Below are positions 1 to 64,000 of a stretch of DNA of 64,000 nt, piece after piece. Numbering within the stretch: position 1 is the stretch's first letter; every line of letters starts with the position of its first letter. A program made the position numbers and the translations under genes. A model generated the notes under the pieces. The model had not been told where the DNA came from. It did not search any database and saw only the letters and a list, made by a program, of their open reading frames with translations. The DNA is from Candidatus Ruthia magnifica str. Cm (Calyptogena magnifica) (GTDB lineage: Bacteria; Pseudomonadota; Gammaproteobacteria; PS1; Pseudothioglobaceae), in NCBI RefSeq assembly GCF_000015105.1, contig NC_008610.1, forward strand, positions 248,001 to 312,000, written 5' to 3'.

Positions 1-40
1 GGGAAGTATTACACTAACAAGTCAATAATAAGTATCAAAA

Positions 41-2506
41 ATGATTAAAAAAAAACGCTTAAGTGGTATTAAAGTATTAAAAATAAGCACTTGGGTTAGT
101 GTTATTTTTACGTTCATTTTTGTATTAGTAGTGTTATTTTTTGTCATCTTTCCAATGTTACTAAAAGTACCGATTGAGACTCAATTATCAAGTTTAACTG
201 GGCTTGATGTTCAGTTGTCTAAAATTACATTTGATTTTGAAAAGAAAGGTATTACTTTAAAAGTGCATGATATTTCCATCGCATCTGGTGAAGCTCAGCA
301 AATGGCCATGATTAAAAATTTATCTTGGCATATTAATCTGCTAAGTTTGTTTGATGATATTTATCATTCTAGTCAAATTTTTATTGATACTCTAGTGCTT
401 TATTCTAATCTTGATGATTTCAGTATAGACGACATTAGAAATATAGCCTCACTTGGTATGCTAAAAGAACTATATTTTTTTGAATCTCTGCATATTAATA
501 AAACAATTATTAAAGATACAGTTGAAATTGCATCATTGACGCTTAAAAGAGATGGGATGCAATTGTTGTTAACAATACCTAATCAGAGTATTGGCACTAA
601 ACACCTTGACATTACGATTATCTTATCTAGTGCCAAGATTAATCAAAATGGCTTTTTAACGTTACCAATTACTTTGAGTGGTGATGATTTTGAGTTGTTG
701 TCAAGTCTTAAAATATATAGCTATCAAGGTTATGATTTTATCCAATTTAGTGGCCTTATTCAGCGTATGAATGTGATTAATATTAGTGATTATTTACCTA
801 TGGTATTGATAGGTGATATAAATCATCAATGGATTAAGCATGCATTTCAATCAGGTGAATTGGATAATATTAATATCAGCATTAAGAAAAATCTTTCAAC
901 GCAATTACCAGCAAAGATAAAATTTGATGCGCACTTAAGCAATACTGAATTATTATTCAATACTGATTGGCAAAGTCTTAAGCAATTAGATGCAAATATT
1001 GCCATTGATGGTAGAAAAATCACAGTTATGGTCAATCATACTATGTTAAACGACATGTTTTTGCAAGGTATGAAAGTTCAAATATTGGACATGAGCAAAG
1101 ATAAATTAGAGATTAGCGTCGTTGGTAAAATTAATACTCAAAGTGAAATATTAACCCAATTTTTAAAAGATGCACCACTGAATGATAATGTAAATGATGT
1201 GCTTGGGAAATTTAGTCTATCTGGAAAGGTGGTAGGTAATGTAGATTTAATCATATCACTGGATGAAACAGAGCCGATATTGGATATTAATTTGAGCATT
1301 CAAGATAACCGTATGACAACATTGGGTGGCGCAATTGTGGTTAAGAACTATGATGCACAATTGACATTGCATAATAACAAAATTACTTCAAAGGGTGTGG
1401 GCAATATTCGGGGTGAGTCATTTAATATTCGCATCAATTCTAATAATCAAGATAGTGGTTTAGATGCATTATTTAAAGTAGGGCTTACTAACGGTAATAA
1501 TTTTGAGTTTTACTTGACTAAATATTTGGATCAAACATGGCAAGCAAATGTCAAGTCCGATACGTTAAAAACTGATGTAAAAATTATACTAAATGAGAAC
1601 GCTTTGCCTGAGGTAAAATTGATAAACCTTCAAGTAGAGGCGTTAGACAAAATAAAAGGCAATTGGGATATTCAGGCAAAAGATTTTCCCAGTATGCATT
1701 TAAGTGTACAAAACATACAAGTTGGTGAAAGTAAGTGGCCTGATTTTGAGGCCACACTTGGATCTCAGGACAAGGTGCTTAAAATCATTAATTTAGAATT
1801 TTTAGGCATAGGTGTGAATAGTCAAAACCTTAGTTTTGACGGTGCTTGGGTTGATGGTAGAACTATACTCACTGCTAAAGCAAAAGGTAGTAAGTTGAGT
1901 AAATTTCTTGATAAATTAAACATTAAAGAAAAAGTTCGTGGGGGTCAATTTGAATTTGATATACGCTTATTTTGTAATTGTGCTCCGTGGAATATGAGTT
2001 TTAAAGGCGCCAGTGGTTTGATTAAAATGAAAGTTAAAGAAGGTGTGTTTACCAATAAAGACCCTAATATTAGCCGGGTTTTATCATTGCTTAATATTAA
2101 ATCCATTGCTAAGCGTTTAGAATTAGATATCACTGATTTGGTTAGTGAAGGGTTTGTTTATGATACTATTGATGCACAAGTTTCTATTAATAATTCTATG
2201 GCGACTATTAGCCATTTTAAACTTGACTCAAGTTCAAGCACGATTAACCTAACAGGCTCAAGTAATATTGTTAAACAAACTTATCATTTAGAAGCAAAAG
2301 TATTACCTGCCATTAGTGATGCCGTGCCGATTACTACTTATTTGGCTGGTGGTGGTTTGTCAGGTATGGTGGTTTGGCTTGTGGATAAAATTCTATTTAA
2401 AGGTAAATTGATTAATAATATTGTTGATAAAGTTGTTGAATTTAAATATAAAATAACAGGTCCGTGGAATAAGCCTATTATTGAAAATATATCAACCGTA
2501 TTATGA
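41..2506 (+). CDS. YhdP-like AsmA-family envelope protein
   Basis: Large envelope protein of the YhdP/AsmA-like family, whose members are inner-membrane-anchored periplasmic proteins tied to phospholipid movement to the outer membrane. The 821-residue product has a basic N-terminus and one membrane segment at about residues 17-42. A long beta-rich periplasmic part follows, and the C-terminal stretch (about 760-821) has the GLSG...W.VDK and YKITGPWNKP pattern typical of the family's end. E. coli YhdP is about 1266 residues, so this copy is clearly shorter. The frame is open throughout, so it looks like a compact version rather than a broken gene. Its stop overlaps the tldD start by 4 bp; yhdP beside tldD is a common gammaproteobacterial order. 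No clear ribosome site precedes the ATG. Confidence 0.75.
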   Translation: MIKKKRLSGIKVLKISTWVSVIFTFIFVLVVLFFVIFPMLLKVPIETQLSSLTGLDVQLSKITFDFEKKGITLKVHDISIASGEAQQMAMIKNLSWHINLLSLFDDIYHSSQIFIDTLVLYSNLDDFSIDDIRNIASLGMLKELYFFESLHINKTIIKDTVEIASLTLKRDGMQLLLTIPNQSIGTKHLDITIILSSAKINQNGFLTLPITLSGDDFELLSSLKIYSYQGYDFIQFSGLIQRMNVINISDYLPMVLIGDINHQWIKHAFQSGELDNINISIKKNLSTQLPAKIKFDAHLSNTELLFNTDWQSLKQLDANIAIDGRKITVMVNHTMLNDMFLQGMKVQILDMSKDKLEISVVGKINTQSEILTQFLKDAPLNDNVNDVLGKFSLSGKVVGNVDLIISLDETEPILDINLSIQDNRMTTLGGAIVVKNYDAQLTLHNNKITSKGVGNIRGESFNIRINSNNQDSGLDALFKVGLTNGNNFEFYLTKYLDQTWQANVKSDTLKTDVKIILNENALPEVKLINLQVEALDKIKGNWDIQAKDFPSMHLSVQNIQVGESKWPDFEATLGSQDKVLKIINLEFLGIGVNSQNLSFDGAWVDGRTILTAKAKGSKLSKFLDKLNIKEKVRGGQFEFDIRLFCNCAPWNMSFKGASGLIKMKVKEGVFTNKDPNISRVLSLLNIKSIAKRLELDITDLVSEGFVYDTIDAQVSINNSMATISHFKLDSSSSTINLTGSSNIVKQTYHLEAKVLPAISDAVPITTYLAGGGLSGMVVWLVDKILFKGKLINNIVDKVVEFKYKITGPWNKPIIENISTVL

Positions 2507-3927
2507 TTGAACAACTATTGGATGATCATCGTCTAAATCAAGAAAAAATAACTATTTTATTGTCTTCTTTGGCAGCTAAGGGTACTGATTATGCAGATTT
2601 ATATTTTCAACATTCAGCGGTTGAATCTTGGTTTTTAGAAGAAAGTATTGTTAAATCTGGCACTTACCACATTAGTCATGGTGTGGGTGCTAGAGCTGTC
2701 AGTTCTGACCAAACTGGTTTTGCTTATTCAGATGATTTAAATATCAAAGCGATTGAAAAAGCCATTAGTTTTGCTAAAGGAATATCGACTCAAACTGGCA
2801 CGAGAAGAATTCAAGCTTTTCAGTCTATTCCACAAGTTGCTAGATATAATGGCTCGAATCCGCTCAGTAGTTTCAGCTCGCAAGAAAAAGTTAATTTTTT
2901 AAAAAGAATTGATATATTGGGCAGAAAGGAGCCTAAGGTTAAGCAAGTTAGTGCCTTGATTTCTGGTGGATTTAGCGAGGTATTAATTGCTTCAACTGAT
3001 GGTGTATTTGCAAAAGATTATCGTCCAATGGTGCGTGTTAGTGTGAGTATTATTGTTGAGCACAATGGTAGAACTGAATCAGCCTCAAGTGGTGGTGGTG
3101 GTCGATATAATTATCGATATTTTATTGACCATGCCTTGGATGAAATTTATGTTAATGAAGCTATTAGACAGGCGTTAGTAGCACTGGAGTCAAAAAAAGC
3201 ACCTGCTGGAAATATGCCAGTTATACTGGGTCCTGGCTGGCCAGGAGTATTATTACATGAGGCTATTGGCCATGGCTTGGAAGGTGATTTTAATCGTAAA
3301 AAATCATCCATATTCACTAACAGAATTGGTGAGCAGGTGGCCAGTGATAAATGTACTATTGTTGATAACGGCACTTTGGAAAATAGGCGTGGCAGTTTAA
3401 CAATTGATGATGAAGGCATTCCAACACAAAATACTTTGTTGATTGAAAATGGCATCTTAAAAGGTTATTTATTTGATAAAATGAACGCTAAACTAATGAA
3501 TACAGTGTCAACAGGCAATGGTAGGCGTGAGTCTTATGCCCATATTCCCATACCAAGAATGACCAATACTTACATGCTAAACGGACAGGATTCTTTAAAG
3601 AATATGATTACTTCTGTTGATAATGGTATTTATGCGGTTAATTTTGATGGTGGTCAAGTTAACATTACTTCAGGAAAATTTGTTTTTAGTGCTAACGAGG
3701 CTTATCTTATTAAGAATGGAAAAATTATGCATCCTATTAAAGGTGTGACACTAGTAGGTTCTGGTGCTGAGGTATTAAAGAAAATATCTATGGTAGCAAA
3801 TGATTTAAAACTTGATAATGGCGTTGGTGTGTGCGGTAAAGATGGTCAAAATGTGCCTGTAGGTGTTGGTCAACCTAGTTTAAAAATAGATCAACTAACC
3901 GTAGGTGGTACTGAGGTTAATGCATAA
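2503..3927 (+). CDS. tldD: Metalloprotease TldD
   Basis: TldD subunit of the TldD/TldE (PmbA) zinc metalloprotease, which unfolds and degrades small peptides and takes part in processing of some modified peptides and in CcdA turnover in E. coli. The 474-residue length matches the family (about 480). The zinc-binding HEAIGHGLEGD motif lies near residue 251 and supplies the HExxxH histidines. The glycine-rich C-terminal PVGVGQP segment is also typical. It is translationally coupled to the upstream gene through an ATGA overlap. The partner tldE/pmbA is not in this window. Confident assignment. Confidence 0.95.
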   Translation: MIEQLLDDHRLNQEKITILLSSLAAKGTDYADLYFQHSAVESWFLEESIVKSGTYHISHGVGARAVSSDQTGFAYSDDLNIKAIEKAISFAKGISTQTGTRRIQAFQSIPQVARYNGSNPLSSFSSQEKVNFLKRIDILGRKEPKVKQVSALISGGFSEVLIASTDGVFAKDYRPMVRVSVSIIVEHNGRTESASSGGGGRYNYRYFIDHALDEIYVNEAIRQALVALESKKAPAGNMPVILGPGWPGVLLHEAIGHGLEGDFNRKKSSIFTNRIGEQVASDKCTIVDNGTLENRRGSLTIDDEGIPTQNTLLIENGILKGYLFDKMNAKLMNTVSTGNGRRESYAHIPIPRMTNTYMLNGQDSLKNMITSVDNGIYAVNFDGGQVNITSGKFVFSANEAYLIKNGKIMHPIKGVTLVGSGAEVLKKISMVANDLKLDNGVGVCGKDGQNVPVGVGQPSLKIDQLTVGGTEVNA

Positions 3928-4027
3928 TTTAGCCATCTAGAGATGTATTTGTTGGTTATAGGTGAATTGATTGATTAAATTAGATATAATGTCTAGAAAT
4001 CTATGTTTTGGAGTTAGGAGAAACTAG

Positions 4028-4384
4028 GTGTTAGAGAGTTATATACCTGTCATTGTTTTTATTTTTCTAGGGCTTGCTTTTGGTGTTGGACCAATGTTAA
4101 TTGGTTATTTATTAGGGCCAAGTAAACCATATGAAGAAAAAAATACTCAATTTGAGTGCGGTTTTCCTGCCTTTGATGATTCGCGTATGTATTTCAATGT
4201 ACGTTATTATCTAGTGGCTATTTTATTTATTTTGTTTGACTTAGAAGTTGCCTTTGTTTTTCCATGGGCAGTGGTTCAGTCTCAATTGGGCTGGTTTGGC
4301 TTTATCGCGATTAGTATTTTCTTATTTTTACTGGCGGTGGGTTTTATTTTTGAGTGGAAAAACGGCGCACTTGAATGGGAATAG
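4028..4384 (+). CDS. nuoA: NADH-quinone oxidoreductase subunit A
   Basis: Small membrane subunit of respiratory complex I (NADH to quinone, proton pumping). It has 118 residues with three predicted membrane helices (about 8-28, 62-82, 87-107) and the conserved loop YEEKNTQFECGFPAFDD between helices 1 and 2, part of the region close to the quinone cavity. The start is GTG, chosen because an AGGAG ribosome site ends 7 bases upstream and no ATG lies nearby. First gene of an uninterrupted nuoA-nuoN operon; nuoB begins 3 bases after its stop. E. coli NuoA is longer (147), but this length is normal for many bacteria. Confidence 0.95.
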   Translation: MLESYIPVIVFIFLGLAFGVGPMLIGYLLGPSKPYEEKNTQFECGFPAFDDSRMYFNVRYYLVAILFILFDLEVAFVFPWAVVQSQLGWFGFIAISIFLFLLAVGFIFEWKNGALEWE

Positions 4385-4387
4385 CTA

Positions 4388-4867
4388 ATGGCAATTGAAG
4401 GTTTAATGAAACAAGGTTTTGTAACCACATCACTTAACAATGTTATTAACTGGGCAAGAACAGGCTCGCTTTGGCCTATGACTTTTGGCTTGGCGTGTTG
4501 TGCAGTAGAGATGATGGAAGCGGGTTCTTCTCGCTATGATTTAGACCGTTTTGGTATTGTTTTTAGACCCACACCACGTCAATCAGATTTAATGATTGTA
4601 GCGGGCACACTCACCAATAAAATGGCACCGGCTTTACGCAAAGTTTATGACCAAATGCCTGAGCCAAGATGGGTAATTTCTATGGGCTCGTGTGCGAATG
4701 GTGGTGGTTATTATCATTACTCTTATGCAGTTGTTAGAGGTTGTGATCGTATTGTTCCCGTTGATATTTATGTTCCAGGCTGCCCGCCAACGGCAGAAGC
4801 GTTACTATACGGTATCATACAATTGCAAGATAAAATCCGCAGTACTAACACCATTGCAAGAACTTAA
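4388..4867 (+). CDS. nuoB: NADH-quinone oxidoreductase subunit B
   Basis: Peripheral-arm subunit that carries the terminal iron-sulfur cluster N2, the direct electron donor to quinone. The 159-residue protein has the expected adjacent cysteine pair (C37, C38 in [10 protein letters not shown]), C102 in GSCANGG and C132 in PGCPP, so all four N2 ligands are present. The stop codon shares one base with the ATG of nuoC, which implies translational coupling. Confidence 0.97.
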
Positions 4868-5481
4868 TGCAAGATTTAAAAGCATCATTAATTAAGGTTT
4901 TCGGTGAACGTCATTTGGTTGAAGCTTTTGGAGAGTTGACTTTAATAGTTGATTCTCAAGATATTATTAAAACCTGTTTGAAATTAAGAGATTTTTTCTA
5001 TTTTGACACATTAATAGATTTATGTGGTGTTGATTATTTAACTTATGGACAATCAGACTGGAATGGTAATGCGAGTGCTTCTGGTTTTTCTAGAGGGCGT
5101 AATCATCAAGGTTCAAAAGACAGACATGAACAGCGTTTTGTTGTGGTGTACCATTTATTATCTGTCAGTAAAAATAAACGTATTAGAGTGAAATCATTTG
5201 TTGATGAGGCCGAGCCTATTATCAAGTCAGTTACTGATATTTGGGCATCTGCTGATTGGTATGAACGTGAGGCCTTTGATTTAATGGGTATTTTATTTGA
5301 AAATCATACAGACTTGCGCCGGATTTTGACTGATTATGGCTTTAAAGGTCACCCCTTACGTAAGGATTTTCCAATGATTGGCGAAGTTGAAATGCGTTAT
5401 GACGAAGACTTAGGTCGGGTGGTTTATGAAAAAGTGAGTATTGAGCCAAATATTAACGTACCAAGGGTAATCAGGAAGTAA
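4867..5481 (+). CDS. nuoC: NADH-quinone oxidoreductase subunit C
   Basis: Hydrophilic 30-kDa-type subunit of complex I that joins NuoD in the connecting fragment. The 204-residue product carries the family signature in its C-terminal half: [12 protein letters not shown], then [11 protein letters not shown], then GHPLRKDFP. The gene is separate from nuoD; in E. coli the two are fused as nuoCD, so this operon has the split arrangement seen in many proteobacteria. An insert rich in Gly/Arg/Ser at about residues 61-85 is a surface loop. nuoD starts one base after the stop. Confidence 0.96.
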
Positions 5482-5482
5482 A

Positions 5483-6736
5483 ATGGCTGAAATTCGTAAT
5501 TATACCCTTAATTTTGGCCCTCAACATCCTGCAGCGCACGGCGTGTTGCGCCTTATTTTAGAAATTGATGGCGAGGTGATTGAACGCGCTGACCCGCATA
5601 TTGGCTTATTACATCGTGGTACAGAAAAATTAGTAGAATCAAAGCCATATAATCAATCAATTGGTTATATGGACAGGCTTGATTATGTTTCAATGATGTG
5701 TAACGAACATGCTTATATCATGGCGATTGAAACCATGTTAGGTATCAAAGTTCCTGAACGTGCTCAGTACATCCGAGTGATGTTTGACGAAATTACTCGA
5801 ATTCTTAATCATTTAATGTGGTTAGGTACACACGGGCTTGATGTGGGCGCGATGAGTATTTTCTTATATGCATTTCGTGAACGTGAAAAATTGATTGATT
5901 GTTATGAGGCAGTATCAGGCTCACGTATGCATGCAACTTATTATCGTCCAGGCGGTGTTTATCGAGATTTGCCAGATAAAATGCCACAATATTTAGCTTC
6001 AGGTTTTCGTACGGATAAAGAATTGAAGACAATGAATGAAAATCGACAAGGTTCATTATTAGATTTTATTGCTGATTTTGTTAAAGAATTTCCAAAAAGT
6101 ATTAAACAGTATGATGATTTATTAACGGATAATCGTATTTGGAAACAGCGGTTGGTAAACATTGGCATTGTTTCTGCTAATCGTGCCAAACAACTAGGGT
6201 TTACAGGCCCTATGCTTAGAGGTTCTGGGGTGGCATGGGACTTGAGAAAAAATCAACCTTATGCAGTTTATGACCAATTAGAGTTTGATATCCCAGTGGG
6301 AGTGACAGGCGATAGTTACGATCGTTACTTAGTGCGGATGGAAGAAATGCGCCAATCAAACCATATTATTAAACAATGTGTTAAGTGGCTACAAGGAAAC
6401 CCAGGTGCAGTCATGAGTGATGATCACAAGGTGTCACCACCTAAACGAACTGACATGAAAGGTGACATGGAGTCTTTAATTCATCATTTTAAATTATTTA
6501 CCGAAGGTTATTGCTTGTCAGAAGGTGAAATTTATCGCGCTGTTGAACATCCAAAGGGTGAGTTTGGGATATATTTAATTTCTGATGGTGCTAATAAGCC
6601 TTACAGGGTCAAAATTAGAGCGCCCGGTTTTGCGCATTTGGCCGCGATGAATGAAATGGCAAGAGGGCATATGTTGTCAGATGTTGTAACTATTATTGGT
6701 ACGCAAGATATTGTATTTGGTGAAATAGATAGATGA
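5483..6736 (+). CDS. nuoD: NADH-quinone oxidoreductase subunit D
   Basis: The 49-kDa-type subunit of complex I, which together with NuoB forms the quinone-reduction site. The 417-residue length is normal for the separate NuoD form. The N-terminus has [14 protein letters not shown] (histidines 15 and 19), and further on [13 protein letters not shown] and a C-terminal GSFD-type region with DIVFGEIDR are conserved. The last codons overlap the nuoE start by 4 bases (ATGA). Related to the large subunit of NiFe hydrogenases, but without the nickel-binding cysteines, as expected. Confidence 0.97.
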
Positions 6737-7206
6737 TTTCTATTGGAGCAAAAAAACAAATTGATGCTTGGATTGCAAAATATCCAAAAGATAGGAAAAG
6801 TTCCGCCGTTATGCAAACTTTAAAAATTATTCAAGCAGAAAATGAAAATAAATTGAGTGCTGATACCATTCAAGCGGTGGCTGATTATTTAGATATGCCA
6901 GATATTGCTGTTCAAGAAGTGGCGACTTTTTATGAAAATTATAATCATAAAAAAGTTGGTAAATATGTGATTCGTTTTTGCCATAATATCTCATGTATGT
7001 TGAATGGTGCTGATGATTTAATTGCGTATTTAGAAAATAAATTGGGCGTTCAAACAGATGAAGTAACACCTGACGGCTTAATTAGTGTTAAAAAAGTTGA
7101 GTGCTTGGGTGCTTGTGTGGGTGCGCCAATGTTTCAAATTAATGATGAATATTTTGAAAATCTTACTTTTGATAAAATTGATAAAATTGTGGACAACCTC
7201 AAATGA
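6733..7206 (+). CDS. nuoE: NADH-quinone oxidoreductase subunit E
   Basis: The 24-kDa-type subunit of the NADH dehydrogenase module. The 157 residues include a helical N-terminal part and a thioredoxin-like domain that binds one [2Fe-2S] cluster (N1a). All four ligands are visible: C83 and C88 in FCHNISC, then C124 and C128 in CLGAC. Both ends overlap neighbours by 4 bases, as in the rest of the NADH-module block nuoE-nuoF-nuoG. Confidence 0.96.
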
Positions 7207-8471
7207 ACGAGGTTTGCTTTAAAAGTTTGATCAAAGACCAGTGCTGGTCGCTTAAGACTTATGAAGCTAATGGTGGTTATTCAGTCTGGTGTAAAATTCT
7301 AAAAGGTGAGCTAACACCTGAATACATTATTGATGAGCTTAAAACCTCGGGCTTACGTGGTCGTGGTGGTGCTGGGTTTCCCACTGGACTTAAATGGAGC
7401 TTTATGCCGCGTCATTCTGACGGGCAAAAATACGTGATTTGTAATTCAGACGAGGGTGAGCCAGGCACTTGTAAAGATAGAGATATTTTAAGGTTCAACC
7501 CACATGCCGTGATTGAAGGCATGGCAATTGGTGGGTTTGTTATGAATGCTAGTGTTGGCTATAACTATATTCGCGGTGAATTTATGGAACCATTTTATCG
7601 CTTCGAAGATGCATTAAAAGAGGCTTATAAAGTAGGATTACTGGGTCGAAATATTAACAACAGTTCAGTTAATTTTGATTTATACACACATTTAGGTGCA
7701 GGTGCTTATATTTGTGGTGAAGAAACCGCTTTATTAGAATCTATTGAGGGTAAGAAAGGCCAGCCTAGATTTAAGCCACCATTCCCTGCTAATGTAGGAT
7801 TATTTGGCAAACCTACTATGATTAATAATACCGAGAGTTTTGCAAGCGTGCCTGAGATTTTAAGATGTGGCGGACAGTGGTTTGCAGATATCGGGGTTGA
7901 AAACTCTGGTGGTTGTAAGTTATTTTCAGTCTCAGGCCACGTTAAAAATCCGGCAAATTTTGAAGTACCTATGGGCACACCTTTTAAAGATTTACTCAAG
8001 ATGGCAGGTGGTATGCGTGATGGTGCTAGGTTAAAAGCCGTGATTCCAGGTGGTTCGTCAACTCCAGTACTAACCGCAAAAGTTGCTATGAACATGACTA
8101 TGGATTATGATGGCATTGAAAAAGCAGGCTCAATGCTCGGTGCAGGTTCAGTCATTATTATGGATGAGTCAACTTGTATGGTAGAAGTGCTAACAAGGTT
8201 GACACATTTTTATTATGATGAGTCTTGTGGACAATGCACCCCTTGTCGTGAAGGTACGGGTTGGCTATATCGCGTATTAAAACGTATTATTGATGGTAAT
8301 GGCGAACAGACTGATATTGACTTATTATTAGGTGTACAAGATAAAATTATAGGCAACACCATTTGTGCACTGGGCGACGCTGCAGCAATGCCAGTGGAAA
8401 GTTTTTTACGCAATTTTAGACTGGAATTCAAATATTATATTGAGCATGGAAAGTCAATGGTGAAAGGATAA
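7203..8471 (+). CDS. nuoF: NADH-quinone oxidoreductase subunit F
   Basis: NADH- and FMN-binding 51-kDa-type subunit, where NADH is oxidised. The 422-residue product has the glycine-rich nucleotide motif [10 protein letters not shown] (residues 53-62), the FMN-region [14 protein letters not shown], and the N3 [4Fe-4S] ligands in [15 protein letters not shown] near residues 340-352, with a further cysteine in [11 protein letters not shown]. Length and motifs are standard. Starts within the last codons of nuoE. Confidence 0.97.
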
Positions 8472-8475
8472 TTTT

Positions 8476-10737
8476 ATGGCTGATATTGAAATTGAAATTG
8501 ATGGCAAGATAATTAGCGCTAAAGCAGGTGAAATGCTAATCAAAGTTACTGATAGAGAAGGCGTTAGTGTACCAAGATTTTGCTATCATAAAAAATTGTC
8601 AGTAGTTGCCTCTTGTCGAATGTGCTTGATAGATGTTGAAGGTGCACCCAAGCCACAACCAGCTTGTTCTACGCCTGTGAATGAAGGTATGAAAGTCCAC
8701 ACACAAAACGACAAAGCTAAAGTCAGTCAAAAAGCAGTGATGGAATTTTTACTCATTAACCATCCGCTTGATTGTCCAATTTGCGACCAAGGTGGTGAGT
8801 GTGAGTTGCAAGATGTGGCTGTTGAATACGGTTCAGATGTTTCTCGTTTTTCAGAAGACAAGCGCATTGTATCAGATAGTGATATTGGTGCACTCATTCA
8901 AACGGATATGACACGTTGTATTCATTGTACACGTTGTGTACGTTTTGGTTTAGAAATTGCTGGCATAATGGAGATGGGCGGTACTGGACGAGGTGAGCAT
9001 TTAAAGATTGAGCCGTTTTTGAGAGAAGGTATCCAGTCTGAATTGTCAGGCAATATGATCGATGTTTGTCCAGTTGGTGCGCTCACCTCTAAGCCATTTA
9101 GATATGAGTTAAGGTCATGGCAGATGCATTCAATACCTAGTATCGCAAGACATGATTTAGTGGGTTCAAATCTTTTTGTACAAACTTACAAGGATAAGGT
9201 TAAACGAGTTGTGTCTGCTGATAATGATTGGGTTAATGAAACTTGGATTTCTGATCGTGATCGTTTTTCGTATGAAGGTTTAACACATGAAAATAGATTG
9301 TTAGAGCCTCAAATTAAAGTTCAAGGACAGTGGAAACAAGTGAGCTGGAAAGTAGCATTGGATTATGCTATAAAAGGACTCAATAGTCATGTTTTAAAGC
9401 ATAAAAAAGTCAATCAATTAGGCGGTTTAGTATCAAACACAGCGACCATGGAAGAGCTTTATTTATTGAAAAAAATCTTAACAGAAGTTGGTTGTGATAA
9501 TATCGATCATCGTTTAAATGTTAAAAACTTAGACAATACTATTACACTTGATTCAAACATAAAATTGGATGCTTTGGAAAAGATAGATTACGCTCTGATT
9601 GTCGGTGCTAATATTCGATTGGAACAACCCATGATTAATCATCGTTTGCGTAAAGCGACAAAAAAAGGTGCTGATATTGATACATTAAACGTAATGGCGT
9701 TTGACTTTAACTATTCACTTAATACTGAAAATATTATTGCACCAAATAAAATAGCTTTTACGTTGGCAGGTGTGCTTAAGTCAGTTATAACCAGTAATAC
9801 CCAAGAGTTACCTGACTATTTGGTAGCTGTTGAGATTGATGAGGTTGCTAACAAAATAGCTTCTAAATTGTTAAATTCTAGTAGTTCTGTTATTATTTTA
9901 GGTGAGCATATTATTAATAATGAAGACGCTTCAGTCATTGCTAATTTAGTTACCAAAATTGCTAAAAATACCAATAGTAAAACACTTAATTTGAGCATAA
10001 CAGCAAATACTATAGCAGCTAATTTGGTTGGGTTTGTGCCGCAAAACTCTGGCATGAATGTTAATACGATGTTTACGTCTGATATGCTTGGCTTTATCTT
10101 GCTAGACATTTATCCTCAGTACGATTTTCATGATTTAGATACAGCTATTAAAACCTTCATGCCAGATAATACTTTTGTCATTTCTTTAAATAGCTTTAAG
10201 GACGATATCGTTACTGGCTATTCAGATGTTATTTTTCCAATTGCCAGTATTTATGAAACCTCAGGAACGCAGCTTAATATTAACAACGATATGAAATCCT
10301 ACACAGCAGCAGTTAAAGCGCCAAATGAAGTTAAACCTGCTTGGAAAGTCTTAAAAGTCATGGCTGATTTATTAGAATTGCCAGGCTTTCATTATGCAGA
10401 TTCTACCCAGATTAGAGCTGAAATATCTCATCAACCACATGCAAAATATGTTCATGATGAGTGCATTAATCTGACCAGTAAACATAATGGTATTAGCACA
10501 ATTTGGCAAAGTTCACCTTATAGTATTGATGCTGTATTAAGACACAGTAGAGCATTACAAAAAACTAAAATAGGACAAATGAATAACGCTTGTATAAACC
10601 CAGTAAGTGCTGAAATATTAGGCTTATCAGCCGATGATAAATATTTAGGTGTACCTGTGGTGATTACTAGTACAGTGGCAGATGATTGTGTATTTATCAA
10701 TGCCAACCAACCAACTAACATTCAGGAGCAAGAGTAA
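8476..10737 (+). CDS. nuoG: NADH-quinone oxidoreductase subunit G
   Basis: The 75-kDa-type subunit that carries most of the electron wire of complex I. In the 753-residue product the N-terminal [2Fe-2S] ligands are C36, C47, C50 and C64. The N5-type motif has H96, C100, C103 and C109 ([10 protein letters not shown]), and the second [4Fe-4S] has C148, C151, C154 and C198. The rest is a molybdopterin-oxidoreductase-like fold without cofactor function. It is shorter than the E. coli protein (about 908) but in the range of mitochondrial-type NuoG. The C-terminal third is less conserved. The stop shares a base with the nuoH ATG. Confidence 0.96.
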
Positions 10738-11810
10738 TGGAGCTTTGGCAAGCTTTTGTGCAAATGGTATATACGCTTACCCCTTGGTTTGATGGCACAA
10801 TAGCCAGTATTTTAATTATTTTGATTAAGGCAATTACGTTGGTGATACCTCTAATGTTAGTGGTTGCTTATTTCACTTACGCTGAACGCAAAGTGATTGG
10901 CTACATGCAATTACGTATCGGACCTAATCGTGTTGGTCCAAAAGGTTGGTTGCAGCCTATTGCTGATGCTTTAAAGCTAATGACTAAGGAAATAATTTTT
11001 CCTACTAAGGCAAATATTTATCTATTTTTATTGGCGCCTGTATTGGCGATTGCACCTGCTATTGCAGTATGGGTAGTGATTCCATTTGATGAAGATATTT
11101 ATATTACGAATCTAGATATTAGCTTGTTGTATGTTTTGGCAATTGGCTCTATTGGGGTTTACGGTATTATTTTGGCAGGCTGGGCGTCCAACTCTAAATA
11201 CCCACTATTAGGCGCACTTAGAAGTGCATCTCTGTTAGTCTCGTATGAAATTGTCATTGGTTTTGCGCTGGCAACAGTTGTGATGATTGCTGGTAGTGTC
11301 AACTTAAACACCATTGTTCAAGCACAGCAAGGCGGTATTATCTATTGGAATTTTATTCCCTTGTTTCCTATGATGATTATCTTTTTTATCTCAGCTCTTA
11401 TAGAAACCAATCGCGCACCTTTTGATGTTGTGGAGGGTGAGTCAGAAATTGTTGGTGGCACACATGTTGAATACTCGGGTATGACGTTTGCAGTATTTTT
11501 CTTAGCAGAATACGCCAATATGATTTTAATGGCAGTACTTGCTGTGGTAATGTTCTTTGGTGGCTGGCATTCTCCTTTTGAAGCTATCCCTTATCTTGAA
11601 AGTGCATTTTCTTGGGTGCCAGGTATTATTTGGCTATTAGCGAAAACAACCTTCTTTATGTTTTTATATTTATGGGTACGTGCTACTTTTCCGCGCTTTA
11701 GATACGACCAAATTATGCGTTTATCTTGGAAGGTGTTTTTACCAATCACTATTATTTGGATATTTGTTGTGGCGTTAATGACCCAATTAAAATTAGAACC
11801 ATGGTTTTAA
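10737..11810 (+). CDS. nuoH: NADH-quinone oxidoreductase subunit H
   Basis: Membrane subunit (ND1-type) that forms the quinone chamber with NuoB and NuoD. The 357 residues carry about eight membrane helices and the conserved stretch [20 protein letters not shown] near residues 48-67. The acidic loop [19 protein letters not shown] is also present, containing the glutamates that link quinone reduction to proton pumping. One-base overlap with nuoG; nuoI follows after 13 bases. Confidence 0.97.
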
Positions 11811-11823
11811 GTGAGCATATTTT

Positions 11824-12315
11824 ATGATTAAAAAATTAAGTAAATTGGTTAAAGATTTCACCTTAAGCGAATTACGCACTGGGATGAAAATTACGGCAAA
11901 AGAACTGGTCAATAAAAAAATTACTGTTCAATTCCCAGAAGAAAGAACCCCGATATCGCCACGTTTTAGAGGCTTGCATGCACTACGTCGTTATCCCAAT
12001 GGTGAAGAACGTTGTATTGCTTGTAAATTGTGTGAAGCCGTTTGCCCAGCGAACGCGATTACCATTGAATCTGAAATGCGCGATGATGGTACACGTCGAA
12101 CCATTGTGTATGATATTGATTTATTTAAGTGTATTTTTTGTGGATTTTGCGAAGAAGCTTGTCCTGTTGATGCGATTGTTGAGACACAAATTTTTGATTA
12201 TGCGTTTAAGTCAAGACAAGGTAGTATTATGACTAAAGAACGCCTATTAGAAGTAGGCAGTCAAAATGAACAAGCCATTAATCAAGCTAGACTTGAAGAT
12301 GCTAAGTATAAATAA
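11824..12315 (+). CDS. nuoI: NADH-quinone oxidoreductase subunit I
   Basis: Ferredoxin-like subunit of the peripheral arm with two [4Fe-4S] clusters (N6a, N6b) that lead to N2. In the 163-residue protein the two CxxCxxCxxxCP motifs are intact: C64, C67, C70, C74 and C103, C106, C109, C113. The N-terminal amphipathic part contacts the membrane arm. Lies between nuoH and nuoJ in canonical order. Confidence 0.97.
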
Positions 12316-12324
12316 AAGTAGATA

Positions 12325-12933
12325 ATGAATTCCGAACAAATAATATTTTATATCCTTTCATTTTGGTTTATTGTTAGTTCCTTGGCGATGATTTTTTCAC
12401 GTAATGCAGCAAAGGCAGTTTTATTTTTAGTGCTGGCATTTTTTAATGCCGCTAGTATTTGGATTTTACTTGAGGCCGAATTTTTAGCTATTACTTTAAT
12501 TTTGGTTTATGTGGGTGCGGTCATGGTTTTGTTTTTATTCGTGATTAAAATGCTTAATATCGACAAATCAACACTCAGGGCAAAATTTACAGGCTATTTA
12601 CCATTAGGGCTTATTGTTGCTGCTATTATTGTTGCTGAGATGAGTTTGGTGTTGGGCGCTAATCAATTTGGGCTAGATGTGTTTAGCAGCCCAGAGCGTC
12701 ACGGTATGGATTATAGTAATATTACGGTATTGGCAATGCAACTTTATACCACCTATGTTTATCCATTTGAGCTTGCTGCAGTGTTGTTATTAATTGCAAT
12801 TATTGCTGCTATTACCTTGGTATACAGAAACGAAACCAGCCGTAAAAAACAATCTATTTCTGAGCAAGTGAATGTTCAAGCTAAAGATAGGGTAAGGCTT
12901 GTTTCAATTACTCCTAGTAAGGGAGATAAATAA
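12325..12933 (+). CDS. nuoJ: NADH-quinone oxidoreductase subunit J
   Basis: Membrane subunit of complex I (ND6-type). The 202 residues contain five predicted helices. The conserved EAEFLAITLILVYVGAVMVLFLFVIKML segment covers helices 2-3, including the pi-bulge helix region, and lies at about residues 49-76. The charged tail after about residue 170 is cytoplasmic and variable. nuoK begins immediately after the stop. Confidence 0.95.
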   Translation: MNSEQIIFYILSFWFIVSSLAMIFSRNAAKAVLFLVLAFFNAASIWILLEAEFLAITLILVYVGAVMVLFLFVIKMLNIDKSTLRAKFTGYLPLGLIVAAIIVAEMSLVLGANQFGLDVFSSPERHGMDYSNITVLAMQLYTTYVYPFELAAVLLLIAIIAAITLVYRNETSRKKQSISEQVNVQAKDRVRLVSITPSKGDK

Positions 12934-13239
12934 ATGGTCAGTCTGAGTGATTATTTAATTTTAAGCAGCGTTATTTTTTGCATTGGTTTGGTGGGTATCT
13001 TTGTTAATCGTACCAATATCATTACACTATTAATGTGTGTAGAATTAATTTTGGTTGCTGTTAATACAAATTTTGTTGCATTTTCACATTTTTTAGGCAA
13101 TGAAGTAGGGCAAATTTTTGTTTTCTTTATTTTGACGGTAGCGGCAGCTGAAGTTGCCATTGGTTTGGCGATTTTAACCTTGTTATTCAGAAACAGAGGC
13201 TCTATTAGTGTTGATGTTACTAACAGTTTAAAGGGTTAA
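12934..13239 (+). CDS. nuoK: NADH-quinone oxidoreductase subunit K
   Basis: Smallest antiporter-related membrane subunit (ND4L-type). It has 101 residues and three helices, with conserved membrane glutamates in the LLMCVELIL segment (about residue 36) and in [12 protein letters not shown] (about residue 72) that belong to the proton path. Exactly family length. It abuts nuoJ and lies 2 bases before nuoL. Confidence 0.96.
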
Positions 13240-13241
13240 TA

Positions 13242-15203
13242 ATGGAAAAACTTTACTTAACAATTGCATTTTCACCTTTAGTAGGCGCAATCCTTGCAGG
13301 ATTTTTTGGTACCATTCTCGGCAAAACAGTTACACACATATTGACCATTTTAGGTGTGTTGATTTCAACTGTATTGTCTTTGTATGTGTTTAATTATCAT
13401 GTTTTAGAACAGGGTGAAGTTTTTAATCAAAATCTATACACTTGGATGCAACTTAGTAATCTAAATGTTAGTGTTGGTTTTTTAATTGATAATTTAACAG
13501 CTGTGATGTTGGTGGTGGTGTCCTTTGTCTCACTCATGGTGCATATTTATACTATTGGCTATATGCATGACGACACAGGCTATACAAGGTTCTTTAGTTA
13601 TATCTCTTTGTTCACGTTCTCAATGTTTATGCTAGTGATGAGTAATAATTTTATGCAACTTTTCTTTGGCTGGGAAGCGGTTGGATTGGTCTCATATTTA
13701 TTAATTGGCTTTTGGCATCATAAAGAAAGCGCAATACAAGCAAATCTTAAAGCTTTTTTGATTAATCGTGTGGGCGATTTTGGCTTTTTACTAGGTATTG
13801 GTTTGGTGTTGGCGTTTAGTGGCTCATTAGATTACATGGAAGTATTTTCAAGTCTTGATAAGACAATGAATCAACAGCTTTGGGGCTTAGACCTTATCAC
13901 TATTATTTGTCTGCTATTATTTGTTGGTGCAATGGGAAAATCTGCACAAGTGCCGCTGCATGTTTGGTTGCCAGGATCAATGGAAGGTCCCACACCAATT
14001 TCAGCCTTAATTCATGCAGCAACTATGGTAACCGCAGGTATCTTTATGGTATCACGCATGTCACCTATGTTTGAACTAAGTGATGTTGCGCTAATGGTCA
14101 TTATGATTGTAGGTGCGATTACTGCTTTGTTTATGGGATTGCTCGGTATTGTACAAAATGATATTAAAAAAGTAGTTGCTTATTCAACTTTGTCACAATT
14201 GGGCTATATGACGGTTGCGCTAGGTGTGAGCGCTTATTCAGTCGCAATTTTTCATCTAATGACACACGCATTTTTTAAAGCACTGTTATTTTTAGGCGCA
14301 GGTTCAGTCATTGTTGCCATGAAACATCAACAAGACATTCGTAAGATGGGTGGGTTACGCAAAAAAATGCCAATTACTTATTGGACTGCATTTATTGGCA
14401 CGCTAGCTCTAATTGGCTTTCCAGGTTTTTCAGGCTTCTACTCAAAAGACATGATTATTGAGGCAGTGCACTTTTCATCGTTACCATATGCAAGTTGGGT
14501 TTATGTTGCGGTGATAGTGGGGGTGTTTATTACTGCTTTTTATTCGTTAAGAATGTTCTTTTTGGTCTTTCATGGCAAGTCTAGGGTGGATGTGCATACT
14601 GCTAAACATTTACATGAATCCGCACCTTCAATGATATTCCCACTAATCGCTTTATCTATTCCATCTTTGATGATTGGATATTTGACGATTGAACCCATGT
14701 TGTTTAATGGTTGGTTAAATAATGCGATTACCATTGCCTCAAGCCATGTTTCTATGACTGAGTTACGCGGTGAATTTCATAGCGCAGCCTCAATGATACC
14801 TCATGCAATACAAACCTTACCATTTTGGATGATGATAGGTGGTATTGTCACTGCCTGGATTTTTTCAATTTATAGAACACAATGGTCTGATTGGATACAA
14901 AAGAAATGTCATCGTACCAGCTACGTACTTGAATCCTTGTACGGTTTTGATCGTTTTAATGACATTGTTTTTGTCAGCGGCGTTAAGAAACTAGGTAACA
15001 TTTTATACAAAGTGTCTGATGTTGGTTTGATTGATAAAATACTAGTTAATGGTAGTGCAAAACTCATTGGTTTGGTTGGTAAAATTATACGTCCCATTCA
15101 AACAGGCTATGTTTATCACTACGCTTTTTTTATGATTTTTAGTTTATTAATTATTTTAACTTGGGTGTTATTTGCAGGCAACAATCCATTGCTTGAATTT
15201 TAA
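13242..15203 (+). CDS. nuoL: NADH-quinone oxidoreductase subunit L
   Basis: Distal proton-pumping antiporter-like subunit (ND5-type). The 653 residues include about 14 core helices with the family segment FFGWEAVGLVSYLLIGFWH (key glutamate) near residue 143, the LHVWLPGSMEGPTPISALIHAATMV block cut by helix 7-8 near 240-265, and a C-terminal lateral-helix extension that braces NuoM and NuoN. Length close to E. coli NuoL (613) with a somewhat longer C-terminus. Confidence 0.96.
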   Translation: MEKLYLTIAFSPLVGAILAGFFGTILGKTVTHILTILGVLISTVLSLYVFNYHVLEQGEVFNQNLYTWMQLSNLNVSVGFLIDNLTAVMLVVVSFVSLMVHIYTIGYMHDDTGYTRFFSYISLFTFSMFMLVMSNNFMQLFFGWEAVGLVSYLLIGFWHHKESAIQANLKAFLINRVGDFGFLLGIGLVLAFSGSLDYMEVFSSLDKTMNQQLWGLDLITIICLLLFVGAMGKSAQVPLHVWLPGSMEGPTPISALIHAATMVTAGIFMVSRMSPMFELSDVALMVIMIVGAITALFMGLLGIVQNDIKKVVAYSTLSQLGYMTVALGVSAYSVAIFHLMTHAFFKALLFLGAGSVIVAMKHQQDIRKMGGLRKKMPITYWTAFIGTLALIGFPGFSGFYSKDMIIEAVHFSSLPYASWVYVAVIVGVFITAFYSLRMFFLVFHGKSRVDVHTAKHLHESAPSMIFPLIALSIPSLMIGYLTIEPMLFNGWLNNAITIASSHVSMTELRGEFHSAASMIPHAIQTLPFWMMIGGIVTAWIFSIYRTQWSDWIQKKCHRTSYVLESLYGFDRFNDIVFVSGVKKLGNILYKVSDVGLIDKILVNGSAKLIGLVGKIIRPIQTGYVYHYAFFMIFSLLIILTWVLFAGNNPLLEF

Positions 15204-15205
15204 TT

Positions 15206-16711
15206 ATGCAAAATTCGCTACTTAGTTTACTAATTTGGTTGCCAATTTTCTCTAGTGTTTTGGTTATTTTTATTGGTAACAATCGCGTTAATACAGCCCG
15301 TTGGGTGAGTGTTATCATTTCAATACTTGTTTTTATGATATCACTAAGCCTTTATACAGGCTTTGATTCATCAACACATTTGATGCAGTTTGTTGAAAAA
15401 GAATCTTGGATATTACAACTTAATATTCATTATCATATCGGTGTAGATGGTATTTCTATGCCACTTATTATTCTGACAACCTTTTCAACAATTTTAGTCA
15501 TTGTTGCAGGTTGGGAAGTGATTGCCAAAAGATGCGCTCATTATATGGCAGCATTTTTAATGATGGAAGGTTTGATTATTGGTGTGTTTTCTTCATTGGA
15601 CGCCATTCTATTTTATGCATTTTGGGAGGCGTCATTAATTCCTATGTTGTTGATTATTGGCATTTGGGGTGGGGACAACCGTGTGTATGCTTCCATTAAA
15701 TTTTTTCTATATACCTTTTTAGGCTCGGTATTTATGCTGGTGTCGTTTATTTATATGCATAATAAAGGCGGCTCATTTTTAATCCTTGATATGCACAATT
15801 TGGAATTAAGTTTAGAGGAGCAAAGCTATATCTTCTGGGCATTTTTTATGGCATTTGCGGTTAAAGTGCCCATGTTTCCGGTACACACTTGGTTGCCAGA
15901 TGCACACGTACAAGCACCAACAGGTGGTTCTGTCATTCTAGCAGCAATCATGCTAAAAATGGGCGGCTATGGCTTTTTCCGCTTCTCACTGCCCATTACG
16001 CCTGATGCTTCATTAGAATTTTCAGAAATCATTATTGTGTTATCACTCATTGCTATTGTTTATATTGGTTTTGTTGCACTTGTGCAGCGTGATATGAAAA
16101 AACTCATCGCTTACTCCTCAATTTCACACATGGGTTTTGTAACATTGGGTGTATTTACCTTATTTTTAACTTACAAGCCAGATACAATAGAAGGTGCATT
16201 ATTAGGTCTTGAAGGCGCCATGGTACAAATGATTTCGCATGGTTTTATTTCAGCCGCCATGTTTTTAGTGGTGGGTGTGTTGTATGATCGTTTACATTCA
16301 AGAGAAATATCAACTTATGGTGGTGTTATTAATTCTATGCCCAAATTTACAGGCTTTGCTTTACTATTTGCAATGGCTAATGTAGGTTTGCCAGGAACTT
16401 CAGGTTTTGTGGGAGAGTTTATGGTCATCCTGGGGGCCATTCAAGCAAATATTTGGTACGGCGTATTAGTGGCAAGTACACTCATTGTAGGTGCGGCATA
16501 TACATTATGGATGGTGAAACGAGTGTTTTGGGGCGTTGTTAGTAATCCTGCTGTAGCAACCCTAAAAGATATTAATGCTCGTGAATTTTCAATGCTTGCT
16601 ATTTTGGTAGTAGCAGTATTGATCATGGGCTTATATCCACAACCAGTGCTTGAACTGATGTATATCTCAATTGAGCATTTATTACATCAAGCTTTAACGT
16701 CTAAATTTTAA
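15206..16711 (+). CDS. nuoM: NADH-quinone oxidoreductase subunit M
   Basis: Middle antiporter-like proton-pumping subunit (ND4-type). The 501-residue protein has about 14 helices, the conserved glutamate in FYAFWEASLIPMLLIIGIWGG near residue 140, and the lysine-bearing KVPMFPVHTWLPDAHVQAP segment near residues 218-236. Standard length. Follows nuoL after 2 bases. Confidence 0.96.
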   Translation: MQNSLLSLLIWLPIFSSVLVIFIGNNRVNTARWVSVIISILVFMISLSLYTGFDSSTHLMQFVEKESWILQLNIHYHIGVDGISMPLIILTTFSTILVIVAGWEVIAKRCAHYMAAFLMMEGLIIGVFSSLDAILFYAFWEASLIPMLLIIGIWGGDNRVYASIKFFLYTFLGSVFMLVSFIYMHNKGGSFLILDMHNLELSLEEQSYIFWAFFMAFAVKVPMFPVHTWLPDAHVQAPTGGSVILAAIMLKMGGYGFFRFSLPITPDASLEFSEIIIVLSLIAIVYIGFVALVQRDMKKLIAYSSISHMGFVTLGVFTLFLTYKPDTIEGALLGLEGAMVQMISHGFISAAMFLVVGVLYDRLHSREISTYGGVINSMPKFTGFALLFAMANVGLPGTSGFVGEFMVILGAIQANIWYGVLVASTLIVGAAYTLWMVKRVFWGVVSNPAVATLKDINAREFSMLAILVVAVLIMGLYPQPVLELMYISIEHLLHQALTSKF

Positions 16712-16714
16712 CTT

Positions 16715-18169
16715 ATGAACAATTTTATCGAATTTGACACATCATCTTTATGGATTGCTCTACCAGAGATTTTTTTGCTCAGTGCAATTGTGATAGTTTT
16801 ATTGATAGATCTGTTTTTAGACAAGAATTTTAAGCAAGTTACCTATTATTTAATCCAACTAAGCTTATTCATTACTGGATTATTGGCATTTAATTTAATT
16901 GATCACCCTCAGATAATTATTTTTGGTGGCTCGTTCGTGTTAGATAATATGGCATCAGTATTTAAAGTATTTATGATGGCTGCTACAATGGTTGCCATGG
17001 TTTATTCACGTCATTATCTAAGGACACACTCACTTTTTAGAGGCGAGTATTTTGTTTTGGTCTTATTGTCAGTATTAGGTATGATGGTAATGGTATCAGG
17101 CTATAGTTTATTAACCCTATATCTAGGGTTGGAAATCTTATCCCTATCATTGTATGCACTAATTGCCATTGCACGTGAAAGGGCAGATGCCATTGAGGCG
17201 GCACTTAAATACTTTGTCCTAGGTGCAATTGCATCAGGTCTATTACTATATGGTATGAGCATGATTTATGGCATTAGTGGCAGTCTTAATATTAATGATA
17301 TTGCCAGTTTTGCATCCAATACCAATCTTGACTCAAGAGAAACACTGATTATTAATTTTGGCTTGGTATTTTTGGTTATTGGTATCGCTTTTAAATTAGG
17401 CGCTGTGCCTTTTCATATGTGGGTGCCTGATGTCTATCAAGGCGCACCAACTTCAGTCACACTTTTTATCTCAACTGTACCTAAAATTGCAGCATTTGCT
17501 ATGTTGGTACGTATCTTAGTTGATGGCTTGGATAGCATGCACGCCTACTGGTCAGATTTATTCATGGTATTGTCTATTTTGTCTATCGCGCTGGGTTCTG
17601 TTGTTGCGCTCATGCAAAGTAATATCAAACGTATGTTAGCCTATTCAACTATTTCACACGTTGGTTTTATCATGTTAGGCTTTGTTGCTGGTACGCCAAT
17701 TGGTTATGGTGCAGCCGCGTTTTATATGTTGGTTTATGTACTGATGAGTTTAGCGGCGTTTGGCATGATTATTCTACTTAACAAACAAGGCTTTGAAATT
17801 GATCAAATTTCTGACTTTAAGGGACTTAATAAACATGCCCCATGGTTTGCACTGATGATGTTAATTATCATTCTATCTATGGCAGGTGTTCCACCATTGG
17901 TTGGTTTTTATTCTAAATTTTTCATTCTTCAACAAGTGGTATCAGCAGGGTTTATAACGATTGCAGTTATTGTTGTTATCTTTGCTGTTATTAGCGCTTA
18001 TTACTATTTACAAATTATTAAATCCATGTATTTTGATGAGACTGATAAAAAAATAACTATCTATGCGTCAATAGATATACAGTTAGTTTTGTCAATCAAT
18101 GCCATCTTAATATTAGCAGTTGGTTTGTTTCCAGATTTTTGGATGAAATTAGCACTATCACTATTCTAA
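16715..18169 (+). CDS. nuoN: NADH-quinone oxidoreductase subunit N
   Basis: Third antiporter-like proton-pumping subunit (ND2-type) and last gene of the nuo operon. The 484 residues carry the helix-7 block KLGAVPFHMWVPDVYQGAP near residues 227-245 and the ANIKRMLAYSTISHVGFIMLG-type segment near residues 305-325. Standard length. No convincing hairpin-plus-T-run terminator was found after the stop; the next long gene starts 324 bases later. Confidence 0.96.
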   Translation: MNNFIEFDTSSLWIALPEIFLLSAIVIVLLIDLFLDKNFKQVTYYLIQLSLFITGLLAFNLIDHPQIIIFGGSFVLDNMASVFKVFMMAATMVAMVYSRHYLRTHSLFRGEYFVLVLLSVLGMMVMVSGYSLLTLYLGLEILSLSLYALIAIARERADAIEAALKYFVLGAIASGLLLYGMSMIYGISGSLNINDIASFASNTNLDSRETLIINFGLVFLVIGIAFKLGAVPFHMWVPDVYQGAPTSVTLFISTVPKIAAFAMLVRILVDGLDSMHAYWSDLFMVLSILSIALGSVVALMQSNIKRMLAYSTISHVGFIMLGFVAGTPIGYGAAAFYMLVYVLMSLAAFGMIILLNKQGFEIDQISDFKGLNKHAPWFALMMLIIILSMAGVPPLVGFYSKFFILQQVVSAGFITIAVIVVIFAVISAYYYLQIIKSMYFDETDKKITIYASIDIQLVLSINAILILAVGLFPDFWMKLALSLF

Positions 18170-18493
18170 GTCAGTTCTTATCTTAAGATTTTAAATATAT
18201 ACCTTAATAGGTGTTTGTTGGCTTAATAAATAAATTCTAATGCCGTTTTTAGATCAAGCTATTAAAATTGACGGCATTCACAAAGATAGTGTTAAATATT
18301 TATCTAAATTTAATGTCGATATTTGGAAAGAAGTTCTTAGAAAAATTATTGATGAAACACAGTTCATTTTTGATAAAGAATGCTGGAAAATATAAAATAT
18401 ACCTTCCATTTTTACTGTTAATACGAGTAAAAATACCTAAATATTTAAGTATAACAAAAAAATAAGTAAAAAACACAATAATAAGAAAAAATA
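18170..18493 (+). other. AT-rich gap with a 51-codon frame, possibly a coding relic
   Basis: This 324-base stretch between nuoN and the giant secreted-protein gene holds no gene I can support. An ATG frame of 51 codons runs from 18240 to 18395 (begins MPFLDQAIKID, ends DKECWKI). A different frame of 65 codons overlaps it from 18268. Neither has a ribosome site, neither resembles a family I recognise, and they conflict with each other. The first has a protein-like composition and may be a fragment of a lost gene. The last 60 bases before the giant gene are almost pure A/T. Confidence 0.3.
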
Positions 18494-21400
18494 ATGAAAA
18501 TTAACAACGCAAAAACAACTACACAATTAAAAACATTACAAACTCAAGCACAAGCTTTTTCCAAAACGCTAAGTAAAGTTATTGTTATTGTCATCAAGGG
18601 TGAACAGCATATTAGGGTTATACCAGGTCATGCTTACGAAATAAGCATCGAAGATGGTAGAAACTTTGACTTAATTGCCCAAAAAGTAGACAATGATTTG
18701 AAAGTGTTGTTGCCTAATGATACTATTGTTGTGTTCAATGAATATTTTAAAGTGTGTGTAAGTGATTTGTCTTGTTTAGTATCTTTACCAAGCGAAGACG
18801 GCATTTATCATATTATTGAAAATAATTTTGTTACGTTTACTAATAACTCTCAAATCATTCATTTTTATGGTGATGAGTCTGTATTATCAGCCGTCGCTAC
18901 TAACCAATCTACGGTGTTTGCTGAAAGTTTTAACGAAGTTTATCTCACTAATATTTTTTCATCTTTAAGTATAGATAGTGGTGAGGTATTAGACGGCTTG
19001 CTAATTGTTGGTTTAGCAGGTGCAGGTGGCGGTATTTCTTCTTTGGAAGATGTTATCCTTAAGATGGTTGTTAGTGCAGGTGAGTTTATTGAAAATAATG
19101 GTGGACTTGTTAAATTATACAAATACGATCCTTTCATTGAAAAGTTAACTTTTTTCACAGACGTGGATCTTAACAATTCAGGAATGCAAGATTTCTCTAT
19201 TGGTAATTATAAGGGTATTATTATTGCTAAATTAATTGATACTAATGGGAATAACGCTGACTTTAGAGACGAAGCAACAGGAGTAGATACTGACATATCT
19301 GCTACATTATTAGCAGTTATTGACGCTTCTAAAGGTGGAAATATTGACGTTAGTATTACGCCATTAACAACCATAGCTGCACTTAGAATGGGTTTAACCA
19401 CTTCTGGTGAATTACCTACGGGTATTATGTTGGATATATCTACTATCAGTGACGCTAATAAAGGTGTAGCTAAGGCCTTTGGTTTGGGTAATGATGCTGA
19501 CGTGGTTACTACTAAAATACAAACAGTAATAACACAAGATGGCGAAACTTCTATTTCGAATGCCTATGGTAATATTTTAGCAGCATTATCTGGTGTAGAT
19601 TCAGACAAAAACTCTGGCAATATGGCTGCAACCATTACTCAGTTTGAAGAAAAATTAATAGGAATGGGTGCTGATTTAAAACTAAACACAGAGGGGCAAG
19701 AAGATTTACTTGCTGGTGCTTCTAAAGCTGAAACAAGTAATAGTAAGATTGATGTTGGTTTAGGATTGGCCACAACCATTAAAGATACTGATGCTATTGA
19801 CAGCTCTACTACGATCAATATTACGTTAGGTTTTGAAGATACAGGTATTAGTGCAATAGATAATATTGTCAAAGCGTATGATTTAGATGGTCATGATGTT
19901 GGTACTGATGAAGGTATCAGAATTAATGTTATTGGTGTTAGTTCAAATTGGGTTTACTCAACTGATGCTGGTATAAATTGGTTTATAGGAGCTACAGATT
20001 TTGAACTTGGTACTGGCTTTAATTTAGTTGAAAAAACAACTACCTACAATAAAGCAGACATTATGGTTCGAAATGGTACAGACATTCTTGCTGGCTTCAT
20101 AGAAGGTACTGAAGCGACATTGGGCGCTGGCACAATTTTTGTTGATGGAGATATGCCAAGTGGAATCACCTCAACAGAACTAAGTAGTTCGTCTAGTGCC
20201 AATTTTGCAGTGATAAATATATCAGTAACAGCTGGTAGTACTTGGCGGTATTCTACTGAAAATGGGGCTGATGGTACTTGGAAAGTAGTAGATGTAGGCT
20301 CTAGTTTTTCTTTAATTGCTAATGCTATCTATACAATAAATCAAATACAGGTTAAAGAAATAGATGCTGCAGGCAATGAGTCTACAATACTTAAAAATGC
20401 AGCAGAAATTACAGGATCAATCTTAGCATTAAACCTTAACAGAGATACAGGTAATAGTATATTTGATGGTAAAACAAATGATGCTATTATTAATGTGATT
20501 ACTGGACCTGACGTTATTTGGGAGTATACAATTAATGGCGGTACAGATTGGACAACAGGTAGTAGGGGTAATGGTAGTTTTGAATTGTTAGGGTCAGATT
20601 CTCATGCAGTAAGCGATATTAAAGTTAAAATTGCAGGTCAGGACGATTCAAATGTCATAACTCTTTCTCACTATTCTGCGACATCAATAGATATATTAAC
20701 TGCTAATGTCGATGCTACATTAACACTTGCATCTGCTGGCGACACAGGCGCTTCTAGTGATAACATTACTAGCAATAAAATAATTAATATATCTGGTGGC
20801 GTTACTTGGGAATATTCTACTGATGGTGGTGAAAATTGGATAAAAGGTTCAGACTCATCATTTGAATTATCAAGTCAATCTTATGTGCAAGGTCAAATAC
20901 AGGTTAAACAAGTAGATGAGTATGGTAATTATTCCCAACCCACTTTATTTGATGCAATAACTATTGACTACATAGCTCCTACTATCACCTTGTTCACTTT
21001 AAATACAGTTGGTGGTTCTTATGGTGTAAATAGCAACATCAATATTACTAGTACAGTTAATGAAGAAATTGCTTCAGGTACAATTACAGTGACATTAAAT
21101 ACAGGTGAAACAGTAATTTTGACAGTTTCAGCAGATGATAAAACTCTTCTTACAGGAAATTACATAGTAAATACGGGCAACACCACGACAGGCTTAAAAG
21201 TAACCAGTTTTACTATCAATTCAATCATTGACATTGCAGGCAATATAATGACTGATAATATGGTGCCTGCTGATAAAAAAATCTTATACAACATCGAAGA
21301 TAGAGATAGTACTATTGTCATAGATGGTGTTGCACCTAGCATAACATGTGCAACAAATCCAAACAGTGCACAAATTTTAAAAATCGGCGAAACACTGAGT

Positions 21401-24400
21401 GTAGAACTAACTTTAGATGAAATGGTTACGCTAACAAATGCTGCAATAGCAATCATTACACTGATTATTGATGATAGAGATGGTAGCACAATGGAAGTAA
21501 CTGCCACAGCAACTGGCAACGGAATTGTTTCGAATACATTAATATTTACAACAGCAGCATTACCTAACAATTTAAATGATAATAATGGTGTTAAAGTAAA
21601 AGCTAATTCGTTATCATTTACCTCAGGTGAATTTAAAGATGCTGTTGGTAATGATGTTAGTTCAGTATTTACTGAAATAAGTGAAATAGCTAATACTCAA
21701 GTTGACACAATTGCACCAACAGTAATACTAAGTGGTAATATAGTACCAACAGCAAACTTAACCATGATATTTGATGAGAACATTATAAAGGTTGCTGGTA
21801 AAGAAATCAAAATTTATAAAGCTGATGGAACTTTTGTTGAAGCCGTTGATAGTGTAGAGGTTACTAATGATATAGTAACGATCAATCCAGCTACTGACTT
21901 AGAGTCTAATATAGCTTATTATGTAATAATAGCAGCTGGCGCTTTTAAAGATATAGCAGGTAATGAATATGCTGGTATTAGTGAGTCTAGCGTTTGGACT
22001 TTTGATACGGCCAGTTTAAGCACAACAGTAGCATGGTCTGGAATGGGTGTAAATAGTGGGGATGAGTATATTAATTTAAGTGAATTGACAAATGTAACCA
22101 TTTCTGGACATATTGCGAATCCATATGGTGTTGGAAATGTAAAAGTGTTAGAAATTAAGTTTATTTCATCTAACGGTGGTACAGCTTACACCGTTCCTAG
22201 TAGTTTAGTTGGTACAGCAATAACAATAGATGGTTCAGGTAATTGGGTATTAGATAACGATAGTATCTGGGCTTCAAGTGCCAATTTTACTGACGGTAAA
22301 GCTTATAAGGTAAAAGTTAAATTAACAGCTATTTTGGATAACAATCCTGTTGAAGGGATAGGTATGAGTTCAGATAGTGTAGTGTTTGATACAGTAGCCC
22401 CAGTAACACCAAATGCAGTTTTAATAACTGATAGTGGTAGTAGTTCAAGTGACAGCATTACAAATAATTCTGCCATCAACGCACCTGTTAATAAAGAAAT
22501 AGGTGCAACAGTAGAATACAAAATTGCTACTGGTTCATGGAGTACGACTTATATTGCACCAACGACAAATGGTGATTACATTGTCAAAGTAAGACAAATA
22601 GATAAGACTGGTAATGCATCAAGCGAACAAATAATCACGTTCACTTTAGATGTAACAACAGACGTAGTAGACGTTACCAGTTCGGTAATCGTTAATAAGA
22701 TGGATATAACAAGTGGTGTAGCCTTTGATGCAGATATTGTGACGCCTAATGCAAGCGATATAGAAAAAATTACAGTGATATTTGGCAATATTCAAACTGG
22801 TGATAATTTGTTACTAGATGTAGAGCGAACACTTAGTAGTAGTTTTACTCAAACTACTAGTGTAACGCTTGGAATAGCTAATGTTAATTACATTTATGCT
22901 TCTAATAAGTTAACCATTACTAAACATAGTGGCGGTAGCTTTAGTGCTACTGAAGTGGAAAGTATTGTTGAAGCTGTTAAGTTGAAAAATACCAATTCTA
23001 CTCCGGGTGATATTGATCGTACAGCAACCTTTGCTTATGTTGATACTGCAGGAAATACGGGAGCTTCTGCTCAAGCGACTATGACTGTTGTTGCAACTAT
23101 ACCAACTATTGTTAGTGTGACAGATGATCATGATCAAACTGGACAAGAAGTTACATCTGAGATGACAATATACACCGTGACTTTTAGTCACGGTGTAGTT
23201 TCTAGTTTCGAGTCAAATGATGTCATTTTAGTAGATACCTTAGGGGCACCAATCGTTATTACAAATTGGATTATAGGCGTTCTTACTGAAGTTCCAGACA
23301 GCTCTGGCACCCAATGGACTGTATCAGTCACTCCACCTTTAGGCGAAAATACCGTAGATGTTACAGCTGCACGTCTGAAAATAGAAAAAACAGGCTTAGT
23401 AGATATCTATGGTAATGATCCTTTTGACATCAATCATACTCAATCTATTGCTGATGCGCAAAGTTTCGATACTCAACCCCCTTCTATTCCAACCCTTACA
23501 TTAAATACAGAAATAAGCGCTGGTACTGTTACTAAAGATAGGGTGATGAACGTCACTAATCTTGTTGCTGATGTGGCTTCATGGCAATACAGTGTTGATG
23601 GTGGTGTAAGTTGGACGACCGTTTCAGACAGTTCTGTGACTAATTTTACTTTAACAGATGGAACCTATGGCGCTGATTTCATCCGAGTCAAACAAACAGA
23701 TAATGCAGGGCAAACTAGTAACATTGCTAAATATACTATTAATTTTAGTATTGATACTGCCATTGACACACCAACCTTTTCTCCTGTGGATAATGGTAAA
23801 ATGTCTAATACGGATAACTTTGTTTTAACCTTTGCAGAGAGTATGATAGCTGTGACAGGTAAGAACATTATCATTAAACAACTTAGTGATGGCTCTGTTA
23901 TAGAAACTATTGCTGCAGATAATAGTGCACAAGTCAGTATTAATGCAACAGGTGTAGTCACCATTAACCCAACTGATATTAACTTAGTGGCAAGAACAAG
24001 CTACTATGTTGAAGTGGAAGCTGGTGCTTTTAAAGATAATGCAGGTAATGAATCAACTGCCATCACTGGTAGCACTGTTTGGAACGTTATCGTGAATGAA
24101 ATGAATGCAACCATAATGGTGGCCACAGACAATAAGATAAATGCCATAGAGAATACCACTGATATTGTCATTGCAGTGATTATTGGTGCTGACTCTACCA
24201 TCTTAAGTACTTTATTACTTGGTGATTTTACAGTCACTATCACTAAGGTTGGTGGTAGTGTTGTATCAATTTCTGGAACAGCTTATGACAGTAGCACTGG
24301 TATATGGAGAGCCATAATCAATGATGGTGGACTCATCAATGGAGATATCTACACCGTACAAGCCAATATCACAAGCAGTGCTATGGGAATAAATACATCA

Positions 24401-26953
24401 AGCACACAAACAGTTACGGTTGGCACTAACGCACCAACATTGACTTTAACTGATAATAAAGCCATCGTTGGTAATGACAATGTGGTGAATATTACTGAGT
24501 CTGCCAATGGCTTTAGTATGACAGGTATTTCTACAGGTTTGACAATAGGTAGTGAAGTGAGTGTTGTGTTTAACACCATCACTTACACAACAACAGTAAC
24601 AGGTGCTAGTAACAATTGGAGTATTGACATTCCTTCAACAGATACAAATGTATTAATAGAAGGAACAACCTATATAGTCACTGTTAATGCTAGTGATAAC
24701 CATGGTAACCCTGCCACGCAACTATCACAAAATATTACTGTGGATAAAACAGCACCTGTTAGTACTATAGTGATTGATGAAATCATCACTGACTTGTCAA
24801 CCATCACAGGACAGACTAGTGCTAACATAGATGTTGAAATTAAACTAGATACAGACAATAACAATAGCTATGATGATGCTACTTACATAGTCATCAGTGA
24901 TGCCAATGGTAACTGGACATTAGACTTAAATAGTGCTGCCTCACTTATTTCAGGTAGTGCACCTACTTTTGCAAGTATTGATACACAGTTAGGTGTTCAA
25001 GTCAATATCATCGATACTGCAGGCAATATGACAACTAGAACAGAAACAGCAACTAAGCAAGCCTCTTCTTACTCTATCTCTGATTCAAGAGTGATTGAAG
25101 GTACAACAGGGACAAAGACCATGACCTTTATTGTGACTAGAGGAGGGGATTTTTCTGATGCTGGTACGGTTGATTATGCGGTGAATACTACACTAAGTTT
25201 AGCCAAGTTTAGTAGTTCTGCTAATGGTGTGGATGATGACTATAGCGGTAGTACAAGTGGTACGGTCACTTTTGCAGTAGGTGAACGCTTTAAGGAGATT
25301 ACCTTTACAGTGAATGGCGATTACTATAAAGAAGTGAATCAGAATATTATTGTCGATCTAACCAATCCAACAGAGGGTGCAATCTCCAAGGCAACAGGTA
25401 TTGGTGAGATTGTTGAAGTAGATATTACTCAACTAGCAGCAGCTTATAGTCTAAAAGATGTTAACTCAGATTTAGCGACTAATGCTGTTCGAGTCAGACG
25501 TTCTAGTGATAATACCGAACTGGATATTGGTTTTGATAAGTATGATAATTTGGATACGCGAGCTCTTCTGAATTTTGTGGGTAGAGATACGGATGACACA
25601 GGGTATGTAAGTATTTGGTATGATCAAACGGGCAATGGACGAGATATGACTCAAACCTCCAGTACAAAACAAGGTGTTATCGTGAGTGATGGGGTTGTCC
25701 AGACCCACTCTAATGGTCAAACGACTATCGGTTTTAATAGAGGGCTAAATGGCGCTAATGATGATTTTATGGAGGCAATAGGAACGGGTGGTGGAACTGT
25801 GACTAATCTTGAGGTTTATGTGACCTATGAATTTAATATTATAAGAGTAGGTACATTATTTAATCTAGGAACTTCTATTGAAGATGGACGTATCATAGCC
25901 CATGCTCCCTGGAGTTCGGGTGCTATTTATTGGGATGCTGGCTCGTCAACTGGTGACGCTCGTTTATTTGTTAGTGATGCACAACAGAGTGGACAGGTTT
26001 CTCAGTTAGTCTTTACTGCCAACTATAATCACACGGGTGCTGGCACAGTGCTACAAAATAATGTAGATGCCAAACAAGGTATTTTTGTTGATGGTGACAA
26101 TAAAGCTGCCGATGAAACATTAAAAGGAAACAGCTTGGTGTTAGGTAATACTTGGGTGCTAATGAGTTTTGGTTATGGTTCTACTGTTTGCCAGAGTGGC
26201 AAAGTCAGTGAGTTTCTAGTCTATACCTCCAACACCGAGGCTGTAGAACCCATAGGCTTGTTCGGTAGTGCCAATAATAATGTATTTACTTATGCGGGTG
26301 AGAGTGCCTTGGTTATGCTAGATGGTAAGCTGGGTTATGATATGATCAAACTTTCTAATGCTTCAGACATCAACCTAGATGTCACTTCAGTAAGTTTGGT
26401 TAATATTGAGGTTATTAATATGCAAAACGTCGAATCTAACAGACTCACCATTAACAATACTCAGTTAGACACCAACGTTTCTATTTTAAGTGTTTTGATG
26501 AATACTGGTGATAGTATTGTTTATGAAAGTAATACCTTTAATTACAGTGCTACACAAGAAGCTGTTAATTTTGGAACAACAGATAATGACATTATTAATA
26601 TGTCTTCCTTTAATGAAACAGTTTATGGTAGGGGTGGCAATGATACCTTCGTCTATAAATCCTGGAGTGATGCTGCAGCAAGCAGTAGTGCTGATAGTAT
26701 TACTGACTTTACTATAGGCATGGGTGCTGACAAAGACATTCTTAATCTTAAAGACTTACTCACCGATTATGATTCTACAAACTTAGCTGATTTTATTAAT
26801 CTAAGTCAGATTGGTGGCAATACTATCATTAGTGTTGATAAAAATGGTGCTATGGGTGATGTATTTACTGAAGATATTAATATTACCTTAACAGGGGTAA
26901 CTGAAGCTAGTCTAGTTACTATGATTAATGATGGTAATTTGGTGCTTGAGTAG
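18494..26953 (+). CDS. Giant type I-secreted Ig-repeat adhesin-like protein
   Basis: A 2819-residue protein built like BapA/Lap-type surface adhesins, and probably the cargo of the exporter encoded downstream. Order of parts: an N-terminal BapA-prefix-like region (about 35-130); a module at about 165-420 rich in Asp/Gly/Asn; many Ig-like repeats, one type with the core W.YS.DGG..W and IQVKQ.D..GN (near 487, 575, 670, 765, 1690), another of Big_5/SbsA type ending GAFKDIAGN (near 1160 and 1860). A Calx-beta-like domain follows (about 2192-2310), then an arabinofuranosidase-B-like module (about 2314-2560; RVRRSSDNTELDIGF, SIWYDQTGNGRDMTQ). The end is a C-terminal T1SS target domain (about 2690-2819) with one RTX-like motif GRGGNDTF. 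There is no Sec signal, as expected for one-step export. No ribosome site is evident. The exact ligand is unknown. Confidence 0.85.
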   Translation: MKINNAKTTTQLKTLQTQAQAFSKTLSKVIVIVIKGEQHIRVIPGHAYEISIEDGRNFDLIAQKVDNDLKVLLPNDTIVVFNEYFKVCVSDLSCLVSLPSEDGIYHIIENNFVTFTNNSQIIHFYGDESVLSAVATNQSTVFAESFNEVYLTNIFSSLSIDSGEVLDGLLIVGLAGAGGGISSLEDVILKMVVSAGEFIENNGGLVKLYKYDPFIEKLTFFTDVDLNNSGMQDFSIGNYKGIIIAKLIDTNGNNADFRDEATGVDTDISATLLAVIDASKGGNIDVSITPLTTIAALRMGLTTSGELPTGIMLDISTISDANKGVAKAFGLGNDADVVTTKIQTVITQDGETSISNAYGNILAALSGVDSDKNSGNMAATITQFEEKLIGMGADLKLNTEGQEDLLAGASKAETSNSKIDVGLGLATTIKDTDAIDSSTTINITLGFEDTGISAIDNIVKAYDLDGHDVGTDEGIRINVIGVSSNWVYSTDAGINWFIGATDFELGTGFNLVEKTTTYNKADIMVRNGTDILAGFIEGTEATLGAGTIFVDGDMPSGITSTELSSSSSANFAVINISVTAGSTWRYSTENGADGTWKVVDVGSSFSLIANAIYTINQIQVKEIDAAGNESTILKNAAEITGSILALNLNRDTGNSIFDGKTNDAIINVITGPDVIWEYTINGGTDWTTGSRGNGSFELLGSDSHAVSDIKVKIAGQDDSNVITLSHYSATSIDILTANVDATLTLASAGDTGASSDNITSNKIINISGGVTWEYSTDGGENWIKGSDSSFELSSQSYVQGQIQVKQVDEYGNYSQPTLFDAITIDYIAPTITLFTLNTVGGSYGVNSNINITSTVNEEIASGTITVTLNTGETVILTVSADDKTLLTGNYIVNTGNTTTGLKVTSFTINSIIDIAGNIMTDNMVPADKKILYNIEDRDSTIVIDGVAPSITCATNPNSAQILKIGETLSVELTLDEMVTLTNAAIAIITLIIDDRDGSTMEVTATATGNGIVSNTLIFTTAALPNNLNDNNGVKVKANSLSFTSGEFKDAVGNDVSSVFTEISEIANTQVDTIAPTVILSGNIVPTANLTMIFDENIIKVAGKEIKIYKADGTFVEAVDSVEVTNDIVTINPATDLESNIAYYVIIAAGAFKDIAGNEYAGISESSVWTFDTASLSTTVAWSGMGVNSGDEYINLSELTNVTISGHIANPYGVGNVKVLEIKFISSNGGTAYTVPSSLVGTAITIDGSGNWVLDNDSIWASSANFTDGKAYKVKVKLTAILDNNPVEGIGMSSDSVVFDTVAPVTPNAVLITDSGSSSSDSITNNSAINAPVNKEIGATVEYKIATGSWSTTYIAPTTNGDYIVKVRQIDKTGNASSEQIITFTLDVTTDVVDVTSSVIVNKMDITSGVAFDADIVTPNASDIEKITVIFGNIQTGDNLLLDVERTLSSSFTQTTSVTLGIANVNYIYASNKLTITKHSGGSFSATEVESIVEAVKLKNTNSTPGDIDRTATFAYVDTAGNTGASAQATMTVVATIPTIVSVTDDHDQTGQEVTSEMTIYTVTFSHGVVSSFESNDVILVDTLGAPIVITNWIIGVLTEVPDSSGTQWTVSVTPPLGENTVDVTAARLKIEKTGLVDIYGNDPFDINHTQSIADAQSFDTQPPSIPTLTLNTEISAGTVTKDRVMNVTNLVADVASWQYSVDGGVSWTTVSDSSVTNFTLTDGTYGADFIRVKQTDNAGQTSNIAKYTINFSIDTAIDTPTFSPVDNGKMSNTDNFVLTFAESMIAVTGKNIIIKQLSDGSVIETIAADNSAQVSINATGVVTINPTDINLVARTSYYVEVEAGAFKDNAGNESTAITGSTVWNVIVNEMNATIMVATDNKINAIENTTDIVIAVIIGADSTILSTLLLGDFTVTITKVGGSVVSISGTAYDSSTGIWRAIINDGGLINGDIYTVQANITSSAMGINTSSTQTVTVGTNAPTLTLTDNKAIVGNDNVVNITESANGFSMTGISTGLTIGSEVSVVFNTITYTTTVTGASNNWSIDIPSTDTNVLIEGTTYIVTVNASDNHGNPATQLSQNITVDKTAPVSTIVIDEIITDLSTITGQTSANIDVEIKLDTDNNNSYDDATYIVISDANGNWTLDLNSAASLISGSAPTFASIDTQLGVQVNIIDTAGNMTTRTETATKQASSYSISDSRVIEGTTGTKTMTFIVTRGGDFSDAGTVDYAVNTTLSLAKFSSSANGVDDDYSGSTSGTVTFAVGERFKEITFTVNGDYYKEVNQNIIVDLTNPTEGAISKATGIGEIVEVDITQLAAAYSLKDVNSDLATNAVRVRRSSDNTELDIGFDKYDNLDTRALLNFVGRDTDDTGYVSIWYDQTGNGRDMTQTSSTKQGVIVSDGVVQTHSNGQTTIGFNRGLNGANDDFMEAIGTGGGTVTNLEVYVTYEFNIIRVGTLFNLGTSIEDGRIIAHAPWSSGAIYWDAGSSTGDARLFVSDAQQSGQVSQLVFTANYNHTGAGTVLQNNVDAKQGIFVDGDNKAADETLKGNSLVLGNTWVLMSFGYGSTVCQSGKVSEFLVYTSNTEAVEPIGLFGSANNNVFTYAGESALVMLDGKLGYDMIKLSNASDINLDVTSVSLVNIEVINMQNVESNRLTINNTQLDTNVSILSVLMNTGDSIVYESNTFNYSATQEAVNFGTTDNDIINMSSFNETVYGRGGNDTFVYKSWSDAAASSSADSITDFTIGMGADKDILNLKDLLTDYDSTNLADFINLSQIGGNTIISVDKNGAMGDVFTEDINITLTGVTEASLVTMINDGNLVLE

Positions 26954-27089
26954 GTAGTTGCTTGGTAGTGTTTATTAATCAATTGGTTTTTTGACGTTAA
27001 GTAGAAATCTGACGTCAATTACGATTATACTTTGTATTAAAGTTGATTCAAAATTGAATTCATCCTATAATAAATGCAAGAGAATGACA

Positions 27090-27227
27090 ATGAGCGTAAC
27101 AATGATACTTCGTTTTGATGATGAAGTTAATAATCGCCTTGTTAATCTAGCAGTTGTTACTTAATGCTTGAAGACATATTTAATAATACAAGCACTTAAA
27201 CTGTTTTTAGAAAATAATGACTGGTAA
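27090..27227 (+). pseudogene. Relic of a ribbon-helix-helix antitoxin (RelB/ParD-like)
   Basis: Starting at ATG 27090 the frame reads MSVTMILRFDDEVNNRLVNLA, then meets a TAA at 27162. In the same frame it continues after the stop as LKTYLIIQALKLFLENNDW up to another stop at 27225. The two halves joined are the typical short ribbon-helix-helix DNA-binding antitoxin: a beta strand TMILRFD, helix with LDDEVNNRL, then the K.YLI..A...FLE helix. The internal stop and missing C-terminal toxin-binding part mark it as dead. No toxin gene is visible next to it. Recognition is by pattern only. Confidence 0.6.
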
Positions 27228-27286
27228 TAGTCTTATTCGCTTGAAAGATATAGGAACAGGTGTAAATTATTTAAATGAAGGGCACA

Positions 27287-28557
27287 GGCCAAAATGAAGA
27301 TTTAAGCGTAGATTTACGTACTATTACAAGTTCAAATGGTGGTGACATGACTGTCAATTTTAGAATATTAACTGAAATAGCTACATGTCAATTATTCAAC
27401 GATAATAGTGATACAAAGAACAGACACTGATTTATTAGATTTTACTTCTGCTAAAATTAGCAGTGTTAATGGGAATATTGCTACGATATTTGGTTTGAAT
27501 GACGATGTCAAAAAATCTACTAACACAGTATTTAATGAATTAGTTAATGGTGTTACTAATGATAAATTAAGTCAAAATATAACTAATAATTTAATTGTAG
27601 GTGCGAAAAAATCAGATGAATAAGATGAGAATGTAGATGTGGCTAGTAATTTTGTTAGCGATTTTGAATCTCAAATTGGTAATATCAACATTAGCGATGA
27701 CACACTACTTACTCTAGATCTAGAGGTACTATTAACTTTTTTTTGGATAATAGACTTAAAAAAAAGTGAAAATGCTATTCAGTTTGCTGTTATAAATATG
27801 TAGTGGTTGAGCTTACTAGCCTAGGATATCACCAAAGGAAACAAGGTAGCATTAAACCTTGATAATTCAGCAAATTGGATGGGTGTTAAAATTATTGACA
27901 AGTCGGGTAATGTGAGTGTTATGTCAGATTTAAAGAATTTTAGTGATACTAAGTATTCTTTTAGTATGATGACAAATACCACCTATGAGTCACAAAATAT
28001 TAAAATCCATCAAACCGATAAGACTTATCCTCTATTAATACGGCAAGTAGCACTACAATAGATGTATTTGTTGTTGAGAACAACACAATTACTAAAGTGA
28101 AAACTGATGGCAATAAGGCATACCTTTCTGTTCAAAATAGAATTGGTGATGCTAGTGTTATTGAAATAAGTTGCACTATATTTAGTGGCGATAGCTATCA
28201 TCTAAAAGATAAGATAGGTAATTTGGTTAATAATTTTAAAATTGGCGTAAAAAATGCTGACATTTCATTAATTGGTACAAGTTTCTAACGATATTTTTAT
28301 AAAAGGTTTGGGCAATGATATGCTTACAGGAAATGGTGGGTCGATACTTTTTGATTACAACGTTATAACCGACGGTAATGATACCATTATTGATTTTGTC
28401 ATAGACAATGGCAGTAATGATGATAAACTGAATCTTTAAGACTTGATAAGTTATCAATCAAGAGATACTTCGAGTAATTTTTTAAGTGTCATAGATGCTG
28501 ATCCTGCTGGAGAATGTTGTGATTAATACTGATAATAATGGCATAGATTTAAAATGA
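27287..28557 (+). pseudogene. Decayed second type I-secreted protein gene
   Basis: Remains of a paralogue of the giant gene upstream, broken by stops, frameshifts and large deletions. At 27287 a frame reads EDLSVDLRTITSSNGGDMTV, matching in pattern the DTDISATLLAVIDASKGGNIDV region near residue 260 of the intact protein. The next pieces, in shifted frame, are NIATIFGLNDDVKKSTN (against GVAKAFGLGNDADVVTTK) and NFVSDFESQIGNINI. The 3' end keeps a T1SS-target-like tail: KGLGNDMLTG, DGNDTIIDFVIDNG, then SSNFLSVIDADPAGEN and VVINTDNNGIDLK. Its last stop at 28555 overlaps the tolC-like ATG by 4 bases, so it was once coupled to the exporter genes. Total length is far below a functional cargo. Confidence 0.75.
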
Positions 28558-29822
28558 TTAAAAGAACGATGGTATTATTATTTTTTGGCTTTCTCCTTGG
28601 TGGTGTGAGCGTACAAGAGCAATCAAAAGGTGAGTTTAATTTGTCTAATCTAATTAGCAAAGCGATTGCCTATCATCCTTCTATCAAAAGTAATATTTTT
28701 TTAGAGGACTCTGCTAAAAATGAAATTACCAGTGCTAAATGGCAATATTTTCCAATCCCTAAGTTTTCAGTAAGTCAAGTTGATAGTTCTAATACAGATC
28801 GTAATTATAATGGCGATAGTCGTGTTTCAACCATTAGCTTAACACAGCCACTTTGGGCTGGCGGGTCTATTGATGCAGGCTTGGCAAAATCAAGAGCTAA
28901 GCTTTTATTAGCTCAAGCATCAACCAAGGTCGTACAGCAAGATTTGGCTTTAAGAGTAATCAATGCCTACAGTAAATGGTATGACAGTTATTTAAAAAAA
29001 AAGTCATATAGTAAGAGTCAAAAAGAATATAGCATGTTGCGTACTCGTCTAAGGCGTCGTATTAAACAAGGCTTGTCTTCTAGTAGTGATTTAAATTTAG
29101 TAAATTCACGTTCAACCCAGGCAGAAGCCAGTTTTAATTCGGCCATTATTCAACATAAAAATAGTCTGCTTAATTTGGAAGGACTATTGGGCACTTCTAT
29201 AGATTCAAAAGATTTGATTAGAGATTTTAGTATTGTTAAGTTTGAAACTAATCAAACTAAATTAAGCAGAAAGGCATTACTAACGAGCCCTAGAGTTAAG
29301 CAAATTAAGGCAGAAAGTTTAGTAATTGAAGCTGAATTAGACCAAAGTCATGCCAAGCTCTACCCAGATATTAACCTTAAATTGGAACGTCAATGGGGTA
29401 GTTTTACTACCAAAGATGCCAAGACTGAAAATCGTATTTTTATTGAATTTAATAGTAGTTTTGGTGCAGGGTTATCTAATTTTTCACAAACTAGGCAAAT
29501 TAAAAGTCGCTATCAGTCTCTACAAGCAAAAATTAAAGACGAGGAAAATAAAGTTGCGCAGCAAATTAAGTTAGATTGGATGTCTTCTGTCTCTTTGAAA
29601 AAACAAAAAATATTGCTTGAGTTATCACTAGCCAATATAGAAAAAGTACGAAAGTCCTATTATCGACAATTTTTAGCAGGTAGAAAAACATGGCAGGATG
29701 TTATGAACTCCATTCGTGAGGTCTCTCAATTAGAGTCTCAATTGGCTAGTGTTTACGGCGAGATAATACTAGCGAATTGGCGTATTTTTGTCTATGTTGA
29801 AGATATTGGGGCGTTGTTGTAA
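28554..29822 (+). CDS. TolC-family outer membrane efflux protein
   Basis: Outer membrane factor of the TolC family, which gives the exit duct of a type I secretion system. The 422-residue product has an N-terminal signal segment (about residues 5-20) and two copies of the outer-membrane-efflux repeat: the first includes VSTISLTQPLWAGGSIDAGL near residue 95, and the second includes YPDINLKLERQWG near residue 272. Long coiled-coil helices separate them. Length fits the family (about 420-490). It sits between the secreted-protein genes and the ABC exporter/fusion-protein pair. The ATG overlaps the end of the upstream pseudogene. Role inferred from family and context. Confidence 0.88.
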   Translation: MIKRTMVLLFFGFLLGGVSVQEQSKGEFNLSNLISKAIAYHPSIKSNIFLEDSAKNEITSAKWQYFPIPKFSVSQVDSSNTDRNYNGDSRVSTISLTQPLWAGGSIDAGLAKSRAKLLLAQASTKVVQQDLALRVINAYSKWYDSYLKKKSYSKSQKEYSMLRTRLRRRIKQGLSSSSDLNLVNSRSTQAEASFNSAIIQHKNSLLNLEGLLGTSIDSKDLIRDFSIVKFETNQTKLSRKALLTSPRVKQIKAESLVIEAELDQSHAKLYPDINLKLERQWGSFTTKDAKTENRIFIEFNSSFGAGLSNFSQTRQIKSRYQSLQAKIKDEENKVAQQIKLDWMSSVSLKKQKILLELSLANIEKVRKSYYRQFLAGRKTWQDVMNSIREVSQLESQLASVYGEIILANWRIFVYVEDIGALL

Positions 29823-29839
29823 TAATTTTTAATGAAAGT

Positions 29840-30184
29840 TTGGTATTTGATCGAGCAGATAAAATATTATGGCATTCAACAATTAGCTTTAAAGAAGAAC
29901 AAAATATTATTGATAAAATACTGGTAGAAAAAATTATTTGGTATATTGATAACACTCAAAACTTTAAATTGTCTTTAAAGAAAAAAGATTTTGTAACGTT
30001 TGTAGAATTTTTTGATAAAGAAGAAAAGCTTAGTCGTGAAAAATTAATTAAAATTGCTATTCAAAAAACAACAAAAATTACTCCAGTAGAAGAAATTATG
30101 CAAAAAGAACAGACAGACATCAAGCAAGAACAGAATAAAAAACAAAGCAATATCATACAAAAACTAATCAAAAAAAATTGTTAA
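29840..30184 (+). CDS. Hypothetical protein, possibly a gene remnant
   Basis: Open frame of 114 codons directly after the tolC-like gene, beginning with TTG (no ATG is available; the frame is also open upstream into the tolC gene, so the true start is unclear). The product is lysine/glutamate-rich with short helical stretches such as FVEFFDKEEKLSREKLI and a charged tail. It has no signal peptide, membrane segment or recognisable motif. The IIDKILVEK segment recalls IVDKILID in the decayed region after the fusion-protein gene. Because both flanks are decayed, this may be the surviving part of a longer gene rather than a working one. Confidence 0.35.
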   Translation: MVFDRADKILWHSTISFKEEQNIIDKILVEKIIWYIDNTQNFKLSLKKKDFVTFVEFFDKEEKLSREKLIKIAIQKTTKITPVEEIMQKEQTDIKQEQNKKQSNIIQKLIKKNC

Positions 30185-30434
30185 TTACAGGCAAAAAAGA
30201 AATGAAGTAGTTAAAGTCATATCGAATACTTTAGGTAAAAGTGTGTAGCATAAAAATAATGTTAATTCTCAGTAATATTTTAATAAAATTTATGAATTTA
30301 AAAATATTTAGAACAAAATACACAACGTTAAGAAAAAGGAAGAAAAATATACTAATGAGTGTTATGACGTTATAATTCATCTCGGTTTTGATAGCCTTTC
30401 TATGCATATATAATATAGATAAGAATATATTTTA

Positions 30435-30565
30435 GTGTTAAGTCTAGTTGTCACGATGCTTTCAGGATGTTCTTTTTTAAAATTAGTGCGGACTTTTTAA
30501 ATAAAGTTTATCCAACACAACTTTTAAAGAACGATAATTCTTTACATATGTTAGGTATTATGTAA
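30435..30565 (+). pseudogene. Relic of a small lipoprotein gene within a decayed gap
   Basis: In the 426-base gap between 30185 and 30610 one short frame (from GTG at 30435) reads LSLVVTMLSGCSFLK and stops at 30498. The LSGC box after a hydrophobic run is a good lipoprotein signal. A shifted frame continues with ADFLNKVYPTQLLKND and ends at 30565, which suggests one frameshift in a short lipoprotein gene. No ribosome site is clear. The rest of the gap is AT-rich and shows nothing else I can support. Low certainty because the piece is short. Confidence 0.35.
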
Positions 30566-30610
30566 AAAAATATTACTTACTAAATTTTCTAAGTAACCTT
30601 TAAAGTATAT

Positions 30611-32689
30611 ATGGAGCAAAGTTTATTATTCAGTTTGCAGCGTTTATCGAAGTTGCAAAGGTCTCGTTTTAATGCATTAGAATTACAACAGATTATTGAG
30701 GATGAATGTAATAGTTCAATTGAAAAATTGGTAATGTTGCATAATGTATGCCATGCATTATTAATTCCTAATCCTAAAGCATTAAAATCTATTAATGACC
30801 CCTCTTTATTGCCTTTATTGATTTTTGATGAATTTCAACAATGGGGTATTCTTAAAAGTTTTAATGCTAAAGGAGAATGGGTAGCAGAATGGTTCTCTAA
30901 AGAGAAAAATTCCTGGTTAGAGGTAATACTTTATGATTTGAGTAAGTATAATATTTTTGCCATAAAAATGAAAAAAAAGTTCGATATAGGTAATGGTCGA
31001 ATTTTTAAAATAGTTAAAACCGAATTAATTACTCATAAAAAATGGTTGATTGATGCTTCTTTAGCAGGAGTGTTGATTAATATTGTGGCTGTGGTTAGCG
31101 CTTTTTATTCTATGCAGATTTATGACCGTGTTGTGCCAACAGGTGCTCAACAAACTTTATTGGTGCTGACAATAGGCGTATTAGCAATAACGGTGTTAGA
31201 TTTTATTGCTAAGTTAGTGCGTGCAGGGTTGTACGAAAAGTTAATTGACAATATAGATAGACGTTTATCTAGAGATATATACAAACGGTTTTTGGCATTA
31301 CGCATGGATCAATTGCCAAAAAGTGTGGGTAGTTTGGCTTCGCAAATGCGAGGTTATGAGTCAGTACGTAGTTTTTTATCTACTATTACGACTTATCTGG
31401 TGGTTGACGTTCCATTTGTGCTGTTCTATGTTTTATTAATCGCTACTATTGGTGGTTATTTAGCTTTGCTGCCTATGATATTTTTTGTTATAGCAACTTT
31501 AACAGGATTATATTTTCATAAGAAAATAGAAACATTAGCAGATAATATTAATGAATCTGTTAATCTTAGAGTGGGTTTATTAGTGGAGTCAGTTGAAGGT
31601 GCTGAAACGATTAAATCTGGTCAAGGTGGTTGGCGCATGCTTTCTAATTGGATGAACGTCACTGACGAAGGTCGTAGTTATGATTTAGAGATGAAGCGAA
31701 TGACTGACCAGTCTCAGTATATGGTGGCATTTTTTCAACAATCTTCGTTTGTGTTGATGGTAGCGTCAGGTGCATTATTGATTGGTGGTGGTGATTTGAC
31801 CATGGGTGGATTAATTGCTTGTTCTATTTTATCAGGTCGAATTTTGGCGCCTGTTGCACAAATTCCATCTCACCTAGTTCAATGGGCAAACACTAAGTCA
31901 GCAATTAGATCACTAGATATGATTTTGGATTTAAAATGTGACCATGATGGTATAGACTCGCCTATTGTGTTTGAAAATCTACGTGGTGAATTCTATATTG
32001 AAGCGAAAACACAAATAAATTATGGCGAAAAGGTGGCTTTAGCCTTGCCAGAAATGAGAATCAACCCGGGTGAAAAAATTGGTGTTTTAGGACCTATTGG
32101 CTCTGGAAAAACATCATTATTACGCCTATTAAGTGGTATGTACAAGCCTAATGTTGGTCGAATTTTGTTAGACGACATTGATTTGGCCCATATTTCAAAA
32201 CCTATTTTAGCTGAAAAAATTGGTTTTTTACAACAAGAAGGGCGACTATTCAAAGGCACACTTAGAGAAAATTTAATTTTAGGTCTGGTCGATCCAGATG
32301 ATGATAAAATTTTGAAGGTATCTAAATTAACAGGCTTATTAGATAGTGTTATCTCTACTACTGAAAAAGGGCTAGAGCAAGAAATATTTGAAGGTGGATT
32401 AGGCTTGTCTGGTGGACAAAAGCAATTACTTAATTTAACTAGGGTAGTTTTGCGAGCGCCAAAAATATGGTTATTAGATGAGCCAACTGCATCTGTTGAT
32501 CGTAACTTAGAAGTATTGTTAATCAACATGTTTAAAAAAATAATAAAGGTAGAAGATACGTTGGTATTGGTAACGCATAAAATTGAAATGATAGAATTAG
32601 TTGACCGTTTAATTGTTGTTAATAAAAATCAAATAGTGATGGATGGACCAAAGGCTGATGTAATTGCTCAACTTTCTGGCAAAACATAA
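30611..32689 (+). CDS. Type I secretion ABC transporter (LapB/HlyB-type)
   Basis: Inner-membrane ABC exporter that drives one-step secretion of large RTX or Ig-repeat proteins. The 692 residues comprise an N-terminal C39-like domain without protease function (about 1-130), a six-helix membrane domain (about 145-430), and a nucleotide-binding domain with Walker A GPIGSGKTS (about 494-502), signature LSGGQKQ (about 599-605), Walker B WLLDEP and the H-loop VTHK. The YDRVVPTGA segment near residue 173 is typical of this exporter class. It is followed after 11 bases by its membrane fusion protein. Substrate is inferred to be the giant protein upstream. Confidence 0.92.
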   Translation: MEQSLLFSLQRLSKLQRSRFNALELQQIIEDECNSSIEKLVMLHNVCHALLIPNPKALKSINDPSLLPLLIFDEFQQWGILKSFNAKGEWVAEWFSKEKNSWLEVILYDLSKYNIFAIKMKKKFDIGNGRIFKIVKTELITHKKWLIDASLAGVLINIVAVVSAFYSMQIYDRVVPTGAQQTLLVLTIGVLAITVLDFIAKLVRAGLYEKLIDNIDRRLSRDIYKRFLALRMDQLPKSVGSLASQMRGYESVRSFLSTITTYLVVDVPFVLFYVLLIATIGGYLALLPMIFFVIATLTGLYFHKKIETLADNINESVNLRVGLLVESVEGAETIKSGQGGWRMLSNWMNVTDEGRSYDLEMKRMTDQSQYMVAFFQQSSFVLMVASGALLIGGGDLTMGGLIACSILSGRILAPVAQIPSHLVQWANTKSAIRSLDMILDLKCDHDGIDSPIVFENLRGEFYIEAKTQINYGEKVALALPEMRINPGEKIGVLGPIGSGKTSLLRLLSGMYKPNVGRILLDDIDLAHISKPILAEKIGFLQQEGRLFKGTLRENLILGLVDPDDDKILKVSKLTGLLDSVISTTEKGLEQEIFEGGLGLSGGQKQLLNLTRVVLRAPKIWLLDEPTASVDRNLEVLLINMFKKIIKVEDTLVLVTHKIEMIELVDRLIVVNKNQIVMDGPKADVIAQLSGKT

Positions 32690-32700
32690 GAGGCTAAGTC

Positions 32701-33870
32701 ATGAATTTAGAGAAAATTTTATTAAAAATTGAGCGTTCATTTTCGATTGTTTATGTTTTATTAGGTGGCTTCATTGCTTTTATATTGTGGGCATCACTAT
32801 TTGATATTGATGAAACAGTTCGTTGTCAAGGCAAGGTGGTTGCTAACGGTAGTAGCCAAATTATTCAAGTAGCTGATGGTGGTGTTTTATCTAAATTATT
32901 GGTTAGTGAAGGTGAGCATGTTCAGCAGAGGCAACTTCTAGCAACACTTGAAAAAGATCGTGCACAAGCGAGTTATTATGAGATAAGATCTCAAGTAGCA
33001 TATTTGAAGTCAGCATTAGCAAGAGCCAATGCAGAAATTTTAGAAAAGCCTATTGTATTTGATGAATTAACCAAAAATTATCCTGATTTTATGAATGCAC
33101 AAAAAGCTTTATATGTTCAAAAGAAGCGCTCTTTAAATCAAGAGGTATCCATGTTGGAGGAAGGTCTTGCAATGAATATTGAGGAATGGGAAATTACTCA
33201 AAGTTTGGAAAAAACAGGTGATGTTAGTCAATTAGAGGTTCTAAGAGCTAAACAGAAAGTATTATACTTTAAGCGTAAAGTGGTGGATACTAAAAATAAA
33301 TATTACGAAAAAACTAGTTCTGAAATTGAAAAGTTGGAAGGTGAGTTGGCTAAGAATCTATATAAACTTAAAAAACAAAAAAGTGTTTTAGAATATACTA
33401 ATATTTATTCACCTGTGTCAGGTATTGTTAAAGAGCTAAAAGTAACCACTGTTGGTGGTGTTTTACGTGCTGGAGAGCAATTGATGGAAATATCTCCTTC
33501 TCAAGGGGGTGTTATTTTAGAGGCAAAAATTAATCCTGTTGATATTGGTAGATTAAAATTGGGCATGCCAGTGATGATTAAACTTGATGCATTTGATTAT
33601 ACTATTTTCGGTGGTTTAAAAGGTACACTAAATTACATCAGTTCGGACACTTTATTGGATAAAGACCCTTCGGGAAGACAAATAACTTTTTATCAAGTAA
33701 ATGTCAAAATTGAAGGTCCAGAGTATGAAGATAATGTCAAATCCAAGGTGATTAATGTCAAATTAGGCATGTCAGGTACGATTGATGTTAAAGTCGGAAA
33801 GCGTTCTTTATTCACCTATTTAATCAAGCCAATTAGTCGTGGTTTTAGTGGCGCTCTTAACGAGAAGTAA
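32701..33870 (+). CDS. Type I secretion membrane fusion protein (HlyD family)
   Basis: Periplasmic adaptor that links the ABC exporter with the TolC-like duct. The 389-residue protein has a short cytoplasmic tail, one membrane helix (about 16-36), a lipoyl-like half motif (CQGKVVANGSSQIIQVADGG), a long coiled coil (about 85-215), the second lipoyl half (YSPVSGIVKELKVTTVGGVL, about 237-256) and a beta-barrel domain ending in the usual HlyD-family LGMSGTIDVKVG. Directly downstream of the ABC gene. The stop is followed by a decayed region rather than another gene. Confidence 0.92.
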   Translation: MNLEKILLKIERSFSIVYVLLGGFIAFILWASLFDIDETVRCQGKVVANGSSQIIQVADGGVLSKLLVSEGEHVQQRQLLATLEKDRAQASYYEIRSQVAYLKSALARANAEILEKPIVFDELTKNYPDFMNAQKALYVQKKRSLNQEVSMLEEGLAMNIEEWEITQSLEKTGDVSQLEVLRAKQKVLYFKRKVVDTKNKYYEKTSSEIEKLEGELAKNLYKLKKQKSVLEYTNIYSPVSGIVKELKVTTVGGVLRAGEQLMEISPSQGGVILEAKINPVDIGRLKLGMPVMIKLDAFDYTIFGGLKGTLNYISSDTLLDKDPSGRQITFYQVNVKIEGPEYEDNVKSKVINVKLGMSGTIDVKVGKRSLFTYLIKPISRGFSGALNEK

Positions 33871-34372
33871 TTAGATATTGCTTTTGAGCGAAGTGTGGAT
33901 ATTATTAGTTGGTTTTTATTAAGACGCTATGCTAACTTATTGGAACAATGGGAAGCTAAGAGCTAGTATTTTTGAAATTATTTATAAAAATGATAAAAAT
34001 CCAAATTTTAAAATACTGTTTACAAAAACAGCGCATTATAAATTGGCGATTAGTCAATTATATCAGCGCCAAAATAAAAGATCTTGATATTCAAAGTAAT
34101 TGTTTGTCATATTTCAAGCATAATAAGAAATCCGAATTAATGTAAATAATGGTATTTTTTAATGATTCATATTGAGTTAATCCTTTCATTATAAATGACA
34201 AAAGTATACTAAATTTATTAACAGATTTGGATTATTTACTATTAAATAATCTTTATGGCAATCACTTGAACCTATAGTAGATAAAATATTAATTGATTTT
34301 GAACGTTAGGATATGATTGAATCTTCTGTATTAAAAGAACAAGAACTTAATGTTAGTAAATACTTTAATTAG
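33871..34372 (+). pseudogene. Decayed coding region after the fusion-protein gene
   Basis: The 510 bases between the fusion-protein gene and bioC have pieces that look like former coding sequence, interrupted by many stops. Just after the fusion-protein stop, a frame reads DIISWFLLRRYANLLEQWEAK. Further on come SILNLLTDLDYLLLNNLYG and, in another frame, EPIVDKILIDFE and ESSVLKEQELNVSKYFN, ending at TAG 34370. The pieces are not in one frame. I do not recognise the original gene. It may have been a further member of the secretion operon. Confidence 0.35.
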
Positions 34373-34380
34373 AAAAAAAT

Positions 34381-35169
34381 TTATTGACTTTCAAGTGTGA
34401 TATTATTAACACCAGTCGTTTTTTTCCATGCGTGTCCATAAATAACTTCGTAAGTGGCTGGTAATTTCCCATTATTTTTGTAAGATTCATACATTCTAAT
34501 CATCAGTTGGAATTTGTCTTTACCAGTTAGGGACTTTGAGCGTTTAGCAACTGTTTGAGCGCCAATGGCTTTAAGATCGCGCAATAAATCAATAACTGTT
34601 TGATAAGTAAGTGTTAAGGTTTCCATTTCCATTACAGGATTTTGAAACCCGTTTTGTAGCATTTGATCGCCAATATTATGCATATCAATAAAAGTGTTGA
34701 CATGTGTTTTATCATCCACAATTGACCAACTTTTTTTTAATTCTTTTAGCGTATCTGGGCCAAAGGTAGAGAACAAAATTAATCCATTATTTTTAAGCAC
34801 ACGGAAACATTCTGAAAACAAAATGTTAAGATTTTGACACCACTGCATCATCAAGTTAGAAGTAATCATATCAACGCTATTGTCCGGTAGTGGTAAATAA
34901 TTAGCATTGGCACAAATTTTGCTACTAGATGGGTTATATTTTAAGGACTGTTGGGCAAAATCTAGACAAATAATTTTTGAGTTTGAAAAGCGCTTAGTTA
35001 GTTGTTGACTAAGTAAACCGGTGCCTGCACCAAGATCAAGAATGATATCAGCTTTGGATGAAATAATATTAAGTTTTTGATCCAATCTAACAGCAATTTC
35101 TTTTTGTAAAAATGCATAATCATTATAATTATTTGAAGCTTTATTAAAGGCAAATCTTACCTGAGACAT
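34381..35169 (-). CDS. bioC: Malonyl-ACP O-methyltransferase BioC
   Basis: SAM-dependent methyltransferase that starts biotin synthesis by methylating the free carboxyl of malonyl-ACP, which then passes through the fatty acid cycle to pimeloyl-ACP ester. The 262-residue product has the SAM site DLGAGTGLLS near residue 45 and the BioC-typical stretches SNLMMQWC, FSTFGPDTLKELK, THVNTFIDMHNIGD and LKAIGAQ. Length fits the family. No other bio gene is adjacent; its start overlaps the end of the znuA-like gene by 13 bases, so the two are probably cotranscribed. Confidence 0.9.
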   Translation of the reverse strand: MSQVRFAFNKASNNYNDYAFLQKEIAVRLDQKLNIISSKADIILDLGAGTGLLSQQLTKRFSNSKIICLDFAQQSLKYNPSSSKICANANYLPLPDNSVDMITSNLMMQWCQNLNILFSECFRVLKNNGLILFSTFGPDTLKELKKSWSIVDDKTHVNTFIDMHNIGDQMLQNGFQNPVMEMETLTLTYQTVIDLLRDLKAIGAQTVAKRSKSLTGKDKFQLMIRMYESYKNNGKLPATYEVIYGHAWKKTTGVNNITLESQ

Positions 35170-36008
35170 TGGACAACTTTATTGGTAATATTATGCATTA
35201 ATTCAAAATAATAATCAGATCCTTGTTGAATATTTAAACCTATAATGTCAATGCTTACTGAATTTATATTCAGACCTTCGGTCAGTGTATTAGTACGTTT
35301 TTTAGGCACTTCTATAGTACTGAGCAAACATTTTGTTTGTGTATTTTTCATTATTTTTTTAGCCTCAAGTATTTTAAATATACTTAACCTTTCACCGTGG
35401 TAATTTGTAATATTAATTGATTTTTTTAATTGATTGGCATTGGTAAAATAATCAAAAGTATTGGAATAACTTGCAAGTACTTTAGGCTTATAAATTGATA
35501 ATTTTTGATTAATATCTTGTTTGAGTTTGTCTAAATTTTTATTAAGTTTGTTTAAATTAGTTCTATAATTTGATTGGTTATCAGGGTCAATTTTAATCAA
35601 TCTTTCAATCAGTTTTTTTGCAAATATTTGCATATTATTTACATCTAGCCAAAGATGATAGTTAACTACTTTCTGATGCTTCTCATTGTGAATAAGATGA
35701 ATATTTTTCACATTGCCAATAATTAGTTTTTCATTAAGATTAGCCAATACTTTTTTAAGCCCACTTTCAAAAGTTGGGTGAATAAAAATAGCTAAGTCTG
35801 CATGACTCAATAAAGATAATTGAGAAGGTTTGAGATGAGTATAATGCGCTGATTGATTGGTTTTTAGTAATAATTTTGACTCTGTTATTCCTTGAGTTAA
35901 GCTGTTAACAATAGACTGAATAGGCTTAATACTAACCACAATATTTGGTGCTGCAAAGATATTTGCAGAAAGTAATGTTATTATTGTTAAGAGTGAAGGG
36001 AAAATCAT
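35157..36008 (-). CDS. znuA: Zinc ABC transporter substrate-binding protein (ZnuA-like)
   Basis: Periplasmic metal-binding protein of the cluster A-I (zinc/manganese) uptake family. I start it at the ATG at 36008 because that gives a clean signal peptide (MIFPSLLTIITLL...FA, cut before APN). An in-frame ATG at 36074 would run into cmoB and push the signal inward. The mature protein has SIKPIQSIVNSL, the metal-site histidine in the YTHLKPSQLSLL segment, HLWLDVNN in mid-protein and ASYSNTFDYF. There is no long histidine-rich loop. The transporter's ATPase and permease genes (znuC, znuB) are not here. Zinc is inferred from family. Confidence 0.75.
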   Translation of the reverse strand: MIFPSLLTIITLLSANIFAAPNIVVSIKPIQSIVNSLTQGITESKLLLKTNQSAHYTHLKPSQLSLLSHADLAIFIHPTFESGLKKVLANLNEKLIIGNVKNIHLIHNEKHQKVVNYHLWLDVNNMQIFAKKLIERLIKIDPDNQSNYRTNLNKLNKNLDKLKQDINQKLSIYKPKVLASYSNTFDYFTNANQLKKSINITNYHGERLSIFKILEAKKIMKNTQTKCLLSTIEVPKKRTNTLTEGLNINSVSIDIIGLNIQQGSDYYFELMHNITNKVVQCLR

Positions 36009-36048
36009 AATAAATTTCTCTAAAACAAAGGATATTATACTACTCAAT

Positions 36049-37005
36049 TTATTTTTGACAGATAAAAATTGCACGCTTAGGTGCTGGAAACCCTTCGATG
36101 GTTAAGTCTCTATTATTTGGATCAAGAAAGTTTTTAAGAGATTGTGTGTTATTGCCAATCCAATGAGTTGCTCGTTGTTCTTTTGATGTGGTTTTGGTAA
36201 CGTCCAACAATTTAATGTTTTTAAATTCTGCATCTTCAAGCCAAGTGCGTAGTGTATTTTTAGATGGTAGACAGTAAACATTTCGCATTTTAGCGTAACG
36301 TCCTTTTGGGATGATTTTTTTAACTTTTTCCAAATCAATAATGAGTGTTTCTAAGATAAGTTCTCCACTTGGTTTCATAACATCTTTTAGTTGGTTTAAA
36401 TGCAACTCATAGTCTTTTTGGTGATATAAAACACCCATGGAAAATACCGTGTCAAATAAAGGTTTTTTTGGTATTTTGTCTAGGGATAATGGCAATACAA
36501 ATACATTTGGTAGATTATTAATTAATGTTCGAATGGCTTGAAACTGATAATTAAATAATAAGAACGGCTCAATTCCTAGTGCAATTTTAGCACCTGAGAT
36601 AGCCATAAGATAAGTAAAGTAGCCATTACCAGAGCCGACATCAAGCACAACCTTATCTTTAAGTGGCTTGATATGGGGAATGAGTCTATGCCATTTCATA
36701 TCACCTCGCCATTCACTATCAAGTTGCAAATCGCCAATTTGATAAGGCCCTTTACGCCAAGGTATAAGCTGTTTTAAAGATTTTTCCAAAGTAAAATTAT
36801 TGATATGATGAGCACTAATGTTTAAATAAGGTGTTATAAAATCAAGACTACCAGTATTTTGAGTTTTAATCTGCTTAATAGCTTGTTCCCATTTGGGTAT
36901 GTTACCGTTATTTGTATTAAATACATGGGTTGATAAATTGATAAGTTGTGTGCATATCAAATCTAGTTGTGTTGATGTAGCGTATTTATAAAAATCACTA
37001 AGCAT
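36049..37005 (-). CDS. cmoB: tRNA U34 carboxymethyltransferase CmoB
   Basis: Enzyme that uses carboxy-SAM to turn 5-hydroxyuridine at the wobble position of certain tRNAs into uridine-5-oxyacetic acid. The 318-residue length matches E. coli CmoB (323). Family segments are clear: WRKGPYQIGDLQLDSEWRGDMKW near residues 89-111, the SAM site VVLDVGSGNGYFTYLM near residue 119, and MGVLYHQKDYELHL. The partner cmoA, which makes carboxy-SAM, is not in this window. First gene of the minus-strand cmoB-znuA-bioC run. Confidence 0.94.
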   Translation of the reverse strand: MLSDFYKYATSTQLDLICTQLINLSTHVFNTNNGNIPKWEQAIKQIKTQNTGSLDFITPYLNISAHHINNFTLEKSLKQLIPWRKGPYQIGDLQLDSEWRGDMKWHRLIPHIKPLKDKVVLDVGSGNGYFTYLMAISGAKIALGIEPFLLFNYQFQAIRTLINNLPNVFVLPLSLDKIPKKPLFDTVFSMGVLYHQKDYELHLNQLKDVMKPSGELILETLIIDLEKVKKIIPKGRYAKMRNVYCLPSKNTLRTWLEDAEFKNIKLLDVTKTTSKEQRATHWIGNNTQSLKNFLDPNNRDLTIEGFPAPKRAIFICQK

Positions 37006-37104
37006 AAATTTATGTAAAGATGGTTATTTCTGTAATAAAGTAGTATAAAATATAGAGTCAAAGGGGGAATAAGTCAACTTTTTGAATAATTTGGAGATAG
37101 AAAA

Positions 37105-37485
37105 ATGATAAATAAAACACTAGGTCTTGTCGTAACATTTGCATTAGTGGGTAGTGTAATGGCTGGTGGAGATGATCTCGATATGGGGCCTGTTGAACCA
37201 ATTTTTGATAAAGTTGTGGTGAAGAGTGAGCACAATATTGATACAATGATATTAACTGATACTTCCAAAGTAATTGGCCAAACTATAACTGGCGCTCCAG
37301 TAACAATAGCAGCACATGAAGCTTGTAAAGATAGACTTAATTTGTTTAATACTAACATAGAAAAATTCAAACAAGCGCTTGCGAGTGGGTTCTTGTACAA
37401 TACAGGTCCACTTAATGAAATGGGTACATTATTCTCACCAAAGAGATGGAAAGATTATTTTTTCTGCGTAGAAAATCATCAATAA
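37105..37485 (+). CDS. Small exported protein of unknown function
   Basis: 126-residue protein that I do not recognise. A Sec signal peptide is visible (MINKTLGLVVTFALVGSVMA, cut before GGDD), so the mature part of about 106 residues should be periplasmic or secreted. It has two cysteines, C74 and C121, which could form one disulfide. No membrane segment or known motif follows the signal. A GGAG ribosome site lies 9 bases before the ATG and supports this start. It stands alone between cmoB (divergent) and frr (convergent), so the context gives no function. Confidence 0.75.
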   Translation: MINKTLGLVVTFALVGSVMAGGDDLDMGPVEPIFDKVVVKSEHNIDTMILTDTSKVIGQTITGAPVTIAAHEACKDRLNLFNTNIEKFKQALASGFLYNTGPLNEMGTLFSPKRWKDYFFCVENHQ

Positions 37486-37555
37486 TAGTGTTTTTTAAAT
37501 TATAAAAAGCCCGCTTTGTATCGGATTTTATTAGTTGGTTCTTTTTAAGACTGGA

Positions 37556-38113
37556 TTAAATTTCTAACAGAGAGTTTTCTTTTTCGCAAAATTTGGCTTC
37601 TATTTCTTTGATATACGTATCAGTAATTTTCTGAATACTATTCTCTGCTTTTCTAGCCCCATCCCTTGAAATTTCTTTTTCTTTTAATAGTTCTTTAAAA
37701 TCAGAATTGGCATCGCGACGAATATTACGAATAGCAACTTTAGCTTGCTCTGCTTCATCCTTGACGATTTTTACCAACTCACCTCGGCGCTCTTGAGTAA
37801 GTGGTGGTAAAGGAATGCGCATGATTTGCCCCATGGTTTGTGGGTTAAGTCCTAAATTTGATGTCATAATGGCTTTTTCAATCACAGCTACCATATCCTT
37901 TTCCCATGGAGACACTTTAAACGTGCGTGAATCTTCTACACTAATATTAGCCACTTGGGACAGTGGCACCATAGAGCCATAATAATCTACATGAATTTGT
38001 TCGAGTAGTGACGAGTGTGCACGATTTGCTCTAATTTTACTAAAAGCATTCTTAAGTGAGGCGACACTTTTATTCATTCTACTTTGTGCGTCTTGTTGTA
38101 TTTCATTTAACAT
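37556..38113 (-). CDS. frr: Ribosome recycling factor
   Basis: Releases ribosomes from mRNA after termination together with EF-G. The 185-residue length is exactly that of the family, and the sequence shows the three-helix bundle ([44 protein letters not shown]) with the central domain [16 protein letters not shown] and [13 protein letters not shown]-type segment. Lies 3 bases after pyrH in the usual pyrH-frr order. Confidence 0.97.
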
Positions 38114-38116
38114 AAT

Positions 38117-38836
38117 TTATTTCCTTACGATAGTACCTAAAGGCTTACCTTTTAAAATATCTGATAATGTATTTGTGTTTTCTAGCATGCTGAATACACA
38201 AATTTCCAAATCATGCTCACGACATAGTGCAAATGCAGACACGTCCATAATTTGAAGATTTTTCTCAATTGCTCCATCAAAACTTAATGAATCATAACGT
38301 TTCGCATCAGAATTTTTGATAGGGTCGCTAGTATAAATACCATCTACTTTGGTGGCTTTAAATACGGCGTCTGCATCAATTTCAATAGCGCGTAGTGCTG
38401 CACCAGTGTCAGTAGTAAAACATGGACTACCTGTACCTGCACAAAAAATGACGACTTTACCCTCATTTAAAGCTTGTTTAGCATGTACATGGTTAATTGA
38501 ATCACACACGCCGCCACCAATTGAAAAACCAGACATGACTAGTGTATCAACCTTATTTTTTTGACAAACATCTGCAATAGCAAGTGCATTCATAACCGTT
38601 GCTAACATACCCATATGGTCACCAGTAATACGATTCATACCAGCTTGTGCAAGTACTGCACCTCTAAAAATATTACCACCACCAACAACAATCGCTATTT
38701 CAACATTTTGACTAAGTACTGATTTGATAATATTAACAACCTTGTTTAGTGCTACTGGATCAATTATATTTTCAGTATTGGCCAAGGCCTCACCACTTAG
38801 TTTTAATAAGATGCGTTTATATTTACTCATTAACAT
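38117..38836 (-). CDS. pyrH: UMP kinase
   Basis: Bacterial hexameric UMP kinase of the amino-acid-kinase fold, making UDP for pyrimidine nucleotide supply. The product is 239 residues. Motifs are KRILLKLSGEAL at the N-terminus, the glycine-rich VVGGGNIFRG, DHMGMLATVMNALAI, and the SPCFTTDTGAALRAIE loop with KATKVDGIYTSDP. The given ATG or the one two codons inside (MSKYKR) could be the start; the second fits the family's usual beginning slightly better. Precedes frr. Confidence 0.96.
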   Translation of the reverse strand: MLMSKYKRILLKLSGEALANTENIIDPVALNKVVNIIKSVLSQNVEIAIVVGGGNIFRGAVLAQAGMNRITGDHMGMLATVMNALAIADVCQKNKVDTLVMSGFSIGGGVCDSINHVHAKQALNEGKVVIFCAGTGSPCFTTDTGAALRAIEIDADAVFKATKVDGIYTSDPIKNSDAKRYDSLSFDGAIEKNLQIMDVSAFALCREHDLEICVFSMLENTNTLSDILKGKPLGTIVRK

Positions 38837-38911
38837 GCATTAAAATTCATAATATTGAAGTAATTTTACCTGTCTTGGTGTTTATAATTAACTCTTTGTC
38901 CGACATATTTT

Positions 38912-41728
38912 ATGGATCAAATTAGTATTCGTGGCGCTAGAGTCCACAATTTAAAAAATATCGATATTGATATCCCTAGAAACAAGTTAGTTGTGATTAC
39001 TGGGTTATCTGGTTCGGGTAAATCCTCACTGGCTTTTGACACCATTTATGCAGAAGGACAGCGTCGTTATGTGGAGTCTTTATCAGCTTATGCGCGTCAA
39101 TTTTTGTCACTCATGGAAAAACCTGATGTTGACCATATTGAAGGACTATCTCCAACCATTTCTATTGAACAAAAAGCCACTTCTCACAATCCACGCTCAA
39201 CGGTTGGTACAATTACAGAAATTTATGATTATTTAAGGTTGTTGTTTGCTCGTGCAGGTATTCCCAAGTGTCCAAAACACCAAATTAATCTTGAATCTCA
39301 AACCATTTCTCAAATGGTGGATAGTATTGTCAAGTTACCAATGGGTGAGAAAATCATGTTGTTAGCACCCATTGTACAAAATCGAAAAGGTAGCCATGCA
39401 AAATTATTGGAAGAATTAAATCATCAAGGTTTTTTAAGGGCTAGAGTTGATGGCGTAGTCGTGTATATAGATGAAATGGAAGTGCTTAATGGCAAGGTTA
39501 ACCATACTATTGAAATTGTTATTGATCGTTTAAAAGTACGAGAAGACATGGCTTCACGCTTGTCTGAATCATTAGAAACTGCACTTAATTTGAGTGCTGG
39601 TTTAGTGCGAGTTGCATCTATGGAAGATGAGCCTTCTTGGCAAGAAGGAGTGTTTTCTGCTAAATTTTCTTGTGTTGAATGTGGTTACTCATTAAGTGAA
39701 TTGGAACCTAGGATTTTTTCATTTAACAATCCAGTTGGTGCTTGTCAAACTTGTGATGGCTTGGGTGTAAAAGATACATTTGATGAACAAAAAATCGTGG
39801 CTAATCCTAGTATTAGTTTGGCAGATGGTGCTGTTTATGGCTGGGGACGTTCAAATGCTTATTTTTATCAAATGTTAATATTGGTAAGTAAGTATTACGA
39901 CTTTAATATTGAAACTCCTTATGAACAATTAAGTGATAAGCACAAAAAAATTGTTCTTTATGGAAGTGGCACAGATGACATTGATTTTTCCAAAATAAAA
40001 GGACGTAAAGGTTGGTCTAATAAAGCCAAGCCATTTGAAGGTATTATTCCAAGAATGATACGTCGTTATGAAGAAAGTGATATTCGTAGTGTTAGAGAAG
40101 AACTTTCTCGTTATGTGGTGAGCAAGGATTGTGTGCAATGTCATGGCGATAGATTGAATGAATCGGCTAGAAATGTATTTATTGATGGGAAAAACTTATC
40201 AAATATTACCAAACTTTCCATTGCTGATATTTATGATTTTTTCAAAGAATTAAAGCTAGAAGGGGCTCGTGGTCAAATTGCAGATAAGATTTTAAAAGAA
40301 ATTGTTCAGCGTTTGGCATTTCTAATTAATGTAGGGTTGGAATATTTAAGTCTTAATCGTAGAGCAAATAGCTTGTCAGGTGGTGAAGCGCAGCGTATTC
40401 GCTTGGCCAGTCAGATTGGTGCAGGACTGATGGGTGTGTTGTATGTGCTTGATGAACCATCAATCGGTTTACATCAAAGAGACAATCAAAAGTTACTAAA
40501 TACACTGACATATTTGCGTGATATTGGTAATACAGTGATTGTGGTAGAGCATGACAAAGAAGCAATTAAACAAGCCGATTACGTGATTGATATCGGTCCT
40601 GGTGCTGGTATTCATGGCGGTGAAATTGTTGCAATGGGTAGCCCTAAAGACATCGAAAATAACCTTAAATCTTTAACGGGTGATTATTTAAGTGGTCGTC
40701 AAAGTATTGAAGTACCCACTAAACGTAAAAATGTCAGTCAGTGGTTGCGTATTAAAGGCGCTAAGGGTAATAATCTTAATAAGGTTGACCTGTCTATCCC
40801 TGTGGGTGTATTAACTTGTGTGACGGGTGTGTCTGGCTCTGGAAAATCAACCTTAATTAACGATACTTTGTATGCTTTAGTAGCTAGAGAGCTTAATCAT
40901 GCACAAACAACACCTGCTGAATATGAATCAATTGAAGGTTTGAATTATTTTGACAAGATTGTCAATATTGATCAAAGCCCAATTGGACGCACACCACGCT
41001 CTAATCCAGCTACTTATACAGGTGTATTTTCATTAGTACGTGATTTATTTTCACAAACTTTGGAAGCAAGAACGCGCGGTTATAAAGCAGGACGTTTTAG
41101 TTTTAATGTTAAAGGTGGTAGATGTGAGGCATGTAAGGGTGATGGACTGATTAAGGTAGAAATGCATTTTTTACCAGATGTTTATGTGTTATGCGATGTG
41201 TGCCAAGGTCAGCGTTACAATCAACAAACTTTAAAAGTGTTTTACAAGGGAAAAAGTATTGCACAGGTGCTTGACATGACTGTAGAACAGGCTTGTGAAT
41301 TTTTCCAACCCATGCCTAAAATTAAACGAAAATTACAAACTTTAATGGATGTTGGGCTTTCTTATATCATTCTTGGACAAAATGCAACTACCTTATCTGG
41401 TGGCGAGGCGCAACGTATTAAATTAGCAAAAGAATTGTCAAAAATGGATACTGGACAAACACTTTATATTCTTGATGAACCAACAACAGGTTTGCATTTT
41501 CATGATATTAAACTTCTACTGTCAGTTATTAATAGGTTGCGTGAGCGCAACAATACCATTGTGATTATTGAGCATAATCTTGATGTTATTAAAACTGCAG
41601 ATTGGATTGTTGATTTAGGCCCTGAAGGGGGTAATAAAGGTGGGCAAATTATTGCATTTGGCACACCAGAAGAAGTGGCTCAAGTTAAAGGGTCGTATAC
41701 AGGTGAATATTTAAAAGCTTACTTGTAA
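38912..41728 (+). CDS. uvrA: Excinuclease ABC subunit UvrA
   Basis: DNA damage sensor of nucleotide excision repair. The 938-residue length is typical. It has two ABC ATPase halves: Walker [10 protein letters not shown] near residue 31 and GVSGSGKST near residue 640, signatures LSGGEAQRI twice, and DEPSIGLH / DEPTTGLH. The zinc-binding insertions are visible as [11 protein letters not shown]...CQTC and [11 protein letters not shown]...CDVC. No LexA-type operator was found in the 75-base gap shared with divergent pyrH. Its 3' end overlaps the convergent DUF3108 gene by 18 bases. Confidence 0.98.
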
Positions 41729-42454
41729 TTTATCTTTGACTTCATTTTTAATCTGCAAATCAGTTAATGTGTAGGTGTATCTTTTATTGCCTTTATTTTG
41801 TTCTATTAATACAGGTAAATATTGATATTTTGGCAAAAAGTAAGCTTTTATATTGCTATTATTAGCGTTTATTCTATTAACTTTTATGGCTTTGATAGAT
41901 TGGTTGTTTATTTTAAGAAAGTGTCCATTAGTTCTTTTGTATTGATGCTGTTCTATCGATTTTCCATTGGTCACTTGATAGGTAAATATAGATTGATTAG
42001 GGTTATGCTTTAAATCATTTGATAAAGCTAAAAACAAACTTAGTGGATCAACAATATTTCCACTTTTAGAATGCCAAGTTCTAATTTTTGATTGGGTTTT
42101 AGTGAGAATAGGCATAATAGAATGATTTTTTGAGTGGATATCAATGTCATAATTTTTAACCAATTTCCCGTCTTCTTTCTCTATGATTTGGTAATGTATA
42201 GCATCAACGCCTTGAGGGTTAGAGGAAAAGATAGAGCTTGCTGCTATGGAATAGTCTTTTATGAAGGCTGCAAGCCCTGAGGTTCTGGCATTTGCAGTAT
42301 AAAAATAATGTTTATCTAGTTTGTATAATGTTCTCACTTCCTCGGCTATTTTAAAACCATTAATTGATAATTTATAGTTAGCAGTATGTGCTTTTAAGGC
42401 ATGCGCTGTAGAGTTAATTAAAATTGTAAATATAATTAAGGTAAGTAACTTCAT
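41711..42454 (-). CDS. DUF3108 family exported protein
   Basis: 247-residue protein of the DUF3108 type, an uncharacterised family often found next to purN/purM in gammaproteobacteria. An N-terminal signal peptide ([19 protein letters not shown]) indicates export. The body is beta-rich with [19 protein letters not shown] near the start, [11 protein letters not shown], and a C-terminal [24 protein letters not shown] stretch, all common in the family. The start overlaps the purN stop by 4 bases, so it belongs to the purM-purN operon. Molecular function is unknown. Confidence 0.8.
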
Positions 42455-43056
42455 AAGACTTTTCCGTCTAGCGTGGCATGATTTTTTTCAAGTTTTAACC
42501 TCCCTTGTGTAAACCAATGAATGACTTTGTGGAATAATTTATGCTCTTCAAGCAGAACGCGTTTTGCCAAAGACTCTGTTGTATCTGTATCAAAGACATC
42601 AACACTTACCTGGGCAATAATTGGACCTCCATCAAGTTGTTCAGTCACAAAGTGAATGCTGACACCGTGCTGACTTTCTTTAGCTTCTAGTACTCTTTTA
42701 TGGGTATTAAGTCCTTGAAATTTTGGCAATAACGAAGGATGAATATTCAGCATTTTATCTGAATATTGATTTGTAAATTTAGCGCTTAGTATACGCATAA
42801 AACCGGCAAGAATAATAATTTCAGGGTTGTATTGATTTATAATATTACTTAATTCTTGATCAAATTCTTCTACAGATGAAAATTGTTTGTGATTCAGTGT
42901 GTGGGTAAGAATATTTGCATATTCAGCACGTTTAAGACCATAAGCACTACTGTGGTTACTAATAACTGCTTTAATATCTAAATCAATAGCAGCGGAATGA
43001 TCAATAATTGATTGTAGGTTTGAGCCGTTACCAGAAATTAAAACAATACCATTCAT
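42451..43056 (-). CDS. purN: Phosphoribosylglycinamide formyltransferase PurN
   Basis: Transfers formyl from 10-formyl-THF to GAR in the third step of purine synthesis. The 201 residues show the N-terminal substrate loop ISGNGSNLQSII, and the catalytic set N in MLNIHPSLLPKFQGL, H in VSIHFVTEQLDGGPII and D in that same DGG segment, as in E. coli PurN. Follows purM after 14 bases, the standard gammaproteobacterial arrangement. Confidence 0.96.
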   Translation of the reverse strand: MNGIVLISGNGSNLQSIIDHSAAIDLDIKAVISNHSSAYGLKRAEYANILTHTLNHKQFSSVEEFDQELSNIINQYNPEIIILAGFMRILSAKFTNQYSDKMLNIHPSLLPKFQGLNTHKRVLEAKESQHGVSIHFVTEQLDGGPIIAQVSVDVFDTDTTESLAKRVLLEEHKLFHKVIHWFTQGRLKLEKNHATLDGKVL

Positions 43057-43070
43057 ACTTAATATGCAAG

Positions 43071-44072
43071 CTAAATGATAACTTGATTACCTTGATTGCT
43101 CGTAATTTCACCCACTAGCCAAGCATGTTCGTCTAGCTCGTTTAAATGTTGAATGACATCAGTGCTTTGTTCCGATGGAACAATAATAACCATGCCTATG
43201 CCACAGTTAAATACTCGATACATCTCCATCATATTAATATTGCCATTATCTTGTAAAAACTGAAAAATACTGAGCAGTTGCCAAGAGCTGGCGTCAAGTT
43301 TTGCGCTCAAGTTTTCAGGCAATACTCTAGGAATATTTTCCAATAAACCACCGCCTGTAATGTGTGAAATAGCATGTACTGAGAACTTTTCAATCAATGA
43401 TAATACTGATTTTACATAAATTTTAGTGGGCTTAATTAGTGCATTTAATTGTGCGTCAGTTGGATCTGATTGTGCCAAAATTTTACGTATTAGTGAATAA
43501 CCATTAGAATGTGGACCAGAAGATGCTAGGGCAATGATATGGTCGCCTTTAGTGACTTCTGTACCATCAATTATTTTATCTTTATCAGCAATACCCACAC
43601 AAAAACCAGCAAGGTCATACTCTTCACCTTGGTACATACCTGGCATTTCAGCTGTTTCGCCACCAATTAAAGCACATCCTGATTGTTTACAGCCTTCACC
43701 AATGCCATAAATAACGGATATGGCTAGTTCGGTATTTAATTGACCTGTTGCATAATAATCTAGGAAAAATAACGGTTCAGCACCTTGAACAATTAAGTCA
43801 TTTACGCACATGGCAACTAAATCGATACCAATCGTATCATGCTTATTTAACATTTGTGCTACTTTAAGCTTGGTTCCAACACCATCTGTTCCTGAAATTA
43901 GAACTGGGTTTTTATATTTATTAATGGGTAATTCAAACATTGCACCAAAACCACCAAGACCAGCCAACACCCCAGGTCTAGTGGTTGATTTAGCAATCGG
44001 TTTAATTTGTTTAATAAGCGAATTACCTTTGGTAATGTCAACGCCTGAGTCAAGGTATGAGAGTGATGACAT
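43071..44072 (-). CDS. purM: Phosphoribosylformylglycinamidine cyclo-ligase PurM
   Basis: ATP-dependent ring closure giving AIR in purine synthesis. The 333-residue product has the family features [14 protein letters not shown] at the N-terminus, [25 protein letters not shown] near residue 60, [23 protein letters not shown], and [11 protein letters not shown]. Slightly shorter than E. coli PurM (345) with all motifs present. First gene of purM-purN-DUF3108; divergent from pgsA with a 54-base gap. Confidence 0.97.
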
Positions 44073-44126
44073 AACAGTTTTTCCGTATAATTAATTTCTT
44101 TTGAATTCTTTTTAGCAAATAAAAAA

Positions 44127-44693
44127 ATGAGTTTTTCTTCACTGCCTAATGCGCTTTCAATTTTACGCATTATTTTAACAGTACCGGTTGTTATGGCTTT
44201 GTTAAATCATCAATATTTTTTGGCAATGGTGCTATTTTTTATTGCAGGCGTTACTGATGCACTGGATGGATGGATTGCCAAACGCTACTCCTTTCAAAGT
44301 AGGTTAGGTTCTATTTTAGATCCAATGGCGGATAAGTTGCTATTAGTTAGTAGTTTTGTGGCTTTGTATGTGATTGGATTATTGCCGCTGTGGTTATTAG
44401 TGTTGGTTTTTTTACGTGATTTTATGATTGTTTCAGGCACAGTTGGGCGTTTTATCGGCTCAGGCACATCTAAAAATGATTTATTATCGCCTTCAAAACT
44501 TTCAAAAATTAATACTGTATTGCAAATTGCACTAGTTTTGTTTTTGGTGATGGTGCAAATATATCCAGTCTCTACACAATATAGTACTGTATTCTTTATT
44601 ATTATAGCCACCTCAACCGTACTTAGTGGTGCAGATTATATGTGGATTTGGGTTGAACAAGTTATCTTGCAAGAGAAAAAAAATCCTCAATGA
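44127..44693 (+). CDS. pgsA: CDP-diacylglycerol--glycerol-3-phosphate phosphatidyltransferase
   Basis: Integral membrane enzyme that commits CDP-diacylglycerol to phosphatidylglycerol. The 188 residues have several membrane helices and the CDP-alcohol transferase motif DALDGWIAKRY...GSILDPMADK (about residues 39-66), with all the conserved aspartates and glycines. The N-terminus LPNALSILRIILTVPVV is typical. Overlaps hda by 4 bases. Confidence 0.93.
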   Translation: MSFSSLPNALSILRIILTVPVVMALLNHQYFLAMVLFFIAGVTDALDGWIAKRYSFQSRLGSILDPMADKLLLVSSFVALYVIGLLPLWLLVLVFLRDFMIVSGTVGRFIGSGTSKNDLLSPSKLSKINTVLQIALVLFLVMVQIYPVSTQYSTVFFIIIATSTVLSGADYMWIWVEQVILQEKKNPQ

Positions 44694-45364
44694 ATCAGCT
44701 TGGATTGCCACTTTCATTAAATTCAAAAATGTTATTGTCCAATTTTATTGGTAAAAAAAATCAACAAGTCCTAGATTTTGTTAATCAATTGTTGACTCAA
44801 AAAAGCTCAGCTGTTGTTTTTATTTCAGGTGCTAAATCTAGTGGTAAAACTCACCTATTGCAAGGTTGTGCTTTTAGTGCACTAGATGGGCAACTAGGTG
44901 TTATTTATATTGATATAAAGCAAGAGCTCCCAGAGGGGATAATAAATGATTTAGTATCTGTTGACTGGATTTGTATTGACAATGTTGATTATTTAAGTAT
45001 TATTCAACAACAAGCGTTATTCGATTTATATAACAGAATTAAACTAGCCGATACTAAGTTGATTGTTTCTGCAGGCAGTTTGCCTGGTGAATTAAATTTA
45101 TTAAAAGATTTAAAAACACGCTTGTCTTTAGCAGTTGTTTTCACATTAGAAACACTCAATGATGAACAAAAAATTCTTATTATTGAGCGCAAAATGACGG
45201 ATATCAATATCAATATTGACATTAAGGTGTATCATTATTTGTTCAAAGTTTTTTCACGTGATTTGAACGATGTTTTGAATGCAATTAATATTTTAGATGA
45301 AACATCATTACAGAAAAAAAATAACATTTCCATTCCCTTCGTTAAACAAACATTGGGTATTTAA
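44690..45364 (+). CDS. hda: DnaA inactivator Hda
   Basis: AAA+ protein related to DnaA that, bound to the sliding clamp, promotes hydrolysis of DnaA-ATP after initiation. The 224-residue product starts with a clamp-binding QLGLPLSL (residues 3-10), as in E. coli Hda QLSLPLYL, followed by Walker A GAKSSGKTH (47-55) and a Walker B-like WICIDNVDYL. It lacks the DnaA DNA-binding domain, and its size fits Hda (about 230). Coupled to pgsA; convergent with the next gene, sharing 4 bases. Confidence 0.88.
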   Translation: MNQLGLPLSLNSKMLLSNFIGKKNQQVLDFVNQLLTQKSSAVVFISGAKSSGKTHLLQGCAFSALDGQLGVIYIDIKQELPEGIINDLVSVDWICIDNVDYLSIIQQQALFDLYNRIKLADTKLIVSAGSLPGELNLLKDLKTRLSLAVVFTLETLNDEQKILIIERKMTDININIDIKVYHYLFKVFSRDLNDVLNAINILDETSLQKKNNISIPFVKQTLGI

Positions 45365-45768
45365 GGTTTTTTTCTAAATTTAAATTGTGCAATTCTAGGC
45401 ATGAGTTTTGAGAAGGGAATATTTTTAAAATCCATATATTTTTCTTCGACAATTTTTACCAGATTAGATATGTCTTCAATTTTATTGCTGTTTTCAGTGT
45501 TAAGAATTTCTTGCAAAGCCAACAAACCACCCATTTTAATTTTTGATTGTTGCCCGACTGATAAATTATTTTGATGGTGTGTGTTTAAGACAAAATTGCT
45601 ATTATCGTGCAAATGAGCATATAACGATTGGCATTTCTTGGAAGATGAGCCATCCAAACAAACACCAAATTCTTTTTCTGCAATGCAATCTTTTGCGTCA
45701 AATTTACAACCACATCTACCACTAAGTATTAGGTTGGAAAAAGGACAGGTGTAGTGTTTATTAGGCAT
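45361..45768 (-). CDS. Cysteine-rich protein of unknown function
   Basis: 135-residue protein I cannot place in a family. The N-terminal third has six cysteines (C8, C19, C21, C28, C37, C46), spacing that could bind a metal or iron-sulfur centre, followed by a helical, cysteine-free part with GGLLALQEILNTEN and a basic end. No signal or membrane segment, so it should be cytoplasmic. It is transcribed away from cysG, with about 96 bases between the two starts. A link to siroheme or sulfur metabolism is only a guess from position. Confidence 0.7.
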   Translation of the reverse strand: MPNKHYTCPFSNLILSGRCGCKFDAKDCIAEKEFGVCLDGSSSKKCQSLYAHLHDNSNFVLNTHHQNNLSVGQQSKIKMGGLLALQEILNTENSNKIEDISNLVKIVEEKYMDFKNIPFSKLMPRIAQFKFRKKP

Positions 45769-45864
45769 AACAATAAGTGTTTTGTGTATATATGAATTAT
45801 TAAAACATTATAATGTAAACTTTTATTTTACTTGTGCCAATTTATTAGTGGTACTAAATATTCT

Positions 45865-47283
45865 ATGAATTATCTACCTATTTTTATTGATATCAAACAA
45901 AAGCCCTGCTTGGTTGTTGGTGGTGGAGATATTGCTTATCGCAAAATTAATTTTTTGTTAAAAGCCCATGGGCAGGTAACTTGTATTGCAAAAAGTAGTT
46001 GTAAAAATGTGGTTAAATTAGCGAGTGACAACAAAATTATTTATTTTGAAAAGAGTTTTGAGGCATCTGATATTAAGGAACAAGTTTTGATTGTCTCTGC
46101 GACAGATAACACCAGTCTTAATAAACAAGTGTCTGAGTTGTCCAATCAAAACAATATTCCCGTTAATGTGGTTGACTCTCCAGATTTATGTACGTTTATT
46201 ATGCCTTCAATTGTGGACAGATCTCCTATCGTAATTGCCATTTCATCAGCAGGAAAAGCGCCAGTATTAGCGCGTCTAATCCGTGCAAAGTTAGAAAGCA
46301 CATTGCCACATGCGTATGGCAAGTTGGCAGAATTGGCAGGTAATTTTAGAGACAAGGTTAAGGAAAAGTTTAGCAACATTGAAGATAGAAGATACTTTTG
46401 GGAAAAAACCTTTTCTGGTATTATTGCTGAAAAAGTATTTTCAGGTAAAATACAAGAAGCTAAAGCAGATTTACAAGTACAACTTGATGGTAGCACTAAA
46501 ACTCAAGTAGGTGAAGTTTATTTAGTAGGTGGTGGTCCGGGTGATCCTGATTTATTAACTTTTAAGGCGTTACGTCTTATGCAACAGGCAGATGTAGTTT
46601 TATATGACCGCTTGGTTTCAAATGGGGTGATGGGGTTAGTTAGGCGTGATGCGCAGTTAATTTATGTTGGTAAAGAACGTGATAACCACGTTGTACCACA
46701 GGGTGATATTAATCAATTATTGGTAAATTTGGCCAAACAAGGTAGAAGAGTTTGTCGTCTTAAGGGGGGCGATCCTTTTATTTTTGGCCGTGGTGGTGAA
46801 GAAATTGAAACGTTGGCTGAAAATGGCATATCTTTTCAAGTAGTGCCTGGTATTACAGCGGCTTCTGGCTGTTCTACTTATTCAGGTATTCCATTAACAC
46901 ATAGAGATTATTCACAATCTTGTCGTTTTGTAACAGGGCACTTAAAAGATGGCAGTATGAATTTGCCTTGGCACGAATTATCGGTTGAACAACAAACCAT
47001 TGTATTTTATATGGCGCTTAACGGTGCTAGACATTTATCAGAACAGTTAATCACACATGGTATGTCCCCAGATATGCCAGTAGCATTGGTTGAAAAAGGT
47101 ACAACACCTGAGCAAAAGGTTTACACTACAACTCTAAAAAAATTACCAGACTTGGTAAAAAATGAAATCATCCACGCTCCCACTTTGATTATTATTGGCG
47201 AGGTAGTGACATTAAGAGAAAAATTGAATTGGTTTGACGCTAAATTGGCATCGTCTAAAAAATCTTACTTATTTGGTGGGTAA
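45865..47283 (+). CDS. cysG: Siroheme synthase CysG
   Basis: Fused enzyme for siroheme: the N-terminal half (about 1-210) is precorrin-2 dehydrogenase/ferrochelatase with the NAD site CLVVGGGDIAYRK, and the C-terminal half (about 215-472) is uroporphyrinogen-III methyltransferase with VYLVGGGPGDPDLLTFKA, DVVLYDRLVS and GGDPFIFGRGGEE. I start at the ATG at 45865 (MNYLPIF, 472 residues) as in E. coli CysG; an upstream in-frame ATG would add 11 residues without family support. Siroheme serves sulfite reductases, including the dissimilatory enzyme of sulfur oxidisers. Confidence 0.95.
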   Translation: MNYLPIFIDIKQKPCLVVGGGDIAYRKINFLLKAHGQVTCIAKSSCKNVVKLASDNKIIYFEKSFEASDIKEQVLIVSATDNTSLNKQVSELSNQNNIPVNVVDSPDLCTFIMPSIVDRSPIVIAISSAGKAPVLARLIRAKLESTLPHAYGKLAELAGNFRDKVKEKFSNIEDRRYFWEKTFSGIIAEKVFSGKIQEAKADLQVQLDGSTKTQVGEVYLVGGGPGDPDLLTFKALRLMQQADVVLYDRLVSNGVMGLVRRDAQLIYVGKERDNHVVPQGDINQLLVNLAKQGRRVCRLKGGDPFIFGRGGEEIETLAENGISFQVVPGITAASGCSTYSGIPLTHRDYSQSCRFVTGHLKDGSMNLPWHELSVEQQTIVFYMALNGARHLSEQLITHGMSPDMPVALVEKGTTPEQKVYTTTLKKLPDLVKNEIIHAPTLIIIGEVVTLREKLNWFDAKLASSKKSYLFGG

Positions 47284-47584
47284 GTTTGCATGTAGGTGTG
47301 ATTATTCAACACCCAATTTTTTGCAATAATTGCTGCTGAGTAAAACCCTATGGACGCCGATTGAAAAAGGTTAAAATCAATAAATTCAGTTAATCACAAC
47401 CAATTAAAGTTATAAATAAATGGACTGATTGCTTGTGCACCTAGTAGTGATGCCATCCTATTGCTGATACGATGTTATTAACTATAATGCGTACTCCTTC
47501 ATATTTTAAAGTCGTTACTATAACATTAATTAGGTATAATTCAAGTTCTTCGAACTCCCTGAGGGGTTTTAAATAAATTCAAAT
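47284..47584 (-). other. Gap before tRNA-Leu with a possible decayed minus-strand frame
   Basis: 301 bases without an intact gene. Read on the minus strand, about 47270-47480 gives protein-like text in one frame with a single internal stop: NRMASLLGAQAISPFIYNF, then LTEFIDFNLFQSASIGF and AAIIAKNWVLNNHTYMQT, ending inside the 3' end of cysG. This may be a relic of a lost gene, which I do not recognise. On the plus strand a TATAAT at 47535-47540 lies 44 bases before the tRNA and could be its -10 box, but the -35 is poor. Confidence 0.3.
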
Positions 47585-47671
47585 GCGGGAGTGGTGGAAT
47601 TGGTAGACACGCTGGATTTAGGTTCCAGTGTTGTGAAAAACGTGAGAGTTCGAATCTCTCCTTCCGCACCA
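47585..47671 (+). tRNA. tRNA-Leu (anticodon UAG)
   Basis: 87-base tRNA including an encoded CCA. The acceptor stem pairs GCGGGAG (47585-47591) with CTTCCGC (47661-47667). The anticodon stem CTGGA/TCCAG encloses the loop TTTAGGT, whose anticodon TAG reads CUA leucine codons. The long variable arm TGTTGTGAAAAACG is that of a class II leucine tRNA, and the T arm GAGAGTTCGAATCTCTC is perfect. serB begins 16 bases downstream. Confidence 0.96.
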
Positions 47672-47687
47672 ATATTAGGTCGTTAAT

Positions 47688-48497
47688 TTGAGCGTGCAAA
47701 TTACTATTCAACATAGTCTAGATGAGAATATTGCTAAGCAAATTTCAAGTAAATTTCAAGTTTTTGATACTCATATCCGTCATCAAATGACATCAATTAA
47801 TCTTGATGATTTAAGGCAACAACATCAAACTGATTTCAACCATTTGCCTGAGGTTGATTTTTCTAATATTAAATTATTTGTCAGTGATATGGATTCAACC
47901 TTAATTAATATTGAATGTATTGATGAAATTTCTGATTTTGCCAATATTAAACCACAAGTAGCAGCTATTACTGAACTTGCTATGCAGGGTAAATTGGATT
48001 TTGATGATTCTTTAATCGAACGTGTTTCTTTATTAAAAGGACTTAGTATTGATGTGTTAGATAAGGTTTACACTCAGCGTTTAGAAATTAATCCTGGTGG
48101 TAGGACGCTTATCTCATTTTTTAAAACCAAGTCCATTCAAACGGCAGTTGTATCAGGCAGTTTTACTTATTTTACCAATCGTTTGGCTCAAGATTTAGCG
48201 CTAGATTATGCATGTGCTAATGTGCTAACGATTGAAAATAACCAATTAACTGGCGTTACAGAAGGTCTGATGATTAATGCACAGGCTAAAGCAGACTTTG
48301 TTAAGGAGTTGTGCGATAAACAAAGTTTGTCATATAGTCAGGTTATTGTAGTGGGTGATGGTGCCAATGATTTAAGTATGATGCGTATTGCTGGAGTGAG
48401 TGTTGCTTATCATGCGAAACCTAACATTATGAAGCATGCCAATATTGTCATTAACTTCGGGAGATTGAATAAAATAATGGATTTATTCAATCCATAA
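47688..48497 (+). CDS. serB: Phosphoserine phosphatase SerB
   Basis: HAD-family enzyme for the last step of serine synthesis. The 269-residue product has motif I FVSDMDSTLI near residue 65, the substrate segment CIDEISDFA, motif II VSGSFTYF near 156 and motif III GDGANDLSMM near 222. It lacks most of the N-terminal extra domain of the 322-residue E. coli protein, like many others. Start is TTG, with a weak AGG ribosome site upstream; a GTG two codons later is an alternative. Confidence 0.93.
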   Translation: MSVQITIQHSLDENIAKQISSKFQVFDTHIRHQMTSINLDDLRQQHQTDFNHLPEVDFSNIKLFVSDMDSTLINIECIDEISDFANIKPQVAAITELAMQGKLDFDDSLIERVSLLKGLSIDVLDKVYTQRLEINPGGRTLISFFKTKSIQTAVVSGSFTYFTNRLAQDLALDYACANVLTIENNQLTGVTEGLMINAQAKADFVKELCDKQSLSYSQVIVVGDGANDLSMMRIAGVSVAYHAKPNIMKHANIVINFGRLNKIMDLFNP

Positions 48498-48551
48498 TTA
48501 TCTATATTATTTGAAATTAGATATTTTGTATTTATTTAACCTAAACTATCT

Positions 48552-50456
48552 ATGTTAATTGAAATTGGACATTTTGCATTAGTGCTTGCCTTTGTGTTTG
48601 CAGTGTTACAAGTTGTTTTGCCAACTATAGGCATAATTAAACATGACACCATTCTTTCTGGCTTGTCTAGACCCTTGTTATGGATGCAATTTTTTTGGAT
48701 TTTAATTGCTTTTGCTATTCTCATGAATGCCTTCTTGGTTGATGATTTTTCTGTTAAATATGTGGCAAATAATTCAAATACACAACTACCCAATATTTTT
48801 AAGATGTCAGCCGTTTGGGGTGCGCACGAAGGCTCTTTATTACTATGGGCTTTGATTTTAACTGCTTGGAGCGTAGCAGTGTCTATATTCTCTAGGCGTT
48901 TACCTGATGAAGTATTAAACCATATTCTCATTATTCTTGGCTTAATTAGTATTGGTTTTTTGTTGTTTTTACTGCTAACCTCTAATCCTTTTGAGCGTCT
49001 AGATATGGTGCCAATACAAGGGCGTGAGCTTAATCCTTTGTTGCAAGATTTTGGCTTAATTATCCATCCACCAATGCTATATATGGGTTATGTGGGAATG
49101 GCAGTTCCATTTGCTTTTGTTTTATCATCACTTATTCGTGGGCAGCTAGATTCTACTTGGTTACGGTGGTCACGCCCTTGGACATTAATCGCATGGGCAT
49201 TTTTAACATTTGGCATCACACTTGGTTCTTGGTGGGCTTATTACGAGCTTGGTTGGGGCGGTTGGTGGTTTTGGGATCCGGTGGAAAATGCCTCATTTAT
49301 GCCATGGTTAGTGGCAACAGCATTGGTGCACTCTTTAAGCGTAAGTGAGAAGCGTGGTGTATTTAAACATTGGACTGTACTATTGGCCATTTCTGGATTT
49401 TCGTTAAGTTTATTAGGTACATTTCTAGTTAGATCAGGTATTCTTACTTCAGTACACTCATTTGCTGCTGACCCTGCCAGGGGTTTGTTTATTTTGATAT
49501 TTTTAGTGATTGTGGTTGGTGGTTCGTTGGTACTATATGCTTGGCGTGCTTCACTCATGCAAAGTAATAACACCTTTTCTTTTTTATCAAGAGAGAGCGG
49601 TTTACTAGTTAATAATGTCTTATTAGTGGCAGCAATGTCAAGTGTCTTTTTAGGTACGCTCTATCCATTACTGTTAGATGCATTAGGTTTAGGTAAAATT
49701 TCAGTGGGGGCGCCTTATTTTAGTGCAGTGTTCGTGCCTATTATGATTCTGGCACTCTTGGTCATGGTGATTGCTCCTTTTTTACGCTGGAAAAAAGATA
49801 CCACACAAAGGGTGGCGGGTTTATTAAAGTGGGTGTGGATAGGTGTAGGTTTGTTGTTTGTTATTAGTGCGTTATTGACTGATAATACCTCAGTTTTATT
49901 AGCCGTCTTTTTGTTTATTTGGATAGTTATGCATTCACTGGTGCTTTTGTTTCAAAGGTTAAACCAAAAAGGCAGTATGAGTTTTGCTTTCATTGGCATG
50001 ATTTTTGCTCATATTGGTATTGCCGTATTCTTATTAGGTGCTACAGTTACAACTCAGTACGGTGTTGAAAAAGATATAAAAATGGACATTGATAAACCAA
50101 TCACCATAGCAGGTTATGATTTTATTTTTAAAGGTGTGACGCACTTATTTGGTCAAAACTATCAAGGAAATAAAGGTCATGTAGAAGTCTATTTTGAGAA
50201 TGAGAAAATATCAGATTTAAGACCTGAAAAACGTCAATATGTCACAGGCATGCCCATGACTGAAGCAGCTATTGATCCATCTTTATATCGTGATATTTAT
50301 ATCGTATTAGGCGAGTCTTTAGAAAATGATTCATGGAGTTTAAGAATTTATTATAAGCCACTCATACGCTGGATTTGGCTAGGGGGGTTATTGATTACAC
50401 TGGGTGCGTTATTAGCTGCATTTGACAGAAGGTATCGATTAAGAGTGAAAGAATGA
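48552..50456 (+). CDS. ccmF: Cytochrome c maturation protein CcmF
   Basis: Polytopic inner-membrane core of the cytochrome c haem lyase, which attaches haem to apocytochromes c in the periplasm. The 634-residue length fits. It has the haem-handling WWD domain WGGWWFWDPVENASFMPWL near residues 234-252, and the WGAHEGSLLLWAL segment near residue 94. Next to it, overlapping by 4 bases, is ccmI rather than the usual ccmG and ccmH. Confidence 0.95.
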   Translation: MLIEIGHFALVLAFVFAVLQVVLPTIGIIKHDTILSGLSRPLLWMQFFWILIAFAILMNAFLVDDFSVKYVANNSNTQLPNIFKMSAVWGAHEGSLLLWALILTAWSVAVSIFSRRLPDEVLNHILIILGLISIGFLLFLLLTSNPFERLDMVPIQGRELNPLLQDFGLIIHPPMLYMGYVGMAVPFAFVLSSLIRGQLDSTWLRWSRPWTLIAWAFLTFGITLGSWWAYYELGWGGWWFWDPVENASFMPWLVATALVHSLSVSEKRGVFKHWTVLLAISGFSLSLLGTFLVRSGILTSVHSFAADPARGLFILIFLVIVVGGSLVLYAWRASLMQSNNTFSFLSRESGLLVNNVLLVAAMSSVFLGTLYPLLLDALGLGKISVGAPYFSAVFVPIMILALLVMVIAPFLRWKKDTTQRVAGLLKWVWIGVGLLFVISALLTDNTSVLLAVFLFIWIVMHSLVLLFQRLNQKGSMSFAFIGMIFAHIGIAVFLLGATVTTQYGVEKDIKMDIDKPITIAGYDFIFKGVTHLFGQNYQGNKGHVEVYFENEKISDLRPEKRQYVTGMPMTEAAIDPSLYRDIYIVLGESLENDSWSLRIYYKPLIRWIWLGGLLITLGALLAAFDRRYRLRVKE

Positions 50457-51604
50457 ATTTATATCTATGGTTTATTTTGATGATAATTACCTCTTCTATT
50501 TGGATAATTTGGTTTTTATATCGCCCTCTTAAATCCAATGAAATTAATCTTGAAAGTTCTAATATTATTTTAGGCAAACAAAAATTGCTAGAACTTGAGC
50601 AAGATTTGCACCAAAATTTGATTGATAAAAAACAATTCAATCAAGCTAAAGAAGAAATTTCAACAACACTGGCTATTGAACTTCAACAAGTGAGTAATAT
50701 TGAAAATAATGCTAATAATAACACATGGGTTTTGATATTAATATTGGTATTATTGCCTATCATGTCCATTGGTGTTTATCAATATTTGATACTAGGAAAT
50801 AACATGAGCGCAGAAAAACCACTAAGTTTGGAACAAAGTGCTGATAAAATTGTGCAGTATTTACAAACCAATGATAATGATGCGCAGGCTTGGAAGATGC
50901 TCGGACTAATGTATTTTGAAATTGGTAAGCTAGACTTATCAATAGATGCCTATGAAAAATCTTATAAAATTAACCCTAAAGACCCAGGATTGTTAGTTGA
51001 ATATGCCTCTATGATGATTAGCGTTAATGATAATCAATTTTCAGACCAGTCTGTTAAATTAATCAAACAAGCTTTGGATATTGAACCAAACGCGTCAGAC
51101 GCCCTATATTTAGCAGGTATGTTTGCCGCGAGTCAGCTAAATTTTAATTTGGCAAAAGGGCTTTGGCAACGTGCACTGAACGCTCTACCAGAGGGTAGCA
51201 TGGACCGAGTGGCCTTAGTTAGCATTTTATCTGAGTTAAAAACGGTTGAAGAGAGTAAGGACACGCCTGAGTATTCTATTAGTGTGAGTGTTGATATATC
51301 TAATGAGATACTAAAATCAAGATCTAGTGAAGATTTTATCATGATTTATGTCAAAGCAGCCAAGGGTAGACCGATGCCAATTGCGATTAAAAAAATGAAG
51401 CTTAAAGATTTTACAGGTCAAGTTGTTTTAACCAACCAAGACTCTGTAATACGAGGCAATCAATTATCATACCATGAGCAAGTGATTGCAGTAGTTCGTA
51501 TTAGTGAAACTGGTTCTGCTATGCGAGGCGTGGGTGATGTACAAGTGCTTAGCAAGGTTATTAATATGGTTGATAATTTATCCATTCATTTGAGTGTGAA
51601 ATAA
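50453..51604 (+). CDS. ccmI: Cytochrome c maturation protein CcmI (CycH)
   Basis: Apocytochrome c chaperone of the haem lyase complex. The 383-residue protein has the CcmI layout: a first membrane helix (about 3-22), a coiled-coil cytoplasmic loop (ELEQDLHQNLIDKKQFNQAKEEI region), a second helix (about 93-112), then periplasmic TPR repeats (for example AQAWKMLGLMYFEIGKLDLSIDAYEKSYKINP split near residue 160) and a C-terminal beta domain. Coupled directly to ccmF. CcmG and CcmH, normally encoded between the two, are not here. Confidence 0.88.
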   Translation: MNLYLWFILMIITSSIWIIWFLYRPLKSNEINLESSNIILGKQKLLELEQDLHQNLIDKKQFNQAKEEISTTLAIELQQVSNIENNANNNTWVLILILVLLPIMSIGVYQYLILGNNMSAEKPLSLEQSADKIVQYLQTNDNDAQAWKMLGLMYFEIGKLDLSIDAYEKSYKINPKDPGLLVEYASMMISVNDNQFSDQSVKLIKQALDIEPNASDALYLAGMFAASQLNFNLAKGLWQRALNALPEGSMDRVALVSILSELKTVEESKDTPEYSISVSVDISNEILKSRSSEDFIMIYVKAAKGRPMPIAIKKMKLKDFTGQVVLTNQDSVIRGNQLSYHEQVIAVVRISETGSAMRGVGDVQVLSKVINMVDNLSIHLSVK

Positions 51605-51608
51605 TTTT

Positions 51609-52739
51609 ATGAATAAAACCTTAAAATTAGCAAAAAATCTTGTTAGTATAGATTCTATTACCCCACAAGATAAGGGTTGTCAGTCTATTATGACCAATCA
51701 TTTGAGCCATCTTAATTTTAAAATTACCGATTTAAAATTTGGTGAGGTTGATAATTTTTGGGCAATTCGCGGTCATCAATCTCCTGTGTTTGTGTTTGCA
51801 GGGCATACCGATGTCGTGCCTGTGGGTGATGAGCTAAAATGGCACATATCACCTTTTTCTGCCCAAGTTCAAGATGGTATGTTGCATGGTCGTGGAACAG
51901 CTGACATGAAAGGTTCTTTGGCAGCTATGCTTAGTGCAACCGATAGATTTGTTAAAGATTATCCTAATCATAAAGGCTCAATCGGCTATTTAATCACTTC
52001 TGATGAAGAAGGTCCTGCTACTGATGGCACTGTTAAAGTTGCGAAGTACTTAAAAGAAATCAATCAAATCGTTGATTATTGTTTAGTGGGTGAGCCATCA
52101 GCCACTAATGAATTAGGAGATGTAATTAAAAATGGTCGTCGTGGCTCTTTAAATGGCATTTTAAAAATCATTGGTAAACAAGGGCATATTGCTTATCCAC
52201 ATTTGGCAGATAATCCTATCCATCTAGCCATATCAGCGTTAAATGATTTGTGTAATGAGGTTTGGGATAAGGGCAATGAGTATTTTCCAGCAACCAGTTT
52301 TCAAATTTCTAATATCCATTCAGGCACAGGGGTGACTAACATTATTCCAGGTGAAAGTGATGTTGTTCTTAACTTTCGTTATTCTACACAGAATACTCAC
52401 AAGCAATTGCAAAGCCGAGTTTGCGTGATTTTAAACAAGCATAATTTTGAATATCAAATTACTTGGGAACATTCTGGCTATCCATTTTTAACCCCAAAGG
52501 GTAAATTGGTTAATGCTTGTACTAATGCGATTAAAACCGTCAAAAATATAAACACCCAACTCTCCACTTCAGGCGGTACCTCTGATGGACGTTTTATTGC
52601 ACTAATTTTAAAGGCTCAAGTGGTAGAACTAGGTCCTTTAAATGCCACCATTCACCAAGTTGACGAGTGTGTATCCATCCAGGATTTAGAAGATTTGAGC
52701 GATATTTATTATCATGTTTTAAAAAATATACTCACTTAA
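51609..52739 (+). CDS. dapE: Succinyl-diaminopimelate desuccinylase DapE
   Basis: Dizinc hydrolase of the succinylase route to lysine and meso-diaminopimelate for peptidoglycan. The 376 residues match family length (375 in E. coli). Metal and active-site motifs are present: FAGHTDVVPVGD near residue 65, GRGTADMKGSLAA near 98, SDEEGPATDGT with the catalytic glutamate near 134, and STSGGTSDGRFIA near 318. dapA of the same pathway is 2.8 kb downstream. Confidence 0.96.
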   Translation: MNKTLKLAKNLVSIDSITPQDKGCQSIMTNHLSHLNFKITDLKFGEVDNFWAIRGHQSPVFVFAGHTDVVPVGDELKWHISPFSAQVQDGMLHGRGTADMKGSLAAMLSATDRFVKDYPNHKGSIGYLITSDEEGPATDGTVKVAKYLKEINQIVDYCLVGEPSATNELGDVIKNGRRGSLNGILKIIGKQGHIAYPHLADNPIHLAISALNDLCNEVWDKGNEYFPATSFQISNIHSGTGVTNIIPGESDVVLNFRYSTQNTHKQLQSRVCVILNKHNFEYQITWEHSGYPFLTPKGKLVNACTNAIKTVKNINTQLSTSGGTSDGRFIALILKAQVVELGPLNATIHQVDECVSIQDLEDLSDIYYHVLKNILT

Positions 52740-52742
52740 CTT

Positions 52743-53417
52743 ATGCGCTTTGACGTTATTACCCTGTTTCCTGATATGTTTAATACCATTAAGGATGAAG
52801 GTGTTATTGCACGAGCCATCAAAAAATCATGTCTCTTAATTCATACTTGGCAACTCAGAGATTTTAGCAACAATAAATACAAAAATATTGACGATAAACC
52901 CTATGGTGGTGGTGCTGGCATGGTGATGAAAGTCAAGCCTATTCGTGATTGTATTCACAAAATCAAACAATCAAATCCAAAAACTAAGGTCATTTATCTA
53001 TCACCACAAGGACAGCCGCTCAAACATAAACTAGCTAAAGAACTATCCACTTTTGACTCAATTACTCTATTATGCGGACGCTATGAAGGTGTGGATGAAC
53101 GTATTATTAAGCATGATATTGACATGGAAATCTCCATTGGCGATTACGTTATCAGTGGTGGCGAATTAGCAGCCATGGTACTTATTGATACAATCAGTCG
53201 TCAAATTCCAAACGTACTTGGCAATGCTGATTCATTAAATGATTCCTTTGCAAAAAATTTACTAGACTACCCGCATTATACACGTCCTGAAATTATTGAC
53301 AAACAAGCAGTGCCTGAAGTATTACTAAGCGGACATCAGGCTAATATTGATACTTGGCGAGTAGAACAATCTATTAAAAAAACCCAAGAAAAACGAAAGG
53401 ACCTTTTGGAAGATTAG
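52743..53417 (+). CDS. trmD: tRNA (guanine37-N1)-methyltransferase TrmD
   Basis: SPOUT-fold methyltransferase that makes m1G37 and prevents +1 frameshifts. The 224-residue product has the N-terminal MRFDVITLFPDMF, the YGGGAGMVMK segment, and the trefoil-knot SAM site LLCGRYEGVDERI with SIGDYVISGGELAA. It is about 30 residues shorter than E. coli TrmD (255), the shortfall being in the C-terminal domain. It is not beside rpsP-rimM-rplS as in most bacteria but follows dapE by 3 bases. Confidence 0.95.
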   Translation: MRFDVITLFPDMFNTIKDEGVIARAIKKSCLLIHTWQLRDFSNNKYKNIDDKPYGGGAGMVMKVKPIRDCIHKIKQSNPKTKVIYLSPQGQPLKHKLAKELSTFDSITLLCGRYEGVDERIIKHDIDMEISIGDYVISGGELAAMVLIDTISRQIPNVLGNADSLNDSFAKNLLDYPHYTRPEIIDKQAVPEVLLSGHQANIDTWRVEQSIKKTQEKRKDLLED

Positions 53418-53515
53418 ATGAATTTGCATTAAACTTTTCTAGTTTCGTCCTTTGAACACGATAAATTAATTAACTAATTGAATTTACAGTATTAAGTGTA
53501 AACCACTATAGACTA

Positions 53516-53544
53516 TTGCTTATTTGTTAAATAATTTCTATAAT
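53516..53544 (+). promoter_or_regulatory. Sigma-70-type promoter of glnK-amtB
   Basis: TTGCTT at 53516-53521 and a perfect TATAAT at 53539-53544 are separated by 17 bases, the ideal spacing. It lies 54 bases upstream of the glnK ATG, which also has an AGGAG ribosome site. No sigma-54 (GG-N10-GC) element was seen here. Confidence 0.7.
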
Positions 53545-53597
53545 ACAATGAAAATTGCGTGATTATTTAGATTAATGATGAAAACTAGGAGAGAAAT

Positions 53598-53936
53598 ATG
53601 AAATTTGTGACAGCGATTTTAAGACCGCATAAATTAGACGATGTTAGAGAAGCGTTATCCGAAGTTGGTGTGTCTGGTGTAACGGTGACTGAGGTGAAAG
53701 GTTTTGGTCGTCAAAAAGGACACACAGAGTTGTATCGAGGGGCTGAGTATCAAATTGACTTCTTGCCTAAAATTAAATTAGAAGTTGCGATTGAGGCTTC
53801 AAGACTTGATGAAGTGATTGAGGTGATTAGTAATGTGGCTAATTCTGGTAAGGTGGGCGATGGTAAAATTTTTGTGACCAATTTAGACAAGGTGGTTCGT
53901 ATTCGTACAGGAGAAACTGATAAAAACGCGCTTTAA
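53598..53936 (+). CDS. glnK: Nitrogen regulatory protein P-II (GlnK/GlnB)
   Basis: Trimeric signal protein that senses 2-oxoglutarate, ATP/ADP and glutamine status and gates AmtB. It has 112 residues; the T-loop [12 protein letters not shown] contains Tyr51, the uridylylation site, and the B- and C-loop residues (KVGDGKIF, RIRTGE) are intact. The neighbour amtB follows after 10 bases, so GlnK is the likelier role. A second P-II gene with an almost identical T-loop lies at 59708. Confidence 0.95.
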   Translation: MKFVTAILRPHKLDDVREALSEVGVSGVTVTEVKGFGRQKGHTELYRGAEYQIDFLPKIKLEVAIEASRLDEVIEVISNVANSGKVGDGKIFVTNLDKVVRIRTGETDKNAL

Positions 53937-53946
53937 GGAGTTAGTA

Positions 53947-55221
53947 GTGAAGAAAATATTAACAATATTGGCGTGTCTGCCAATGGGCGTGTTTGCACAA
54001 GATATTAACGGCGCTGATACGGCTTGGATAATGACATCAACAGCCTTGGTGTTGTTTATGACATTGCCAGGTTTGGCGTTATTTTATGGTGGGCTAGTTC
54101 GCACTAAGAATATCTTATCAATACTAATGCAGTGTTTTGCTATTGCGGGCATTATAAGTATTTTATGGTTTGTAGTGGGTTATTCTATTGCTTTTTCAGG
54201 TGATAATCCTTACTTTGGTGATTTTTCTAATGTGCTTTTGGTACAAATTAGTATAAATACAGTCAATGGTTCAATTCCAGAATCTTTGTTTGCCGTGTTT
54301 CAAATGACATTTGCCATTATTACTCCAGCTTTGATTATTGGTAGCTATGCAGAAAGAATGAAATTTTCAGCGGTGCTATTATTTAGCTCTATTTGGTTAT
54401 TAGTGGTTTATGCGCCTGTTACGCATTGGGTGTGGGGTGGTGGTTGGCTAGGAAATGTACTTGACTATGCTGGTGGTACAGTTGTTCATATTACTGCAGG
54501 TATTGCAGCGTTAGTAGCGGCTATTGTTTTAGGTCCTAGAAAAGATTTTTTTAAAAAACCTATGCCACCACACAACATGACCATGACTATTACGGGTGCG
54601 GCGATGTTGTGGGTCGGTTGGTTTGGTTTTAATGGTGGTTCTGCTTTGGTAGCAGGCGGCGATGCGGCGATGGCTATTTTGGTGACGCACATCTCAGCAG
54701 CAACGGGTGCGATTACGTGGATGTTTTACGAGTGGATTAAATTTGGTAAACCAACTGCATTAGGTACAGTAACAGGCATGGTTGCAGGCTTGGGAACAAT
54801 CACATCAGCCTCAGGTTTTGTGGGCCCTACAGGCGCTTTAGTGATTGGTTTTATTTCGGGTATTGTGTGTTTTAATGCGGTGATTATCATCAAGCAAAAA
54901 TTTAAAATTGATGATTCATTAGATGTATTTCCTGTGCATGGTGTGGGTGGTATTATTGGCACCTTAATGACAGGATTTTTTGCCTCTAAAGAGTTGGGTA
55001 TTTTTTCTGGACAAGGTGGCTGGGATCGTAAGGCAATTGTGATTGCTGACCAATTACAAATTCAATTTATAGGTGTAGTGGCAACGGTTATTTATACGGC
55101 TGTTGTCACTTATCTTATTCTTAAAGTGGTGGATGCTATAACGGGTTTAAGAGTGAGTGAAGAGGAGGAGCAACAGGGGTTGGATATTGTTTCTCATGAA
55201 GAAAAAGGCTACGATTTGTAA
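53947..55221 (+). CDS. amtB: Ammonium transporter AmtB
   Basis: Trimeric ammonium channel of the inner membrane. The 424-residue product has a signal-like N-terminus ending GVFAQ and 11 membrane helices. Its motifs are DTAWIMTSTALVLFMTLPGLALFYGG, the first pore histidine in THWVWGGGWL, DYAGGTVVHITAG, and the second histidine in FPVHGVGGIIGT. Start is GTG with GGAG 9 bases before it. Cotranscribed with glnK; a strong terminator follows. Confidence 0.95.
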   Translation: MKKILTILACLPMGVFAQDINGADTAWIMTSTALVLFMTLPGLALFYGGLVRTKNILSILMQCFAIAGIISILWFVVGYSIAFSGDNPYFGDFSNVLLVQISINTVNGSIPESLFAVFQMTFAIITPALIIGSYAERMKFSAVLLFSSIWLLVVYAPVTHWVWGGGWLGNVLDYAGGTVVHITAGIAALVAAIVLGPRKDFFKKPMPPHNMTMTITGAAMLWVGWFGFNGGSALVAGGDAAMAILVTHISAATGAITWMFYEWIKFGKPTALGTVTGMVAGLGTITSASGFVGPTGALVIGFISGIVCFNAVIIIKQKFKIDDSLDVFPVHGVGGIIGTLMTGFFASKELGIFSGQGGWDRKAIVIADQLQIQFIGVVATVIYTAVVTYLILKVVDAITGLRVSEEEEQQGLDIVSHEEKGYDL

Positions 55222-55237
55222 ACCAAGCTTAATTGAA

Positions 55238-55270
55238 CCTGCTAATTGTTAGGTCATTAGCAGGTTTTTT
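55238..55270 (+). terminator. Rho-independent terminator after amtB
   Basis: Perfect 9-base stem CCTGCTAAT (55238-55246) and ATTAGCAGG (55256-55264), a 9-base loop and six T (55265-55270). Ends the glnK-amtB transcript 16 bases after the stop. Confidence 0.9.
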
Positions 55271-55300
55271 ATGTTGATAAAAATAGATTCGTATATAATG

Positions 55301-55460
55301 AAACCACTGCATTAAACTCATCACAACTTATGAAACACATAAAACAACACATTTTTTATCCAAAAACTCGTAAAATAGCTGACTATTCTTCTCATTTTTG
55401 GATAAAAAATGTGCTATATTCTACATTTCATAAGTTGTGATGAGTTTAATGCAGTGGTTT
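55301..55460. repeat. 160-bp long inverted-repeat element
   Basis: Two perfectly complementary 35-base arms form the ends: 55301-55335 (begins AAACCACTGCATTAAACTC) and 55426-55460 (ends GAGTTTAATGCAGTGGTTT). Inside, after 12 unpaired bases on each side, a second perfect 19-base pair lies at 55348-55366 and 55395-55413, enclosing a 28-base loop. The whole is symmetric about its centre and encodes nothing. It ends 35 bases before the dapA start. Size and shape suggest a MITE-like or other mobile palindromic unit. No clean target duplication or second copy was seen in the window. Confidence 0.85.
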
Positions 55461-55495
55461 TAATTCGCATTAGTTTATTTTAATAAATAATTAAA

Positions 55496-56386
55496 GTGCG
55501 CATAAATCATCCACTAACTGGCTCAATAGTCGCTCTAATCACTCCAATGTTTGATGATGGGTCGATAGATTTTGGTGTGTTAAAATCGTTGGTGGCGTTT
55601 CATATTGATTCTGGCACTAAAGCAATTGTCTCGATGGGTACGACAGGTGAGAGTGCAACGCTTAATCAGGATGAGCATATTGAAGTGATACGGGCAACGA
55701 TTGAATTTGCCAATTCACGTATTCCAATCATTGCTAGCACGGGTGCAAATTCGACTTCTGAAGCTATTGAACTTACTAAAGCTGCTAAAGTAATTGGTGC
55801 AGATGCTTGTCTTTTAGTCACACCGTATTATAATAGACCGACTCAAGAAGGGCTATATCAGCATTATAAGTTGATTGCTGAAACAGTAGATATTGATCAA
55901 ATTTTATATAATGTGCCCAGTAGAACGGCAGTTGATCTCTGTGTAGAAACAGTACTTCGTTTGTCCAACATTGATAATATCATCGGTATTAAAGATGCAA
56001 CGGGTGATTTGAATGTTGCAAAGGCATTGATTGAACAATGTGCGGATGATTTTTTGTTTTATAGCGGTGATGATGCAACAGCGGTTGAATTTATTTTAAT
56101 GGGCGGGCATGGTGGTATTTCTGTAACGGCTAATATTACACCAAAGCAGGTGGCTTCTGCTTATCAATTTGCACTTGAGAATGACAGGGAATTAGCAGAA
56201 TCAACCAATGCACCATTAGCTGATTTGCATCAACATTTGTTTATTGAGTCTAATCCAATTCCCATTAAATGGGCAATGTTTAAAATGGGTAAGTGTAATA
56301 ATGGTATTCGCTTACCCTTAATGATATTATCACAACAAGCTCAAGCAATGTTAGAGCAAGATTTATCCAATTTAGGAATTATATAA
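55496..56386 (+). CDS. dapA: 4-hydroxy-tetrahydrodipicolinate synthase DapA
   Basis: Condenses pyruvate with aspartate semialdehyde, the first committed step to lysine and diaminopimelate. The 296-residue TIM-barrel protein has TGSIVALITPM at the N-terminus, GTTGESATL near residue 45, the tyrosine in LYNVPSRTAVD near 138 and the Schiff-base lysine in IIGIKDATGD near 166. Start is GTG because no ATG or clear ribosome site lies near the conserved N-terminus. Followed by bamC after 2 bases, as in E. coli. Confidence 0.96.
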   Translation: MRINHPLTGSIVALITPMFDDGSIDFGVLKSLVAFHIDSGTKAIVSMGTTGESATLNQDEHIEVIRATIEFANSRIPIIASTGANSTSEAIELTKAAKVIGADACLLVTPYYNRPTQEGLYQHYKLIAETVDIDQILYNVPSRTAVDLCVETVLRLSNIDNIIGIKDATGDLNVAKALIEQCADDFLFYSGDDATAVEFILMGGHGGISVTANITPKQVASAYQFALENDRELAESTNAPLADLHQHLFIESNPIPIKWAMFKMGKCNNGIRLPLMILSQQAQAMLEQDLSNLGII

Positions 56387-56388
56387 TA

Positions 56389-57504
56389 ATGATAATCAGG
56401 AAATTAACAATACTGCTTTTGGTATTTTCTTTGGGTGGCTGTATTTCTTTAGGTAGTAAAGAAAAACAAAAACAAGACGGACTTGGTGAAAGAGACATTA
56501 AATATTATTCAAATAAAACACTAACTTCTTTAGAAGTTCCCCCGGATTTAACTAAACCTAGTACTCAAAATGCCTTAAAGTTAAGTGAGTATGTTGCTAA
56601 TATTCAAGAGGATTTGATCAGTTTTTCTGAAAAAGATAGAGCAATTAAGGATGCTTCAAGTATTGAGGTGAAGAAATCCGGTAGTCTTCGTTGGCTAGTG
56701 GTTGATAAAAAACCAGATGCAGTTTGGGGGCTGGCCAAAAGTTTCTTTAAATCTCATGGCTTTATTATCAAGAAAGCTAATAAAAAAATTGGCGTGATGG
56801 AGACTAATTTTTTAGAGAATCATCCAGAAATTCCTGATCAATCTTTGGGTCTTATTCGTTCTATGTTTAGAAAGGTAACAAAAACTAGATACACATTACC
56901 GATTGTTGATAAATATAGACTTCGTATTGAGTCTACTGACAATGGCAATAAGACCGAGGTTTATTTATCACTTACTTCAATGCAAGAAGTATTAACAAAT
57001 AAAAGCAGTGATGATGAAAATACTATTTGGCAATCTCAAGTCAAAGATCACACACTTGAAACAGAAATGCTATATCGATTAATGACTTTTTTAGGTAGTG
57101 ACCATGCACTTGCTAGAAAGAAAATTATAGCCGCTAGAGAGCAGAAAAAGTTAACGGTGAAGGTTGCTAAAAGTATTAGTGGTTATGCCAAGTTGATGTT
57201 TTCATTAACGCAATATGAAACTTGGAATAATATCGGCTGGGCGTTGGATCAACTTGGTATTGATGTTGAGGATAAAGATGTTAAAGAGGGTAGTTTTTAT
57301 ATCAATTTTGTTAAAAAAGAAGATAAGGGTATATTCTCAGGACTGTTTGGTGATGATGCGATTAAAAAATATTTTCAAATTGTTGTTAGGCAAGTTGCCA
57401 GTAATATAACAGAAGTTTATTTTAATGATTTATCTGGAGATAATAAGCAAGTAACAATTGATTTTAGTTATCAATTCTTAGGTAATATTGCCAAGCAGTT
57501 TTAA
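56389..57504 (+). CDS. bamC: Outer membrane assembly lipoprotein BamC
   Basis: Lipoprotein accessory of the BAM beta-barrel assembly machine (NlpB/DapX). The 371-residue protein starts with a lipoprotein signal whose box is LGGC (Cys18). An extended N-terminal segment follows that includes LEVPPDLTKP, which in E. coli BamC binds BamD. Then come two helix-grip domains, here about 95-215 and 255-371. Gene order dapA-bamC is conserved with E. coli and supports the assignment, although overall sequence in this family is weakly conserved. Confidence 0.88.
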   Translation: MIIRKLTILLLVFSLGGCISLGSKEKQKQDGLGERDIKYYSNKTLTSLEVPPDLTKPSTQNALKLSEYVANIQEDLISFSEKDRAIKDASSIEVKKSGSLRWLVVDKKPDAVWGLAKSFFKSHGFIIKKANKKIGVMETNFLENHPEIPDQSLGLIRSMFRKVTKTRYTLPIVDKYRLRIESTDNGNKTEVYLSLTSMQEVLTNKSSDDENTIWQSQVKDHTLETEMLYRLMTFLGSDHALARKKIIAAREQKKLTVKVAKSISGYAKLMFSLTQYETWNNIGWALDQLGIDVEDKDVKEGSFYINFVKKEDKGIFSGLFGDDAIKKYFQIVVRQVASNITEVYFNDLSGDNKQVTIDFSYQFLGNIAKQF

Positions 57505-57515
57505 TTAAATAAAGG

Positions 57516-59411
57516 GTGACGCTGTTACAAGACATTGTTAATAAACTCATCTATCAGGAGATATTGGTGGATGAGTTATCAGATGAAGAATTAGCACAAT
57601 TTTGCCAAATAGCCAATCTAGCTTATCGAGCTGGAAAGCCTATTATTAGCGACCAAGATTATGATTTTATTTATCTTGATGCACTTAAAAATAGAGACCC
57701 AGATAATCTGTTATTCAAATTCATAGAGACAGAGGGACAGTCTTTTTCTGAGGAAAAAGTCTTATTACCAGAGGCGATGCTTTCCATTGATAAGGCATAT
57801 TCATGGGATGAAATAAGTAAATGGATAAAGCGGTTAGAAAAATCAGCCATGCAGATTAGTTTAGATTTGAGTGCCATTCAAATTAAAGCCACGCCTAAAC
57901 TAGACGGTTTTTCTGGATTTGATGATGGTAGTCGGCTTTACACACGAGGTGATGGGAAAAAAGGCAGTGATATTTCCAGAGTATTCGAGCGAGGTTTGTG
58001 TGTTTTTAATGATGCTGAGCGTGGACTTGGTGCGGGTGAAATTGTGATTAAGAAAAGCTATTTTAAGAAATATTTAGCACATAGTTTTGAATATCCACGT
58101 AATTTTCAAGCCAGTCTTATTAAAGAAAAAGCCTTAGATGAGCAAGCTCAAAAGGCTATTATAGATAAGGCTGCTTTGTTTATTCCGTTTATTAAATTAC
58201 CTACTTGGTCAGGTCTTGTAGCTGAATTAGTTGCTAAATTTGATCAAATTGTTGCTCAGGTATTGGTGATGGTAGATTTTGATGTAGATGGCGTAGTTTT
58301 TGAGGCAATTAATACTGATTTAAAAACACAGATGGGTGCTAATCGAAAATTTCATCGTTGGCAAATTGCCTTTAAAGAAAACAAAGACAAAGCACACGTT
58401 AAAGTACTCAACGTGATACCTCAAGTAGGGCGTAGTGGAAAAATAACCCCAGTAGTAGAGCTAGAACCTACTTTGTTAAGTGGTGCAACTATTATGCGCG
58501 CAACAGGGCATAATTATGGTTTGGTGAAAGAGCAAGGTCTTGGTGTGGGTAGTGTGGTTGAGTTAACTCGTTCTGGACTGGTTATCCCTAAAATTATATT
58601 CGTATTAAAGCCTATGCCTGTTGATATTCCTGATAATTGCCCAAGTTGTGATAAGCCACTTGTTTGGAAGTCAGATTTTCTCACGTGCATTAATCATAAA
58701 AATTGCCCTGCTCAAATTATTGGGAAAATGGCCTATTTTTTTAAGATATTGGCTAATAATGATGGTTTTGGTATTGCCACTATTGAAAAGCTATATGCAC
58801 ATGATATTAGGTCAGTTTCACAAATTTATGCTTTAAATATAGAAGATTTAGTAACAATAGGATTTGGTGAAAAAACCAGTATGAATCTTATTAATCAGCT
58901 AAATCGCTCTGTTAGTGAGCAGGTTGAAGACTGGCGTTTTTTAGCAGCATTTGGCATGCATAGAATGGGTTTAGGTAATTGCGAAAACCTTTTAAAGTCC
59001 CATCATTTGAATGATATTTTTGATTTAAATTTAAAAGAAATAGCTAATATTGATGGCTTTGCCGAATTAACAGGACAAATAATTGTACAAGGATTAATCT
59101 CTATTGCTGATGAGTTTAATCATATATATCAATATGGTTTTAATTTAGAAACAACCATACTAACTAAAGACTTACAAACATTAACACATGAATTATTTGA
59201 TAAAAAAATTGTTTTTACTGGCAAAATGAACCATTCAAGAGATGATATGAAAAAACATGCCAAGTCAATTGGCATTAAAGTTTCAACTTCTATTAGTGCT
59301 AAAATAGATTACTTAGTCATTGGTGATAAAGTTGGACAAAAAAAAATCAAAGATGCTGAAAAATTTGGTGTGGTAGTGATGACTGAAACTGATTATTTAT
59401 CTAAAATTTAA
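57516..59411 (+). CDS. ligA: NAD-dependent DNA ligase (LigA-type), divergent
   Basis: NAD+-dependent DNA ligase that seals nicks during replication and repair. The 631 residues show the Ia domain (GKPIISDQDYDF), MLSIDKAY, the adenylation motif KLDG with K128, YTRGDG, GAGE with E175, YPRN, VDGVV, RWQIAFK with K287, an OB fold (VGRSGKITPVVELEPTLLSG), a four-cysteine zinc finger (CPSCDKP...CINHKNCPAQ), HhH repeats and a C-terminal BRCT domain. It is shorter than E. coli LigA (671). Motif IV reads DGVVFEA, so the normally essential lysine is E263. GTG start. A hairpin terminator follows. Confidence 0.85.
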   Translation: MTLLQDIVNKLIYQEILVDELSDEELAQFCQIANLAYRAGKPIISDQDYDFIYLDALKNRDPDNLLFKFIETEGQSFSEEKVLLPEAMLSIDKAYSWDEISKWIKRLEKSAMQISLDLSAIQIKATPKLDGFSGFDDGSRLYTRGDGKKGSDISRVFERGLCVFNDAERGLGAGEIVIKKSYFKKYLAHSFEYPRNFQASLIKEKALDEQAQKAIIDKAALFIPFIKLPTWSGLVAELVAKFDQIVAQVLVMVDFDVDGVVFEAINTDLKTQMGANRKFHRWQIAFKENKDKAHVKVLNVIPQVGRSGKITPVVELEPTLLSGATIMRATGHNYGLVKEQGLGVGSVVELTRSGLVIPKIIFVLKPMPVDIPDNCPSCDKPLVWKSDFLTCINHKNCPAQIIGKMAYFFKILANNDGFGIATIEKLYAHDIRSVSQIYALNIEDLVTIGFGEKTSMNLINQLNRSVSEQVEDWRFLAAFGMHRMGLGNCENLLKSHHLNDIFDLNLKEIANIDGFAELTGQIIVQGLISIADEFNHIYQYGFNLETTILTKDLQTLTHELFDKKIVFTGKMNHSRDDMKKHAKSIGIKVSTSISAKIDYLVIGDKVGQKKIKDAEKFGVVVMTETDYLSKI

Positions 59412-59446
59412 CCACGTAATAAATGAGTACAAATGGTACTCATGAT

Positions 59447-59487
59447 AAAATTGCACTATTTTTTAATAAAAAAAATAGTGCAATTTT
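59447..59487 (+). terminator. Rho-independent terminator after ligA
   Basis: Perfect 18-base stem: 59447-59464 (AAAATTGCACTATTTTTT) pairs with 59470-59487, with a 5-base loop and T-rich sequence after it. A smaller hairpin, ATGAGTAC/GTACTCAT with loop AAATG (59423-59443), sits just upstream. Confidence 0.8.
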
Positions 59488-59516
59488 ATTTTTATGATTA
59501 TAATTACTAGTGGTTT

Positions 59517-59536
59517 AACGCCCAAAGGTGGGCGTT
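59517..59536 (+). promoter_or_regulatory. Leader hairpin with a hexanucleotide loop upstream of glnK2
   Basis: AACGCCC (59517-59523) pairs with GGGCGTT (59530-59536) around the six-base loop AAAGGT. The loop has A at position 1 and G at position 4, the pattern known for RNA hairpins bound by ANTAR antiterminators. Known ANTAR sites have two such hairpins; only one was found here, so function is uncertain. Confidence 0.4.
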
Positions 59537-59637
59537 TAGCAAAGAACATAGATATTTATTTAGATTTCTTGCAAAAGAATTTTGGATAGATGTCTTTTTT
59601 ATTAGTTACATCATGAAACTGAAAATAAGGTATTGAA

Positions 59638-59686
59638 GCTAGTCGTTAAGTTTATATTTTTTACAAGTATAACGACTGGCTTTTTT
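59638..59686 (+). terminator. Terminator hairpin in the glnK2 leader (possible attenuator)
   Basis: GCTAGTCGTTA (59638-59648) pairs with TAACGACTGGC (59670-59680), 11 base pairs with one G-U, followed by TTTTTT (59681-59686). It lies only 21 bases before the glnK2 ATG and just before the AAGGAG ribosome site (59695-59700). In this place a terminator would block glnK2 unless relieved, so it may be an attenuator. It is 170 bases beyond the ligA terminator. Confidence 0.65.
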
Positions 59687-59707
59687 GTTTTAAAAAGGAG
59701 AAATTAA

Positions 59708-60055
59708 ATGAAAATGATAATAGCAATTATTAAGCCGTTTAAGCTTGATAATGTTATAGAAGCTCTTTCTGACATTGGTGTTTCAGGCATTACAGCTACA
59801 GAAGTCAAAGGCTTTGGTCGTCAAAAAGGACACACAGAGCTTTATCGTGGTGCAGAATATACGGTAGATTTTTTACCTAAAGTTAAACTAGAAATTGCCA
59901 TTGCAGCAAATCAAGTTGATGGTGTGGTTGAGATTATCAGAGTTGCTGCTAAATCAGAAGGAGAGGGTAAGATTGGTGATGGAAAAATATTTGTTTCATC
60001 ATTAGATCAAGTATTTCGTATTCGTACGGGTGAAATTGGTTCAGTAGCACTATAA
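59708..60055 (+). CDS. glnK: Second nitrogen regulatory protein P-II (GlnK-type)
   Basis: 115-residue P-II protein with intact T-loop ([11 protein letters not shown], Tyr51), B-loop and C-terminal RIRTGE. It has an AAGGAG ribosome site 7 bases before the ATG. It is an intact paralogue of the gene at 53598; the central T-loop codons are identical over 27 bases. It precedes a dead amtB copy, with that gene's ribosome site still spanning the glnK2 stop, so it was once the head of a glnK-amtB-porin operon. Whether it still has a partner is unclear. Confidence 0.93.
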
Positions 60056-60064
60056 GGAGATAAC

Positions 60065-60832
60065 ATGAAAAATACATTAATTGAAAAAATGTAACCCCCT
60101 CCTTAGTTTTAATGGACGTATTAATTGTGTATGGCTGCTTTGTTTTTTTAATACTAGAAGCGCGCTTGGTTCTCGTAGTAAAAATACAGCTAAAATTTTG
60201 AGCAAAAATATTAGCCTGTTTGTAATTATTTGCTTTTGTCGTTGTATTTACAAGGGTGATTTATCCAATAGAAGGTGCTTAGAGTTGGAATGGTGATGCA
60301 ATTTTTAGTTTGTTTAAGTTCGCTGATTTGGGCTTTGTTAATTTTGCAGGTTCAAGTATTGTTTATATTGTAGGCATAGTTGGATGTTTGTAAGGATAAA
60401 TATGATTTCTAGAGTGATTCCACGCTTAATATGCCTAAGTGAGGTTTATTTTGTGGAGTTCGTTTGGGTTTAATGAAGATTCAGTGCTAGTAATGACAAG
60501 CAAGGAAAATGCTAATGCAGATTTTAACGATGGTACCTAATGGACGTTTATTAGCTAGATTGGTGGAAATTACTGCAAGCTTAGACACGCCGAGCGTTTT
60601 AGAGGTGATATTGATTAGTGCTGTTGATGGTATTTTCGATTAATATTCTAGATAGAGTATTCAAAATTGATGATCCAGTGGATGCAATTTTTATTTGGGT
60701 ATTTGGCATTCAATAGTATTGTGGCTAGTACTTAAGATAGTTATGGATATTCTAGTTTTTGAAAAGTAAGAATTATTAGGTGCTGATATTTTAGAATATG
60801 ATCTAGAAGCTTATTCTGAGGTTAACAGATAA
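60065..60832 (+). pseudogene. amtB: Degraded second amtB
   Basis: Starts with ATG 60065 behind a good AAGGAG site but meets a stop after nine codons. Fragments of an ammonium transporter follow in changing frames: SWNGDAIFSLFKFADLGFVN and FAGSSIVYIVG (the helix with the Amt DFAGS motif), then FGFNEDSVL (from WFGFNGGS). After that come FKIDDPVDAI (from KIDDSLDVFPVHG) and the complete tail ELLGADILEYDLEAYSEVNR before the TAA at 60830. Length is about 770 bases against about 1250 for an intact gene, so there are also deletions. Confidence 0.88.
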
Positions 60833-60914
60833 ATACAATAGGCAACACAAAAAAGTAAGCGTTTTTGGCTCTTATTTTAAATTTAATTTTTTTTAAAATT
60901 AAACAAGGAAATAT

Positions 60915-61099
60915 ATGAAAAACAGGACAAAAGAATATTATTAGCATTATGTTTAACTTCAATATTTAGTTCAGTATCTTTGGTTTAAGAAAAAGCTTAA
61001 TCATCAATTGGTGCTAATTTTTATAATGGTTATGTTTGGTGTAGTAAAGCTCAAACTAATGATAAAAACACAATATTTAGTATCAGTAAGTCATTCTAA
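60915..61099 (+). pseudogene. Relic of an outer-membrane protein gene
   Basis: AAGGAA at 60905-60910 stands 4 bases before ATG 60915. After a frameshift, ILLALCLTSIFSSVSL reads as a signal peptide. Then come ANFYNGYVWCSKAQT and an end FSISKSF with terminal Phe at 61094-61099, as in outer-membrane barrels. The pattern recalls TorF-type putative porins sometimes encoded next to glnK-amtB, but the piece is too short to be sure. Most of the barrel is deleted. A terminator follows at 61122. Confidence 0.5.
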
Positions 61100-61121
61100 A
61101 TTCCTTACTTTTCTAAAATAA

Positions 61122-61155
61122 AAAAATGCCAATCTTGATTATGATTGGCGTTTTT
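61122..61155 (+). terminator. Rho-independent terminator after the decayed glnK2-amtB2 operon
   Basis: Stem AAAAATGCCAATC (61122-61134) with GATTGGCGTTTTT (61143-61155), 13 pairs with one G-U and an 8-base loop; the T-run lies in the 3' arm. It still has intact form although the genes before it are dead. Confidence 0.85.
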
Positions 61156-61193
61156 AACGGTAGAATACAAACCTTTGATTGAGGATAGTCGTT

Positions 61194-61634
61194 ATGCAAG
61201 TTCAAGATATTATGTCAACCAATGTAAAAACAGTTACCCCTGATCAGCTAGCCAAAGATATTGCTATTATTATGGTTATGGATCATATTAGTGGCGCGCC
61301 AGTGGTAGATGATGATAACAATTTAGTAGGCATTATCTCTGAAAAAGATATTCTGCAACACATGTTTCCAAAATTAGATGAAGTGATGAGTGATACGTAT
61401 TTTGACTTTGAAAATATGGAGCACAATTACAAAAACACAATGAATGTCAAAGTGGGTGAATTAATGACTAAAGATGTTGCTAGTATTGATTTAAGTATGC
61501 CATGTCTTAAAGCAGCATCCACAATGTGGCTTAGAAATATCAGAAGAATCCCAGTGACTCATAATAATAAATTAGTTGGTATTGTTAGTATTGGTGATGT
61601 GCATAGAGCTATTTTTAAATCACGTATTAAGTGA
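61194..61634 (+). CDS. CBS-domain protein
   Basis: 146-residue protein made of two CBS domains (residues about 1-60 and 85-146), a module that usually binds adenine nucleotides or SAM and acts as an energy or ligand sensor. Motifs are VQDIMSTNVKTVTPDQ, NLVGIISEKDIL, VGELMTKDVASID and KLVGIVSIGDV. The ATG at 61194 is preferred over an upstream TTG because GAGGA stands 8 bases before it. The end overlaps the next gene (GTGA), so the CBS protein and the ANTAR regulator are probably made together and may interact. Confidence 0.9.
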   Translation: MQVQDIMSTNVKTVTPDQLAKDIAIIMVMDHISGAPVVDDDNNLVGIISEKDILQHMFPKLDEVMSDTYFDFENMEHNYKNTMNVKVGELMTKDVASIDLSMPCLKAASTMWLRNIRRIPVTHNNKLVGIVSIGDVHRAIFKSRIK

Positions 61635-62209
61635 ATACCGCTTTAAAAATTATCTTAGTTGATAAAAATACAGGACGTTCATCTATGTTACGTAAAGCTT
61701 TGCAAGACAAAGGTCATGAAGTGGTTTGTTGTATGAGTGATAGCTCAAACTTGCAAGACAGTAATGAAATGACGTATGCGGATATGGTGATTGTTAATGC
61801 AGATATTCCTGATGAGCTAGTGTTTGCAAATTTGACAGATATTAATAAAACCAAACCTATTGTTATGTTTACTGAGGAATCAAATCCTGGAATGGCAAGC
61901 TCTGCTATTAAATCTGGCGTTCATGCTTATATTGTTGATGGCCTTGAAGAGAATAGAGTACAACCTATTATTGATGTAGCTATTGCTAGATTTAGAGAGT
62001 TTCAAGCACTTAAAGACGAGCTGGATGCGACACGTAATCAGCTTTCAGAACGTAAAGCAGTTGAAAAAGCTAAAGGCTTGTTAATGCAACACAAGGATGT
62101 GAATGAAGATGAAGCCTACCAGTCGTTACGTAAAATGGCCATGAATAAAAATAAGCGTATTGTTGATGTAGCTGAAAGTGTGATTAATGCTTTTGAATTA
62201 TTAGAGTAG
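61631..62209 (+). CDS. ANTAR-domain response regulator (NasT/AmiR-like)
   Basis: 192-residue regulator with an N-terminal receiver-like domain (about 5-120), a short coiled coil (about 125-145) and a C-terminal ANTAR RNA-binding domain (about 140-190: LSERKAVEKAKGLLMQHK, EAYQSLRKMAM). ANTAR proteins bind paired leader hairpins and relieve termination, mostly in nitrogen genes. In the receiver the position of the phosphoacceptor aspartate is Asn56 (DMVIVNADIPD), so control by phosphorylation is doubtful. GTG start coupled to the CBS gene. The nearest candidate target is the glnK2 leader. Confidence 0.88.
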   Translation: MNTALKIILVDKNTGRSSMLRKALQDKGHEVVCCMSDSSNLQDSNEMTYADMVIVNADIPDELVFANLTDINKTKPIVMFTEESNPGMASSAIKSGVHAYIVDGLEENRVQPIIDVAIARFREFQALKDELDATRNQLSERKAVEKAKGLLMQHKDVNEDEAYQSLRKMAMNKNKRIVDVAESVINAFELLE

Positions 62210-62214
62210 GGGGT

Positions 62215-63081
62215 TTATTCTTTATCTAATTTTTTCATTTCAGTATCAATTTTTTTCATCTCTGCCTCCATTTCATTATCATTCCAATCGTTATTATCTG
62301 AATTCTTTTCTTTTTTTGAAAATTTTTTGCTAGAGTTTGGAGGAGGCTTATCAGATATTTTTTGTTTATTTTGTTTGAATAATGGTGCAAAAATCAGACC
62401 TGTTTCAAATAACAACCACATTGGAATTGCGATTAAGGTTTGAGAAATGATATCAGGTGGTGTTAACAGCATGCCTAAAATAAAAGCGCCAATAATTGCA
62501 TAAGGTCGGTTGCTTTTTAATTTATCGACCGTTGTTATACCAAACATAATCAATAAAATTGTAGCAATAGGTACTTCAAAAGCCACACCAAAGGCAAAAG
62601 AAACTTTGAGCACAAAGTCCAAGTAATATTGAATATCTGGGGTAAGATCGACAATGTTTGGAGCAACACTAGATAGAAAACCAAATATAACAGGAAAAAC
62701 AATGTAAAAAGAAAACAACAAGCCTGTATAAAATAAAATGGTCGATGAAACAACCAATGGCAAAATCATTTGTTTTTCATGCTTGTAAAGTGCAGGCGCA
62801 ACAAATGACCATATTTGGTATAAAAGATAGGGCATAGCTACATAGACAGCAATAATGAGAGACATTTTTAAGGGTGTTAAAAATGGCGATATAACATTAA
62901 TGGCAATAATGTTAGTATTTTCAGGCAGTACATTAATAATGGGCGCTGCAATAAAACTATAAATCTCATTAGCAAAGGGAAAAATGCCAATAAAAATAAT
63001 CAAAATAGCAATAATCGAGTGCAATAAAATATTACGAAGTTCAACCAAATGCTGAACAAAAGTCATTTCTTTATTGGTCAT
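62215..63081 (-). CDS. tatC: Twin-arginine translocase subunit TatC
   Basis: Receptor and core subunit of the Tat pathway, which exports folded, often cofactor-bearing proteins. It has 288 residues with six membrane helices; FVQHLVELRNILLHSI at the N-terminus and FGVAFEVPIATILL in the middle are family hallmarks. After about residue 235 a highly charged Lys/Asp/Glu-rich tail extends it beyond the usual 258 residues. Its start shares one base with the tatB stop. Convergent with the ANTAR gene, 5 bases apart. Confidence 0.95.
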   Translation of the reverse strand: MTNKEMTFVQHLVELRNILLHSIIAILIIFIGIFPFANEIYSFIAAPIINVLPENTNIIAINVISPFLTPLKMSLIIAVYVAMPYLLYQIWSFVAPALYKHEKQMILPLVVSSTILFYTGLLFSFYIVFPVIFGFLSSVAPNIVDLTPDIQYYLDFVLKVSFAFGVAFEVPIATILLIMFGITTVDKLKSNRPYAIIGAFILGMLLTPPDIISQTLIAIPMWLLFETGLIFAPLFKQNKQKISDKPPPNSSKKFSKKEKNSDNNDWNDNEMEAEMKKIDTEMKKLDKE

Positions 63082-63362
63082 TATTTTTGATCAGTGTTGT
63101 TTTTAACATCATTGAAAGTGTTTTTGGTGTCATCAAAAATCTCTAAAATATTGGGTTTTTTATCCACAGTACTTAGATGTTCTTTGAGTTTGTCAATTTC
63201 AAGTTCATCACTAATATCTTCCTGAATATTGGCAATAAAACGCTTAGCCTTGCCAACATAAGTGCCTGCTTTTCTAGCAATTGCTGGCATACGTTTCGGT
63301 CCAACTATAATGAGTGCAATAATACCAATTAAGGCAAATTCCCAAAAGCCAACGTCAAACAT
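63081..63362 (-). CDS. tatB: Twin-arginine translocase subunit TatB
   Basis: Single-pass subunit that with TatC receives Tat substrates. The 93 residues begin MFDVGFWEFALIGIIALIIVGP with the conserved glutamate of the membrane helix, followed by the amphipathic helix (KRMPAIARKAGTYVGKAKRF) and a charged tail. Shorter than E. coli TatB (171), mostly in the variable tail. Between tatA and tatC. Confidence 0.93.
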   Translation of the reverse strand: MFDVGFWEFALIGIIALIIVGPKRMPAIARKAGTYVGKAKRFIANIQEDISDELEIDKLKEHLSTVDKKPNILEIFDDTKNTFNDVKNNTDQK

Positions 63363-63373
63363 GGTTTATTTTC

Positions 63374-63577
63374 TTATTTTGTGCTTTCTTTAGTAGTTTT
63401 AGCTTCAACAATATTATCCTTTGTATTAATTTGGTCGGCCGGTTCTTTTTGCATAGATTTTTTAAAGCCTTTAATAGCATTACCCAAATCACTACCAACA
63501 TTTTTTAAGCGTTTTCCGCCAAAAAGAAGTAATACGATTACTAAAATGACAATCAGTTCAAATGGTCCAGGCATCAT
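63374..63577 (-). CDS. tatA: Twin-arginine translocase subunit TatA
   Basis: Pore-forming subunit of the Tat system. The 67 residues start with a hydrophobic helix ([21 protein letters not shown]), then the [22 protein letters not shown] hinge and amphipathic helix, and a charged tail. The polar residue early in the helix is glutamate, as is common outside E. coli. 16 bases after hisE. Confidence 0.93.
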
Positions 63578-63593
63578 GATTTTCTCCTATTGT

Positions 63594-63911
63594 TTAATTA
63601 TTTCTTTTGGCTTTTTCTTGCAAACCAGACAAGCCAAATCGTCTGGATAATTCATTTGTTATTTGATTTACTTTTATCTCTTTAAAACGAAGTAATACAA
63701 GTGTGTGAAACCAAAGATCGGCTACCTCATAGATAATTTTATCATTTACACCATCTTTAGCCGCCATAATTACCTCGGCAGATTCTTCAGCAATTTTTTT
63801 TAAAATTTCATCTGTACCTTTATTGTACAAAGATGAGATATACGATTCATCTACTTTAGCAGATTTTCTTTGCTCTAAAACTTGTTCTAATTTTATTAGT
63901 ATATCATTCAT
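63594..63911 (-). CDS. hisE: Phosphoribosyl-ATP pyrophosphatase HisE
   Basis: Second step of histidine synthesis (PR-ATP to PR-AMP). It has 105 residues and the MazG-like helical motif EEsaEvimA: ILKKIAEESAEVIMAAKDG, followed by EVADLWFHTLVLL with metal-binding acidic residues. Separate from hisI, unlike the fused enterobacterial hisIE; the two overlap by 8 bases. hisI-hisE upstream of tatABC is a common proteobacterial order. Confidence 0.95.
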   Translation of the reverse strand: MNDILIKLEQVLEQRKSAKVDESYISSLYNKGTDEILKKIAEESAEVIMAAKDGVNDKIIYEVADLWFHTLVLLRFKEIKVNQITNELSRRFGLSGLQEKAKRNN

Positions 63912-64000
63912 AAATATCTTTCGGATTTTTTAATACGTTAGCAACGGTTTTCCAATTGTTTTTATCTAGTTGTTGGAAAAAGCATGATTTTCTGCCTGTA
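63904..64000 (-). CDS. hisI: Phosphoribosyl-AMP cyclohydrolase HisI, C-terminal part (cut by window edge)
   Basis: The last 31 codons of hisI run in from the window end. The text TGRKSCFFQQLDKNNWK and the end NPKDIYE match the C-terminus of HisI, where the SCFF cysteine takes part in the zinc site. It stops at TGA (63904-63906 on the plus strand), overlapping the hisE start. Next gene upstream in a his-tat run. Confidence 0.85.
   Translation of the reverse strand, partial: TGRKSCFFQQLDKNNWKTVANVLKNPKDIYE

Follow-up and report, generated by a model that had tools for sequence, protein, structure and literature searches.

A perfect palindrome before dapA in Candidatus Ruthia magnifica as a probable relic of a MITE-like family with one core and five end types

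The long perfect palindrome that stands before dapA in Candidatus Ruthia magnifica is, in our judgment with high confidence, a relic copy of a MITE-like family. Across this family, one core bears two classes of ends, the two ends of a copy agree with each other, and the ends have changed far more than the core. We consider the full account likely, namely that a MITE of a family for which we found no earlier description was moved by IS5-family machinery, had one arm copied onto the other, and now forms the leader of dapA. Searches of top-ranked, mainly open-licence literature returned no published account of this element, or of MITEs in Ruthia, Thioglobus or Bathymodiolus symbionts, which does not prove absence from print.

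The palindrome and its setting before dapA

The window analyzed here is a stretch of 64,000 nucleotides from a genome that consists of a single contig of 1,160,782 bases. In a scan of the window for arms of at least 14 bases whose starts lie at most 400 bases apart, the palindrome was the longest perfect inverted repeat. The preliminary description had reported perfect arms of 35 and 19 bases with equal 12-base spacers, lying between the amtB terminator and the GTG start of dapA; exact coordinates bear out the geometry, and Pfam matches confirm both genes, the terminator stem being seen by eye (Table 1). A promoter and terminator scan returned neither this stem nor the conserved TATAAT; it covered loops of 3–8 only, and the loop of the stem is longer. 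Arms of 105 nt across the palindrome region pair at 77%, and a 226-nt region folds as RNA at −85.8 kcal/mol on the + strand (z = −14.66) and −94.4 kcal/mol on the − strand (z = −15.00), with 0 of 200 shuffles as low in either case. The runner-up perfect inverted repeat (59445–59489; 20 bp with a 5-nt loop), possibly a terminator, lies between the ORF at 57516–59411 and a PII-like ORF at 59708–60055. The latter is the second of two PII-like ORFs, alike by eye, that flank the amtB–dapA region, the other being at 53598–53936.

Table 1. Coordinates of the palindrome, its parts and the neighboring features in the window
Feature	Position	Strand	Basis
amtB-like ammonium transporter gene, upstream	53947..55221	+	ORF; Pfam Ammonium_transp PF00909, E 3.6e-119
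Terminator-like stem CCTGCTAAT/ATTAGCAGG with T run, 3' of amtB	55238..55270	+	read by eye
−10-like TATAAT in the stretch TCGTATATAAT; putative promoter element	55294..55299	+	conserved in position across the 12 congeneric genomes, with or without the element
Flanking repeat AAT, left copy, 3 bp	55297..55299	+	filled versus empty sites
Whole element, 162 nt, type-A ends (GAAACCACTGCATTAA..); very likely a relic MITE copy	55300..55461	+	family comparison
Left outer arm, 35 bp, perfect: terminal inverted repeat and core start; one genome-specific inserted A	55301..55335	+	sequence and inverted-repeat scan
Left spacer, 12 nt, unpaired in this copy	55336..55347	+	
Left inner arm, 19 bp, perfect; 2 genome-specific changes	55348..55366	+	sequence and inverted-repeat scan
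Apical loop, 28 nt; small hairpin AATAG (55374–55378)/CTATT (55383–55387)	55367..55394	+	
Right inner arm, 19 bp, perfect; 3 genome-specific changes	55395..55413	+	sequence and inverted-repeat scan
Right spacer, 12 nt	55414..55425	+	
Right outer arm, 35 bp, perfect; 4 substitutions and 1 insertion genome-specific; apparently rewritten from the left arm	55426..55460	+	sequence and inverted-repeat scan
Flanking repeat AAT, right copy	55462..55464	+	filled versus empty sites
dapA, GTG start, downstream gene	55496..56386	+	ORF; Pfam DHDPS PF00701, E 2e-97; orthologues

A dispersed family of related elements

A search of the genome and its relatives for the 35-base arm had been proposed earlier; a blastn search with a 171-bp region uncovered a dispersed, multi-copy family, with matches in 15 of 58 genomes, several of them with many copies (a palindrome is counted on both of its strands). 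Within the bacterial family, a covariance model of the core matched 25 of 83 genomes, spread over 4 of 11 genera (again with both strands counted). Over a sample of the class, this model matched 4 of 185 genomes: R. magnifica itself, one congener, and G179 and G212 from two other gammaproteobacterial families. Within the R. magnifica genome, further blastn matches were limited to two weaker relatives, one a 35-nt piece at 1,109,617 and the other a decayed copy at 614,586–614,719. The decayed copy (locus L096, genome 614100–615200, element at about 484–624) lies upstream of a gene that by eye is parE-like; flank and copy recur in G006 (L100), G007 (L061) and G011 (L091), and this looks like another shared old insertion.

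Bounded elements, comprising the R. magnifica copy and 42 others once decayed or unbounded copies were left out, span 145–190 nt. The suggestion that the palindrome is a MITE is upheld by the multi-copy family, its terminal inverted repeats and target duplications, and the lack of a coding signal; an empty orthologous site was found before dapA, the one site compared. A blastn search with one 160-bp family copy as query found no match on phages or plasmids, and viral contigs gave no match to one degenerate pattern, an insensitive one that found only 12 stretches in genome contigs. Some copies (L056, L059, L060, L068–L070, L072, L073, L076–L083, L087 and L094) carry extra small hairpins of about 10–30 nt inserted at a small number of recurring core positions, as though stems could be added with mobility retained.

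We weighed three other readings of what the palindrome is. Using RNAalifold on 21 of the 43 bounded elements, we obtained 43 consensus pairs, 23 of them with compensatory double changes; double-change cells numbered 120, compared with a mean of 38.6 after shuffling (the shuffles ignore relatedness) and at most 28 when the partner was slid. Such covariation could reflect RNA function in a family of structured RNA genes or riboregulators. The copies, however, are dispersed with target duplications and matched ends, and the element matches no Rfam family at the gathering score; the best hits, to models of long miRNA hairpins, fall far short of the cut-offs (across the window region and 14 loci, only a flanking tRNA passes). 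Moreover, copying between inverted repeats yields the same covariation, and an RNA gene family is therefore very unlikely. Because arm copying mimics covariation, the signal demonstrates that likeness between the arms is maintained; it does not demonstrate that an RNA is used. Certain mismatches recur at fixed positions whatever the end type, a hint that the asymmetric hairpin is itself important to the element; the R. magnifica copy no longer has these mismatches. A small protein gene has almost no claim: an ATG-initiated frame (MKHIKQHLF...) occurs in several copies and many show an open frame on visual inspection, but variation at the three codon positions is about equal (0.116, 0.125 and 0.108 over an alignment of 26 copies), the G024 copies examined have an early stop in frame, and neither of two peptides tried matched Pfam. 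On the flat codon-position variation and the lack of a Pfam match for these two peptides, we rejected the coding reading of the core. Finally, assemblers can be misled by long perfect palindromes, and the structure might be an assembly or sequencing artifact at a hairpin. We regard this as highly improbable, as an element lies at the same site in three other genomes, though with imperfect arms there, and a foldback artifact should have made the 12-nt spacers complementary, which they are not.

Insertion at dapA and pairing of the arms

To place the MITE-like element in time, filled and empty sites were compared. Of 12 congeneric genomes, four have a filled dapA site, namely R. magnifica (G000), G002, G010 and G007; the remaining 8 have an empty one, in which TATAAT runs uninterrupted into the dapA leader. 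The site is also empty in six genomes of four other genera, for which sequences in the right orientation were compared. The filled genomes have in common the derived left end GAAACC and the AAT repeat, making a single insertion most likely. As judged from these comparisons, the insertion is old, not fresh, and shared with three congeners; the element would have entered between the −10-like box and the dapA coding region in an ancestor of the R. magnifica symbiont and the three sampled relatives. A recent move, as the preliminary description had entertained, is thus disfavored: the insertion sits at the same base in three congeners, and the single IS5 transposase fragment used as a query finds no match in the R. 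magnifica genome, which fits an element that is dead there. Nor did we find a single copy conserved in all relatives, the pattern that would have spoken against mobility; 8 of the 11 congeners are empty, and several relatives are multi-copy. Two observations complicate the picture. On a local tree of 3,884 flank columns, the filled genomes are not one clade, such that this tree, in which one fork behind the pattern has only 54% support, calls for a minimum of two precise losses or for exchange of the region. In addition, the flanking repeat at dapA is 3 bp, not 5 bp, which counts against the account given here.

TATAAT ends one base before the left arm and is present with and without the element; the TCGTATATAAT stretch around it also occurs in four of the six genomes of other genera compared in the right orientation. 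From this position, the dapA transcript should begin within the left arm, a few bases from its edge, and the element thus probably forms the 5' leader of the dapA mRNA in R. magnifica, where a very stable hairpin may shield the 5' end. The element folds at −78.9 kcal/mol in R. magnifica versus −42.5, −37.4 and −34.9 kcal/mol in three orthologous copies. A strong RNA structure in the dapA leader, as had been suggested, is likely, given that the conserved TATAAT stops a single base short of the left arm; the companion suggestion, that the palindrome disturbs the dapA promoter, is improbable as far as the −10 box is concerned, this box being intact.

We then compared pairing between the arms across copies. 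Complementarity of the outer arms, taken over 36-nt ends, is 0.97 in the R. magnifica copy (one terminal base is unpaired), 0.83 in the next of the 43 bounded elements, and 0.81, 0.78 and 0.69 in the three orthologues. None of 54 arm pairs is unpaired in the R. magnifica copy, compared with 9–16 in 20 other aligned copies, in each of which one unpaired pair is the inserted pair absent there. Ten pairs are paired in at most 40% of the other copies; they comprise the inserted pair and nine mainly A-C, C-A, T-C or C-T mismatches at the same places. We counted 15 genome-specific changes within 55301–55460. Eleven lie in the arms, the right outer arm alone having 5 of them, and each outer arm shows a 1-nt insertion in a mirrored A/T run. 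For 8 of the 11 arm changes, the pair concerned is unpaired in every one of the four references; for the other three, two of the four references have it paired. That all 11 now pair is forced by the perfect arms, the informative part being the prior unpaired state. When 14 random substitutions were placed on a conservative ancestor with nine mismatches, 0 of 200,000 runs became perfect and the best retained six unpaired positions, under a simple uniform model.

Template switching between the arms is the simplest cause of their perfection and fits these data best; we hold it to be probably the main one. The changes are lineage-specific and clustered and restore arm complementarity, as in quasipalindrome correction. 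A template switch during replication would, after the insertion, have copied one arm onto the other, turning the imperfect hairpin of the family into one with two blocks of perfect arm pairing. Changes in the inner arms run in both directions, and at least two events, or some selection for pairing, are therefore assumed; the mirrored insertions occupy short A/T runs and might have arisen by two separate slips, which counts against arm copying. The earlier notion of a recombination product survives in the sense that the perfect arms look like in-place arm-to-arm copying. Template switching is documented in E. coli as a process that perfects quasipalindromes (PMC7202029), and a role for it in the origin and upkeep of RNA hairpins has been proposed (PMC8794818).

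Ends, core and candidate partner insertion sequences

To compare ends with cores, we scored the 19-nt ends of 85 copies with a locatable core, leaving out copies in genome listings whose sequence was not retrieved and the decayed loci L049, L061, L067, L071, L074, L075, L084, L091, L095–L101, L207, L209, L212, L217 and L340. Five end types were recognized: A (GAGACCACTGCATTAACCC), B (GRGACTGTTGAATATTGAA), C (GGGCACCYCCAAAAACCCC), D (GAGACCTTTGCATAAWTCA) and E (GGGCATCTCTAAAAATAGG). Both ends were of the same type in 70 of the 85 copies, and one or both were unclassified in 14; the single nominal discordance, L088, is due to a 1-nt deletion in the end. The 15 copies without both ends of one type were excluded from the identities, core trees and target-duplication counts that follow. 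Between types, the cores of about 121 nt are on average 74–85% identical and the left ends 28–62%; within types, the figures are 83–90% for cores and 67–87% for ends. The most alike end pairs are A-D (59%) and C-E (62%), which arranges the five types in two classes, GAGAC (A, B and D) and GGGCA (C and E).

The two classes also differ in the length of the target duplication. Exact 5-bp duplications flank 11 of 13 type-D, 6 of 26 type-A and 2 of 8 type-B copies (19 of 47 in total), with 6 of the 8 type-B copies matching at four or more of the five bases; no C or E copy (n = 23) has one. Exact 4-bp duplications flank 14 of 20 type-C and all 3 type-E copies (17 of 23). Overall, 26 of the 70 copies, including 13 of the 26 of type A, have no exact repeat of 3 bp or more. 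On a tree of the 70 cores, which rests on 121 columns and leaves many forks unresolved, the five types need seven changes (minimum 4, shuffled mean 37.1) and the two classes three (shuffled mean 19.5). The data do not reject a GGGCA class that arose only once (AU p = 0.267), and one class switch suffices. End types are mixed within genomes in G031 (A and B), G014 (B and C) and G023 (A and C).

Candidate partners were found among the insertion sequences of relatives. IS5-type elements with ends GAGACCTTTGCATAAA and 5-bp duplications occur in G003 (L251 and L258) and G031 (L245), and a high-copy IS5-type element in G087 has ends AAGACCCCTGCATTAAAC and, by eye, 5-bp duplications in 10 of the 12 copies viewed; when tested against NCBIfam NF033581 (IS5 family), a G031 transposase and a G087 transposase both passed. 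The type-A end differs from the G087 end at 2 of 16 bases. By this likeness, IS5-family elements of relatives would explain, in kind, end types D and A. An IS5-family transposase acting in trans would have moved the element through its GAGACCACTGCATTAA-type ends, to judge from the end sequence and the target-duplication length. A pattern search of eight genomes found no insertion sequence with C-type ends, and one further insertion sequence of G087 has different ends. G087 (2.8 Mb), which exceeds in size all other genomes of its family that were searched, holds 27 matches to one IS5-type transposase with a 341-aa frame and three of other lengths, as well as eight matches to a second DDE transposase with frames of 432–474 aa.

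These observations raise the possibility that the lasting mobile unit is the core itself, a quasi-palindrome of about 121 nt with conserved mismatches that swaps both ends between transposition systems. This is a tentative reading, less likely than not and lowered in its odds by the single switch between end classes that is not rejected. Equally tentative are its further elements: a new end gained on one side would be copied to the other because the two halves template each other in replication, and the element might in this way re-equip for whichever insertion sequence is active in the host. The element is known today from at least three gammaproteobacterial families. On this view, the perfect arms in R. 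magnifica could record the same kind of copying at a stage when mobility had already gone, although this too is conjectural. Arm-to-arm copying is in any case a plausible way for both ends to change together.

Both roles assigned to arm copying have competitors. At dapA, the arms might have been perfected by selection rather than template switching, pairing mutations being favored singly in a hairpin useful as a leader. The transcript start expected in the left arm, the much lower folding energy of the R. magnifica copy and the inner-arm changes in both directions accord with this, but the genome-specific changes include 1-nt insertions in mirrored runs of both arms, and the orthologues in G002, G010 and G007 remained imperfect while eight congeners have no element at all, and we consider selection a rather unlikely main cause. 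Concerning the ends, exchange by inverted-repeat-replacing transposition or MITE-MITE recombination, or faster divergence within a class, could stand in place of arm copying, a possibility that we likewise hold only tentatively. Two end-only mini-palindromes of about 28 bp in G031 would suit end replacement, and inverted-repeat-replacing transposition has been proposed for IS1272, which inserts into inverted repeats without target duplications (PMC5678879, available text); the present copies, unlike the IS1272 insertions described there, have target duplications. The remaining likeness of A to D and of C to E, together with the sufficiency of one class switch, suits divergence, but gradual change alone fails to explain a shift from 5-bp to 4-bp duplications on one core. 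The mini-palindromes themselves (L214, 604–631; L216, about 1985–2012) consist of type-A ends with no core and may be deletion products or possible landing sites.

MITEs are usually seen as crippled copies of one parent insertion sequence, whose ends they retain and to whose transposase they are tied. With IS5-family-derived MITEs the present family shares short, non-coding elements, terminal inverted repeats, short target duplications and many copies, and its A and D ends resemble IS5-family insertion sequences of relatives; it differs in having one quasi-palindromic core with five ends in two classes and two duplication lengths. REP/REPIN and ERIC repeats are likewise intergenic, palindromic and imperfectly paired, but to our knowledge they come without 4–5 bp target duplications and IS-like ends. 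The REPIN/RAYT system, as far as we know, is mobile without target duplication; the target duplications of the family copies set them apart from it. Processes known as quasipalindrome-correcting template switches, in E. coli reporters and in the evolution of RNA hairpins, also turn imperfect pairing into perfect pairing by clustered, arm-templated changes; here, the process is one we infer over evolutionary time, in a mobile element of a symbiont and over 35 + 19 bp. In Cardinium, a MITE derived from IS982 has been described (PMC9769881), comparable in that a MITE family spreads in a symbiont genome beside its parental insertion sequence and different in the IS family and in the single parental insertion sequence, with no end exchange mentioned in the available text. 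The available text of a review (PMC10969869) yielded no mention of chimeric MITEs or of one core with different TIRs.

A core that remains recognizable while both ends and the duplication length change implies that a non-autonomous element can switch transposition systems. The R. magnifica copy offers a natural bacterial example of apparent arm-to-arm copying, and with it a concrete, testable mechanism for end switching. The empty site, imperfect hairpin and perfect hairpin before dapA form a natural series suited to testing the effect of a long 5' hairpin on expression. Apart from the family itself, G014 holds another MITE-like repeat of about 160 bp (L221 and L222) with ends GAGACCCCTGCATTAG and a different interior, a case of one end class with several interiors.
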